A stretch of 64,000 nt of DNA, from assembly GCA_034687125.1 (NCBI GenBank), contig JAQGBZ010000003.1, positions 614,074 to 678,073 of the forward strand, written 5' to 3'. Numbering within the stretch: the first letter of the stretch is position 1; each line of letters opens with the position of its first letter. Below are positions 1 through 64,000 of this stretch, piece by piece. The DNA is from Neelides folsomi (taxonomy: Eukaryota; Arthropoda; Collembola; Neelipleona; Neelidae). The notes under the pieces were generated by a model, which was not told the DNA's origin, searched no databases, and worked only from the letters and a program-made list of their open reading frames with translations. The translations under genes were made by a program, and so were the position numbers.

Positions 1-285
1 TTTCCCACTTCCCTTTGAACCAAGAATGGCCATCATTTCTCCCGAATGGACCTCGAATGAAACATCTCGGAGGATCAGACCGCTCCTCGTTGTTCCAGTC
101 AATTGTTTCACCCATGTTGGTGGCTCAACCTTAAGAAAACCCAAATTAAATTAACTTACAAATAACTAACTTAACTTAACTTGTAATTGTAAAATTAAAA
201 TAAACGTTATTTCTCTTACATGTCCAGTATAGTACAAGTTGAGAACTTCTAATATGTAATCACTGGGACCAAGAATCGCCGACAT
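1..285 (-). CDS. ABCG5-like half-transporter, 5' part (cut by window edge)
   Basis: N-terminal end of an ABCG-family half-transporter, predicted to pair with another ABCG subunit to export sterols or other lipids across a membrane. Exon 1 (285-220, 22 codons) starts at an ATG and begins MSAILGPSDYILEV. Exon 2 starts at 129 after a CTTAAG acceptor and runs out of the window at base 1. The junction is in phase. Exon 2 carries the strand before the P-loop (SGEMMAILGSKGSGK), a canonical Walker A with its Lys at the very edge, so this subunit can bind ATP in the usual way. It is transcribed away from the complete ABCG gene at 1,002-9,980, the arrangement known for ABCG5/ABCG8. Assignment to the ABCG5 side rests on this context and the normal P-loop; the remainder lies outside the window. 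Confidence 0.82.
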
Positions 286-1001
286 GATTTGATTGTTTCA
301 CACGAGCATAGATATTGACTTCACTAAATATAATCTAAATTTAAAAAGATTTATATATTTCAATTTTTCAATGGTCCAAGCTCCAACAGCGTCTTTAGTC
401 AGTTATTGCGAATTATTGGAAACCCATTTAATGAAATGTATTGGCAATGGATGGGAAACTGTTGTGAGGAGAAAGGCTTTTGAAAGAGTGAGGTTGAGCG
501 GAGATAAAATAGGAATATTAATTTAACGGGAGGTAGTTGATAATAGAATGAAGAGAAGGCCAATGGCCCCGCATTCCACCCTGCAACACACCTTGAGGGC
601 GTCCTGACAGGTGGATTCAACCCACCCTCAGGTCTCGCACCACGGAACACACTCCCCGAAATTCCTACCCCCTTCACACCCCAACTACATCCTCTGCTCC
701 TCCGCCAACAACCATTCACTCACCATCACCCTCAAAAAGAGGATTTTAAAATTTAAATTAAAGTCCTCAAATCAATATAAGTACTCAGGACTCAAGTCCT
801 CAATTTACAATCAACAATTTCGTTTAGAACGCTTGACTTTTCTCAGTAGAGTGAGTGTTGAGACAGAAAGTGAAAGAGAAGGAAACGCCGTGAAGGAGAC
901 GCAGGAAGTGGAAAAGTTCGTCAAGTGATGATGATAATTACCAAGTTATTTAATTTATTAAATAATTAACCTCTGAGCTCTCTTCTGTGTGGTTTGGTCA
1001 A
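286..1001. promoter_or_regulatory. Shared spacer between divergent ABCG genes (putative bidirectional promoter)
   Basis: 716 bases separate the two divergent ABCG start codons. The middle part (about 540-720 and 840-930) is noticeably richer in G+C than the surrounding DNA. Open frames there (for example 399-719 minus and 611-928 plus) show no family resemblance and look like by-products of composition. Co-regulation from one promoter is inferred from the geometry; no specific factor site was identified. Confidence 0.5.
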
Positions 1002-4000
1002 ATGGAAGAGATGTGGGAAATACCGGAACGAAGGTGAGAATGTTCAAACATTGTTCTTTGAAAGATTTATATACAATATAAAGTGAATGTATTAAGTAGG
1101 AGATCTTGGAGCATATATTGTGAGATTGTTTAATTCTCCATCATGCTCCTAGATCTTGATTCATCATTTATAAGATAGATTGGAGATCATCAGGAGCGTG
1201 AAAAGACACACGTGTTAGGAATGTTCTTATTATGTAGATTAGATCAAGTTTATTGATTACGTGTCTTTGGAAGATTTTAGAAAACTATTTACAGTTTGCA
1301 CGATTACAATTTGCAATAAATTAAATACAAGACCAAAGGGCTATTTAAATGATTTGAAACTATCAGCTAAACTATTAGTAATAGTTAAGCTATTACAGTA
1401 TTTAATTATGTTATACTTAATTATAAATGTCTTATGCATGTACCATATAAAGTATAAGAAGTATACGAATCAAATTCGCAGAAACGTCGTTGATTGGATT
1501 GTAAAATTGACAATGACATTATTAGGTACACGGTTCCAACGAATCATTCCCCCTCACCTTTACGACGTGGGGGCGGTGTGGGGAATGCCGCTGAGGATCT
1601 TCATGCCTGGTCGATCTACAGACAAAACCTCAACTCCGATTTCACTGACTCGGCATTAGGGAGTGAAGAAAGGTCGCCGCTCCCCTACGGGAACTTTCAA
1701 TTGAGAGACGCGACCGTTCAGTCGATCCTCCGTCACCCCCGTCTTGCTCCACGGTCCGAACTCGGGTCAAATATGTATGCCTATCTGAAGTTCGGTCTCC
1801 CGCGGGTGTTCCCGCCATCGGCCAACAATGGCCATTCCTCGGCTATCCCAATGAGGAAGGAAAATTCGAGTGGTTATGACTCGGCTGAGGATCGGCATGG
1901 AAGCCCAATGAACCCAGCAGGTCGAAGGTCAGCCCCACCGCATACCCTTCCAATAAGACCGGCGAGGTCAGAGACGGACTTGAGAGATGGGTTAGTGCGG
2001 GACAGATTTGGGCCACCGAATGCGAACAATAGGGAAAGGAGATTAAGAGCAACTTCGGAAACAAATCTTATGGCCAGAAATTCTCATCCTTCACTCAGCA
2101 AAGCTGGTTCACAGGTCAGATATTTTTTTAAACTAATAATTAATTAATATTGTAAATGAAATATTATTAGATGTTCATTTCAGCCTTTTTTCATTTTCAT
2201 AAATAATATTATTATTTGATAAACGTGGATTTCCTCTAAATCGCCGTTTTCTGTCAAATGATTCAATTTCTTCTCCTTCTCACGCACCTTCGTTCATTTA
2301 AAAGCCCATTACTCTTCCCATCCGCCTCATTATTCTTAAAGTTTGACTTAATTTAAGGAAAGTAAAGGAGAATAATTTTATGATGACTCGTGGTATTCAA
2401 ATATGTTGGAAAAGTATATCAAAGAGCTAAAGGTTAAAGAATCTTCAAACCACTCGACACGTTCTCTATTCAAATGAATTTGAAAGCTTTATTCTCCCAT
2501 ATTAATAAATTAAAAGAACGTGGAAGACCTAACGGATCCTTCTCCTTTGTTTTCCAATGACTCATATGCGGAGTTTCAAGAATTATTCGATTATTCACAG
2601 TAGCCAAATTAATTATTCAATCTCACGAGGAGATTACTTTCCTCTATTATACATCCGATCTATTGATAGCCATGATTTGCGTACGAATTGCATGAATTAA
2701 TGTGAAGATCTTCCGTGGTCGTGTAGAGAGGTTTATGAGGATTTGGAATCAATTGATTGAGAGCATTGGGAAGTAGTTCACCATAAGAGATCTCAATGAT
2801 ATTTAAAATGTGAATCATGCAGGTGTCCCTTGTGTCGAGAGGAGGAGCGAAGGGATTTTATAGTGGACACACCGAAGACACAATTTTCAAACATCCTCAT
2901 TTACAGGTAAATTCCATTTTATTAATTTGAATTAAATTAAATATTAAAATAATGGTTTTTAGATTCTCATAGATTTGAACTACGATTTTTATCATACTTA
3001 TCTGTATTAAATTCTTTATATTAAATTCGTCGTTCGTTTAATTTTTGGGAGTGATGATTTGGAGTGATAATCCGGATTTGGTGATATGATTTTGTCATTT
3101 TAATTGTTTTAATTAACTAAATAGGTTCGAGGTTTATGCTACGAAATTGGCGGGAAAGTAACGGCGCTTGGAAAGGGCCGAATAATCGATGGACTTACCT
3201 TCGATCTACGTGGAGGAGAAATCATGGCACTTATTGCAACAACCCGTAAGATTTAATTTACCATTTAACCAGATTTCACTCACTGTGTAATTAATCGAGT
3301 GCATTTATGTAAATTAAAAAAAAGTTAAATGCAAATAGTCCCACACGTTGATCATAAAAACGATGAATTATAAAAAGAGAGGAAAAACGTGTGATGTTGG
3401 TCAATTTTCATCTCATTTGTTAAGAAAAGAATTTCCGCCCGTTAGGAAACCACAAAACTTGGTCTTTACAAAAAACTTTTTTCCATCCGTTTTTTATGAA
3501 AATAACAATAAAGTTCCACAATGTGCGTCTGTGCATGCTTTTGAAATGTGTTGATTAGTTTTCGGTTGATAAGTGGTAGGGTTCGACTAGGAGAAAATTG
3601 GCTCAGAGTTCGACATTGAGAAGATCTCTTTCGATTGTTGAGGTTTGGAATTGAATGGCCGATTGAATCCTTCATGAATCTCTCCATATAATTATTATTA
3701 TTGCATCCACATCATTTCCTCATTACTTGAAGAGAGAGATATTGAATGGAAGTCTATTCATACATCTAACTGTATTTCTACCCTTGAGAAGATGAAAGAA
3801 GTATTTGTGTGTCTCTCTCACCCTCAATGAGCTAATCGCTCCAAGAACAATTTATTTGCATGGCTCTCACGGGGAGACGGCCGGAAAGACCAATTCGTCA
3901 CAACCAAACAGTATGATTTCTGTCGTTAATCATATTCACTACACTTGACATTCTTACATTTATTTAATTAAAATTCAGCTTATGATCAAACGTGTGAGTG

Positions 4001-7000
4001 TCGATAAAATGCATGTCAGGTTTGAACTCTGTTACAAAAATAATTGTAAATGCCAGTGACCTTTATCGTAATGGATTAAACATAACGAGCAATGTGCGGA
4101 ATGTAAAAGTACAAAGACCGTAATCATTTTATCCTATTAAGACATTCGTATCGAATTAGAGTGTCAACAATGACTGGAACTATTGTTCAATAAAACACTC
4201 ATTAACTCTTTTATTCAAAGTTTATAGAACGGAGCATAACCGCCATTTTCTGTCACAACTCGACTTGGTTGACAATCGTTTAAACATATAACTCGTTACT
4301 TAAGGACTTTTACTTAAAATATATCCTTCGCATCTCATTCATTTCAAACTTATAAATAAAGTATATCCAATACTCAATGGTAATGATATTATGCTTATAT
4401 ACAGATACCAATATAAAGATATACTGATTTATACTGTATTTTGCATACCTATGCATACACACACCTACATTCAGTATACTGTAGTCATATCCATATTCAT
4501 TTTATAGAAACGAATATTTCAAGCATCATTTAAAAGCCTTATAATATGGAAATTGTGCTTAGTGTTTACTAAATCATCCCTCTGATAATTCTGCAACGAA
4601 TGCTCAACATTGGAGTGAATTAGGACGGGAAATGAGGATTTATAAAGGGAAATACACATAAGACTTTATTTTTCTTTCATTTCACGGACCCTTGCACACT
4701 TTGTCTTTTCGAGTGAAAAAAGGATAGAAGAATCTCTGAGTTTTCTTGCAAACGAAAATGAAACATTTGCTAAAAGTGAATTTGTCGTCTCTAAATGAAA
4801 AAATACCTGTAATTTTCTTTTTTCCCTTTATAATTTCCCTTCCCCCCATATAGGTATCAAATGAGAATTAGATTTTATAGTGAGCATATATTTCTAATGT
4901 ATCCTCTTCTTGCATTACAAGTTGTGACATGAGCTTTTATATAAAATGGAAAAAAGAAGATATGATCAGCATCTTTGTACATTAGTTGATTCTTGTGAGA
5001 GAAAGATAGGATTTTAATATCAAAGGGGGAATGTCCTTCTGCGCGCCTTCATACTAACAGATTTGCGTAAGGACGTCCGACGGCGAAATTCTCCTTGATG
5101 AGCTGATGAGATTTGGGGATTGCAGGGAAAATGCTCATCTCCTCTAATTACTCCTTCCCTCATCATACAATTTAGCTGAAGGGAAAGTTCTTCTTTTCAC
5201 TCCTTCTCTTTACGATGGTCATTTTCAAAAAGTGCACACAATGAACCAAGCTGACTGAGCCGGATGTTCATTTTGCGACGGTCGACTCAACTCAATTATC
5301 ATTTATGAAGACTTTACATCATGTAGGCTCATATTATAAAAAAACCAATTGTATTGTATTGTCAGTATTATGCGGTATATTGGTAGGCACACAATACATA
5401 CACATATCTGGACACTACAAGCACAATAGGTATATGTATGTGTTAAAATGTAGAATCCGTGTAATATTACATTTGCGAAATAGATGATTGGATTTTAAGT
5501 ATTTAATTCCATGCACCATTTTATTCTAACGACTACTTACTTTACTTTAAACTACTCAAATTTCTAAATTGTAATTTACAATCATTTACGGCCATTTCAA
5601 ACTCATTTAGCTTACTTGTAAATAGCAATTTGGTGACTTTCTTGTTGCAATACAAAATGTGAAAGAGGAAGATTTAAATTCTAGCCAAATACGTAAAAAT
5701 ATTTTGTTAATTTTTGTATGATTTTTGCAGGGAGTGAAGGGACGGCAGTGTTGGACGTTCTTTCAGGGCGACGACACGAGCGAGGTCGAATCGGCGGCGA
5801 GCTTTTACTCAATGGGAACAACGTGACGGCGAGTCGACTGGGCGGGCGGGTCGCGTATGTTCGACGTGACTCTCGTCTCCACCCAGACATGACAGTTGCT
5901 CAAACGATGCGGTTTCACGCCATGTTGCGGACTCCCATCATTTCACATTCATCCCTCTCAAAATCCGCCACTGTGAGAAACCATAATTATTTCTCGTGCC
6001 TTTTCAACCCCTTTGTTCCGATGATAATAAATGGGAAATGACACTTGTGCAGATGGAGAGTTTATTAGAAGATCTTGGTCTTGGGAGCGTCCGTGAGAGC
6101 TTGGTAGAGACGCTGACAACTGCAGAGCGCCAGCGGCTCTCCGTAGCTTGCCAACTTCTCCTCAATACGGAAATCCTCCTTTTAGATGATCCCACAAGAG
6201 GAATGGACATTTTCGACACGTTTTTCCTTGTATGCCAAATTAATATTTTTTATATAATTATTTAATTCATACCATTCATTTAAATATTTAGTAGCTTAAA
6301 TATCTCTTTGATATCTGATAAGAATGAGTTATTCTCATATTCGTATTTTAATTTAACTTTAAGTGCGAATACAAAATTGGTTCTAAATAAGAAATAATCA
6401 AATGAGTTTTCTTCAAGACATTCTATGTAACTACTTACTAGACAGTTTAGAAATTCCTGGCACACTTCGCAAAAACTTTTAAAATACAAGCAGCATTTAT
6501 AATATTATACTAAAAAATATTAACCGGAATTAAGTTAAATATTATAGAGATAACATATACACATAAATTAAAGGTAAAATAAGTATCACATATATAGCAC
6601 AGATATGATTTATATTTTTACTAGTTTTCTTTATCACTTTCTTGGTTTGAATTTTGATATTGGAGAAATTCTTCTTCACTTTCCTCACCGTACTCCAATT
6701 CAAATTCATCTTCGCTCTTGTCACTTCCAACATTAATAATTATTGGACTTATCCGATTAATTGAAGAGAGAATGTCCAAATCAATCAAGTTGTCCCGATC
6801 CCACATAACGTCTTCGTATTTAATTGAAAGCTTAAGACACTGTCTCCAAAGTTCAGGTGTAATTGTTCCAATGGCTTCAACAAAGCCATAAAATGCGAAT
6901 GTCTTTTCTCGATTGTTCGATTACTTCGTCAACAAGATATTTAGGTTGGACCGGCTTTTCCTTTGACATTTGAATTAATGAGACTTTGAGGAATTCATCA

Positions 7001-9980
7001 AATGAGGAAGCGTTCTGAGGAAGAGTGATTCCGTGAACCAAATTCCATTGAATAATTTGACCCTTTTTCCATCCCATATTCGGCATTAGTGTCCCTGATA
7101 CCTTAGAATTATATTATCAATATTATTATAATTACAATACAATAATTTTAATAATAATTACAATAATTTATATAATAGGAATGATATAAAAATTATATTG
7201 AACATACTCTTTTTTATGGTATCCCTTTTCATTCCCAATGTGATTAATAATCACTCTTCCAGCACAAGATTTAATCAGAAAGCCACCTATAAAACATTTT
7301 AACATTAAAGTATTAAGTATACAAAAATGGTATATTACAACCGTTCATTTTATTTTATTAAAGTATTTACTAATATATATATATAATTAAAGCTATAATT
7401 TAAATATTTCTTTTAATTGTTTTTTAAACAAAATATTATAAATATACCGGCATATCCATGCATATCTTGAAGAACTTGCCCAGACCAAGCGCCTTCCAAT
7501 TCCTTTCTTTCTGTTGTACTGACCAACATTTGTACATTACTCTATTTGAATTGAAACAGTTATTGAAGCTGTTAGAGAATAATAAAACTGAATTTCATTT
7601 TACAGCATATAATAACAATATGGTTTTTGTGTTCTAAATAACACAAAAGTAAATAGCCCAAAGGGTCCTTATTACACTAAATATATAAATTATGAAGAGA
7701 CAACACCTGGTTCTCTATAAGGCCAAAAACATAAATGAAATGCTAAAGGGAGTAGTTAAAGAAAATAAAGCCATATTGTGGAATTCCGTTGAATTGGCGC
7801 TCTGGAGGGTTGGAATAAGAAATAAGAAAATAGACATCTCCTTCCTTCACAGAATCACAGAGCTGTAAAAAAAGAGCAAAGAACATAAAAGGCGAACCTC
7901 ATTTGTTCAAGTAGCAATCCCATTGAGAAGTGTCGAGACGAACACTCTTTATATATACCAACCTGTAGATAGATGAAGAATCATCTTGTTATAAGAGGAG
8001 AAAAAACTATTTGGATTCCCCATTCATTTTACACTTTAAGACTACACAGGGATAATAATAATATGATTGCATTATGCATACATGGGATGTTTAAACGTCC
8101 CGTTTGGCAAATCTGTTATTCGCAAACAACTTCCTTATTTGTTTTTAATAAATTGCAATTAATAACTCGGTTGAAGAAACAACATAAAACGAATAAATAC
8201 TACGCATTATGCTAATTTATATTTTTATGCAAAAATGTTCGTGTTTTTTAATTAATTTTTTAATTAATAGTACACAAAAGGGATTCTATTTATGCAGATA
8301 TTTAATAATATTATATCCTATATGTTAGATGATATAAAATTTAACGATATTAGATAAAATCTTAACCATTTATTAAAATAGTGATTAATTGATTAATGTC
8401 AAATATTTAGGTTGAATATGTTCGAGAATGGGGTCGAAGAGGTCGAATTGTCATCATGACCATTCAACCCCCCACATTTGAGATCTTCTCAATGTTCAAT
8501 AAAGTTGGACTCCTTTCGACTGGACGCCTCATGTTTTACGGCGACCGAAAAGAAATGCTCCCCTATTTCGCTTTTATCGAATATCCGTGCCCAGGGTTTA
8601 AAAACCCCTCGGATTATTACCTTGACCTTGTGACACTGGACGACCTTTCGGGAGAAGCCTTGTTAGAATCAAGTCAGCGAATAGAAACCCTGGCCGACTC
8701 ATACAGGAGGAAAATGGAGCCGTTGAGCGAACCCGGCCCACCTGCCCCGCTCCCGCCTCGACCACCCCCAGCTGGGTTTTTTAAACAAATAGGAGCCATT
8801 TGGATGTACACACTCGTTTTCACTTTCCCATGGAACGTCGTCCGATGGCTTAGCCTCATGATCTTCTCAGCCTCGATTTCCATTCTCATTGGAGCCATTT
8901 TTTGGGACGTAAGGGGGAAATCTGACCAAGATCAAAACTCTGCTTCGGATCGGCTTGGACAACATTGGGCAATGTTGGCCATTGCACCGTGGCCTATTTT
9001 ATTAACATTGGTTTCAAGGGACATTCGAGGACTGCCGTACATTACAAGAGACTCTGAAGAAGGCCTTTACTCCAAAGGGCTTTATTTTATTGCTAAGGTT
9101 GGTCCTATTTAAACTTTTACACGCATACTTTTATGAATATAGCCACACGTTTTAAATTTATAATTTTATAACCCCATTTAAAATTCCTCATAAATTCCTC
9201 ATAAACATAAATTTTTTGTTTTAAATATTTACAGCTAATTGTTGAGATTCCGTTCATCACGAGCATATTTTTGGCTTACATCATCCCAGCTTATGTGATG
9301 GCCGGAATTGGGACAGATGAGAGAGAAATGACCAACTTTTATCTTTTCATTGGTAAAAATAAGATGGAAATCTCCGTGAGAAAATTTAAATTGGTACTTT
9401 AAATTGGTGGTTTGTTTCTAATAGGGTACATGGTGTTGCATTTGTACGGTCTTCGAAGTCTCCTTCTCTCTCTCATCCTCATCTTCCGGGATGTTGTGAT
9501 CGGAGGGACTGTGAGCGGAATAATTTTCTTTTGCCTCTCACTCTCTGCTGGATACTCGCTCCACAAAAATGACCTAGGAGAATGGGTGTATTGGGTGAGA
9601 GCAATTGCTCCCTCAGCTTGGCTCTTACAACCAATTGCCAAACATGAATTCGCCCTCGCATCGAGATTCGACTGTCCCAAAAACCCCGTTATTAACACCG
9701 ACCTCATCATGGTAAGCCATGACCTGGATTGACAATTTATTGAATGTGGGAATGAGGGAACTTAAACGATTTACTTTCAATTGTTTTCCAGGTCAAAGCG
9801 GACTGCGGGGTTGGAGATGGAAAAACGGCGTTGGAATGGTGGGGGTTAAGCGAATCTTGGCCAAGTTGGATTCCCGTCCTTGCGTCTTTCGCCTTCGTTT
9901 TCGTCTTTCTCATTGTTGGGATGACGGGATTCATTTTGCGACGTCATGCGCCTCCAATCCCCCCTCCAGACAAACCCTAG
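1002..9980 (+). CDS. ABCG8-like half-transporter with degenerate ATP site
   Basis: Complete ABCG half-transporter, 841 aa in ten exons that all join in phase: 1002-1033, 1526-2114, 2823-2906, 3125-3245, 5731-5972, 6053-6229, 8411-9097, 9235-9352, 9425-9711, 9792-9980. Order: long hydrophilic N-terminus (about 1-230, Ser/Pro/Arg-rich), nucleotide-binding domain (about 236-500), then a six-helix membrane domain from about 530. Motifs are degenerate. The Walker A region reads ALIATTRSEGTAV (no GxGK[ST]). The signature is LTTAERQR instead of LSGGE. Walker B is ILLLDDPT (Asp for the catalytic Glu, residue 402). The H-loop is MTIQPPT (Gln for His). Vertebrate ABCG5/ABCG8 has one inactive site, so some degeneracy is expected of an ABCG8-type subunit, but here every motif is altered. 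The frame is open and splice sites are good, so it is a functional gene, not a pseudogene. AATAAA lies at 10,093. The 2.5-kb intron 3246-5730 holds nothing recognisable. Confidence 0.88.
6621..7529 (-). pseudogene. Unrecognised small gene nested in an ABCG8-like intron, frame broken
   Basis: Coding-like sequence opposite to the host gene, inside its 2.2-kb intron (6230-8410). Possible exons: 7529-7448 (starts MLVSTTERKELEGAW), 7286-7204 (GFLIKSCAGRVIINH), and 7101 down to 6621. The first junction (GCC G|GT GGC) is clean and in phase; the second needs a weak GTTC donor. In the last block the reading shifts near 6,900: the frame giving WKKGQIIQWNLV and PKYLVDEVIE hits a stop, while the frame one base over continues NNREKTFAFYGFVEAIG and ends in an acidic tail rich in Asp/Glu. 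I do not recognise the family. Either this is a recently broken gene, or the sequence carries a one-base error, or an unseen intron restores the frame. Confidence 0.4.
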
Positions 9981-10224
9981 CAATGCAATACAAGTCAACC
10001 TCAAAGCCATATTTTTCATACCTAAATACAATCTGTATACATTATAAAAGAGAATCATTTTAAATAATAATACAATTTTGTCAATTTTGTTAAATAAACC
10101 TTTCACTGTATTTATTCATGTGTTCAATTATTCCATTTTACAATTTTGTAAATGACAATTGCATTCATCATTATCATCATTATTAGATTATAAAAATTCA
10201 GAGTTTGATACTCTTTGAATATTC

Positions 10225-11989
10225 TCAACTTGTGATTCCTGATTTAAGAAGCCTCTGAAATTCTTCTTTTGAGTAACCAAGTTCGTTTAGAATTTCAAAT
10301 GAATTTTGACCAGGGTCAGGCCCCGGGCCGCTTCTAATGTTTGCAGGAGTTCTCGACAACTTGGGTGATGGTGCAGGATCAATATTTTCATCTTTATCAG
10401 TTATGAACGAATTTCTAATTGAACTTTGAGGTGATTTAGGAACCAAATTCCAATCCTCTACTGGATTGACACAAGCATCAATACTGTCAAATATATCCGT
10501 CCATTCGGCTTGAGTTTTTTCTCTAAACTTTGCAGCAACTTTGGCTTTTTTCGATTCCCAGTTTTTTGACTGGATTTGGAATTCTGGATCTGAAGAAAAT
10601 TCAAGTCCTTTTAAAAATTCTGAATAAAATTGTTGTTCGAGTGCTCCGACGGCCGTCCAATCTCATACGTGTCGTAAAAATAAGCACCAGAATCAAATCT
10701 AAAAGTGATACAACGTTACTTCGACATATGTATGTACATAACCAACAGCTAATAAACGTGTTAGTCCTGTTATAATATGTTATGTATGTTAAAAATATTG
10801 AATGGTAAAATTATTACAAATTTTATCCTCGGAGATTTCCCCATGAAATGTATCTTTGAGTTGCGAATAAAAACGAAGAAACATAAGCCGCTCCATCAGA
10901 AAAACTCAGGTCAATCACTTGACCCTTCCCCGACGTAAAACGCTCGTTGTTAGCAGCGAGAATTGCATAAGCGCCTAAAAGGCTACCACCAGCAAAACAC
11001 GCTAATATATTTCCAGGAAGTGTGGGCTTTTGATCACTTCGACCCAACAAGGATAAAACTCCTTAAAAATTAAAACAATATAGTCATTATTTAATCTTAC
11101 AGGTATTATGCCAATATTTTATTGGTAGATTCAGACATTTGTACCGGAAGCAGCGACAAAATTGATATCATGACCGGCCTTCCGTGCTTGAGGACCAGTT
11201 TGTCCGTAACCAGTAAGTCGTGCGTAGATGAGCCTTGGATTTTCTGTACAAAGGTCAGTTGGACCAAGTTTCAATTTTTCCATCACGCCTTGACAAGTTC
11301 ACGCAGTGGCCACAAAGATAGTTTTTATATATTTATTATTTCAATGACTTTTTCAAAATTTCTATCTTATAATTAACATTTATTGTGTTTACTTGATGAG
11401 AATAAGTAAAGATATGCTGGTAATTATTACTCTATTTGCTGATTCAATTAATTTAACAAACCAGGTCTGAATGGTTCAATGAAAGCATCAGCAGTCGAAA
11501 TGAGCTTTTTGAAAATCTCTTTTCCTTCTGTTGGTTTAATGTCCAAAGTAAGCGATTTCTTTCCTCTTCCCAATGAATCTGGAGATGGATATCCTATACC
11601 GGCGGCATTCATCGGACCTCTCTTAGGCTTATAAATTAAAATTTAAAATAGTAAAAACATTTTGAAATATATTTTCCAATTCATCATACCTATAGACATA
11701 TCCAATACATTAATATACTTTTTAGTGATTTGATTATATTCAATTACATTGTCCATTCTTATTACAGATGCTCCAAAATCGGCCAAGAGCATTCCTAAAT
11801 TATAGTTCAAACTAAATAAATTATAAAAACTAAAGATCATGCAGGCAAATATAATTATTTAACGATAAGTAATGTGTTGATGTGTCGATTGTATGTAGGT
11901 TAGTAAAGCAAAACTAAACAACGCAAACCGCAAAACGAAGCAGGGCCAGCTCCTGCCATTTCAACAACCCGAAATCCTTTTAACGCCAT
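10225..11989 (-). pseudogene. Alpha-methylacyl-CoA racemase, decayed tandem copy
   Basis: Six exons match the downstream-oriented neighbour exon for exon: 11989-11929, 11794-11748, 11627-11462, 11288-11145, 11061-10818, 10698-10225. The family is AMACR (class III CoA-transferase fold), which interconverts 2-methylacyl-CoA epimers in peroxisomes and mitochondria. Lesions: the aspartate that follows LIA in the neighbour's ADFAGGG is Cys here (ILACFAGGS, near 11,000); the CAA codon of RGQN is TAA (about 10,826); and 13 bases are missing near 10,660 (after the codons for FYDTYE), shifting the frame until the last exon resumes. The last 75 codons stay open and well conserved, so decay is recent. 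It also lacks the SKL tail of its partner. The histidine of AGHDIN is still present. Expression as RNA is possible; a functional racemase is not. Confidence 0.85.
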
Positions 11990-12808
11990 TTCAACTAAAG
12001 GATCCAAATAGAACTTACTTTTCTGAAAAGGCCAATAAAATGAAATAATTGTATTTATGCAGGTACTTACATTTATGAAGGTATCATTTATATTCTTGAT
12101 AGCCTTGATTGAGATAAAGGATTAGGACTGCTTTTATATTGATCTTCAATCAAGGACATCATAAAATAAACAACTTACACATGGGCTTATATAGAATATG
12201 TTATATAATCTTACTATATAATATTATGTAAAGCAGTTTTTATACAAAATCGGCATTGAATTTTGGCACACAATTAAAAATATTATACATTAATTTATGT
12301 AGTTTCAGAAAATACTCATGTTTATTTTATTAAAATTTTAACAGTCACATATCTTAATGATTTTGTATGTGCATGTGTAAACTAGTTTAATAATATACAA
12401 TATATTTTAAGAGTCATCATTATTTGATGGTCGGAGATTTTATTTTAATTTTTCTTATTTCAATTATTTTGGTTTTTACGTGATAATTTTATGTTAAATG
12501 CATTTGAATTTGAATTTGGCATTAAAAGTTTAAAACTATGAAAGTAAATAATTATATCATGATTCTATTTATAAATATTTAATAATAAATATAAAAATAG
12601 CTTTATTATTTCACGAAATAATCCCAATTAATAATAGGTACATGTTTACATAATATGTCATGTTATAAACTAAAGTACAAATACTACATACCTACTTATT
12701 ATTATGTTATCAATTTTAATAAAATTGCATAATTAAAATAATCGAGTCATAAAAGGAAGGAACTCAAGATATGACTCTAACCACAAATATTATGACAATT
12801 AAAATATT
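11990..12808. other. AT-rich spacer between the AMACR copies
   Basis: About 0.8 kb of strongly AT-rich DNA with many short A/T runs. No open frame with family resemblance and no repeat linking the two copies was seen. Confidence 0.5.
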
Positions 12809-14594
12809 TTAGAGTTTGGAAGGAATTTTTGGCATATCCTCACTTTGTTCAGTGACTCCGCTATCACTCAACTTTTGAACTTCCTCTTTTGAATAACCGA
12901 GCTCTTGAAGGATTTCAAAAGAGTGTTGACCAGGATGAGGTCCAGGACCACTTGTAGCAAAGGCAGGAGTTCTTGACAACTTTGGTGCAGGAGCTGGCTC
13001 AATATTTCCGTCTTCATCGGATAGGAACGAATTTCTGAAATCGTTTTGAGGTGATTTGTTCACAGTTGACCAGTGCTCTACTGGCATGACACATGCGTCA
13101 GTCTTTCCAAATATTTTAACCCATTCTGCTTGGGTCTTTTCTTTGAATTTATCGACGATTATTATTTTTCTGGATTCAAAGTCTCCAAATTGTACTTGGA
13201 ATTTGGGATCTTCTGATAATCCTAGACCTTTTAATAACAATGAATAGAATTGTGGTTCTAGGGCTCCAACTGACATCCATAACCCGTCCTTCGTCTCATA
13301 CGTGTCGTAGAAATGGGAACCGCTGTCCAATCTAAAAGAAAGGAGAAAAAATTACTTAAGCTATTTATGCACATTAAAAATATTTTTAATATAAAAGTTA
13401 GCAAAGTACACACTAAGTTTAAGCCATTTTACGATATTTAATATTTTTATTACAAATTTTGGCCACGAGGATTTCCCCAGTATGGGCATTTTTGAGTTGT
13501 GAACAAAAAAGATGAAACATAAGATGCGCCTTCAGCCAAACTCAAGTCGATCACTTGTCCTTTTCCGGAAATTCCACGCTCAAAAATTGCAGCTAGAATT
13601 GCATACGCACACAAAAGCCCTCCACCAGCGAAATCAGCTATTAAATTAACTGGCGGTGTTGGTTTCTCCCCGCTTCGACCCAAAAATGACAAAACTCCTA
13701 AAAGCCAAATGCAAATTAAGAAAAATATTTCTATAAATCTTAAAAAGTTAAAAACAAATATAGTTAGGTAATTATTTAATGATTAGAATACAATATATAC
13801 CGGAAGTTGCTACATAGTTAATGTCATGGCCTGCCAACATTGAGTAAGGTCCAGTTTGTCCATATCCAGAAATACGAGCGTATATGAGTTTAGGATTTAC
13901 AGCGTTAAAATCATTTGGTCCGAGTTTCAATTTTTCCATTACACCTGTGTATGTACATACAATCATAAGGCAAATGTATCTAAAATTGGTTTTAAATTTA
14001 ATAATTTTTACATTAATTATTAATTATTTTACCTGGCCTGAAAGGCTCGATTAAAACATCAGCAGTTGAAATGAGTTTTTTCACTATTCCTTGCCCTTCT
14101 TTTGATTTGATATCCAGAGCTAGCGATTTCTTTCCTCTCCCTAACGTGTCTGGCAACCCAATATTGTTCATCGGGCCGCTCTTTGGTTTCTCAAGTAAAA
14201 GGACAACACAAACAATAAAAACAACTACGTTAGGTTAGGTTAATAGTAATATAGTTAATGATATGATTAAGTATTAAAGCCCAACACCGAATGCCGTATA
14301 TTTTTATTTCCCAACCTTGTCTACTCTTATCACCGAAGCTCCAAAGTCCGCAAGGAGCATTCCTAAATTCCAAATACAATTATCATTACATGTTGGAGTT
14401 AAATACCCGAAATTCCAAATCATCCAAAATAATTTACATAATAAATTGCTAAATAATTATAAATATGTGATATATGTATTACAATCTGATATAAAATATA
14501 CATATAGTATTATACTAATTTATAATCAAATACCGCAAAATGGAGCAGGAGCGAGTCCCGCCATTTCAATCACCCGTATCCCTTTTAAAGCCAT
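12809..14594 (-). CDS. Amacr: Alpha-methylacyl-CoA racemase (intact, peroxisomal)
   Basis: Converts (R)-2-methylacyl-CoA to the (S) form so that branched-chain fatty acids or sterol side chains can enter peroxisomal beta-oxidation. Six exons, all in phase: 14594-14534, 14362-14316, 14189-14033, 13944-13801, 13697-13454, 13331-12809; 391 aa (human AMACR 382). Diagnostic stretches: [15 protein letters not shown] at the N-terminus, [28 protein letters not shown] with the catalytic His at 128, [10 protein letters not shown] with the catalytic Asp at 158 (the same 30-residue spacing as the human pair), then GKGQVIDLS. The last three residues are SKL, a classic type 1 peroxisomal signal. A decayed copy lies about 0.8 kb further along in the direction of transcription, showing a local tandem duplication. 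Confidence 0.93.
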
Positions 14595-15261
14595 TGTAGT
14601 ATATTAAACAGACTTATGAATCTGAAATCGAAAACAAAATTTATTAATTCTTATATATGACAAAATTAATATAATTTGCATACTTGAAATACTTGAAAAC
14701 CTTGATGTAATATTATATTGTTTTTCTATTATATAATCGATAATCACTGATCAAGGGCAATATGGAATTAGAATTAGAGAAATTACATAATTTGTCTGTT
14801 TCACATATCTTATTATCTTTAATCAAATATATTAAATATTGGAACCAGTTTCAATTAAACGATAATTCAATGGTTCGAAGGAATCACATATTAAATATGA
14901 GCAAAAGCACTTTACTACGACTATACCGCCTGTCATATACTGCATTGAGCATGTCAGCTGCACGTTTTCTCCTCTCATACCAAATTGTGAAATTGTTATA
15001 GGGAGGGGAAGACGAAGGAGAAGTTAAATTTAAATATTTAACTAAATACCATTTAAGATGATTTTATTATAACATAAACATTTGAACTTGCTTGTAAAGT
15101 TCAGTGATATACAAAAGCCAACATATTTTGAATCCTCTCAAGATGTAAGTACACAATTTAAAATAATTTACTTCATTGACGCAGATGGATCAATGCAGTC
15201 GAAGTTAATTGCCTCATTTACTTCCTATATACTTTACTCAATATTTCTAATTATTTTGCAG
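14595..15261. other. Promoter-side spacer between Amacr and PGAP2
   Basis: The two genes are divergent, so this 0.67-kb stretch must hold both promoters and any 5' untranslated exons. The base before the PGAP2 ATG is a splice acceptor (TTTTGCAG), which implies an upstream untranslated exon somewhere in this spacer. Short frames at 14,762-15,001 and 15,082-15,471 show no domain. Confidence 0.4.
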
Positions 15262-16387
15262 ATGAGCTACGGGAAATTGGATGATGGGGTCATTTTACGA
15301 ATTTCATATCGACGCTTCCTCGCTTGCATTACATTCCTCCCCGTCGGGGGATTTATGTTTTGTGTCCTTTATGCACTTTATTCCGACTTCGCCCTTGCGA
15401 CCAACACATTATGCAAAGGACTCCTTGTAATTAATTATTCACATATTATTTACCTAATAACTTTTAAGTAACAATTAAATTTAAAAGCATCTAAAATATT
15501 TATCTTTTTGTTTAATTATGTGAAGATTAATTAATTTTTTTAAATGATGTTCAGATCCAAAATTACATCCCTTCATTCTCGGCAGCAACTGGGAACTTTG
15601 AGTTAGCTACTGGAGTATGGCGATTTGCTGTAGCATTTCAAGCTTTACCTAGACTTCAATTTGCTTACAGTGAGTTTAAGAATGTTGAATTAATTAAAAT
15701 TTATTGGAATTGTCTATTTGAGAATTTGAATTAAAATGAGTTGTACTTGAAATAATTGGATCTTTTCTGATTTATCTAGTGTATTATGTACATTTGGGAC
15801 GAGTGATTCGTCGTGGCCTTCATTGGGTCATTTTGCTCATTTTCATTCTTGAGAGTTTGGAAAATATTGGACTTCTTGGACTCTCGTTTTTTTCATCAAA
15901 GGACAATTTTCGGGTTCACGAATTGTCATTTTACATTTTCCTTGGCTCATCCATTCTTCATATGACTTTTCTCAATTGTAAGTTTATATGCAATATATGA
16001 CTTTAATGCGTAGTTACCTATAAGGCCGTTTAAATTTAATTGACCATATTTCATTAGGTGTCCAGAGCTTTGGAAGAATTGCTCGTCCGATCGGTCGAGA
16101 AGCGAAAGCTCATGGGATTAGATGGCGGGTTTACTTTCTCATTATCATTGGGGCCTGCTTAATGAAGTACCTTTATCAAAGACATGAAGAAAGATGCGAA
16201 GAAGGCGTTTACTCACTTTTTGCTCTTACTGGTAATTGTCATTCAATACTTAACATGACTAATCTCAATTAATACCTGGATTGCAATTTTGGTTTTTTTT
16301 TCAGAATACGCAGTCATTTTTCTCAACGTCACATTTCATTTCACGGCATATTTCGACTTTTATGGAACTGAAATGGAGATTCGTTAG
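15262..16387 (+). CDS. PGAP2: PGAP2 (post-GPI attachment to proteins factor 2)
   Basis: Golgi membrane protein needed for fatty-acid remodelling of GPI anchors (Frag1/DRAM/Sfk1 family). Five exons in phase: 15262-15426, 15555-15669, 15780-15977, 16058-16231, 16305-16387; 244 aa (human about 254). Family landmarks in order: first membrane helix, the luminal NYIPSFSAATG block, VWRFAVAFQALPRLQFAY, HLGRVIRR, the ESLENIGLLGLSFFSS helix followed by VHELSFYIF, then RHEERCEEGVYSLFALTEY and a last helix ending near FHFTAYFDFYGTE. The start is the ATG immediately after a TTTTGCAG acceptor, just ahead of LDDGVILRISYRRF. A longer N-terminus in an upstream exon cannot be excluded. Confidence 0.9.
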
Positions 16388-18810
16388 TCATTAGGGAAAT
16401 GTTTATATAAATGTCATTGAATCTCTTTTTTAAGCATTAGCCTTTGCCAATAATTTAGTGTATGAACATTGTCTGTGAGTATACTTACATACTTATAAGT
16501 TGTTTATCCAGTTTGGTTTTCAAACTCATATTTAAAAGTTTTATATTGTCTACTTGGGTAGATACTCGCATATAAACTTTACAAATAATGTGAGTAAGTG
16601 TTAATGTTTGCGTCCCCGTTAATTCGTAAGAACTATTATTGTTCACTTTGTTTGCAATTAGCAATAGAATTCTAATAAATAAATTATTTACATGTTTGAT
16701 GGAAATAACAAAAGCTTTTTGAATCATATTAACATTTTTTTCATTCCTTACTGTTTCTCATCCTTTTTGATATTCATGATGAAAGAATTTTCAAATTGTA
16801 TTTATTTGCATAAATCAATGAGTCTAATGAAAATGAAAGTGAGATTGTACTGCAATTTTTGGTCTTTGGCTTTATTCTCTCTCTCTCTCTCTGATAATGT
16901 CCATTTTCTCCACACCGCATTGTTATTTGATGCGTGCGTTTTGTGCGGAGGGTTGGTCCGTGGTTTTCTTCCGAGCAAATGTTGAATTATGTAAAGACTG
17001 TTTGTGGAATGGTTCCATGTCCCATTGTTCTCCCTTGTACTTCCTCAGTGGGCCTTTTCCCAGGTGTGTGATAATCTGCAAGAAGGGATGAGTTTCTTTG
17101 CATTCTCCGTGCAGTGGAAACACATCATCTAATTGAATAAAAATGTCTGGGTGTCCGTGCGTATTTTTTTAATCTTTCGCAGCAGCGGAGAGTTGGTCGA
17201 GGGAGTTTGGCTGGATTGCAAATGAGTTTCCCCACCTGGGCCCAAACTGGGTCGGTGAAGAGATAAAAAAGGATATAAATTAAAAAGCATCTGTGAAGAA
17301 GTTCTCTCATTCACCCGCTCCAGCCGAACTCGTTCCGCAGGGAGCAAAAAAGCAGAAAAGTAGAACACGAAACCCTCAATCTCTTTATTTATGGGAATTG
17401 GCAAGAAGGGATTATGGCGAGGAAAACGAGTCTCCCTGAGTTCCCACCTCTCCCGTACACTCCATCCATCCAAAAGGGCTTGTTCGGGAAGCTTTGACCT
17501 ACAAGGTACAAATCCCAGACGGACCTCGCCATCAGACTCACCTTCTTTCAGACTTCTCCCCGGAGACTTTTTTTATCCCAACTAATTACGTACGTACTCA
17601 GGTACATCCACCGATCTACCCAATTATCTCCAGACCTTATAGATCCGCTTTCAAGACTCCTTATCGCCTACTTAATATACCAGCTAGAGGCAGATCGAGT
17701 AATATCCACTCGATTTATCACAGCTTCAATATCTTTAGGTATATCAGACCTGGGATGCAAATTTGGAAAGACCAAGAGCTCTTTGGAGTGATCATATTCA
17801 GAATATGGAAAAATCCCGGATTTTTTATATCTACAATTACAAGTGATTAAATTACGTCAAAATCATCTCTCAACTCTTTGATTTCCAGATGATGGAAGGG
17901 TGAATGAAGAGGAAATGCGAGTCATTGTCATATAAACCCTGTGTAAAAATATTCGGGGGAGTCCAGAGGTAATTGGAATGAAGAAGATTCCTAGTATAGA
18001 AGTAAAGACGGTCGTGCGAAGTGAAAAGGTTTTAATTGGAATACCTGGAACTGACCTTCCCTTCTTTCCACCATTCGGTTTCATTTATGTAATTTGAGGG
18101 GAAAAAAGGACCTTGGCATACATTTACCATATGTCCAGCCCATACAAACAACTCTACACCTACATTCATTACTTGGAATAGGACAAAAAAGGAGAAAAAT
18201 ATAAAACTTTGTCAATACTTTCAATGCTTTCCGACTTTTCTTTACATTGTAACACTTAAATGATTGTAACACTTAAATCACAGTACAAATTAAGTAATAA
18301 CTACCATTAGTGTAAATATGCAATAAATATTAATGTGCTTACAATGTAATGCCATCCAAAAAGAAGTGGAAAGGGAAATAATCAGAATCACACGAGCAAA
18401 ATACATGGACGCGAATACTTGTTAAAACTCATTTGTTAAATGCTTACGCAGAACTTACCACAAAGACCTTTTTCTTAGGAATAAAACTCATTTTTACGAG
18501 AAAAAATGTAATAAATAACAATATTTAGCTGGCTCAATTAACCCAATTATTATTCCATCATTTGCATCAAGTGAAGCTTGAACGAAAGCATGATTCCGGG
18601 AAAGCGTTGAGGGAGATTGTCAGATAGGATCTGGTGGATCTTCCCTGGTGAAGGAGCTGGGGAAGAAAGTACTTGACATGGTGGGTGCATACATGGGAGA
18701 TGAAGTTCGTTCTTGGAAGGAGGCGGACGTCAAGAGAAGGTGGGAATCCTCCGCCCTAAAGGGATTTCCTTCAACATCTCCACGAGACACTTCGGCTCCA
18801 GCAGGAGAAC
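16388..18810. other. 2.4-kb region without an assignable gene
   Basis: AT-rich flanks enclose a more G+C-rich island at about 17,130-17,620. Several short frames overlap there on both strands, including a 27-residue frame at 17,414 beginning MARKTSLPEFPPLPYTP that stops quickly and joins nothing. A (CT) run of nine or so units lies near 16,876-16,892. Untranslated exons of the small peptide gene downstream are possible; nothing stronger can be said. Confidence 0.4.
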
Positions 18811-19248
18811 ATGCGGGTGATTCTGATTCTCTTCCTACTTGTCGCCCTCGTCTCCGCCTCGATCATTGTCGTCCCGACGCGCTGTCGCGGAAGAATCGGG
18901 CACAATGGGGAATGTTACCCGGTACTTAACAATCTCAACGTCAGACCTCATCGACACAAACACGTATGTCTATAACAATAAACTAACCTTGTGGAGGATA
19001 TACAAAGCTCAAAACTTGTTATAACGCCAATAGGACAAAGAAAGAACAAATTGAAGACAACTCTTTGTTCTATTGCTTTAACATTAACTACATGCATTCT
19101 TAGTTTTAAAAACCTACCCATCTTTATAAATATAATACAATGGTTAAATGTATAAAATAATTATGTTGGTTTAGTCTAATAATTAATTTTTTCTTATAGT
19201 CAGTTTCCAATCGCTAGCAATGGAGACAACTCAATTCGCTCAACTTAA
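18811..19248 (+). CDS. Putative small secreted peptide
   Basis: Exon 18811-18963 (51 codons) starts with an unmistakable signal peptide (MRVILILFLLVALVSAS) followed by a short basic segment with two cysteines eight residues apart (C-RGRIGHNG-EC) and a His/Arg-rich end. It stops at a GTATGT donor. An acceptor near 19,199-19,203 offers two ends: via the later AG it adds FPIASNGDNSIRST and stops at 19,248; via the earlier one it stops after SVSN-R. The product would be about 55-65 aa. Upstream 200 bases are G+C-rich and could be 5' UTR. I do not recognise the family; a neuropeptide or other small secreted factor would fit. Confidence 0.42.
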
Positions 19249-20184
19249 TGGGGATATGAAAACTTCAAGTTTTCATTTGGGGACCTCGAGAATGAAATCT
19301 CGACCAGTCAATCGACTGCAATATAATATTTCATAATATTAATATATACTAAGAGCATGATTAAATTGTTATATAATATCTTATCAAATCTCAATTATAA
19401 AAATGTCTTTCGAATGGAATCATCGCTTTCTCACGGCCTTGTATCACATTAAACATTCTCATTTTTTTTAATTCAACCCGATTTCTACTATCAATAATAA
19501 ATAATAATATGAAATGCATCTTATATGCAGATTCAAATGAAATAAAAAATATATAAAAACCCAATTCTCAAACGTGATGAAAACTCTTTATTAATAATCC
19601 ATCTCATATAACTTATAACAAATGAATATATGGTGTATGTAAACTAATAGAACAATTTAATCGTAAATATAATAGACTCTGTAATATGAGGGGAAAGGTC
19701 AACACTTTTGTAAACGGAATAAAACATTTAAAGGAAAAGCTAAAGAAGAAGTTATTTGTAAAGATAAGAAAACTTGATTTATAAAAGAGTAAAATACAAG
19801 TAGTAAATAATAACAATTTAATTTAAACTTAAACAAAACTGCATAAGAGCTATTCAAAGCTTTCATACTTTTTTTCATTTGGTTGATATTTAAAGTAAGC
19901 TTCATACAACATTCATAACTTACCCTAAAATATATATATTCATATATATATTTATATTAATATCATCATTCATCATCATAAAATCATATTATATAAGCAT
20001 TTCTAAATCGACGTCTCTCAATGCTACATTTTTCAAATTCATTTAAACCCACACGGCCAGTCATCAACGTCTCCTACATAAAGTTTAATAGTAAATGTGA
20101 AGTAGAAGTAAAATTCATCTTTTATGATAAATCTAAATCTTATAATAAAGACCGGAATAATTCTAATGATCAATAATCAGTAAG
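19249..20184. other. AT-rich spacer, no gene seen
   Basis: AT-rich DNA containing the probable 3' UTR of the SWIM/AT-hook gene on the minus strand. Short frames at 19,613-19,905 are low-complexity Phe/Leu translations without resemblance to a family. Confidence 0.4.
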
Positions 20185-23100
20185 TCAATTCTTGGGAATC
20201 TTAGGCGGTCGTCCACGCGGCCTCGGCCCGGTCGAAGGCGTCGTTGATGTCAAAGGAAGTGCTGGCGGTGTATCGGCTCTTGGAGGCGTCGAAGGTCTTT
20301 CTCTCTTCAGAGCTAATCGTGATGACAATCGGACATTCCCTCCATCCTTATCATTAGCCTTCTTCGGTTCCTCCTTCACTTTCACTGTTCCATTGTTCTT
20401 CCCCTTCACTTCCACATCCTTCTTTGCTCCAGGTCCAGTCTTCTTCTCCACTGGCTCTTTCTTTTCAATCACTTTCTTCTCTTCTTCCTTCTTCTTATCA
20501 GCAGCCTTATTCACTTCTTCGACCTTCTTGGCTGCTTCTGTTCTCGACGGCCGACCAACAAGAGTTTCCTTCTTCTCTATCGGTTTTTCAATCTTCTTCT
20601 CCTCAACTTTCTTAGTATCAGCAGTTGAAGGTTTGGGTTTATTTGACGGTCGTCCGACAGGTCTCTTTTGAACAACAGCTGCAACTGGGCCTTTCTTGAC
20701 CTCTTCCTTCTTTTCAACAACAGCCAACTTCTCCTCGACTTTCTCATTTTCAACGACCTTTTTCACTTCCTCTGGTGCTTTTTTCGCTTCCTTAAAAACT
20801 TCTGCAGGCTTCTTAACTTCTGCTGGCTTTTTGGCCTCTTTGACAACTTCCTCGGTAGCCTTTTTCACATCTTTGTTCACGTCTTGAGCTTTCTTCGCTT
20901 CAACAACTACTTTCTTAACAACGGGCTTATCAACAGGAGCAGCAACCTTTTTAGCCACTGGGGTTTTTCCAGATTGTTTCTTCTCTTCAGCCGCTGCTTT
21001 CATTTCATTTTTCTTCTGAACGGCCGCTTTCATCTTTTCAATAACAGTCATTTCCTTTTCTTTCGTCAAAGCACGTCCTGTAACTGGAGTTGCCGCAAGT
21101 CTAGGTCTCACTCCCACTGGTGTGCGTTTGTCCAGATCAATCTTAGGCTTCATAAAGATCTACAGAAAGGAGGGATTTCGTGATATTAATTAAGCAGAAT
21201 AAAATAAAGCAATAAAATGAATTAATTAAGGGAATTAAGACTTAAGCGAATTAATAAAATTGTTGTTGTACCTTTGAAACCTGGCTCGGAGTTACTTTCT
21301 CAGACTTCAGTGCCTTATTAATATCCTCATTCGTCAATTCAGTAGGCTCGGACTCGTTCATGTAAACATTCCTCGTTGGTGACATTGACTCTGCATGAAC
21401 TTCCCAAGCAATGGTCGACAACTCAACATCTTCTCTCTCTTGCTTCATATGCATTAGGTTGTGATGAGAAAACTCGTCCGTTTCTGCATGTGGAAGGAAA
21501 TCATCCAAATTCCCAACCGACTCGACCATCACACTCATCTCAACTTCATCCCCATCATCCTCATCTTCATATCGTGGTCGTGGAAGTGGATGAGAGAGGA
21601 AATGATCTGGTGGCAAAGGCTCATGGAATCGTTCTCCTCTCAATAACATGTGGACGAGATGGATGTGCTCGCAAAGAACCACTGTCCTGTACAAAGGACA
21701 AGAGCAGACATAGGAGTGGAGGCAAATGGCGCAATCATCACATCGGAATCGACACTCGCATGGGTTTTTAACTTCAGCAACACGGAATTCCTCCCCTTCG
21801 TCCCCAATGACATTCCACCAGCTGTTGCCTTGGCTCACTCGCCCGGTTTCCATCCTTGCGGCAAGGTCATGACGAGATCGAGTGATCTCTGTAATCAACT
21901 TTTGTTTCTGATCTCCTTTGAACAATCTTTTAGATCGAAGGAAACATTTGTCATAGCCGATTTTGAGAATGTGATCCACAGATCGAGACAGTCGGCCTGT
22001 TCCTTTGAATGTGATGAATTTCTTGAGTTTGGTGAAGAAATCAGCTGCAAACAATGTGTTTACATCGTCTGGAGAATCAATTCGATGGCATAATGCCCAT
22101 TCATGAGCACAAGACCACCATTCAGATGCAAAGTGACGAACAAAAGTTTCTCCTCCTTCAAAATCTCCAGCTCGTCGACGAAGCAATGCCCAGAGACCGC
22201 GAAGCTCTTTAATACCAACAGCGGCAAACATCCCTTCAACCCAATTAAGAACTGCCTTACGTTCTCTTTCATTCGGAAAGGCACGGCTTACTTCAGCCTT
22301 AACCTATAATTTAAAAAAAGTTCCATTGTTAGTTGATTATGATTTGATAAATCGTTTAATATTTAAACTTTTAATATTTTAGGATTAATTTTATTAATGA
22401 AATAATAAATTTTACTGATAAAATTAATTAATTAATTAATGACCCTTACTTCACGTCTCGCTTCAAATTCATTTTGTAAATATTTTGGGGATTTTGTGAA
22501 GACTTGAGAAAAGGCCCTATGGAAATCAGTTCCTCTTGGCGCAAACATTGTTCCACATTCCAAATCCCCACATGCATCCCGAAGAGTTCTAAAAAAGAGA
22601 CTCGTAATGCGCTCAGGGACTCCAGAAGAGACGAGCCAAGCAACAGGAACAGCTTCACGAAATTCGTCCAGGACCATAAGGACCAAAAGACATAGGGCAT
22701 CATTCTTGCTCTTCAACAACTCAATTGCAATAATATGCGGGAACATCTGAAGGATTTGCCGTTGTACTGGAGTTTGAAGAAGAAGGAATAAATCCTCTTC
22801 TCTGAGCCCTTCCTCTTCCCCATCATCTCCCGCCTTCTTGAAACAAAGAACAGTAGGTCCACCCTCGGCCACCTTCATCAATTTCTCAACTGAGGACAAA
22901 AACGAGACAGCGTCGGGGCCAACTGGGGGTTTCTTCTTCCTTTTCTTCTTCTTGTCATCTTCCTCGATTGGAATCTCCAAAGCTTCTTGTTTTACTTGTT
23001 GAGCGAGAATGTCGGCCATTCGCTCACCGGCTTCTTCTTGTCCAACAATGAGAATTGGGAGATTCGAGGAGTCTTCAATGATTTCATAAGCTTCCAAGTC

Positions 23101-25060
23101 AAGGTCACCAGTTGGAGGGAAAACAGCGGGATGTGGAACGCTTGACTTTCGACCACCGGGTTTCTTCCATTGATCATAAATATTGCGGATTGCTCGGCGA
23201 TCGACGAGTCTCAATCCTTCCATCCCATCAGGATTGTGATGAATGTATTCCAATACGTCATTGAATGACATCCCTAAAGATAATAAACAAACATTATTTC
23301 ACAAATCTTCAAAAGTAAATATTTACTTTCGAGCTTAAAAGTAAAGATAGAATAAATTAAAAACGCAATGGACTGTCTTTGGAAGACAGTAAGACAGATA
23401 ATAAAAGGCTCACGCTTAAAATTTTATGATGTGGATTCTATCTATTATATATTAAGAACTATAGTAGTTTAACTATATTATATTCGATGATATCTTATAT
23501 CATGCTCATATTATAGCAATTTGTATTCGATAAAATTTTTTAAAATACCTTCGTCAAACTTGGAAAGAATGAGACGACGAAGAACAGGATTAACCCTCAA
23601 GTATGCAATAGCTTGTGAGTCAAGCGAATGGCCATAATGGGTATGACAAATGTCGATTTTCACTTGTCCCGTCTCGAGATTCTTGAGAAGTTTGATGCCT
23701 GCAGTGCAATAGCCATTCATTTTGCAACTTCCCTGTGGCTTCAATTTCCTCTTCCTCGGAGTTTCATCAGGAACGGTGGGCTTGTAATGTCCACTTCGAT
23801 GACAAATGAGATATGTCACGGCTTGGTTGTGACTGATTTTCTTAGTTCCTCCACGGAATATGAACGAGACCATTCGCTCTCTTTCATATGCTTCACGCCA
23901 TTCCTTAAACTCTAAAAATGTAATGTGTTAAAAAATTAAATATAAAGTTTTGCTTCGCTTCATATTCATAAAGAATCAATCTATATATCTAATTTTAACT
24001 TACGGTCTTGTGAGTCAAAAATAAGAGTTTCTTCTTCAAAATGTGCAAAATGGCCATTTGTCAAATGCTTGCGAAGATCAGCAACATTTGAGCAAGTGGC
24101 ACTACAGCCATCTTCCATGCATCTCAATTCATTTTGTCCTCTCTTCCTCTTTGCTTCTCCGGGAAGCAAAGGACGTTTCTTTCCTTTCCTTCGTCCACCT
24201 TGATCCCCCATGTCCCCTTCTTCAACGACAAAGACTTGATGCTGAAGCTGATCCGGGGAAAAGAGTCCTTCAATTTCCATCTCCATCCCTTCCCCTCCCA
24301 TTTCATCACTGCAGATGACAATCGTATTGGTTTCATTGGCCATGAGTAGTTCACGTAGTTTGGATGGGAGTCCACCATCCTGCTGCACCTCATATTCGCC
24401 CATTTCACCATTCTCATCCTAAATATAACAAAAATTATTTCATAATTAAAACAATTTGAAATTAGTCAGTCATCAATATAATAGCTTAAAATATAATGTA
24501 AATATAATATAAATAAAGCAAAAAATATTTTATATATTATGGTATAATGGTCATAAATATATAATTTACCTGAAGAATGTACTGTTGACCCTCACCACCT
24601 CCTTCTTGAGGGGCCCAGATGACAATGGGCTGTTGTTGTTGTGAATTTTGTACAAGAAGGTTTTGTTTTCTGAGACCGGCCGATGCCGGTGGGAGGGTTG
24701 CAGGGCCCAATGTAACTCCACCATCTCCGACATATTCCTCTAATTGTAAGACTTGCGGAGCGGCCGATGGACGACGCGATGTCCTGAGCAGCGTCGGCTG
24801 TTTCTTCCCGACCTAATCAACATCATTCCGGTTATTGACAATCGTCTACAAGGTTAATTAGACATAAAAAGGTAAATAAAAGACAAGACACTTACTTGTA
24901 CGTATCGGAGTGGGGCGTGAGGCTGACGAGGGTACGCGACCTGCTCGACCGTCACGACTTCGACCTCATGCGAAACGAAGGGATCTTCGTCCTCAGTCAC
25001 GACCTCGATTTGACCATCGTCGAGGATGTAGGCCTTCCCTCCCTCCTCCTCCTCTGACAT
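20185..25060 (-). CDS. Large C2H2 / SWIM zinc-finger protein with AT-hooks
   Basis: Predicted nuclear DNA-binding protein, 1,338 aa in seven exons that join in phase: 25060-24896, 24812-24570, 24418-24004, 23911-23549, 23273-22450, 22303-21272, 21159-20185. Order: acidic N-terminus; Gln-rich segment (about 56-136); basic stretch then one C2H2 finger (C236, C241, H254, H259); a Cys/His block reading YLICHRSGHYK ... GSCKMNGYCTAGI ... CHTHYGH (about 300-375), as seen at the N-terminus of MULE-transposase-derived and FLYWCH/SWIM proteins; a Lys cluster; an alpha-helical region; a SWIM finger (CSC ... CEH, about 870-885); and a C-terminal third of Lys/Glu/Val/Pro repeats with AT-hook-like cores VGRPS, VGRPS and RGRPPK. 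The block order resembles domesticated Mutator-like elements, but no catalytic DDE triad was recognised. Chromatin or transcription function is inferred from domains only. Confidence 0.85.
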
Positions 25061-26380
25061 GGCTCGCGAAATTTATCAAAATTTAATTGTGGCCGAAGCT
25101 GCTAAAGGCAGAGAGGTCCGGACGAGCTTTATTCCCTCACCAAGATGAGCGACGAAAATGAGATTCCGGAGTCATCAAGACTTGCGTTCATTCGTCGGCC
25201 AAAAGGCGCACTCTTTGAATATGCCCGCCAGCCACCTAACATGAACGTGTTTTAAAGGGTGGTCGCAGAGGGAAAAATGAAGAAACAAGGTGTGTGGCCC
25301 TCTACTGCGCAGTTTACATCCTCCTTCGGCTTCTTCACGATATAAAAATATCAGCCAACTTGGTGCGGCCAATTTGATGCCGATTGCCGACCATAGGGAT
25401 ACATAGGCGGTTCAGCAGGGCTATGAGCTACGAGCACCCTTTCTATTCTTAATTAATTAGTAGACTGTTTTAGCTATTAATGGTAATGGCCATTATAGTC
25501 TATCAAATTAGGCGAATTAAAATGATGAATTAATGATGGTTAAATTGTACAAGATGGACAAGTACGACATGGTCGACGACATGATGAAATCCCTTTGTCG
25601 TTTTAAGCCACAACGTTCGAACGCGTTCCTTTATTTTTTCACATAGATTAAATTTTTTTAAATTTGCCATCACTTATATTGCACGATATTTGACTTGTTT
25701 ACTGTTTATGAATAAATATGAGTTGAATAATAATAAAATATTTATATTTACAAATTAAAATCATTAAACATAAAAAATATATAAGCGAAAAAAAGAATTA
25801 ATACAAAAAGCATTTTTTATATTATTTTTATTTGTATACATTGTACAATATTAGAAATATTTTATTGAATATAAATATTATATATTTCATACATATCGTA
25901 ATTATGCATTCAATTTTATATTTTTCATAATGATTTTTATTTACTGACTGAAAGGTCCAATCAATCGTCCAATTACAATGCTATGCTATGCTGATGCAAT
26001 GTAATTTTGTGAATGCATAGGAGTTTATGAGACACTTGATGAAGATGTCAGTGCGGGTTAAATCTAGGAAATTCAGACTTCTTCGTTAAAGTCTCACACT
26101 ACCCTCAATGAGAGCCTCAAGCACATGCCCCATCCCAAAGCATGGAGCGTTCATTCGGTTAATACCAATATGTTATTAACTGATTTATTAACTAAATTAA
26201 TATTGAGGTATTTAATACTAATAATTTTTTTCAGCAATAAATAAAATAATCAATTAAAAATAATATTAGTTAAATCATGTTAATAAAACACGTCATATAT
26301 TTATTAATAGTTGCATATTAATATATTGTTATAAATATTAATATATTAATACATTATCATAAATCATAACGATAATTATA
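25061..26380. other. Spacer upstream of the SWIM/AT-hook gene and downstream of the acid lipase
   Basis: The first 350 bases (to about 25,420) are G+C-richer and include CTGCGCAG, a short palindrome; this is the likely promoter of the minus-strand gene ending upstream of it. From 25,430 on the DNA is very AT-rich with no coding signal. A minus-strand frame at 25,175-25,372 is probably chance. Confidence 0.4.
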
Positions 26381-28436
26381 TTAACTATAATATTTGTTTA
26401 AAAAATCTACAACAAATCTTAACATTGGCTTAAAAACTATTCTGGGAGCAATAGTTGAAAGATAAAAATCAAAATGGTTCCACTCTTCAGGATAATTAAC
26501 TTTGGTCAGCTTCACCAGATTCGGGAGAATACTAGCCAAATACTCTACATCCTTTAAAAAAATAAAATGTTACAAAATATAGTGAATCACTTCAAAAAAT
26601 ATTTAATTTGGGATTTATCTTATTAAAAAATAAATATAAATAATTTCAAAGGGAAATACTACTAAAAAATAAAATTGTATAATGTTATTATTAAAATAAA
26701 ATACTAATTTTACTTTCGGATCAACAAGTCTGTCATTTTCTCCATAATAAATAGCCACTGGGCAAGTGACAAGAGAAATGTTATACATTGGAGGAATGTC
26801 TTTGCCATAGATCCTTCTATTCATATTAATGCCAAAATTGTATTGTCGAGGCATTTGAGCATGAGAAACTTTTGTGAGCTGAAGAGTTTGTAACAATGTT
26901 CGAACTGAACTTGGAGTAAATTTCACAAACCTACTAGCATCCTGTTATAAAAAGTTTGATAAAAATCATCAAATTTTGATACAACTTGAATTTTATGTAT
27001 TTGTATATTAGTGTAAAATAGGCAATTTAAAATATTAAAAAATTGTTATTTTACATCGTAAAATTTTTCAGGGCTATATCCAACAGTGTATTGTCTAACG
27101 GAGTCTGAAATGAATATTGTAAATGGCAATATCAAGTCAGTATAAAGACTAATGAAAGGAGTGATGAGCGGGTCAATCACTTCAAAAAATGGTGGAAATC
27201 TTCCATCAGGCATAAACGTAGTTAAAATGCTCCGAGCAAAAGGCTTCATTAAACATTTATTATTTGTTTGAATATTATTTATTATATTTATAATAAGATA
27301 ATAAATATTTATAAGATATTAAAACTAATATATTATGAATGAGTACCTCATCAAATATCGCACCAGCTTTTAATAAAGCTCCAGGTAATCCTATTTACAT
27401 ATCGTAATTAATTACTGATAAATTAATAATAAATTATAACTGCATCATTTAAATTTAAATTCAAAATTGAACCTAAAGTTCTAAAAGATTTACCTGTTGA
27501 ATTCCCTGAACTTATAGAAGGCGCAAATGCAAGGAATAGCCCAACCTTTGCATTATACTCTGGATTTGCTGCCATTCCCATAAGGAAAATAGGAGTGGAT
27601 TGGGAATAGCCCAAATAAACAAGTTTTTCAGTTCTCGTTGTCGACAAAATGTAGTCAATTAAAGCAGGAACATCATAAAACGCTTGTTCATCTAAACTAA
27701 ACCAAACAATGAAAACAATCGAGTTATTTAGACAAAACGCAATGTAGTCTTTAAAATACCCAAAGTTCCAATATCGTGATTCAGTATAAGAAAACTCAAC
27801 ATGAGTTTTCTCATAAGATGAATTGTATCCTCTGTAGTTTCCCAACCACACATCAAAGCCAGCTTTGTATGCTCGAATTCCTTTAAGAATTAAATTATTC
27901 ATTAATTATTCATTAAACATTAAATTTAAATGTGAGTTAAGAATGAGTTTATATGTATATGTATAGTAGATGGATAATTAAAACCCAAAGTATCTTCAAT
28001 ATCTCCTGTTTGATGTGGATGAACCCAATCATCATCATTCCCAAAAGACCCAGGAAGTAAAAGCATGGGCCATCTTCCATTTCCTCCAATTCTTATTAAA
28101 ATTAAATAATATCCATCTCTTGTAACCGTCACGTGTTTCTCTCCTCTGTATCCATATTTCTTCAAATATTCTATCTTCACTCATGTCGAATTGAGTCAAT
28201 AAGAAAAAGAATAAGGAAATGTTTAAAATTAAACTTTAATGTGTAAGGAAACGTGTGTAAAATCTTTCATGTTCCAAAAAATATTTTTTCCTCAATAATG
28301 AATGTTTACATACAATGGGAAGGTAAAAGTCTTCTCGGTCCAATGGCCTCGTAATTGTATAAGGTCGATTCACCTCAGCCGAAATGAACGTAAAATGAAA
28401 CGAGAAGAAAATAAAAGTTCTTACTATCCAATTCAT
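26381..28436 (-). CDS. Acid lipase (lysosomal acid lipase / lipase 3 family)
   Basis: Secreted or lysosomal alpha/beta-hydrolase that cleaves triglycerides and sterol esters. Eight exons in phase: 28436-28314, 28174-27985, 27880-27760, 27696-27494, 27390-27347, 27243-27055, 26941-26714, 26551-26381; 422 aa, close to the family norm of about 400. A signal peptide (MNWIVRTFIFFSFHFTFISA) starts it. Landmarks: KKYGYRGEKHVTVTRDGYYL, LLLPGSFGNDDDWV, AGFDVWLGNYRGYNSSYEKTH, the nucleophile elbow YLGYSQST (Ser176), YYGENDRLVDP (Asp about 360) and EWNHFDF (His392). The elbow is GYSQS, not the usual GxSxG, because Ser178 replaces the last Gly. Two acceptors (before exons 2 and 6) are poor in pyrimidines, so those borders are less sure. 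Confidence 0.88.
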
Positions 28437-29333
28437 CCTCTCTGTCTCTTTTCGAAGATCTTTTGTAAAATAAATCTTTAAATCCACAAATAAAACAAAT
28501 GAGCTACACCTTTGTCTAATACGTGTTTAGTAATTAGTTAATTAGTAATTTGATCATTAGACATACAATAATAATCAATATACAAAAATATTTAACGAGT
28601 TAACAGTATCTACCAAAAATCTTCACTAAGGATAAAATAGCTAAAATACGTAAATAAAAAATGCTGCCCCATTTTTGGAAAATAACGGTAAAATATTATT
28701 CATTTAATTTCATATTTAACTATCATTATCAAAATTATCGTCCCTGCAAAATAATGTAAGAATAACAGAATCTAGACTCAACAGGCATAATAGCTCATCA
28801 TTGCTCTATTCTATAACTCTATTCTTTATATTTATTGTTAGTATGATCATTTTTCATTCATTCCTTGTTTGTATTTTAAATAAAAGGTTGTAAAAGGTAG
28901 GAGAAAATTAACACCTCCATTAATATCAACAAATACCGTGTATTAAAAAGGAGTAAGAATAGCAAACGCAGTGATTTGGTGAAGAGTTGATAAAAAATTC
29001 CCATTGAAAGCCATTGGGTTTTAACAATGGGGTTTAAGAAGAGGAAGCGGATTAAAAAGCCTAACGTGTTCGTTTGTGCTCTCTAGACAGGAAGGAGGCG
29101 GTGTGGTGGGCGAGGTGTTAAAAAGAGTTTTGAGTGACAAATTGACACTTTCCCTAACTCCCCGACCCTCTTCTCCCCCGTCGTGCTGCGGAAGTGTAAG
29201 GATAGTAGTAAGGAGCTTGGAAGCATTGAACTCCTCCACCACTCCGTCCATTGTTGTCGGCCAAGGGCACGGAAATGACGACGGAGGAAGAGCAGGGTGA
29301 CGTTGAGGGAGTTGACCGTCAGTGCAGAAGAAG
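28437..29333. other. Divergent promoter region between the lipase and the cystine-knot ligand
   Basis: AT-rich up to about 29,060, then G+C-rich through the first exon of the plus-strand ligand gene. The G+C-rich part produces a 128-codon minus-strand frame (29,021-29,407) that overlaps the ligand's signal-peptide exon and has no family resemblance. Probably 5' UTR of the ligand gene. Confidence 0.4.
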
Positions 29334-30580
29334 ATGCAGCCCTCCACGTTCCTTCTCATCCTCTGCTCCGCTTCTTCTTCCGCTATCCAAAGGAAGCTCC
29401 GATACATCTCCGGAGACGCCCTCCAAGATCCCTTAGCAAACGGCCCAGATGGAAATTCTTACCCATGGTATAACTATACGTTAATTAATATTTTTTATAT
29501 ATTTCATACTTTTACTTCAGCTGCTAATTTTTTATAATTTTTTTTGAGATATTTTTTCGTTATATACATGAAATTATTGAAAAATAAAATTATTTTAAGT
29601 AATATTATTATTGTGAGAATAATGTATGAATTTATCAAAAAATTATCGATAAATGTATTTTAACCGTATAATTATATTAAATAGTATAATAAAGTATAAG
29701 GTAATTCAACAATTCAAGTAACAGTTATAAATTCAATTGCTGTGTAATAAAAGGGAAGCAGCATCGAAGATAGCAACCAAACAACGAATCCCACGCACAT
29801 TGTATTTTGGTGATACTGAAGGAGCTGGAGAGCCGAAACTTTTGTCGCCCGCAGAGACCCGAAATCTCCTTTTGTCCTCTGTCGAAGGTCACAGTCGGGT
29901 TGAAAGGGAGGCAAAGGACAGTGGAGATGTTGGCGAGGGCTGCGTCCCATCACGCCTCTGTCCCTCCTCATACAATACCACGGCTCCGTTGTACGGGATT
30001 TCCCTCACTTCCGGCAAACCCGTCACCATTGTGCAAAAGTTTCCGGATTTACTTCAACAAGTTGTTTTCCAAGTTTGCAAGTAAGATCTAATTTTTCATT
30101 CATTTTACATTAATACAATATACATTAATGTACAATGTAAATGTATGAAAATTTCTTAATTGCATGCTTTTATTATTTTATTCTTTTTACAAAAATGGTA
30201 TTATGATATTATTTGATATATTTTTTATTGTTAAAACTTTTCTTTTATGATTTTTATCATGTTATTTTGACGAGATTAAACTTTAAATTATATTTTGTCC
30301 ATTTAAAGGAGTAGCACTTGCGAGGTGATCCATGGGGAATGTGTCCAAACGTACCTGCCCTATCTCTTCCTCGTCATTCCTCTCGGTCCCGTCACGCTCA
30401 CAGGTTCGACTCATTAGAGACTTTCCTTCTTCTTTCAGCTGAGGAGTCATAATGTTTGAACGTGTGTGATTAGGACAAGACTACGTGCTCGTGGAGTCAG
30501 GATGCGTCTGTAGACCAAAATACGCGAGAACTCACGATGAACCTCCGCCGCTTCCGTTCATACAACCCATACAGAACTGA
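29334..30580 (+). CDS. Secreted cystine-knot ligand, Trunk/Spaetzle-like
   Basis: Four exons in phase: 29334-29467, 29754-30080, 30309-30403, 30474-30580; 220 aa. A hydrophobic leader (STFLLILCSASSSA) is followed by a variable pro-region containing dibasic sites. The conserved C-terminus reads PDLLQQVVFQVCKSSTCEV, HGECVQTYLPYLFLVIPLG, then GQDYVLVESGCVCRPKYA, with cysteines spaced C-x4-C-x6-C and a final C-x-C, like the growth-factor domain of the Spaetzle/Trunk group. Members of the group are released by proteolysis and activate Toll or Torso-type receptors; which of these applies here is not settled. AATAAA lies at 30,642. I am confident of a secreted cystine-knot factor, less so of the subfamily. 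Confidence 0.75.
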
Positions 30581-31399
30581 CACCACCAAGATACTCATTT
30601 AATTTATGTATTTATTTATATGTATCATCAACGAATTGTATAATAAAAGTGATGTTTGTAAAGTTATTATCATACTCTATATACCTATTAAATATACATG
30701 AAAATACATAGAATCTCGAGGAAGAATAAACATTCATTATTAACATTAAGTAGTTGATATTCAAACGTGGCATATTTTGTTTGCGTTTGGATCCATTTTC
30801 CTGAAAGCTAAATATTTGTAAGTTGGAAATGTCAACTCACTCAATGCCAGAAATGTTTATGAATGAATGTTAAATTAGTTGTCAAAATATCTCTCATCAT
30901 TTCACATATTCATAGATAAATTTTCATCGAGTATACTTATACAAAAAATATATGTATTTTTGCAAAGGGTAAAAATCGACGTTTTAAAATAAAGTAAAAA
31001 TGTTAAATAAATAAAAATTCATCGAATTATAGAATATAGATTATATGTAGGCTTTCAAAAACCTACTTCAAAAACCTATGACTGATTTTTGTCCAATGTT
31101 GTATTAAGGATTGATGAAATATATGTGATTTTGAATTGAGCTTCGAATGGTCTTTTATACCCAAAGCCATTTGTGGCTTAAAATAAGAAAAGCCCGATTT
31201 CTCATTTTCTTTGTTTTCTCTTATGGCCATGAATAACAAAAGTTAGAGAAATGATTAATGATTTTAGATGATTTTAGGTTCCAAAATTCTTTCAACAGAT
31301 CAAAGAATCTCTATAGGAAGAACTGTCTAATATCGACTTCTATAATTTCCAGTAAAATTTTTGCTATATCTTATTTATACCTAGAGTTAAGATAATGTA
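30581..31399. other. AT-rich spacer, no gene seen
   Basis: 3' UTR of the cystine-knot gene followed by AT-rich DNA. No frame of interest. Confidence 0.4.
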
Positions 31400-33953
31400 A
31401 TGATATTTGAAATTGATTGTAATCCATCCTTGGTAAACCCTAAAAATAAAATAGAATTTTCTAATTTTTGGATTGTGGATATCGATGATGTGTATAACCG
31501 GATAGGAAATTTCGGTTGCGGTCAAAGAATATATTATTTCGGAATTTCTCTTTATTCCGTCTACGTTGGCATCATTTTAGTACAAATCGTCTTCATTGGT
31601 GTGGTTTTGAATTGAGATGGTCCTTAATGTCAACTAATAAAATCATTTTTAATCAGTCCAGCCACCCAACTTCGCATGTGTGTCAAGCAGAAATGGGAAA
31701 AACGTGACGACCAACTCATGCCCAAACAATGAAATTGGCGAATGCAACGTCGAAATAGAATTCAATCCACCAAGCACTTTCGCCGCAGAGGTGAGAGTCA
31801 AAAACCTCATTAAATTTTAACTATCATTTAACCCTGTTAATTACATTCATTTTCATTACTTATTACTTCACATGAATTATTCAAAATGACCTCATTCTAA
31901 TATATCGTATTAAAATAGCGACTCATATTTTTCAGTGGAAATTGATTTGCTCAGAAAAAGTAAAAGTGCGTTATGCTCAAGCAGTGAATTTTTTTCACCT
32001 CGTTTGTAAATTTCATTCATAAACATTATGATTAATTTCAATAAGATTTTTTAGTGAAATTGGAATAATTTTATTTAGACTCTTGGTTGTGAATTGATTG
32101 GATCGTGTCATAGAGGAATAGCTGGAAATATATTTCAAGTATTTACCAATATAGTATTTGGTATTGTATTTAATTAATTAAAATAGAATATTTTATGAGT
32201 AAACTGATGGATTATTAATTCATAAATAGGCAGCTTTTGCAGTAGGGATTATGATCTTAAGTTTCCTAGCTTGGGCCATTGACGATTGGCGAATGCTCTC
32301 CATTGTGACTTTTGCTTTTGGAGTCATTTTACTCCCAATTGGATGGTAAGAGAGAAGAGTACAACATTATACTTACCTAAAGATAAAATATAATGAATGC
32401 TTTTGGCTTATTGTTAGAATGAAGCTAAAAGTAATGGTTAAGAATCAAATTAAAATTGTCAGCAGAGATTATTTAAATAGGTGCTTAAAATGCTACATGT
32501 AGTTATTTGCCCGAGTCTCCGCGTTGGCTTTTAACACAAGGAAAACCGGACCGAGCTGTGCAAATCCTCAAGTCAATTGCCAAAAAGAATGGCAGGCTCA
32601 AAAATTTCCCAGAAGAACTCTCCGATTCTGCCAGTCTCCTTAATACTTCCATTTTACATAAGAAAAGACAGACCATTTTGCTCGTTTTTCAGGGGAAGAA
32701 ACCAGCTATTTATACTTTAGTTCAAATCTACTCTTGGTATTATAACAATTTACGATATTTTTTACAATACTTATTATTAAATTGATCTAATCATTGTAAA
32801 ATGCAAAAAATATTTAATAATTTACCTTTACTTATTTTGACAGGTTTGTTCATAGTGTCATTTATTACGGCTTAACCTATGGAATTGGCTTATACGCTTC
32901 GAGTTTGTACCTCAATACAATGATTTCAGGACTTATTGAACTTCCTTCTTATGTCGTAGCTGCTTTTTTAATCACTGTTTAATATAAATAAATAAGAATA
33001 AGAATTATCATTTTAAACTATTTTAATTTAAACCTTAAAATTTTAATCTTGAGAAAAAATTTAACATTCAATTGTACGATTTTGCGTTTATTAAGTAATT
33101 TAATTGCTTTATAAATTCCTGTTTATTATGGATTTTGTTAAATTAGAATTGGGCGAAGGATTGCCCTCTTCCTCTTTATGCTTTTAGCCGGAGTTTCATC
33201 AACACTTGTGTTTCTTCTCCAAGACATTCCTTGGACTACTGAGCCTTTGGCCTTTGTTGGGAAATTTGCCATTTCCGCAAGCTATTCGATCATTTATATT
33301 CACTCGACAGAGATTTATCCAACAGTTATGAGAAATAGCGGACTCGGTCTTTGCAATGGTTGTTATAAAATTGGAGCCCTTTCCTCACCATTTATTAATT
33401 ATCTTGTAACAAATGAAAATATAAATGCATTATTTATCCGTTTCTATTTCTATTAAGTATTTCAATTCTTTTTATGAAATCCTTGCTACTGTATCTGTAT
33501 TTATTACTTTTATAAATACTTATAACATTTTAATATCTCTTACTAAATAACTTTAAGTTGGGTTATAATTATTGAATTTGGTTTTGATATACATAAAATT
33601 TTTAAATAGGAGACCTATACGCCTATGATCCATTTCACAATATACGGTGCATTGGCGATAACTTCAGGACTGTTAAATCTCTATTTACCAGAAACTCTCA
33701 ATAAGCATTTGCCAGAAGTATTGGAAAACTCTTCTTCGGAAGATGAGAGTGAAGATATGGACACCGACGAAACGTATTTTTTATATTTTTAGAAATATTA
33801 TTTACAAGTCAATTATGTCGTCGAATTTTAATTACATGTAAATAAAATATGTATGTGATTTGACATTTTAGAATTTTTGAACGAATGACAAATCTAAACC
33901 CTTCAGTTGATCCAATGATGTCCATCATCACACCCAGTGGTCTTAATTCATAA
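31400..33953 (+). pseudogene. SLC22-type organic ion transporter lacking helices 2-3 (probable pseudogene)
   Basis: Clear major-facilitator protein of the organic cation/anion transporter group. Exons: 31400-31598, 31657-31790, 31936-32001, 32079-32160, 32234-32345, 32503-32736, 32844-32976, 33147-33405, 33610-33773, 33872-33953. Recognisable in order: N-terminal DVYNRIGNFGCGQRI, a Cys-containing extracellular loop, AAEWKLICSEKV, then directly CHRGIAGNIFQVF, DDWRMLS, YLPESPRWLL, IGRRIALFLF, STEIYPTVMRNSGLG and a last helix with LYLPETLNKHLPE. Family members have about 70 residues (helices 2-3 with the RxGR loop) between the loop and the RGIAGN block; here only a 77-base intron separates them. 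A second problem is the junction 32976/33147, where no donor gives the phase the next exon needs. The other junctions are intact, so decay is recent or assembly lost an exon. Confidence 0.68.
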
Positions 33954-34350
33954 ATTTAATATTTACCATATATTGTGAGTCCGATAAATTATAATGACTG
34001 AAATATTTATTGAATACATATTTTTAAACTATCGTACATTGAGTACACCCTTTCAATGCAATATTATATAAAATTTATTTAATAAATGTAAAATATTAAT
34101 CAACAACTTGTGCTCTAGTTCCATTATTGATTCACAATTATAATGTATTATAACTTCGTATGTTTTAAGCCATTATGTTTACAACGCAGAAATGGAGGTT
34201 AAATAGAAAGAAATTGACAAATAGAAAGTAGGTTCATGCTAAACATATTAGTAAATGTAATTGATAAACATTTCTTTAATTAAAATAAATTCTATAAGCC
34301 CTTTAACTCTCATTAAGTCTTTAAATAATTTTATAGCCGTCGTTTATCTT
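33954..34350. other. Short AT-rich spacer
   Basis: Probable 3' UTR of the SLC22-like gene and promoter/5' UTR of the next transcription unit. No coding signal. Confidence 0.4.
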
Positions 34351-34458
34351 ATGACGACTTCTGATGCAGAATATATGAGTTTAGTAATTGGAATTTTATT
34401 TCTTGTCGTTGTCATTTTCATAATAACTTTCTGTTCTGAAATTTTGCTCGAATCATAA
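34351..34458 (+). CDS. Candidate 35-aa single-pass membrane micro-protein (upstream ORF)
   Basis: Uninterrupted 35-codon frame: short acidic lead MTTSDAEYMS, then a very hydrophobic stretch of about 18 residues (LVIGILFLVVVIFIITF) and a CSEILLES tail. It ends 12 bases before the start codon of the secreted protein gene that follows, so both would sit on one mRNA. Composition and length resemble transmembrane micropeptides such as the sarcolamban group, but no sequence match is claimed. It may instead be a regulatory uORF or chance in AT-rich DNA. Confidence 0.35.
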   Translation: MTTSDAEYMSLVIGILFLVVVIFIITFCSEILLES

Positions 34459-34470
34459 ATATTTTCAACA

Positions 34471-35263
34471 ATGGTAAGAAATCTTATTGACTTGATTTAT
34501 CAACTACTTATTTAATTTGAGTGATTATTAAGGTTTTAATAATTTATTTAAAACACAGAACAAGATTTGTCTTAAAACAGTCATTTTCCTTTTTCTCCTC
34601 AAATATTCTTATTGTTATATCGAGAAAATCGAAATGGAAGAAAATGACGACCAAGGCGATCACATTCTTCTCAAACGTTCCCTTCGAGGAAGAGTGAACC
34701 GGGAAAATGCTTCCCAGTTGATCGGAGTTGGCGGGAGATTCGGAGCTTTATACAAATCAATATGGAAGCGAACATTAATCGCCATCGACTTGTGCATTCC
34801 CTATTCTTACTACAAGTTGTCTCCTGATGGGAATATGACCGGTCTGGACATGCGAAACATGGGAGCCATCACTATTCGTCCGAGGTCAGAAAAAGAAAAA
34901 AGAGATGAAAATCGAAGAAAGATTTTAAGGCTCATGAAGTCAAGGATGAGAGCTGGAGATCATTTTAAAGCCGTTTCATTGAGTTTGGAATTATACAGAG
35001 ATGATCGATCAGGCGAAATTTACAATGATTTGAAAGAAGGTCTCGTCATGAGGTTGCAAATTGATGTGGCAAATCGACTGATTTCAACAAGTAACATGCA
35101 TGAACTTTTTGAGAGATTCGAATTAAGGAAGTTCAAACCAGTCCCTTTTAGTGAACTCAGACGTGACGCCATGCTGTTTTCACAAAATGACATTACTGTT
35201 TATCGGAAATTGATGAAAGATTTATATGATAAGAACTTGAAACAAAAATCTATTGCAATATAA
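34471..35263 (+). CDS. Unrecognised secreted protein with an ATG-only first coding exon
   Basis: The first coding exon is just the ATG at 34471-34473, followed at once by a GTAAG donor; exon 2 runs 34559-35263. Splicing gives MNKICLKTVIFLFLLKYSYC as leader, a convincing signal peptide, and 235 aa in total. Without splicing the first in-frame ATG is 34634, which would lose the leader. The mature part is charged and helical, without cysteines, with dibasic sites (LLKRSLRGR, EKEKRDENRRK) and a C-terminal portion rich in Phe/Lys/Arg (ELRKFKPVPFSELRRD). I do not recognise the family. A prohormone or a secreted structural/regulatory protein would fit. Confidence 0.7.
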
Positions 35264-35654
35264 TACTGTTTACTAATAATTTAAATTAAAGTCGATTAAG
35301 ACTGGAGTTAAAGTGAATAACATGTTAAAGTGAAGGAAGTCAAATATGTATTTGTCAGCAATTTTTTCTTAAATAATATTTTGTTCTATTCTAATTAAAT
35401 TAAATAATCTAATCCTAATTAACTAACTATAACATAGATAACATGTTAGCTAAATAAAATAATGTGTTATATAATTTATAAATGATAAAGATAATTACAT
35501 AATAGGTGTTTAACAAGAATATTACAATGTTTATATATTTTTATATTGTTTAATTATGTGATTAATTTATGAATTTTATTTTGATAAGAAAATTGACCAA
35601 ACTTTTCAGTATCCTTCTTTAAGTAATTTATTATTCAAACATTGCAATTGTAAC
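35264..35654. other. Convergent 3' spacer
   Basis: AT-rich DNA between two converging genes; nothing beyond probable 3' UTRs. Confidence 0.4.
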
Positions 35655-36942
35655 TTAATATTTCATTCTGAGTTTATGAAAGTAACGAGATAAAGAAGGT
35701 CTGCCATTCCCATTAAGGTTTGGTGGAAATTGTGGGCGATTGCCATTTGGATTGTAGATGTCACCAGGAGGTCGATTTGGATTTACATTACCACCATTTG
35801 GAGGGAAATTATTGTTGGGAACATTCGGATTTTGATTCGGGATATTTGGATTTGAATTAACAGGAGTGGGTTGCATGGGAGGAACCCCATTAGGATTTTG
35901 TATGTTTGGATTTTGATTCGGAATATTTTGATTTGGGTTATTTGGGAAATTAGGGTTTTGTTGATTCTGATTAGGAATATTTGGATTATTGGGGTTCTGA
36001 TTAGGAAAATTAGGATTGTTAGAAGGCAAGTTTGGATTCATTTGCATAGATGGATTTTGATTGTTTGGGATATTTGGATTTTGATTAGGAAAATTTGGAT
36101 CTTGCATTTGTATTGGCACATTGGGATTTTGATTAGGAAAATTAGGGTCTTGCATTTGTATTGGCATATTGGGATTTTGGTTATTAGGAAGGGATGGATT
36201 TTGATTATTTGCTGGTAAATTCGGATTTTGATTGTTGGGAATATTTGGAATTGGATTTGGCATATTATTTTGCATCGTTGACTGATCCATATTATCAGGT
36301 AGTTCGTATTCTGTAGTTAACGTTATGTCAAGCGGGGGAGTTGATTCTGTTGATGTCGTTAATGTTATCTCAGTTGTGTCGCTCGTTGAATCAGAACCAG
36401 TAGTTGTTTCTGTTGAAGAAGTCGAGGTTTCTTGAGTCGGAGAGTTCTGTGTTATTGTTGTTGCATCCGGACGTTTTGTTGTACTTGTGGTGGTAGTATG
36501 AACAATTGGACCTTGATTAAAAAATATGTATAAAATGGAATTAATCTACAAAATTCAAACTACTTTTGAACTACTATAAATAATTGTGGTATTTGCAAAT
36601 TGTTATAAAAATGTGTTTAAATGGTAATTTAAAAAATTTAACTCACGATTTTGATAAGTTGGCTTAAATTTTTGCCACACATTCAAAGCAATTCTTCCAA
36701 GAGGATCTGTAAAATTAAAATGGAAAGAATTATGCTAAATGAATTCTTTCTTTATAATGATTTTTTAAACATAATATTGTATAATGGTTAAGAAAAGAAC
36801 TACCGAATGGATTCAAGTAAATCCCAAATAATTGACCATTTCTTGCATCTCTAATAGACAAATTGTCATTGGGAGGAGGATGAAAATAATGGGAAGAGGC
36901 GTCAGACAAGAAAATGAATAACAAAACAAAAATGATCTTCAT
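35655..36942 (-). CDS. Secreted Asn/Pro/Gln-rich repeat protein with Thr-rich domain
   Basis: Three exons in phase: 36942-36804, 36706-36647, 36511-35655; 351 aa. Signal peptide MKIIFVLLFIFLSDASS, a short conserved-looking start (DNLSIRDARNGQLFGIYLNP, then DPLGRIALNVWQKFKP), a Thr/Ser-rich segment of about 75 residues likely to be O-glycosylated, and about 180 residues of degenerate repeats built on QNPNxPN with inserted MPIQMQDPNFP units. The tail is Gly/Asn/Arg-rich. Low-complexity design and secretion suggest an extracellular matrix, cuticle, silk, cement or mucin-like role; the first 60 residues are the part most likely to reveal homologues. The neighbouring secreted gene at 34,471 converges on it. 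Confidence 0.85.
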
Positions 36943-37972
36943 TTTACCTTACTATTAAAGAGGCATATTATTGGTATCTTTTTATACCCAAAAATGACAT
37001 CTGTTTTTTAACGACTCCGCTTTCACTTTGAAAACAATTTTTATGAGATTACTCACCTTTAAATTTATTAAATTCATGCCAAATAAAATTATGTCATATT
37101 GGTATTTCATTTACATTTACATAAATATACATAGAGTACTGCTACAGTACAGTTAGAGTTCGTACTTTTTTGAATTCATTATAACTTAAATTAGTTTTGA
37201 ATATAATATAACTAATACATAATATACTGTAAATATATAAAAATATAATATACTGTAAATATATAAAAATATAATATACTGTAATTGAAATTAATTAGAG
37301 TTTGTTAGCTAAACTACATTAATTAAATTATCTATCCAAACATTTGAACTACGAATACAAAATCACGTTTCACCACTTTAGAGACATATCTTTGACATCA
37401 TTATTTACGTAATTTCAGTAGATATCATTTAATAATTTATATCAGATTGCTTCTAATATGGCACTACACATTGAATAACTGAAATCGTTTAATTTGCATT
37501 TAATCTCAATTTACAATGCTTTTATGATAACATACGCCATTTATTCAATTGTTTATTTTCCCATAAATTACTCTTATGAGGAATTGACACTATATTTTTA
37601 CAATTCTTTCTTCAATATTTAACTACTTTTATTTAGAATACTTTCATATAATATATTATATATGGTGTATTATATGAACAGTAATAAGTATTTATCAATC
37701 AAGAAGTCAATTACAAAGTGTATTTGGTAATTGGTTACATTTAAAAACATTACTCTATATAAATGTAATACATTATTTAATTTGCTTTACTAATCTTTCA
37801 TTTTTATCTAGTCAGATCATTTCAATAGTATTATGATTGTTAATTAACTTCAATTCAATGTAAGTTTGTTTAAAGAATTTAATCATTTAAAGTTTCTCAT
37901 GGTCAATGTCGCCCCTTCAATCGATTATTCAGCTCTATACGTTCATAGAAAATATTTTAATTAGTAGACAAA
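36943..37972. other. Divergent AT-rich promoter region
   Basis: Lies between two divergent secreted-protein genes. Strongly AT-rich; includes the short tandem repeat at 37,221-37,283. No coding signal. Confidence 0.45.
37221..37283. repeat. 26-base AT-rich tandem repeat, about 2.4 copies
   Basis: A 26-base unit beginning AATATACTGTAAATATATAA is repeated at 37,221 and 37,247 with a partial third copy from 37,273. Simple local duplication in non-coding DNA. Confidence 0.75.
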
Positions 37973-40220
37973 ATGGCTTTGTTGAAGGTTGTTCTCTCTT
38001 TTTTAATTTTAACGATCACCTTCGTGGTGGGTCAAGATGAAGGAATCAAACTTAACTGTCGACTTCCATCAAGCATCCAAGAAGAAATTGACGCTAAAAA
38101 GTCAGATGTCGACAGAATTGTTAAACACATTCTCGATGGACCTTTCAAAGGGATAGCGTACACAAAACTTGCAGATTTTGTCGACAAGTTTGGATCCCGA
38201 GTGACTGGAGCTGAAAGTCTTGAATTATCCATTGCCTACATGGTCGAATACATGACCAATGACAACTTGACCGTTACAACAGAACAAGTTGAGATTCCAG
38301 CTTGGTCAAGGTAAAAATTTAGTTCAGAATTGGGGCAATGATGAACAATATTTAGGCGCACCTATGATTAATTGATAATATTAAATTCATAGATGGCAGG
38401 ATCATTCAACTCATTTCACCCCGAAACAATAAAGCCGGATAATATTAATTAATTTTAATTTTTACTTTAGAGGCGAAGAGCACGCTTCAATCACAGCACC
38501 AAGACCCAAACCTCTTCTTGGACTTGGAGAATCCGTGCGAACAGGGCTTGATGGAATCGAAGCTGAAGTTCTTGTTGTCACCTCATTCACCGAACTTGAA
38601 CAGAAGAAAGCTGAAGCTATGGGGAAAATAGTTGTCTTTAATCAACCGTATAACAACTACCACACCTCGGTTGAATATCGAACACGAGGAGCTAACGAAG
38701 CAGCCAAAATTGGAGCTGTTGCGGCGCTGATTCGCTCCATTACTCCATTTTCCCTCGATACTCCCCACACTGGACATTTCTTTTATGATAATGAAGTGAC
38801 AAAAATCCCGGCTGCTTGCATTACAATTGAAGATGCTGAGCTCCTTCATCGATTGTCAATAAGTATTTGATCATCTAAGCAAAAATATTATTTTATATAC
38901 ATATTAAAAATAATAATAGTCATATACAAATACAATCTCATTGATATTAAAGTAAACATTGGGGCTATTCTTTTTGCCATAAGAATGACCATTTATACTA
39001 TCATTTCTATGTTAAATAACAAAAATTTCGAATGAAATAATTCGAAATAATAATAATTGAGCTCAATTCAAATCTTGTTATTTAATATAGAAATGATGCT
39101 ATAAATGGTCATTCTTATGGCAACAAGATTAGCCCCTATGTTTACTTTAATACCAATGAGTATAACAAATATATGATTTGTTTAATAATAGTGGGGCAAG
39201 TTATAAAAATTAATTTCACAATGCTTCCAACAATTGAAGAAAACAAAGAATCAAAGAACGCAATTGGTGATTTTGTCGGAAAAACTTTACCTGACGAACA
39301 TGTAATCATATCAGCTCATATTGATAGCTGGGATGTTGGACAAGTAAAATGACTTATAATTAAAATTCCAATCAAAATTAATTAAATTGACCACTTAATA
39401 AAAATAATTATGATTAATTAAAAGTTAGGAAGGTAAAACTATTCAATTAAAATGTTTAATTGATATTTGAGGGTGCAATGGATGACGGTGGCGGTGTGAT
39501 TATTTCCGCTGAAGTTCACAATGTTCTCACTGATTTGAATCTTCACCCAAAGCGAACCATCCGAACAGTTCTTTGGACAGCGGAAGAATTTGGGCTTCTT
39601 GGAGGAAGATCTTATGTTGAAACCCATAAGGCCAATCTTGATAAAATCTCTGCAGCTTTCGAATCCGACTCTGGAACTTTTAATCCTCTTGGGTTGGATT
39701 ATGCAGGAAGTGAAGATGCGGGGTGCATTTTGCAAGCTATTTTAGCATTGGCACCATCGCTCAACGCGAGCATGTTGAGAAGACGCGAGAGAGTTAGCAC
39801 AGACATTGTGCATTTACAAGATCAAGGTGTTCCGGGAGTTTCGCTTAATTCGGACGAATCCATGTACTTTTGGTATCATCATTCGGAAGCTGACACAATG
39901 ACCATTCAAGACCCAGACCAAATGGACTCTTGTCTAGCTCTTTATACCATTTCTTCTTATGTCCTCGCTGACTTGTCAATTAAACTACCACGGTACAATT
40001 TTAATTTTTTAACCATGAATTCACTAAAGTTTAATAAATTACTTACCCATTCTTAATTCTTATTGTTAATTTTTAAATTAAATGTAATTTGATTTTTAGT
40101 GGAAATTCGAGTGAATGGATTGTTGACCCCGATTTTGATGATAATTCCGGAATGAGAATTAATACAATGAACATTATTTACTTAATGCTTATAATTTCAT
40201 TATTCTACAATTTATATTAA
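37973..40220 (+). CDS. Carboxypeptidase Q-like (plasma glutamate carboxypeptidase, peptidase M28)
   Basis: Zinc dipeptidase/aminopeptidase of family M28, secreted or lysosomal. Five exons in phase: 37973-38310, 38471-38862, 39192-39343, 39472-39992, 40100-40220; 507 aa. A signal peptide (ALLKVVLSFLILTITFVVG) leads. The PA-type insert includes GKIVVFNQPYNNY. The catalytic domain has all expected metal and catalytic residues: H286 (SAHIDSWDVG), D298 (GAMDDGGG), E332/E333 (WTAEEFG), D360 (ESDSGT) and H430/H431 (FWYHHSEADT). Oddity: the last exon adds a hydrophobic tail (NIIYLMLIISLFYNLY) after a short acidic/Ser stretch, which looks like a GPI-attachment or membrane-anchor signal rather than the soluble end of vertebrate CPQ. 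AATAAA at 40,236. A foldback repeat sits in the second intron. Confidence 0.92.
38937..39160. repeat. 224-base foldback (MITE-like inverted repeat) in a CPQ-like intron
   Basis: The left arm (38,937 to about 39,029) and right arm (about 39,070-39,160) are near-perfect reverse complements with only a few mismatches, around a loop of about 40 bases. Matching pieces include ATTAAAGTAAACAT on one arm and its complement near 39,140, and CCATAAGAATGACCATTTAT with its complement near 39,105. No coding capacity. A non-autonomous hairpin transposon is the likely origin; a clear target-site duplication was not made out. Confidence 0.8.
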
Positions 40221-40363
40221 TTTTTTAAAAATGTTAATAAAATTAATAAACGTTCTTCGGTTTTTTTAAATAAAATATTTATTTGATCGATAAATATTAT
40301 TAAAAATTACAAAAATGAATTTATTAATTACAATCATATGTAAAAAAAATCAAAAGATAATTT

Positions 40364-41422
40364 TTAACTCAAGCTAATCTTTGTGCACCAACATTTTCTT
40401 GTACAAGATTCGACATCTTCTTCCAATCCACTCTTGGTGTAGTTGGGTTGAAAGGATTTCATACAAATGCAAACATTCGGCCATGGCCAAGGACGATCGG
40501 TGCATTGCAAACCCCTGTCCGGGTCGCATACAACTTCTTTTTCATTTGGATTGCAAGCATATCCATATGTGAGCCTTTCAACTTCAAAGCATAAGCCATT
40601 GGGTTTTAAAATATTCGGATGTTTGCATTTGCATTCTCCGCTCTCATGAACCAAAGATTTTTTACATGGCTTACAAATCTGATTATTTTCCCCCTTTGGT
40701 TGGAGCACATAAGGTGGACCACATTTTTCACATACATATCGTGTATTTTCTTCTTTGTAATAGACCATGTATTCTTTCTGACATGTACAGGTGTTGTTCT
40801 CTTTGGTTAAATTAAAACCTGCCAAGCAATGCCTGATGCATCTATCCATCTTAAACACAGGATTATAAATATAGCCATCATCATTTTTGTAATTACAAAT
40901 GCATTTTCCATCATGATTGCATGTGAGGCCTCTTTTGTGTTTGCATGGATAATCGGCGCAGTTCCGAGCTTCTCCTTGTTTTGAAAAATGTTCGGTGTAG
41001 AAACATTGTTCCTCTTTATGGTTATAAGCTCCGCCAAATCGGCATGTGCATTTTCCTTTAAAACAATAGAGATCGCGTTCCCATTGGCATCTTTCATAGG
41101 GATTGTATCTGTCACAGGATTCATCGTAGAGTTTTCCTTTGGCGCAAACGTTATTTTCCTTAATGTGTTCTTTAACAAGATTGTAATGACGTTCACAATG
41201 ACAAAAACTGGAGTTGCTGCCTGATCCTATTCCATGACATAGTTTATGTTTCCCAACACAATCCCCTTTGGGGTCTGATTGATTAATTGTACATTTCTCA
41301 TTCTCAAAATAGAACTTATTATCATCAAAATCCCATTCTTCCTCATAAGAAAAATTAGGCTCAATGAGACACCAAATTAGGATGATTGGAATAAAGACAA
41401 AGTGCAAAATAATACTTTTCAT
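40364..41422 (-). CDS. Secreted cysteine-rich protein with EGF/EB-like repeats
   Basis: Single-exon frame of 352 codons with a signal peptide (KSIILHFVFIPIILIWCLIE) and about 44 cysteines spread through the mature part in spacings typical of EB or EGF-like modules (for example KGKCTCRFGG, NHDGKCICNY, ENNTCTCQKE, SGECKCKHP). Several N-glycosylation sites (NQS, NSS, NLT, NNT, NYT) support passage through the secretory pathway. Arthropod proteins of this kind are often extracellular or salivary/gut surface proteins, but no specific function can be given. It converges with the carboxypeptidase gene. Confidence 0.82.
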   Translation of the reverse strand: MKSIILHFVFIPIILIWCLIEPNFSYEEEWDFDDNKFYFENEKCTINQSDPKGDCVGKHKLCHGIGSGSNSSFCHCERHYNLVKEHIKENNVCAKGKLYDESCDRYNPYERCQWERDLYCFKGKCTCRFGGAYNHKEEQCFYTEHFSKQGEARNCADYPCKHKRGLTCNHDGKCICNYKNDDGYIYNPVFKMDRCIRHCLAGFNLTKENNTCTCQKEYMVYYKEENTRYVCEKCGPPYVLQPKGENNQICKPCKKSLVHESGECKCKHPNILKPNGLCFEVERLTYGYACNPNEKEVVCDPDRGLQCTDRPWPWPNVCICMKSFQPNYTKSGLEEDVESCTRKCWCTKISLS

Positions 41423-41801
41423 TTTCTTGAATAATAATTGAATGGATTCACATATTCACTACAAATAAATACTTGCCCAACTTCAACGCATAGGATGTAT
41501 CTATGGTGATTTGAATACTTTTATGACAATGAGAAATATGACTACGGATCTCGATTTCTCGATATGTAAAAAAACATGAAAATTTTTTCCACTGGTAGCG
41601 AGAATTGATTCAGAGACAGCTTGAATTATAGGCATTTATTGGCCATCGAAGAACTTATTTTGTATTCGACCACCATCGCCTGTAATATGTTAGAAAAGAA
41701 ATTTTAAGCGGATCAACTTCCGCGTATTTCTGTCAATTGGAAATGAAAGTCAAGAAGGGTTTCTTTATATCTCGGATAGGATAAATCTATAAGTATCACG
41801 T
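41423..41801. other. Upstream region of the Cys-rich gene
   Basis: No coding frame. Contains the promoter of the minus-strand Cys-rich gene. Confidence 0.4.
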
Positions 41802-42047
41802 TCATTGCTTCCGAGTGTTCAGAGGATATTGAGACGGGATTGTGAACGTATTATAATTTCCTCTCAAATGTCCGGGCGGGTGAAATGAATTCCGGAAACA
41901 ATAAGACCTGACATTTCGAGAACCACGGAATCCCCCCTTTGGGACGAACAACGGTGAAGAATCCCATTCAATATAAACTCCCGGCTTTGAGCATAAGCCT
42001 TCGGATACAAAAAATTTCAACATTGTTATAAACTTCTCAAACTTCAA
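41802..42047 (-). CDS. Unassigned 81-codon frame (possible exon or short secreted peptide)
   Basis: Frame beginning MKFEKFITMLKFFVSEGLC and continuing through GVYIEWDSSPLFVPKGG and SRNVRSYCFRNSFHPP. It has more balanced composition than the surrounding AT-rich DNA and two to three cysteines, which hints at real coding sequence. No partner exon, domain or convincing signal peptide was found. It could be the last exon of an unseen gene or a relic. Confidence 0.25.
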   Translation of the reverse strand: MKFEKFITMLKFFVSEGLCSKPGVYIEWDSSPLFVPKGGFRGSRNVRSYCFRNSFHPPGHLRGNYNTFTIPSQYPLNTRKQ

Positions 42048-45000
42048 AAGAATTTATTTTCAACTTTATTAAAACGGGATTTAAACTTTACTAAATTAAT
42101 TGTGAGTAGTTTAACCTCATGCAATTACAAAATAAACATAAGGTTATTTACAGAATACAAACTCCAAACAAACCATGCATTATTATTTTATGCACAATAT
42201 GTTTGTTAGAATTGTTAGAATAAACCAAAAACAATATAATTGACGAGAAAAGTTCAAAAAAACATTTTGTTAGAATTTTAGTGGATAGAAGTTTTGTTCG
42301 AAACTATTTTTATTAAGATAGTGAAAATGAGAATCTAGCATTAAGACCAAAGTTTTTCATATGTGTTAAGGACGTGGACAAAGTGTTATATGTAATATAT
42401 TATAAATGGAGTTAATTAAAAATTTAGAGCTATACTTAAATCCTGAATGTACTGTGTATAATGAGATGATCTACATGTGCTAATCTCTTCAACAGATTAG
42501 CTTTAAGATGTTCCAAAGACAATGAAAATAATGAAATGCCAAGAATACAAATTGCCTCTTCAGAACCCAACTATAACCCATTTGAGTTTATGAATTAAAG
42601 CATATCTAAATACACAAATGACTTGAGTCTTCTCTCTACTAATTCCACAAACTAAATATAAAATACATTATATTGTACACTTAAGTAGAGGTGATTTACC
42701 TATAATTAATGGTTATTATAACAATCATTACAAATGGAATTAATGCATAAATACAGTATATCCACCTATCCTATATTTATCCTATAGGTTAGTTGTTAGC
42801 ATTAGTTAATAAATTGAATTATAATAAGTAGAGATAACCCAAAGACGTCAAGTGAATAACAGAAGGAAGAGTTGAATGAGCGTGGGATTGTATACTAATA
42901 TTTCCTATATGGTCAGATATACCGGCCCTTTTGTCCTACAGTATAAATGAAAGAGGATCTTGCACATCTTCTTCAGTCAGCTTGATTTCCCTTCTAAGGC
43001 TTCATCTCGACGGCTGCTCCTGCTCATTCCAATACCCCTTTCTCTCTCTTTTCTCTTTCAAACGTCTTGGCTGTGAGTTAACTGCGACTTTGGATATTAT
43101 CCGTAGGGTGAAGATGGGTTTTGCAATTACCCATCGTGTGAAGTGAGTGCGTAGAAAGGAGTGTTTGCGGCAGACTTAATTGGCAAATTTACTTCTGTCT
43201 TTTTTCCATATCGATCTTTATGTCCCTTTAGCTTAAAGAACCCCACTTGTTGTTAATTAACAGGGTGGTTCAATTAAAGAATTAGCTCCTTCGTTGTGAG
43301 AGCGCGTGGGTCGTCAAGTGGTGTGTAATTTCCATTCCGGGGCCAATTAGTCTTTTCTCTCCCTTCGTCTTCCCTTCGACGTTCCTCAGCGTGAGGACGA
43401 GGGAGTCGGATGTAATGGGAGCCGACGCGGAGGAGGAAAAACAGAAATAGAAATTCGAATATATTCGGGAGAGGCAGAGGAGAAATCTGGTCGTATGAAA
43501 CCAAGTCGTCTATAACGAACATTCCGTGAAATTAAGGAACGAAATATTTCACCGATATAATCCGCTTCAACTTGTTCACCACGAAGTTTCCCCTTTTATC
43601 TGCCAAAGGCAGGCCCAAGAAAATTTAATTGTTATAAGAATCAAACCTTTGGTCATTCCGATATCAACTTTGGGAAAATAAAACTTTTCATATATTTTTT
43701 CTCACCGTTTTTTTGGATAGGAGCATTGTTGGGAAAACAATTGTGAAAGGAAAATATTTTTTATACCCAATAAGTTTATTTCAAAGGGCCATTCCCGAGC
43801 TGTGTATGAGAGGCACATAAAATAATATGTAGGGAGTGGAGTGGATTAAGAGATCATTTATTTCCTCTGGGGATTCTTTCTTATATCTCTGGCGGCCAAC
43901 GACAAAGGTGGTGAGTGCCTTGAGAGATTTCCTACTTTAATCTCACCTTAAGCTTTCAATTTCACCTTTTTCTCCTTTTATGTTATAAACATTTGTATTT
44001 TTAATTATTAAAACTATAATAAATATAAGAAGTTAATTTGTACGTATAACTATTGTACATAATTTTATGTGCATATTACCTATGCAAAATTAATACTATC
44101 TCTACTTACGAACCTTTGATTTTACATTTGATTTTAATAATAATTTCATTAGAATTATTTATTTCATATAACTTATGAGCTTAATATCAGTAATGGTTGG
44201 CTAAAAGTAAATGAAAATCTCATTAGCCCATTTAATAGAAGGAATTATGGGAAGATAATGAGTGTTTATGAATCTTCGTTATCTTCGTCAGTGGAGGATA
44301 AATGAGGATTCATATTTGCGTAAACCTTTTAACTTATTACCCCATCAAATTCTCCTTTACTCATTTTTTCCTCTCTTCACCACTTTATAGCTATTTACAT
44401 AAATTGGACCCTTTTTATCATTTTTAAAGATATGGAAAAGAAATCCAATGCGTTCTATCTTCGTAGAAATATTCATATTATACAAGAATTCCATGAGACG
44501 TGTGTGATAGAGAATAGTGACTAATATTAGGATATTTCTATTATTTGCAAATACATGAAGAATTTAATAGTCTCGATATGACCGAAGATGACACGCAGTT
44601 TTTTCCTTAGATTTTCCTATGTCTGCAGATATAGTTAAAATTGTTCAGAGAGAGATAGATGTGTAATTCTTCAATGGGTTTTTTATAAATCTTTGAATTT
44701 TTATTCATGGCATCGCTCCATGTTTGCGGAATAAGGTGGTGGGATAATGATGAGTTCGGAGGAAGACGAAGTATAAAGACATTATACGGGTAGCTATCGT
44801 TTATGGGCCATTAGGAAGTGATAAGCTGCTCCTTCTTTTTCAACCCTAAATTATCATTCTACACGCCTTCGGGGTTTACAAAATACCTCGTAAACAGTGT
44901 TATATACAAATATATCTCTTTTGTATCACTTCCCAGTCTGAGTCTATTATGGGACAAAATAAGTATTTGGACTACACAAATGGCCAATAATGGCAAATAT

Positions 45001-45412
45001 ATCTATTAGAAGAATGTATGAGGTCGTATGGTAATGGATTGTTTGTCCCCCCGCCGTCGCTTCCAACTTTCATATCCGGTCCGATCGATTTGAAATATTT
45101 ATCGGAGACTCGGGCGGATACAAGAAACACGTATCTGTGAAATCTGGAAATTTCCGTCTGTCCCTTAATCCACTTGAGAAACGACTTTCCTATTCAATGT
45201 ATTTGATCTATGTGGTGGGATTGGAGGCGGCGTTGCATTCCGATTCACATTGACTCATATGTTAAGCAATGGGCGTTATATGAAAACTCCGAGTTATATT
45301 ATTGACTCATGTTGAATTCAATTCCATTAGGAGGAGATTTGGAAAAAATAAATAAGGGCTCTGAAGATGGGACATTTATGGGAGCGAAAGTAGGAAGATA
45401 ATACATTGGATA
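42048..45412. other. 3.4-kb region without an assignable gene
   Basis: AT-rich with G+C-richer patches near 42,950-43,110, 43,290-43,500 and 45,030-45,250. Short frames in these patches show no family resemblance. Untranslated exons and control sequences of the receptor gene downstream are the likeliest content. Confidence 0.4.
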
Positions 45413-48400
45413 ATGGACGAGAACCTCAACGGGAGTCATATCAATGGGAGTGAGGATGGGAGCGTCTGGGGCGGGATTCCGATTCGTGACCCACTCTATG
45501 TCGTCCTACCAATGACCTTTGTCCACTCCCTCATTCTCCTCACCGGACTATTGGGGAATGTCTCCACTTGCGTGGTCATTGCAAAAAACTCTTACATGCA
45601 CACTGTGAGTTTTAAAACTAAACTTTTAAACTTCTTATAACTTGTAATATTACTCCTTTACGAATATTGAAATTAAAGGAGGAAAGTTTGGATTTGAATG
45701 AGAGATTTTTAATGGGGGTAGGCAACGAACTACTATTTATTTTCCCTGGCCGTCTCGGATCTCCTCCTTCTTCTTTGTGGGCTGCCGACTGAGATGTATC
45801 TCAATTGGGTGAAGTACCCTTACATCTTTGGAGAGCCTTTTTGCATCATTCGCGGACTCACGGCCGAGACGAGTGCGAACGCGACTGTTTTAACTATAAC
45901 GGCCTTCACGGTCGAAAGATATGTCGCCATTTGTCATCCTCTTCGGTCACACACCCTCTCGCAGCTGTCGAGGGTCATCAGACTCGTGTTGGGGATTTGG
46001 CTTCTCGCCCTCGCCCTCGCCCTCCCTCAAGCTGCACAATTTGGGGTCATCGACGAGGTAAATATTTTTCCTTTTTTTAAATTCCACTTATAAAATTAAA
46101 ATAATTAAATAATATAAAAATTTTCAACTAGTTGTTCATAGATTCTTCATGTCGCTTTCCTCTACTTTATTTAATTTGGAAGCAAAAGAGCAATTTTTCA
46201 ATAAAATGTGTGTGTGTGGAAGTGATACTTTAAACTCTTAATCCAACCGAAGTAGCGATGGTTGGGAAGTTTGGTCAACTTTCCCTCTTTGACTTAATTC
46301 GAGCAGCTAAAAGTTGAAAACTCCCATTTCCATACGTAGAGGATATGTCGTGAAAGTAAATATAAATTACCCCTTTAGCTTTTTCAATGTCAAAACTTTT
46401 TTTTCCTTTTTTGGGACGAGCGTTAACTGTCAGGAACACATGTGAATTTCCATAATACTCGAATCCATTTACCCCCATATTAAGTGAATTTCATTGCGCA
46501 ATTCGCAATCCATTTCCCCGCTCTCTCGCTTCAGTATGATTTTGGGCGATAATGTAAATAGATTGGCGTATAATTGAACTGACTTTCAATCACTTGTAAT
46601 AATTTTTATTGTTTCCAGGTGTACAAAGGAGCGGTGGTGATTAAAGGTGCTTGGTGTTCGATTAAAACCGAGGTTTTCCCCTACGCCTTCCAACTCTCCA
46701 TTCTCATCTTCTTCCTCGTCCCAATGAGCATCATCTCCGTCCTTTATGTCCTCATTGGGCTAAAGCTGAGGAAATCCCGCCGTGGTAAATTCTCATTTAG
46801 TTCTTAACAATCCACCCCATTTAAATTATAAATGAAGAGTTAAATGAATTTAGGCTGTTTTATGTATACATAATATTTCATGGATCAGATTTTAATTATA
46901 ATTCTCAAAAGAGAACCACCTCATTTGGTTGAGATTTATTTGGACAGGAGGTGAAGAGGAATGTTGTGCAAGAGCACGCGTTCTTCTGTTTCCACATGTC
47001 ACAGACTGAGGGTGAAGTGAAAAGGATCGTTTGACATGTTTTCAATAAGAAACTCCTTTTGGCAAATTGAGGTTCTTCCATCACTCCTCTACTAAAGTAT
47101 TAGATGAACTCACAGAACTCTCATTGTCTATATTGGCCATGCATTGAGCAAATGCCAAACACTCCCCATGTGCTGAACATGTTACTTTCCTCTGTTTTCA
47201 CTATATGAACTTTATAAATGATATTTATACAGAGTGTGATTCTCAACAGAGTGAATTCATTCATAATGCGAGATGTAAATTATAAGAAGACATGTCTGTG
47301 TATAATGTAAGAAACAGATCGAACCAAATTCCCACGCAAGTTTTTTCTCAAAAAGAAAAACACATTTTTTGCTTATTCCGAAGTGAATCTTGAAATATAT
47401 TTGATTTTAAATAAAAGTTTGTTTAGGCGCTGAGGTTCCGAATTGGGAAAGGCCAACGTGGGTTTTATAAAAGTGGTTCAACGAGGTTGGCTTTTACCAA
47501 CTTCACATATTATGCATTTGATAAAAGAATCTTCCTATCTCTCAATTGAGATGATTCGGAATGTTATTTTAATGTATAGAACTACCAGGATGGAGATGAC
47601 ACTTTGGAGTGTTTGGAGTGTCTGACAGCTGTGAATTTATTTTCCTAGGGCCGGATCGTCATTCTTCATCCAATCTTCCGAGATCTACTGGTCCGAACCG
47701 ACATTCCCAGTCTCACGTCATTCGAATGCTAGGTATATTTTATACGTTAACTATTTTAATTCTGAGTGATTTAAATGCATTCCACTATTTTATGCATTCC
47801 AAATTCCTTCCTTATGCATTCCAAGACTGGCCAAGTTATGAGAGGTAATTAATATAATTTTCTAGTCGCCGTCGTTGTCGCTTTTTTCATTTGCTGGGCG
47901 CCATTCCACACTCAGCGTCTGTTGGCCATTTACGCTTCGTCCCTTCCTGGCCAGCCGTCTCATGGTTTCCTCGTGGCTTATAAAGTGATTCACTACATGA
48001 GCGGGATTCTGTACTATGTTTCCACCTGCATCAATCCCATTCTGTATCACATCATGAGCAACAAGTTCCGCCAAGCGTTCCGAGACACTCTTTCTTCGCT
48101 CTGCTCCTCTGGCCCGACTCCTCAGGTGCCGGAGTAAATTTTAAATTCCTTATTATATACATTTGGACATTGACAGCGGTCTTACTCGGCGATCCGTGCA
48201 GTTCCGGCCTTGATGAGCAACCGGGAAACGTACCTCATTCCGGCTTGCAGTAGGGACCCCACCGGACTCCCCGCCGACGGAAGGTGAAAGAAATTAACGG
48301 AGGCTAAACGCCAAATCTCGTGAAGGCAGGAGGTGACGACGGATGGCGACTTCCACCATGACCAGCCGTCCTCGACCAACATCTCCAACACGAGTCTGCA

Positions 48401-48473
48401 GGATCTCGATGACGAGGAAACGACCGGGATTGAACTTGCCGCCGTCCTCGCGATGGAAAACAAATACCAGTAA
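45413..48473 (+). CDS. Neuropeptide GPCR, pyrokinin/CAPA (PRXamide, neuromedin-U-like) receptor
   Basis: Rhodopsin-class receptor predicted to bind pyrokinin or CAPA-type amidated peptides at the cell surface. Exons: 45413-45604, 45722-46057, 46619-46784, 47649-47732, 47866-48125, 48177-48283, 48326-48473; 430 aa. Landmarks: two N-glycosylation sites at the N-terminus, TGLLGNVSTCVVIAKN (helix 1), ATNYYLFSLAVSDLLLLLCG (helix 2), ETSANATVLTITAFTVERYV with the ERY motif (helix 3), AFFICWAPFH (helix 6) and NPILYHIMSNKFR (helix 7). If exon 5 is read through, the protein ends at 48,137 (349 aa) right after helix 8. Splicing from the GTGCCG donor at 48,126 extends it by 81 residues in phase, ending NISNTSLQDLDDEETTG plus a short tail, a Ser/Thr/acidic end typical of such receptors. 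The last junction needs a 42-base intron. Pyrokinin versus CAPA subtype is not resolved. Confidence 0.9.
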
Positions 48474-49656
48474 TCAACGTCGCTCTCGATGATCTCTGCA
48501 GCAGCTTAATCAGTCTCATATTGATCAACCCATATGGCAAATATATTTAAATGTTTATTAAAAAGATATTATATTTATTAAATGCAATTAAAGTTATACG
48601 TGGATCGTGTTGCTTTCATCATGAATAAAATAATTGAAAAATTTTATTCTTTATATTTATTAAATATTTGAATGACTTGGATTCATTAACCGAAATCCGT
48701 TTCACAGTTTCACTCCATTTAATCTATTCATTTAAGGGTTTTTGTAAACTTTGAAGTTTGTTTGAAGTTTGTTTGAAGGTTCTTTCATTTAGGACAAAAT
48801 ATATAGTTGGAACTTAAATTCTTCAAATTTTTTTCAACTTAATTTCTTCGGACTTTTATATTTATTAAAAGATGAAAGGGAAGTTGGAAGTATTAGGAAT
48901 GCATTAAAACTAGTTTTTAAAAAACTTCATTGATTCTTTTTTTCTTCGAAGGGCTTTTAAGCTCTTTTTAAAGAGCAAGTTTTATTAAATTCTCCTTCTT
49001 TCGTACGCACAGTGTCATGAGGAAGGGATGGTAAATGAAAGCGTAATATAATAATAATAAAATGAGATTCTCTGGCTCTTATTGTCAGATACAAGAATTT
49101 TCCTTCGAGCTCTTGCTTATTTATAGAAGACGTTAATTGGAATGTAGGAGGAAAATCGTCGAAATTCATATATAGCCAATAAAAAGCATTGAACAGGAGA
49201 TATAAAACTCTCTATATGTTTATAAGTATTTATATGCCTCAATTTATTAGCAGATATGTCAAAGACCAGTAAAATGGACGTGGGCAAATACGAGAGCAAG
49301 TAACATAGTACATACATATATCAAATATTTCCCATATAAGAAACCCTTACGTTTCTTATATTCATTATATACTGACTTCCAGTGTACTAACATATAAATT
49401 GTTTTATAGAGGTCTTCAGTCATACTTAGGTCTTATATAAATAAAAAGTATGAAATAATGCGATTTGGATCCAAAGATTCGGAGCTTTTTTCCCTTCTGT
49501 CCAAATGAGTTTATTTACCAGTGGAATTAATAAAAGAAATTTTCCGCGCCCCGTCTCCACACAAGTAGATTTATTTTTATACACGCCGAGTGGCAAATGA
49601 TTGGGAATGTAGCGAATGTAATATTTGGAGATGTAGGTATTATGTATATCAAGATA

Positions 49657-49691
<35 letters not shown>

Positions 49692-52103
49692 GGGTGAAGC
49701 TTCCTCCTCCTCAAATCTCATTCATTTCCCTTTTTCACAACTCAATTTTCGCATAACTCTCCCCACAGACGAAAACATCTTTCGAGAGGGAAAAACATTA
49801 AACATGCTTACTTAGATTCAATTTCTTATTTATTAGATCAACGAGGGTTATATGCCTCCTCAGCTTACTTAATGTCTTGATCACTCACTGACAGGTTAAT
49901 TCATTATTCATACAATAATACTACAAATTAAATTAAATAAAAATTATACCAATATATGATTTACAATTTATTCGTTGAAAACCTTGTAATAATTATAAAT
50001 AAGCTCCTTATTAACGTCACTAATTGGAACCAAATTTCTTGTTTAAATTCTAATTTAAATTGACAATTATCTTTTAATTAATTTATTTTAAAATATTTAA
50101 ATTGACTTGATAACTTTCGATTTCAACGATTATTTTAAACAAGAGTTATAGAAGAGAGCTTTTAATGATATTTAAATTGAGATAATTATTCAAATATCTA
50201 CATTTTACCATATTTAATAAAGTGTAAAAGAGGAGTCAAAGATAAAGCGTCGGAAATTGGAGATGATGTGGAAGATAAAGGGAGAAGTTTCGTTGAATGA
50301 GTTTAGAATTGTTTCGAAACTGGTTTCCCGGATCGGGAGTCTTCGTTCCACTGAATTGACCACCATGTGCTCTCATAGAGAATCCTATCGTGATTAATGC
50401 GGGGAAGAGCCAAAGTCTCAATGACAGAAGAACCATAAGTTGAGTTTGTGGGGGGATATTTGTCTGAGGCAGGCCTGGAAAGAGGCGGAGGTTTATCTCA
50501 CTAAAACTAACTTTCTACCCATAAATTGGGTCCCAAACCCGCCTCTATTGATCCAAGAAATGTTAGAATAAATAATCATATTTGGAGTAAAAAGAGGACC
50601 AAAGTGAGTTGTGATGTCACATGGCAGCTAAGCTAATTCACAAATCCTTTATCACATCAAACACATGGCTATGCACTTCATATATGCCAAAATGAACATC
50701 CCCAATGAACTCATTGTTATCAATAGGTGACTATTGAGACAAATCTCTTTTCTACTATATAATACTTTTATATGTATTATATGATTTGATATGCATTAAA
50801 GGAAGTTCTGAAAAGACTGGCTGTTATCTCTTCAAACATCTCGGATATGAAACTTCCCAAAAAGGGAATCTTTATATTGAGTAGCAATTGAGCAGTGGAG
50901 AGGTAGTAAAGGAAAAACATTGAGATTGATGAACACCACGTGCCGACATACTTACGAACAAACAAATATTCCTCGTCCAATTCTACAACATTCTCGCACA
51001 GTATGACTTTCTTCAATTATGGGCACAGGTCAGATTGGCTTTTTCTGGACTTATATGACATCGAGATTCTTTAAGTTCCAACTGGGAAGAATATTTGGAT
51101 TTTCATTTTCCATTACAATTACTTTTATAATACACCTGAGATTACGGACGAAATGGGTTTGTTGGCTTCTCATGTTTTATTTAAAGGACTGGAAATTCAT
51201 ATTAAGCCATAATTGCAACCATCTCTACTTTTCACTACTGCATTGATAAGAACCAGTGCGACTTTTACATATTTGGAACGAAGAGACGAAGCGGAAAAAT
51301 GTATTTTGAAATGAACGAGATTTTTGATTTCATCGCCATGTCTTTCACTTCCTTTCGTCTTCACTTCAATAGGAAACAGCAGGAATGAATTTTTGATGAA
51401 ATTTTCAAATTGGGTCTGAAATTGAAAAAACTTGGTTGGATATCAAATTCCATATACATCTTTAGGTAAGCGATACTATAAGCTACTTTGAAAAACATAC
51501 AATGGGGATGTATGAACTGTATTAATAAGTAAAAGAAATTGTAATGTATTCAATTTTTATAATATGAGTTACACGATAATATTACGCATAAGTATTTTTA
51601 TATATGATATACTTACATTTGTCAATCTGACATAATAACTAACATACATACCTAGTAATTTAAATGCTAGGTATACCATACAATACATGAACAAATCTAT
51701 ATACTGATATTGTATTTGATTAAGAAAAACAGTATTGTATTGATGTTTAAAGAATAATGAAGAAATTAACAGCACGAGCATAAACAATGAAAAAAAATAA
51801 TTAAGGGAGCATGTGAAATTAAACGGAGTGCGCTTTAGAAAATATTACCAGAAAAACCCACCGGTTTCACCCCACGAATTGTCAGTTGACTTCCGTTTCA
51901 TCTTAATGAGCCTTTTGCAGAGAAACGCTGAGAATTGTCAACTTCCTCTCATAGAAAAAACAAAAGAAAAAATTGACAATCATTTCTCAATTTTCATTAA
52001 CTTCTTCAGTCTTACTTTTTTCTTCCAATGGTTTGAAACGCAGTGAATCAAAATTACGCTCACGCCCACGCACGTCTACGTCGAAGATTTCCAAAATATT
52101 AAG
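48474..52103. other. 3.6-kb region without an assignable gene
   Basis: Mostly AT-rich, with a (GT)14 microsatellite at 49,661. Short frames on both strands show no domain. G+C-richer patches near 50,320-50,560 remain unexplained. Confidence 0.4.
49661..49688. repeat. (GT)14 microsatellite
   Basis: Fourteen uninterrupted GT units in non-coding DNA; a likely length-polymorphic marker. Confidence 0.95.
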
Positions 52104-55100
52104 ATGGCTCTAGGGAAGATTGTTCGACGGGGAGCTCACGAGCTCACACTTTGTCTATTAACTCTCATTTTCCTTTCTCTCCTTCCATTCATTTTCCTCT
52201 TCGTCGTTTTCCCGGTGGTATTCTTGAGGCAGATTGCAATCATTTTATCATTCTCAGATCCCTCCATTGTTTCCATTCTCCCGCCCCGTTCCAATCTCAT
52301 GGTCCAGGGGTTTTCCGAGTCTGGGCCAAAAAGTAACCTTGTTTTGACCCTTCACCTCGGTGGGCATATTCCAGTTTGTAAAATCCAGGACAGAGTGAAG
52401 GATTTGCTCTCGAAAGGGTTTTATCCGGAATTGATGTATCATTATAAACAGATTTTGGGGTTCAATTTCTGGGCCAAAGATGAAAAGTTTTTAATTGAAG
52501 ATCACATTAAGATTTATGAGGAAGACGAGGACTTGGGCGAAGATGAATTCACTGACGTGGAAAAGTTGAAGAGAAAATTCGAAACTAGGAAATGGGAAAT
52601 GAACAAATCACCCTGGACTTATCAATTAGTCCACGCGGTTGGTTCTGGCGGTGAAGAAACGTCGATTCTCATTTGCGGATATCATCATGGTCTTTGTGAT
52701 GGATTTTCAATTTTGAACCTCACACTGGCAGTTTCGGGAAAGGAAGTGGAGGAAGAAAAAGAAGTTCAGAGACTAAATAGCAATTTTAGCTTTAAAGGTG
52801 CCATTTCAGCCCTTTTCTTCCCAATTTTAGGTCTTCATGCCGTTGTTAGAAATAAAGTTGAAGGAAGTGATAGAAATGCGTTGATACTCCCGGAACATTT
52901 GCAGAGCAGGTTGGAGTTTTACAAATATTTTATGCAAAGCAGTAAAATATTAAAAAAATATTTAAATATTATAGATAAGAAGAATTCTTCATAATTTTCG
53001 TTTATTTTTCAATATTTCCTGAAATAATAAATAGCTATTTAAAACTAAATAGCCAGAAAGATCTTAAAGTATTGTTAGATATAAATTATTTTACCTAAAA
53101 TGACCTTACTAAAAATTACTCTTTTTCCTTGTTGATCTCCCATTTATTTCTAAACTGAGAATGTTTCAATTATCATACTTTTATCATACTTCAATTATTA
53201 TACTTTTATTATACTTCAATTATCATACTTTTATTATACTTCAATTATCATACTTTTATCATACTTCAATTATCATAATTTAAACGAAAAGAGCGATTTA
53301 ATAAAATTTAAAAAATATTAAAAATGCCTTTTTTTATTATAGGAATTGGGTTGGAGCTTATAAGAAGATTCCAGCTGCTGTTATAAGAGAAGTAAATAAA
53401 CACATAAAATAGGGTTAAGTCTTAATGAAAATACAAATGGAGTTTGGAAACACGAGAAATGCCTTAAAATTAATTACATTAAATAAAAATGCCAATTGGA
53501 TCCGGTGAATTGTTATTTTGGTCCGATGCGGGATATTAAGTAAACAAGAATCGTCAGAGAACGTCAAGAGTTCCCTGGAGTCAAATCTCCATTTGTGCAC
53601 GTCAGGAATATTCATGGGGAAGGCAGAGGGCCGATTTATGGTCTGAAGCCCTGAAAGAATAAGATTACGTCTCGCCCGCACAAAAAATAACTCCCTCGTG
53701 CCACTTCTCTCTTTATATTGACACACACATTGAGTTCTTCCAACTTCCTTACAAACAGAACAGACACAAAGGATTAAAATGCCTAACAATAACCTTCCAT
53801 TTGTCAAATCCCTTTTAAACAGCTTTTTTTCAAAATAAACCAATTTCATTTTTTATGTCCTGAAGGTAAAAAGCGTTCATGGAGTTTCGGTTAGTGCGAT
53901 TTTGTTTGCTGGTTTAACCGCTGCAGTAAGAGGCTTCATGAAAAGGAACGAGTTGGAAGTTCCGAAATACGTCCACGTACTCTCGCCATTCCCCGTCCCA
54001 AGGAAAGAAGGGAAAAATCTTGGAAATTTATTGTAAGTCATTTTAATTTAATTAACATCCCTTTCAACCATAAATTCAAGCTAATGATACATTCTAACTT
54101 AATAGTACAATATATAAATAATATTAATTCTAATAGATTAATTGTATTACTAAAAATGGGAGATAATCACTTAATAAGGCTTTATATGGCTTTTGGAATT
54201 TACATAACATAATGTATCCTAAAAGACTGTGAGAAATTAAAAAAGCAAATGAGAATTAATGAAGGAAATAGGAAAGAATAAAATGGTTAGTTAAAAGAGT
54301 GAGAAGGTTATTAGAGGGAAATAAGGGATTAAAAGAGGAATGATTAATAAATCGACTAGGATTATGGAGCGTATTATAGTAGTCGAAAGATAAGGAGTAT
54401 AATAAGAATGTTTTTTGCATGAGAAATGAGAACGGACAACTTTGATCTCATGCGTAGGAAGTTGGCGAATAAATAAATATTATAGGAAGTCTCAAATGAA
54501 CAACGACGGGTCTATGTATGGAAATAATGGGGAAGAGTTGAACAATTCAAGTTTCAAGATCACAAAAGCGTCGCAGTTAATTTATCCCTCTGTACACAAA
54601 GCACATGGATGAGGGATTGGGAGGAATAAAGATGTTTGTCAACTAAATAGAGTGTCTGTTTAGCTCCTTCGCTTACGTCAAGCTCCCTGTGGGAACTCCG
54701 GACGGCGTGGAGCGGTTGAAGGAAATTCATCGAACTCTCGAGAACCTCAAGACATCCGCTTTGATTCCAATGAATTACGCTCTCATCGCCCTCGTCGGAC
54801 GCCTCAATAATTCCCTTACAGGGTTGTTGGGCAAAAATCGCTACACTACAGGGATCATGAGCAGTTTCCCAGGACCGTCAAAAACTTTCAATTTCCTCAA
54901 TCATAAAATCATTGGCTTGGACTTTACAGGCGGAGCTCTTCCTGGAAATTCAGGTCATTTGATTACATTGGCCCTTTAATTATTCTTTAATTGTTGGTAT
55001 TAATTAGAGAATATTAAATTAATTTTTTGTTTAGGTTTTGGTGCATCGATCCTGAGGTACGAAGAAACTTTCCATGCGAATCTTGGCATGAACGCGGCGT

Positions 55101-55189
55101 TGGTCGTGGGTCAAGAAAATGAGGTTTGGGATATGATGGACGAGTTATGGGATGAAATTCAAATGTTGCGACATGATCTCACACCTTAA
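52104..55189 (+). CDS. Wax-ester synthase / diacylglycerol acyltransferase-like (WS/DGAT family)
   Basis: Predicted ER-membrane O-acyltransferase that esterifies fatty alcohols or diacylglycerol with acyl-CoA, giving wax esters or storage fat. Five exons in phase: 52104-52909, 53343-53391, 53866-54032, 54664-54953, 55035-55189; 488 aa. One or two N-terminal membrane helices (about 15-50) precede the acyltransferase domain with the catalytic HHxxxDG motif as HHGLCDG (H194, H195, D199). The C-terminal half (DUF1298-like) includes VSVSAILFAGLTAAVRGF, FAYVKLPVGTPDG, MSSFPGPSKTFNFLNH and FGASILRYEETF. Exon 1 must end at the GCAG|GTTGG donor at 52,910; reading on gives only a Lys-rich tail. The 25-base tandem repeat lies in the first intron. 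Confidence 0.88.
53167..53280. repeat. 25-base tandem repeat, about 4.5 copies
   Basis: Imperfect repeats of a 25-base unit starting CAATTATCATACTTTTATCA, in the first intron of the WS/DGAT-like gene. Differences between copies are mostly single C/T changes. Confidence 0.8.
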
Positions 55190-56133
55190 ATACTCGTAGG
55201 TGTCTTTGTATGACTGTATTGATTAGGGGTCTAATTGAAATGAATGCATTTAAATTGAAAGTGGGTAATAAATAAAGGAATTTCCTCAAAGATGGGTTTG
55301 AAGCGGGAGAGCCAAGGTTGATGAGGAGACAACGAAGAGCCAAGGACAATTTGGAGGTTCACCTTGCTTAATAACCCACCCATGCGGACACTCTGAAGCT
55401 GCTATGAACTTAAGATAAAAGAACCACTTTCCTCTCTTATGTCTAATAATAAGACCAACTGGTTCCTCATTTAATTGATGTTAATTAACTACATACTTAT
55501 TATATGGTTATAAACAGGATCTTACTTTTAGGGAATAATTATTAAAAATAAGAAACTTTGAATAAAAAACTTGTATGAATAAGCTCAAAGTTAAAATCCT
55601 ATAATTATATTTTAAAATTATGATAAAATTAATTTTTTCTTAAAATAATTTTTAGAATTAAAATATACTTCTCCATATTTTTAATTGTTTTTAACATCGT
55701 TATTCAAAGAGAAAAATAATGATTGCATTTGCAGATTTCTATTATTAATAATATTAATAAAGAACAATTATTGTTCAAGATTGCCAAAAATTAAACTGTT
55801 GGTTAAGACAAGGTGATTGTTTCAAAATACTCAAGAGGGGTTAAAGTTATTAAATGTAAGGGGTAAGAGTCCGGAACCAAAATGCATTTGAGTACCTTTG
55901 TAAGTTTTGACCAATTACACTCACACATATGTACTCGTAGTTGGTACATTGTTGTTGTAAAGCTACCTTGTATGCGTACTTTAACACTTCCAATCCACGG
56001 AGGGAGTGAAACGTCAGGCCCTTTTTTCTACTTGACTAAAAATCTCCCTCTTCTGTGTGGGAGCGTGAAGGCTGGCGAGTTGGCATTGGCTTTTAGTCCA
56101 CCCGGATGGTCAGTTCCATTCCTGGTGTGAACC
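55190..56133. other. Spacer between the WS/DGAT and ELOVL genes
   Basis: The two genes are head-to-tail. The stretch holds the probable 3' UTR of the first and promoter of the second. A frame at 55,882-56,130 runs into the ELOVL start but has no resemblance to any family. Confidence 0.4.
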
Positions 56134-57651
56134 ATGAGTTTGAGGAACGCGAGTGAGTTTGTGGAAGTTCCCTTCGTAGTCCCCAACTACCTCAACGTCC
56201 TTCCCTTCGAGACCCTTCAGCTGACCTACTGGAGGAAATGGACGGGCGAGAATCGGCACGTGGTATTCTACACGGCCGCCGTTTACCTCGCCCTCGTCTT
56301 CGCCGGCCAGAAAATCATGGAGAATCGGAGGGCCTTTGGACTGAGGAGGGTCTTCGGATTTTGGAACACGGGTCTGGCACTTTTTTCACTCTTCGGATTC
56401 GCCCGCTCCTTCCCCGAACTCCTCAGCATTCTTTCAGACCAAGGAGGATTTCATTCTTCGGTTTGCATAAGGTTTGAGAATCGTTTATTTTCCCCACCGT
56501 TCCAGTGAAACTTGGGAAGCTGACAGTGAGCGAGTTATTGTTTGCCTTTTTGGGCGTTTATTGCTAAATTAAATAATTAATTTCGATAAGTTTGAGTTTG
56601 ATCAGAGTTGAAAATGAAAGTTTTAAATTAAGTGAGGAATTAATTTGGAAGATTAGAATGGTAATTTATGCAGGGAGAAGCACAATGAGGCGACAGCATT
56701 TTGGGGCTTCCTCTTCATAGTGAGCAAATTTGTGGAACTTGGAGACACCGCATTCATTTTACTACGAAAGAAAAGACTCATCTTTTTGCACTGGTGAGGA
56801 AAAAATTAATTAATTATGTATAAAACCTCCTTCAGACCCTTTGCCCAAATAATAGTTTTAATTTCCCTTCAGGCTTTGCAAAAATTTAACCATTTGAATA
56901 TTTGCCATTATTTAATGTTTCATATGACCTTATGGGCTCTCAAGAGTGTCGTAAAGCGGAATAGGTTAAAGAGCCAAGACGTCGGCCCTATTTGGTCAAT
57001 ACTTCACTATATCATAATCTTTTAATTATTGTTGGGATGAATTATGAGAAATACATTTTAATTTGGGGATGAAGCAATGTATGACACATGTTTGTCAATG
57101 TTCCGCCTTTAATTTAAATATTTACCATTTATTAAATATGGGTTTAATTCATGTCTGATTACATCACTTGGAATTGTTGCAAAGGTATCATCATGTGAGC
57201 GTGATGATTGCCGCTTGGTTGCTATACGAATCCTACGAGCCGCCGTTTCGGTACTTTGTCTGCGTCAATTATTTTATCCATACGATCATGTACGCCTATT
57301 TTGCCCTGGCCGTCTGGGGGATTAAAGTGCCCAAAAAATTCGCGATGACCATCACCTTCATGCAAATTGCTCAAATGATCCTTGGGCTCGGGATCAACTT
57401 TTGGGCAATTTATGTCAAAGGTCTTTTGATTTTAATACTGAATAATAATTAAAATGGCTTTTAAACGGAGGAAGGAGTCGAGGGGATTAATTGTAATGGT
57501 TTGTCGTAAATGTTTAGCGTTGGGCGGCGAGTGTGCCCCGTCCTCTAAAAGCATCACCATAATTCTCGCCATGTACGGATCCTACTTCGTCCTCTTTGCA
57601 ATCTTCTTCCGAGACTCCTACTTCCAGAAGAAAACCCTCAAGAAGGAATGA
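56134..57651 (+). CDS. Very-long-chain fatty-acid elongase, ELOVL6-like
   Basis: ER membrane condensing enzyme that adds two carbons from malonyl-CoA to acyl-CoA. Four exons in phase: 56134-56471, 56674-56793, 57185-57420, 57518-57651; 275 aa, normal for the family. Hallmarks: GFHHS-type start of the loop (GGFHSSVCI), [20 protein letters not shown], the catalytic histidine box HWYHH (residues 152-156, split by an intron), [20 protein letters not shown] and [15 protein letters not shown]-like end. The C-terminus is Lys-rich (KKTLKKE), matching an ER-retention dilysine signal. AATAAA at 57,723. The resemblance is closest to ELOVL3/6, which act on saturated C12-C16 chains. The gene stands 0.9 kb downstream of the WS/DGAT gene on the same strand. 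Confidence 0.92.
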
Positions 57652-60282
57652 AAGCTTTTACTTTTATTATCATTATTTTATTTTTATCAGCTCAATTGAC
57701 CAAAATTATTGAGAACCAAATCAATAAAGTCTTTATTAATTTAAAGTTTTCTTAAACCATTGTTGCAATTCTCTTAATTATATACTGCAGACATATTCAG
57801 TAATTACGGACATTTCATCTCAGGACTGCATCAACACGAATTTCCAAGTTTTTTATTTACAATAAAATTTTGCAAAGTTCTCATCACTAAATAATATAGT
57901 ATTATACTGCAGCATTTGCATTTATGTAAAAGCTACTATTAAAGATTTTTTGCATTTTTAAAGATTTTAGTTAGGTTAGTTATTTAGGTATTCTAAAAGG
58001 TATGAAAATATTGTATTTATTTAGTCAAATTGAAGATGATTAAACAGCTCTATAAGTTATTTATATAAATTGTTAATATGCTATAGTGTAGTAGTTACAT
58101 AAATTTAAAAATTAGGAGGAAAATGTTTGTCTAATTGATTATTGTTTAAGTCTTGTTTACTTTTAACATCACTTCTGATGAGAGAAAGTTAAAAATGATT
58201 GTTAAATAAACGAAGTAAAGCAATTAGCATGAACAGCGATTGATTGTAAACAGTTTAAAAGTTTGAAAGAGTTATTATCTTAAGAGAAATCATGAACATT
58301 TAAAAAAATTATTCCCATCAAACCATTAAAGTTGATTGAATTCAGTTCTCTTCCTCCTTATTTTCCTCCAATCACCTTTTAAAATTAAAGGATTGATTGA
58401 CACGGTTTGCTATAATAATGGACACCTTGATAATTATAGTGCACATAATCAAATCTTTTATTGACTTTGGATTAATTTAATAAATTTATTAGAAACTTGG
58501 GGAATTTTTATAATATAAACTTGCATCTTAGTCAAAGGTGGCAATGAACGAACATGGAAAGTGTATAAACACTGTACATTCATTTCAATGCCATTTGTAG
58601 GTAATTAATGCTGAAAATACTGATACATACAGATAGAACAACTAATGTTTGTATAATCAACTAATCACTTACTTAATCCAAGTCGTATTTCCTCCTTACT
58701 CATTTTTTCTCACGAATTTGGAATGTGAAATGAATGTTCAGAGTTCACTACTTTGGATTCATCAAAACTTCCTTTCATTTCACACTTCCTTCCACACATT
58801 CAATTAATGAGAATACTTATATAATATCCAAAAATTTATTTGCTATCTTTATTTCTTATTTTATTCTCAGCCCTTCCTATTACAATAAATATTTTATAGT
58901 ACATACTTATATTTATATCAAATTTATTACACGTGATACTTTATATTTTATACTACTCTGTAAACTCTGGTGTGCTATAAACCATATTTTAATACGTACA
59001 CCAGCATCAAACCGTGCCTAATTAGATGTCAAACTATATGAATTACCCTCGCCATTTGTTTAACGCTAAAACTAATTGCAAAAAAGTAAGAATGTGTAAA
59101 AAACCTCAAATGTAACGCTTGTTAAACTTAACAATTCTCTTCTATCAACACACTTTGCTTCTTTGCTCTGCCTACTAACTTGTAAGTATATTCCACGTTC
59201 ATTGAATTTATGTAAGGACGAATATATTCATCATAAATAAAGATAACAATAATAATTGTAAAAAATAAACACTATTGTTTAAATAAAATATTTCAAGATG
59301 GAAATACAGTAGTGATGTTATATTATGTAATAATGTAATACCTGTTCATATAATATTACACGTTTGTCGATAAATGAAATCAGTTTAGCTTTTCTGGAAT
59401 CGAATGATGTGTGATATAAATTAACTACTTATGAGTGAGTGTGAGAATAATTTATTTCATGACCTTTTGACCAAGAAAAGTTCTAAAAAAATTGAATAAA
59501 TAATATATGTAATTACAGGTAATATTTTAGATGTACCATATAACATATATTTATTAATACCTATAGATGCTTCCTTATAGATATTTTATAATTTATATTA
59601 TGTATTAATTATGCCGTGTTTTTCATTTTTGCGTTATAATGAATTGTAATGATTTGTAATGAGTAAGTATGATAGCCAAAATTTCTACTTAAATTAATCT
59701 AATAATCTCTCATATGTGTATAATGATCAAATAATGTTTACAAAAATATTGCTGAACGAACATTTGCGCAATATGGAAAATTAATTCTATTAGAACTAGC
59801 CGCCGGTATTAATCACCAACATACCATATTAATATCTATTTAATTCTTTTGTTACTTCATCTGTATGGTTCTTGTAGCACGAAAATGAAGGTTCCACTCA
59901 AACGAACTTCATAACGTGGGGATTAAACTTGACGTAATTCTGATTTAATCTCACAGACTCACATTCAGATACAAAATCCTTGCGACCTCTACTTACCAGA
60001 AACTTATTACCTGTGGAATTCAATTATGAAAAATTCCATTACTTATGTTCACCATGAATTAATCCTTATACATAATACAAATACAAATAAGTGTATACAT
60101 AAAAAGGAAAACAATAACACTGAATGACGTAAATGAATGTTGTTTACAAACAAATAAATCTTATTTAATTTATTCTCAAATTAATGCCCAAAATCGTTTA
60201 ATTCTCACTTTGATTCAAAATTTACTGAAGGATTTGTACGTATTAGTTACTTACAAATATTATTTAATAATTAACATTTACT
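57652..60282. other. 2.6-kb AT-rich region without a gene
   Basis: Strongly AT-rich between two converging genes; no frame with family resemblance on either strand and no clear repeat. Confidence 0.45.
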
Positions 60283-63200
60283 TTATCTTTTCTTCCCTTT
60301 GGTTCCTTTTCCTCCTTCCCCCTTTCCCTTCCCTTTTTTCCCTTTTCCTCCTCCACCTCGACCGCTGGTCATTTTGATCCTTGCCCTCTGCAGAGGCGTT
60401 TTATTGTACCATTTGTTCCATGTTTTGTCCATTTCAACAAACACCGGGTCCACGTTGGAGATTCCTTGAATGAAATTGTCCATTTTGAGCTTTCTGACTG
60501 TTGGGGCTGGAGGAGATTCGGGAGTACCAGGAGCATGAAATTCCGCTTCAGCAATTTTGGCCCGTTTTGCCGCTTCTCGTTCTGCTTCTTGGATCATAAA
60601 GGCTCTTTTGGAAAAAACATGTCCGACGGACTCTTTAATCTTCCCCAGCGTCCATCCATCAGTGAGTTTAGCTAATAAGGAATAATTGATATCATGGGCG
60701 AGTTCATCTCGACGCTCATCAAGGAGTTTTCGCCACCAGATCATTCGAGTTCCATATTCTGGTCTGGGAATGTAAATGATACGGCCGAAGAATTTCTTCA
60801 GCGGCTTCAATAATAATAATTACAAATTACGTTTACAATAAAATGATTTTAAATTATAACTACTTTGTATTCGTTTTGTAATATGCGTCTTGGGCAATTA
60901 AAGATAAACAATAATGGTACTTTAATTTAATCATTCTAAACCAAAAAGCATTTTTATGTTAAAACCTTCATTTTAGCCCTCCATGGCTCACTTGTGAGTC
61001 CAATAACAATCATTTCATCCTCATGATCTATAATTTTCAAAAACTTTTTCATTTGTTTTTTTAACCTTTTTGGCTCCATTTCTTTATCTTCTTTCAACAC
61101 CTTCTTAGTGAGCATTTTTTCTACGTGGTCAATGAGGACGACTGAAGGTTGAACCAATCGAGCTACTTTATTTACAAGATGGATCAACATTTTCAAACCA
61201 TCTTTTCCTGGATATCTCCCATCGATATTCTAAATGAAGTTCAATTAATATTTTAATTTAACGTATCGGATTAATTAAATTAAGACTCAATTAAAGTGTT
61301 AATTAATTATAAATTATAATGTTCATTAAATTTATTATAATGTTAATTTTAATTAATGATTATTAATTAACTGAAGCAGTTAGATCAAAAAGCGTCGAAG
61401 CAGTTTCAGTTGCTACAGCATACGCCAAGGATCTCTTCCCAGAACCAACTGGTCCAGCAATTAATATAGACTTGTTAAAAGGTGCGACTTCTCTTAAAGT
61501 CTGCGAAGCCAACGGTAAAATGGCCACATCCTTGACCGCTCTTTTCACATCACCAAAGGTAGGCAAAGGGTTGACAGTTCCTGAATAAGTCGGAATGTCA
61601 TATTTGGGATTTTTGTCTGGCAAAAGCCCTGCGTGAACTCTTCTCAAAGTCCCATTAATGATGCTTTGATCTCCCAGCAAATCCTTTATTTTTATCTGTG
61701 GATATTTCCGTATAACTCCCTGCCTCACTAATTCACCATATAAAGAACTGAGGGTCCGATTGGGAGTAATGTCCTTAAACTTCTTTTTCTTTTTTCCTTT
61801 CTTTCCTTTGCCTTTCCCCTTCTTCCCCTTCTTCCCATCAAGGGCCTTTCTCAAAACGTCCAACTCTTGGCGCATCAATTCATCAACTTGTTCTCGAACT
61901 TCGTCTCCTACCAATTCCCGCTTCTCTTTTATTAACATATCTTGGTCGTGTTTCTGTTCAGGATTCTTGGTCTCGTCCTTCCCACGCCATTTCTTAGTAT
62001 ACTCGACATTCACTTCGACCATTTCTTTATAGTGGACCGGAGGAGCAATCTCGGCATCTAAGTCACCCTTTTTCTTTTTCTTCCCCTTTTTATTCTTGTC
62101 CTTTTTCTTCTTCTTGTCCTTCTTGTTCTTACCTTTGTTCTTCTTTTTTTCGGCCTTTTTACGCTTCTTTTCTTCAGCGGCGGCTATTTTCTCGAGGGTT
62201 TCTTTCGAGAGTCTGTCGGGGCAGAAAATGGCTTGGGAACCACCGAGATCCTTTTTGGGCAAAGTTGGGATTTTGGCATTGACTTCTTTTTCCTGAAGGG
62301 CCCATAACCGAATTTGGTATTTCATTCGTTCGGCCATTTCTGGGCCTTCAAACAGACGAAGACGTTCTTCAGTTGTCACTTGAGCTTTTTTGTACTGTTG
62401 TTCATTGAAACGTTGAAGACGTCTCCTACGTCTTTTCATATTTTCTATCTTATCGTCCATTTCTTTCTGCTTTTTAAGGATTTGGTCAAAAGGTCCGTCC
62501 TTTGTCCTGTGAACTGGGCGGAATCCGATAAATTCAAGCTCCTTTTGACGACGAGCTTCAACACGTCTTCGAGCTAAAAACCCTCGCACGAGTCTCTAAA
62601 AAACAAAATTCCAATTCTCAACAATACAGTAAAATTTTGTTAAATATTGATTTATACGCATAATTAAATTTTTAAATATAATTGTAATTGATTTAAATTG
62701 TTATTTAAACTAATTTAAAGTAATGGAATTTGTACTTGTATCATCGTAGCAGCCTTGTCTGGATCCATCATTTTCCTCTTGAGCCATTTGGCCTTTTCCT
62801 TCTGAGCTTTCTCTTCTTCCTCCATGTACTTTTGAACGGCGTATTTGCATCTTCCTTGACGGGCTCTTTCCATTGTTTGGATGATCAAAATTGCTTCTGA
62901 AGGTGTGAGAGCATCGGGATGATTCCTCATTCGAATAGTTCTCAATCTCATTGCTTCTTCTTCATCTTCTATTTCATTGGCCATTTCTTCGGTCAATTCC
63001 GCTTCTTCCCTTTCCTTCTCTTCAAGCGTCTCGTCCATGATTTGTTTCAAATCCACATCTTCCTCCAGCTCCTTTTTCCTCCCATAATAAGAGGGAATAG
63101 GGATGTCCAATTCCTCGGGTAATAAATGTTGAAATTGGAGATAGTCGTCGAAATAGTGAAATTCGGATAGTTCTGTTCCCACGAGGGCATTCCGGAGTTC

Positions 63201-63452
63201 AAGAAGGCGACCGAGAACCAAATCTAGCACTTGACGAATTAAAGGACGCTTCTGGGGATGGACTATGAGATCGTAGGCTTCGTCAAGCCGCTTGTAAACA
63301 GAGAAGTATTTGAAATAAAGGCCAAGGAGAGCTTCATTGAATTGACCTTGCTCTTTCATCCCGCCGGTTTCAGTCCGTTCTTCTTGAAGGAGGCGGCGAA
63401 AGTCTTTTTGAGCCTCAGCCCACAAGTCATTATAATAGGCGTGAGCCGACAT
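60283..63452 (-). CDS. IQCA1: IQCA1 / dynein regulatory complex subunit 11 (AAA and IQ protein)
   Basis: Axonemal protein of the nexin-dynein regulatory complex in motile cilia and sperm flagella. Four exons in phase: 63452-62736, 62595-61372, 61229-60966, 60804-60283; 908 aa (human IQCA1 about 820). The N-terminus (YYNDLWAEAQKDFRRLLQEE) and a coiled, acidic segment lead to an IQ motif that spans the first intron (ATMIQ|RLVRGFLARRR, about 236-250), for calmodulin. Two Lys-rich tracts follow (about 390-430 and 500-525). The AAA domain has Walker A as GPVGSGKRS (about 620-628) and a Walker B-like PSVVLIDHVEK, with no clear acidic DE pair, as in other members of this family. A Gly/Lys tail ends the protein (GRGGGGKGKKGKGKGEGG). 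It implies this animal makes motile axonemes, at least in sperm. Confidence 0.92.
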
Positions 63453-63778
63453 TTATTCGCTGATTACAAATTCACCTGCATTTTTATAGGGATTCATTCA
63501 TTTTGCACCCCCTGTTGAAATAGACTTTAATAAATTAATCACTTTATCATTAAAATTATCTTTATTTTTGAGTTTTGATTGATCCTATAGAATTTATTTT
63601 TTTTAAAAATTCAATGGAGGAAGATTTAAAATAATTTTCAACACTTGATTTTAAAGTTTTAATTTCAATTTTCAATCGATCTATTTATCTTAAAGTTTTA
63701 TTTAAAGTTTTGACTCTTTTGAAGTTTGATCCTTCTTGCTCATGAATTTTTTACAATTTTTTTCATAAGATTGATAAA

Positions 63779-63937
63779 ATGAGAATCATAAAAAGAAGAG
63801 CTAAAAAAATTAAATCATTTAGTCCAGAAGTAAAGAAAAGTATATTTGTTTATTTATCCAGATGTTTTCTAGTTTTGATGGGTTTGTGTGGTTATGTCTT
63901 TATTTTGCAATTATTGTTCAAACTAAACTACCAGTAA
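63779..63937 (+). CDS. Possible 52-aa single-pass membrane protein
   Basis: Small frame with a basic start (MRIIKRRAKKIKSFSPEVKK) and one hydrophobic helix (CFLVLMGLCGYVFILQLLF). The layout, basic cytosolic part then a helix, resembles tiny mitochondrial or ER tail proteins, but no family was recognised. It lies 0.3 kb from the divergent IQCA1 start, with AT-rich DNA either side. Chance cannot be excluded. Confidence 0.3.
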   Translation: MRIIKRRAKKIKSFSPEVKKSIFVYLSRCFLVLMGLCGYVFILQLLFKLNYQ

Positions 63938-64000
63938 ATCGAATGGGACCCATGGTTTTTTAGATTTAATTTTAATTATTTAGATTAAATTTTTATTATT

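What the first reader, a model, noticed from the sequence alone, without database searches (positions are those of the whole stretch)
3125..8500. ABCG8-like subunit with every ATP-site motif degenerate
Walker A is ATTRSEGTA (no Lys), the signature LTTAE (no SGG), Walker B ends DDPT (Asp402 for Glu) and the H-loop has Gln for His. The partner at 1-285 keeps a proper P-loop. In the known ABCG5/8 dimer the working site combines the ABCG5 Walker motifs with the ABCG8 signature, so loss of that signature here would leave neither composite site canonical. Yet the frame, splice sites and membrane domain are intact over 841 codons. The pair may hydrolyse ATP by an altered mechanism, or this subunit may be structural.
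Basis: partly seen in the sequence, partly recalled or inferred. Interest (0 to 1): 0.72.

Follow-up and report, generated by a model that had tools for sequence, protein, structure and literature searches.

The report
Sterol-transporter pair with altered ATP sites
This genome, probably an insect's, carries an intact version of the paired animal sterol pump ABCG5/ABCG8 in which both ATP-using sites look disabled, so the pair may do its job without the usual ATP engine.

Summary
Confirmed and extended. The gene is an ABCG8-like half-transporter (10 exons, 841 aa), head-to-head with an ABCG5-like gene (6 exons, 631 aa) of which only the start lies in the window. ABCG8 has altered Walker A, Q-loop, signature, catalytic Glu and H-loop His. 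The partner, mostly outside the window, keeps the P-loop Lys and catalytic Glu but not the Thr after the Lys, the Q-loop Gln, the signature (LTPPE) or the H-loop His. So neither composite ATP site is canonical. No alternative P-loop exon was seen, no second copy was found, and 17 of 19 other ABC regions examined show a canonical P-loop. One of the two interface salt-bridge sets of human ABCG5/G8 is kept; the other is lost on both subunits. Printed probes suggest that Drosophila CG11069 shares the altered ABCG5 signature; printed primers suggest that a copepod ABCG8 shares PPT for QPR but keeps the H-loop His. Most likely a maintained pair without canonical ATP hydrolysis. No assay or orthologue alignment was possible. 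A new variant of a known kind.

The parts
1002..1033 (+). ABCG8-like exon 1 (start codon, 10 codons + 2 bases); least certain exon
   Evidence: gene model; the open frame of exon 2 has no Met upstream
1526..2114 (+). ABCG8-like exon 2, long N-terminal extension without Pfam match
2823..2906 (+). ABCG8-like exon 3
3125..3245 (+). ABCG8-like exon 4, start of NBD, front of the altered Walker A (IATT and first base of the Arg codon)
5731..5972 (+). ABCG8-like exon 5, rest of Walker A (SEGTA) and Q-loop (Gln to Arg)
6053..6229 (+). ABCG8-like exon 6, signature LTTAE and Walker B LLLDDPT
8411..9097 (+). ABCG8-like exon 7, H-loop TIQPPT, NPXDFXXD equivalent NPSDYYLD, start of the membrane domain
9235..9352 (+). 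ABCG8-like exon 8, membrane domain
9425..9711 (+). ABCG8-like exon 9, membrane domain
9792..9980 (+). ABCG8-like exon 10, C-terminus and stop
220..285 (-). ABCG5-like exon 1 (start codon at 285)
1..129 (-). ABCG5-like exon 2, part inside the window (continues 96 bases beyond it); carries P-loop GSKGSGKK. Exons 3-6 lie outside the window at G000:C3:613555-613798, 613134-613406, 612573-612986, 611782-612455
286..1001 (.). 716 bp between the two start codons, possibly a shared promoter region
   Evidence: coordinates; function inferred

Best explanation
These are the ABCG5 and ABCG8 orthologues of a probable insect, still an intact divergent gene pair that should encode a heterodimer, but with neither composite nucleotide site able to hydrolyse ATP in the canonical way (shown at sequence level; biochemically inferred). 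The NBDs are kept as folded dimerisation and regulatory modules. I think it most likely that the pair moves or senses a lipid, probably a sterol, without canonical ATP hydrolysis, for example as a downhill facilitator or sensor (inferred, about 0.3). The confidence below is for the first part, a maintained orthologous pair lacking any canonical ATP site; the slow-ATPase rival overlaps with it.
For: First solved-structure hits: human ABCG8 (4.5e-50) and human ABCG5 (2e-60); both have ABC_tran and ABC2_membrane. Human NBS2, which can hydrolyse ATP, is ABCG5 Walker A plus ABCG8 signature; NBS1 is degenerate (PMC8100176, passages). Here the NBS2 equivalent has GSKGSGKK, no Q-loop Gln, Glu for the H-loop His and LTTAE; the NBS1 equivalent has ATTRSEGTA, Asp for Glu, Gln for His and LTPPE. 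Both subunits align with a 5-residue gap just before the signature. No second copy among the matches found. No other P-loop in the scanned introns or locus, with a positive control. Genome control: 17 of 19 other ABC regions examined show GxxGxGK[S/T]; of the other two, L046 shows GCGKTS at the front of an open stretch and in L047 none was recovered. The 6 H-loops that the pattern found in 5 other ABCG-like regions read HQP. Interface: the human set ABCG5 R253 with ABCG8 D319/D323 is kept (R221; D483, D487) and the set ABCG8 R273 with ABCG5 D299/D303 is lost on both sides (T437; M267, C271). Fly CG11069 probes read QVAHKRVEYLNIS and IGIQLVRDPVMLL, which places N and S where the signature Ser and Gly would be and shows the same short spacer. 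CG11069 is named among the positive hits of a fly male-fertility RNAi screen (PMC12227202, passages).
Against: The partner keeps the P-loop Lys, Walker B Asp and catalytic Glu, so weak or unusual ATP binding or hydrolysis is possible. ABCG8 identity by score is close: 173.6 bits to human ABCG8 against 168.3 to human ABCG5; it leans on the gene arrangement and on published arthropod trees. A copepod ABCG8 seems to keep the H-loop His, so full degeneracy is not arthropod-wide. Taken as a block, motif residues are no less like human than the rest of the NBD (ABCG8 17 of 44 vs 69 of 220; ABCG5 20 of 44 vs 78 of 216). The salt-bridge split has a 2 in 20 chance by simple counting. Fly PL2 is weak alone (118 of 500 shuffles as good), PL1 was not placed securely (best frame 60 of 500), and the copepod forward primer has a near-rival placement (score 26 vs 24). 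No transcripts, orthologue alignment, dN/dS or assay; no substrate is shown.
Confidence: 0.7

Rival explanations
1. One residual ATP site works by an altered chemistry: the ABCG5 P-loop Lys and Walker B Asp-Glu bind and slowly hydrolyse ATP with a substituted C-loop (LTTAE) and an acidic H-loop residue, giving a slow or regulatory ATPase.
For: ABCG5 keeps GSKGSGK and LLADEP. [quoted passage not shown]
Against: In that same site the Thr after the Lys, the Q-loop Gln, the His and the signature Ser and Gly are changed. PMC7756502 says that putting the human degenerate changes into the intact site gives an inactive transporter in vivo.
Confidence: 0.25
2. Decaying genes: the pair is losing its function in this small genome and the motifs are drifting.
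For: Many changes and no function shown here. A Tribolium RNAi survey lists no phenotype for the divergent neighbours TcABCG-9C/9D, which I infer from their coordinates alone to be the orthologues (PMC3560195, passages).
Against: 16 exons can be joined in frame with GT-AG introns; membrane domains are recognised; some of the changes seem shared with fly and copepod; coupled interface pattern.
Confidence: 0.08
3. Assembly or gene-model error hides canonical exons.
For: Only one assembly is held and the gene was modelled without transcripts.
Against: No other P-loop in the scanned introns or locus; frames are continuous through each motif; no second copy found.
Confidence: 0.03

Closest known systems
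Human ABCG5/ABCG8 sterol exporter (5DO7, 7JR7, 7R87 and others)
   Same: First solved-structure hits of both subunits, NBD then membrane domain, divergent neighbouring genes, one NPXDFXXD salt-bridge set kept
   Different: Human keeps one site that can hydrolyse ATP (ABCG5 Walker A plus ABCG8 signature); here that site is changed too, both subunits are 5 residues shorter before the signature, and ABCG8 has a long N-terminal extension
Arthropod pairs: Drosophila CG31121/CG11069, T. urticae tetur01g16280/16290, Daphnia, salmon louse
   Same: Head-to-head ABCG8/ABCG5 pairs in fly, mite and Daphnia (PMC3724490); single orthologues in the arthropods analysed (PMC4587908). CG11069 seems to share the altered signature region
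ABC transporters with one degenerate site, such as Pdr5; CFTR, SUR, TAP and TmrAB are recalled
   Same: Degenerate motifs in working proteins
   Different: Those keep one consensus composite site (recalled); here neither is consensus

Membership tests
ABCG5/ABCG8 orthologues | Best match to ABCG8 and ABCG5 respectively among solved ABCG proteins | tested here: met
   the ABCG8 margin is small (173.6 vs 168.3 bits), the ABCG5 margin large (208.1 vs 160.7)
ABCG5/ABCG8 orthologues | NBD followed by ABC2 membrane domain in one half-transporter | tested here: met
ABCG5/ABCG8 orthologues | Adjacent genes in head-to-head orientation | tested here: met
   start codons 716 bp apart
ABCG5/ABCG8 orthologues | Phylogenetic placement with arthropod orthologues | not tested
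   no full arthropod orthologue was found (ABCG5 query in viral contigs; ABCG8 query in genome contigs); fragments only
ABCG5/ABCG8 orthologues | Sterol transport by an obligate heterodimer | not testable with these tools
   needs expression and assay
ABC transporter with at least one canonical composite ATP site | One site with GxxGxGK[S/T], Q-loop Gln, Walker B Asp-Glu and H-loop His facing an LSGG[Q/E] signature | tested here: not met
   both sites
Pseudogene | Frame breaks or broken splice sites | tested here: not met
   model chosen by hand to be open, no transcripts

The most novel reading that the evidence does not exclude
In insects the ABCG5/G8 pair has given up ATP hydrolysis and become a passive or regulated sterol conduit or sensor, fitting sterol auxotrophs that gain nothing from pumping sterol out; the NBDs persist as a dimer clamp held by one of the two ancestral salt-bridge sets.
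Probability: 0.2. Interest if true: 0.82.

Novelty: new variant of a known kind. Interest (0 to 1): 0.55.

Why it matters
Two surveys seen here take arthropod ABCG5/8 to have functions like the human sterol exporters (PMC3724490; PMC7339416), while PMC4587908 says their functions remain to be identified (passages in each case). If both ATP sites are gone in a maintained pair, that transfer of function fails, and the pair becomes a natural test of what an ABCG fold does without its motor.

Tried and rejected
Alternative P-loop, signature or H-loop exons: one search printed nothing with patterns that could not match the partner's own GSKGSGKK, so one search repeated it with looser patterns and a positive control (L036). 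In ABCG8 introns 3-6 it gave one signature-like ISKGE at 5017 in a short frame (taken as chance) and otherwise nothing; over the whole locus the only P-loop was the ABCG5 one. Orthologues: ABCG5 query in viral contigs, none; ABCG8 query in genome contigs, two bacterial contigs with weak NBD matches. Tetranychid mite origin: no intradiol dioxygenase match. Probable insect: cuticle domain PF00379 39 matches, and weak matches to 7tm_6 (3, best 8e-8) and PBP_GOBP (2, best 1.2e-4); a strepsipteran is only my guess from genome size. Probe PL1 and the copepod ABCG5 X1 primers were not placed reliably and were dropped from the argument. NCBIfam gave only broad ABC and pigment-precursor-permease matches, the latter far under its cut-off. 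Structure prediction was not used: its stated rule asks for proteins that the DNA gives letter for letter, and these are spliced. Paper searches aimed at degenerate ATP sites in arthropod ABCG5/8, in these genes, or in ABC transporters generally: among the papers listed I saw none that describes it. Several lists were capped (24 found, 20 listed; 1,714 and 30; 87 and 15), only open-licence PMC papers are held, and of 15 papers opened I saw passages only.

Full report
What is there. The window lies at G000:C3:614074-678073 of a 75.1-Mb, 840-contig genome. Thirty-nine cuticle-domain matches, with weak 7tm_6 (3) and PBP_GOBP (2) matches, point to an arthropod and probably an insect. From base 1002 the plus strand carries a 10-exon gene for 841 residues. 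From base 285 the minus strand carries a 6-exon gene for 631 residues that runs out of the window and was completed from the upstream 9.7 kb. Exon ends were placed by hand at GT-AG sites that keep the frame; no transcripts were available. Solved-structure searches put human ABCG8 first for the former (4.5e-50; 173.6 bits, against 168.3 for human ABCG5) and human ABCG5 first for the latter (2e-60; 208.1 bits, against 160.7 for ABCG8). Both have ABC_tran and ABC2_membrane domains.

The motifs. Aligned to human letters, ABCG8 here reads ATTRSEGTA for Walker A, Arg for the Q-loop Gln, LTTAE for the signature, LLLDDPT for Walker B and TIQPPT for the H-loop. ABCG5 reads GSKGSGKKA (Lys kept, next Thr now Lys), has no Q-loop Gln, and reads LTPPE, LLADEP (Asp-Glu kept) and TMEKPR (His now Glu). 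Human NBS2, formed by the ABCG5 Walker A and the ABCG8 signature, can hydrolyse ATP, while NBS1 is degenerate (PMC8100176, passages; PMC7756502, passages). Here both composite sites depart from the consensus at several positions. Both subunits also align with a five-residue gap just before the signature. As a block the motif residues are no less like human than the rest of the NBD (17 of 44 vs 69 of 220 in ABCG8; 20 of 44 vs 78 of 216 in ABCG5), because much of Walker B and, in ABCG8, NPXDFXXD is kept.

Controls. The scan of ABCG8 introns 3-6 and of the whole locus found no further P-loop, and found the P-loop of a control region; one split by an extra intron would be missed. No second copy of either gene appeared among the matches found, which the tool calls lower bounds. 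Of 19 other ABC regions examined, 17 show GxxGxGK[S/T]; L046 shows GCGKTS at the front of an open stretch and in L047 none was recovered. The five ABCG-like regions among them (L035-L038, L046; so called from their matches or by look) each show an ISGG or LSGG signature, and the six H-loops that the pattern found in them read HQP. Base shuffling of the NBD codons gave no open frame in 2000 trials for either gene, a weak test because the exons were chosen to be open.

The dimer interface. In human ABCG5/G8 two salt-bridge sets hold the NBDs together: ABCG5 R253 with ABCG8 D319/D323, and ABCG8 R273 with ABCG5 D299/D303 (PMC8100176). Here the first set is complete (R221; D483, D487) and all three residues of the second are gone, on both subunits (T437; M267, C271). 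Loss in step suggests that the two proteins still pair, though by simple counting such a split has a 2 in 20 chance.

Is it only this assembly? No full arthropod orthologue was reached, but printed reagents give fragments. Three padlock probes for fly CG11069 (PMC12227202) were split into arms and read in sense. PL3 reads IGIQLVRDPVMLL and matches this ABCG5 at 170-182 (7 of 13; 0 of 500 shuffles as good). PL2 reads QVAHKRVEYLNIS and falls just upstream on QVAGSSVESLTPP (6 of 13; weak alone, 118 of 500). PL1 was not placed securely (best frame 60 of 500). On this reading the fly has N and S where the signature Ser and Gly would be, and the same short spacer. PCR primers of the copepod 'ABCG5 isoform X2' (PMC4247197) read IHPPTY and AFIDYP and match this ABCG8 at 433 and 469, in the right order (12 of 500 and 1 of 500 shuffles as good). 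That copepod protein is therefore probably the ABCG8 orthologue, with PPT in place of QPR but the His kept. The primers of isoform X1 gave no usable match (488 and 324 of 500). So part of the change looks old and part is not shown outside this genome.

How it may work. The shown part is sequence: an intact, divergent pair without a canonical ATP site. The inferred part is that the pair acts without canonical ATP hydrolysis, most simply as a lipid or sterol facilitator or sensor. A slow ATPase using the ABCG5 Walker A and B is the main rival, since Lys and Asp-Glu remain there. In vivo hints are thin. CG11069 is named among positive hits of a fly male-fertility screen (PMC12227202, passages), and was validated in a coconut-oil diet screen in which the effect on pupation was almost null on retest (PMC8960806, passage). 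Knock-down of genes named ABCG5 and ABCG8 in a silkmoth raised mortality under an insecticide (PMC13116884, passages); their orthology was not checked. In Tribolium a divergent neighbouring pair that I infer from coordinates to be the orthologues is not among the genes with phenotypes (PMC3560195, passages).

Novelty. Head-to-head ABCG5/8 pairs in arthropods are known. Two surveys seen here take their function to be like the human one (PMC3724490, PMC7339416, passages), while PMC4587908 says it remains to be identified (passages). The whitefly survey lists its ABCG8 as TMD only, from a sequence marked partial (PMC5405539, passages). Among the papers listed by the searches named in Tried and rejected I saw none on degenerate ATP sites in these arthropod genes. 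I file it as a new variant of a known kind.

Noticed in passing
window 1526-2906 (ABCG8 residues 11-235): Long N-terminal extension before the NBD (alignment to human ABCG8 starts at residue 256 here, 88 in 7r87_B) with no Pfam match. ABCG8 orthologues in other surveys are long too: 915 aa in T. urticae, 978 or 1001 aa in salmon louse, 952 aa, marked partial, in whitefly.
   Followed up: partly
window 6600-7600 (inside intron 6230-8410): Dispersed repeat relics: 10 further partial matches in this genome at 70-85% identity.
   Followed up: partly
window 10228-10662 and 12812-13351, minus strand: Two neighbouring CoA-transferase family III exons, similar to each other by eye, apparently a tandem duplication; alpha-methylacyl-CoA racemase-like is recalled.
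   Followed up: partly
window 39460-40053, plus strand: Open frame matching peptidase family M28.
   Followed up: no
PMC4247197 Table 1 (copepod Tigriopus japonicus): The copepod gene named ABCG5 isoform X2 (KF906304) is probably the ABCG8 orthologue, judged from its two primers.
   Followed up: partly
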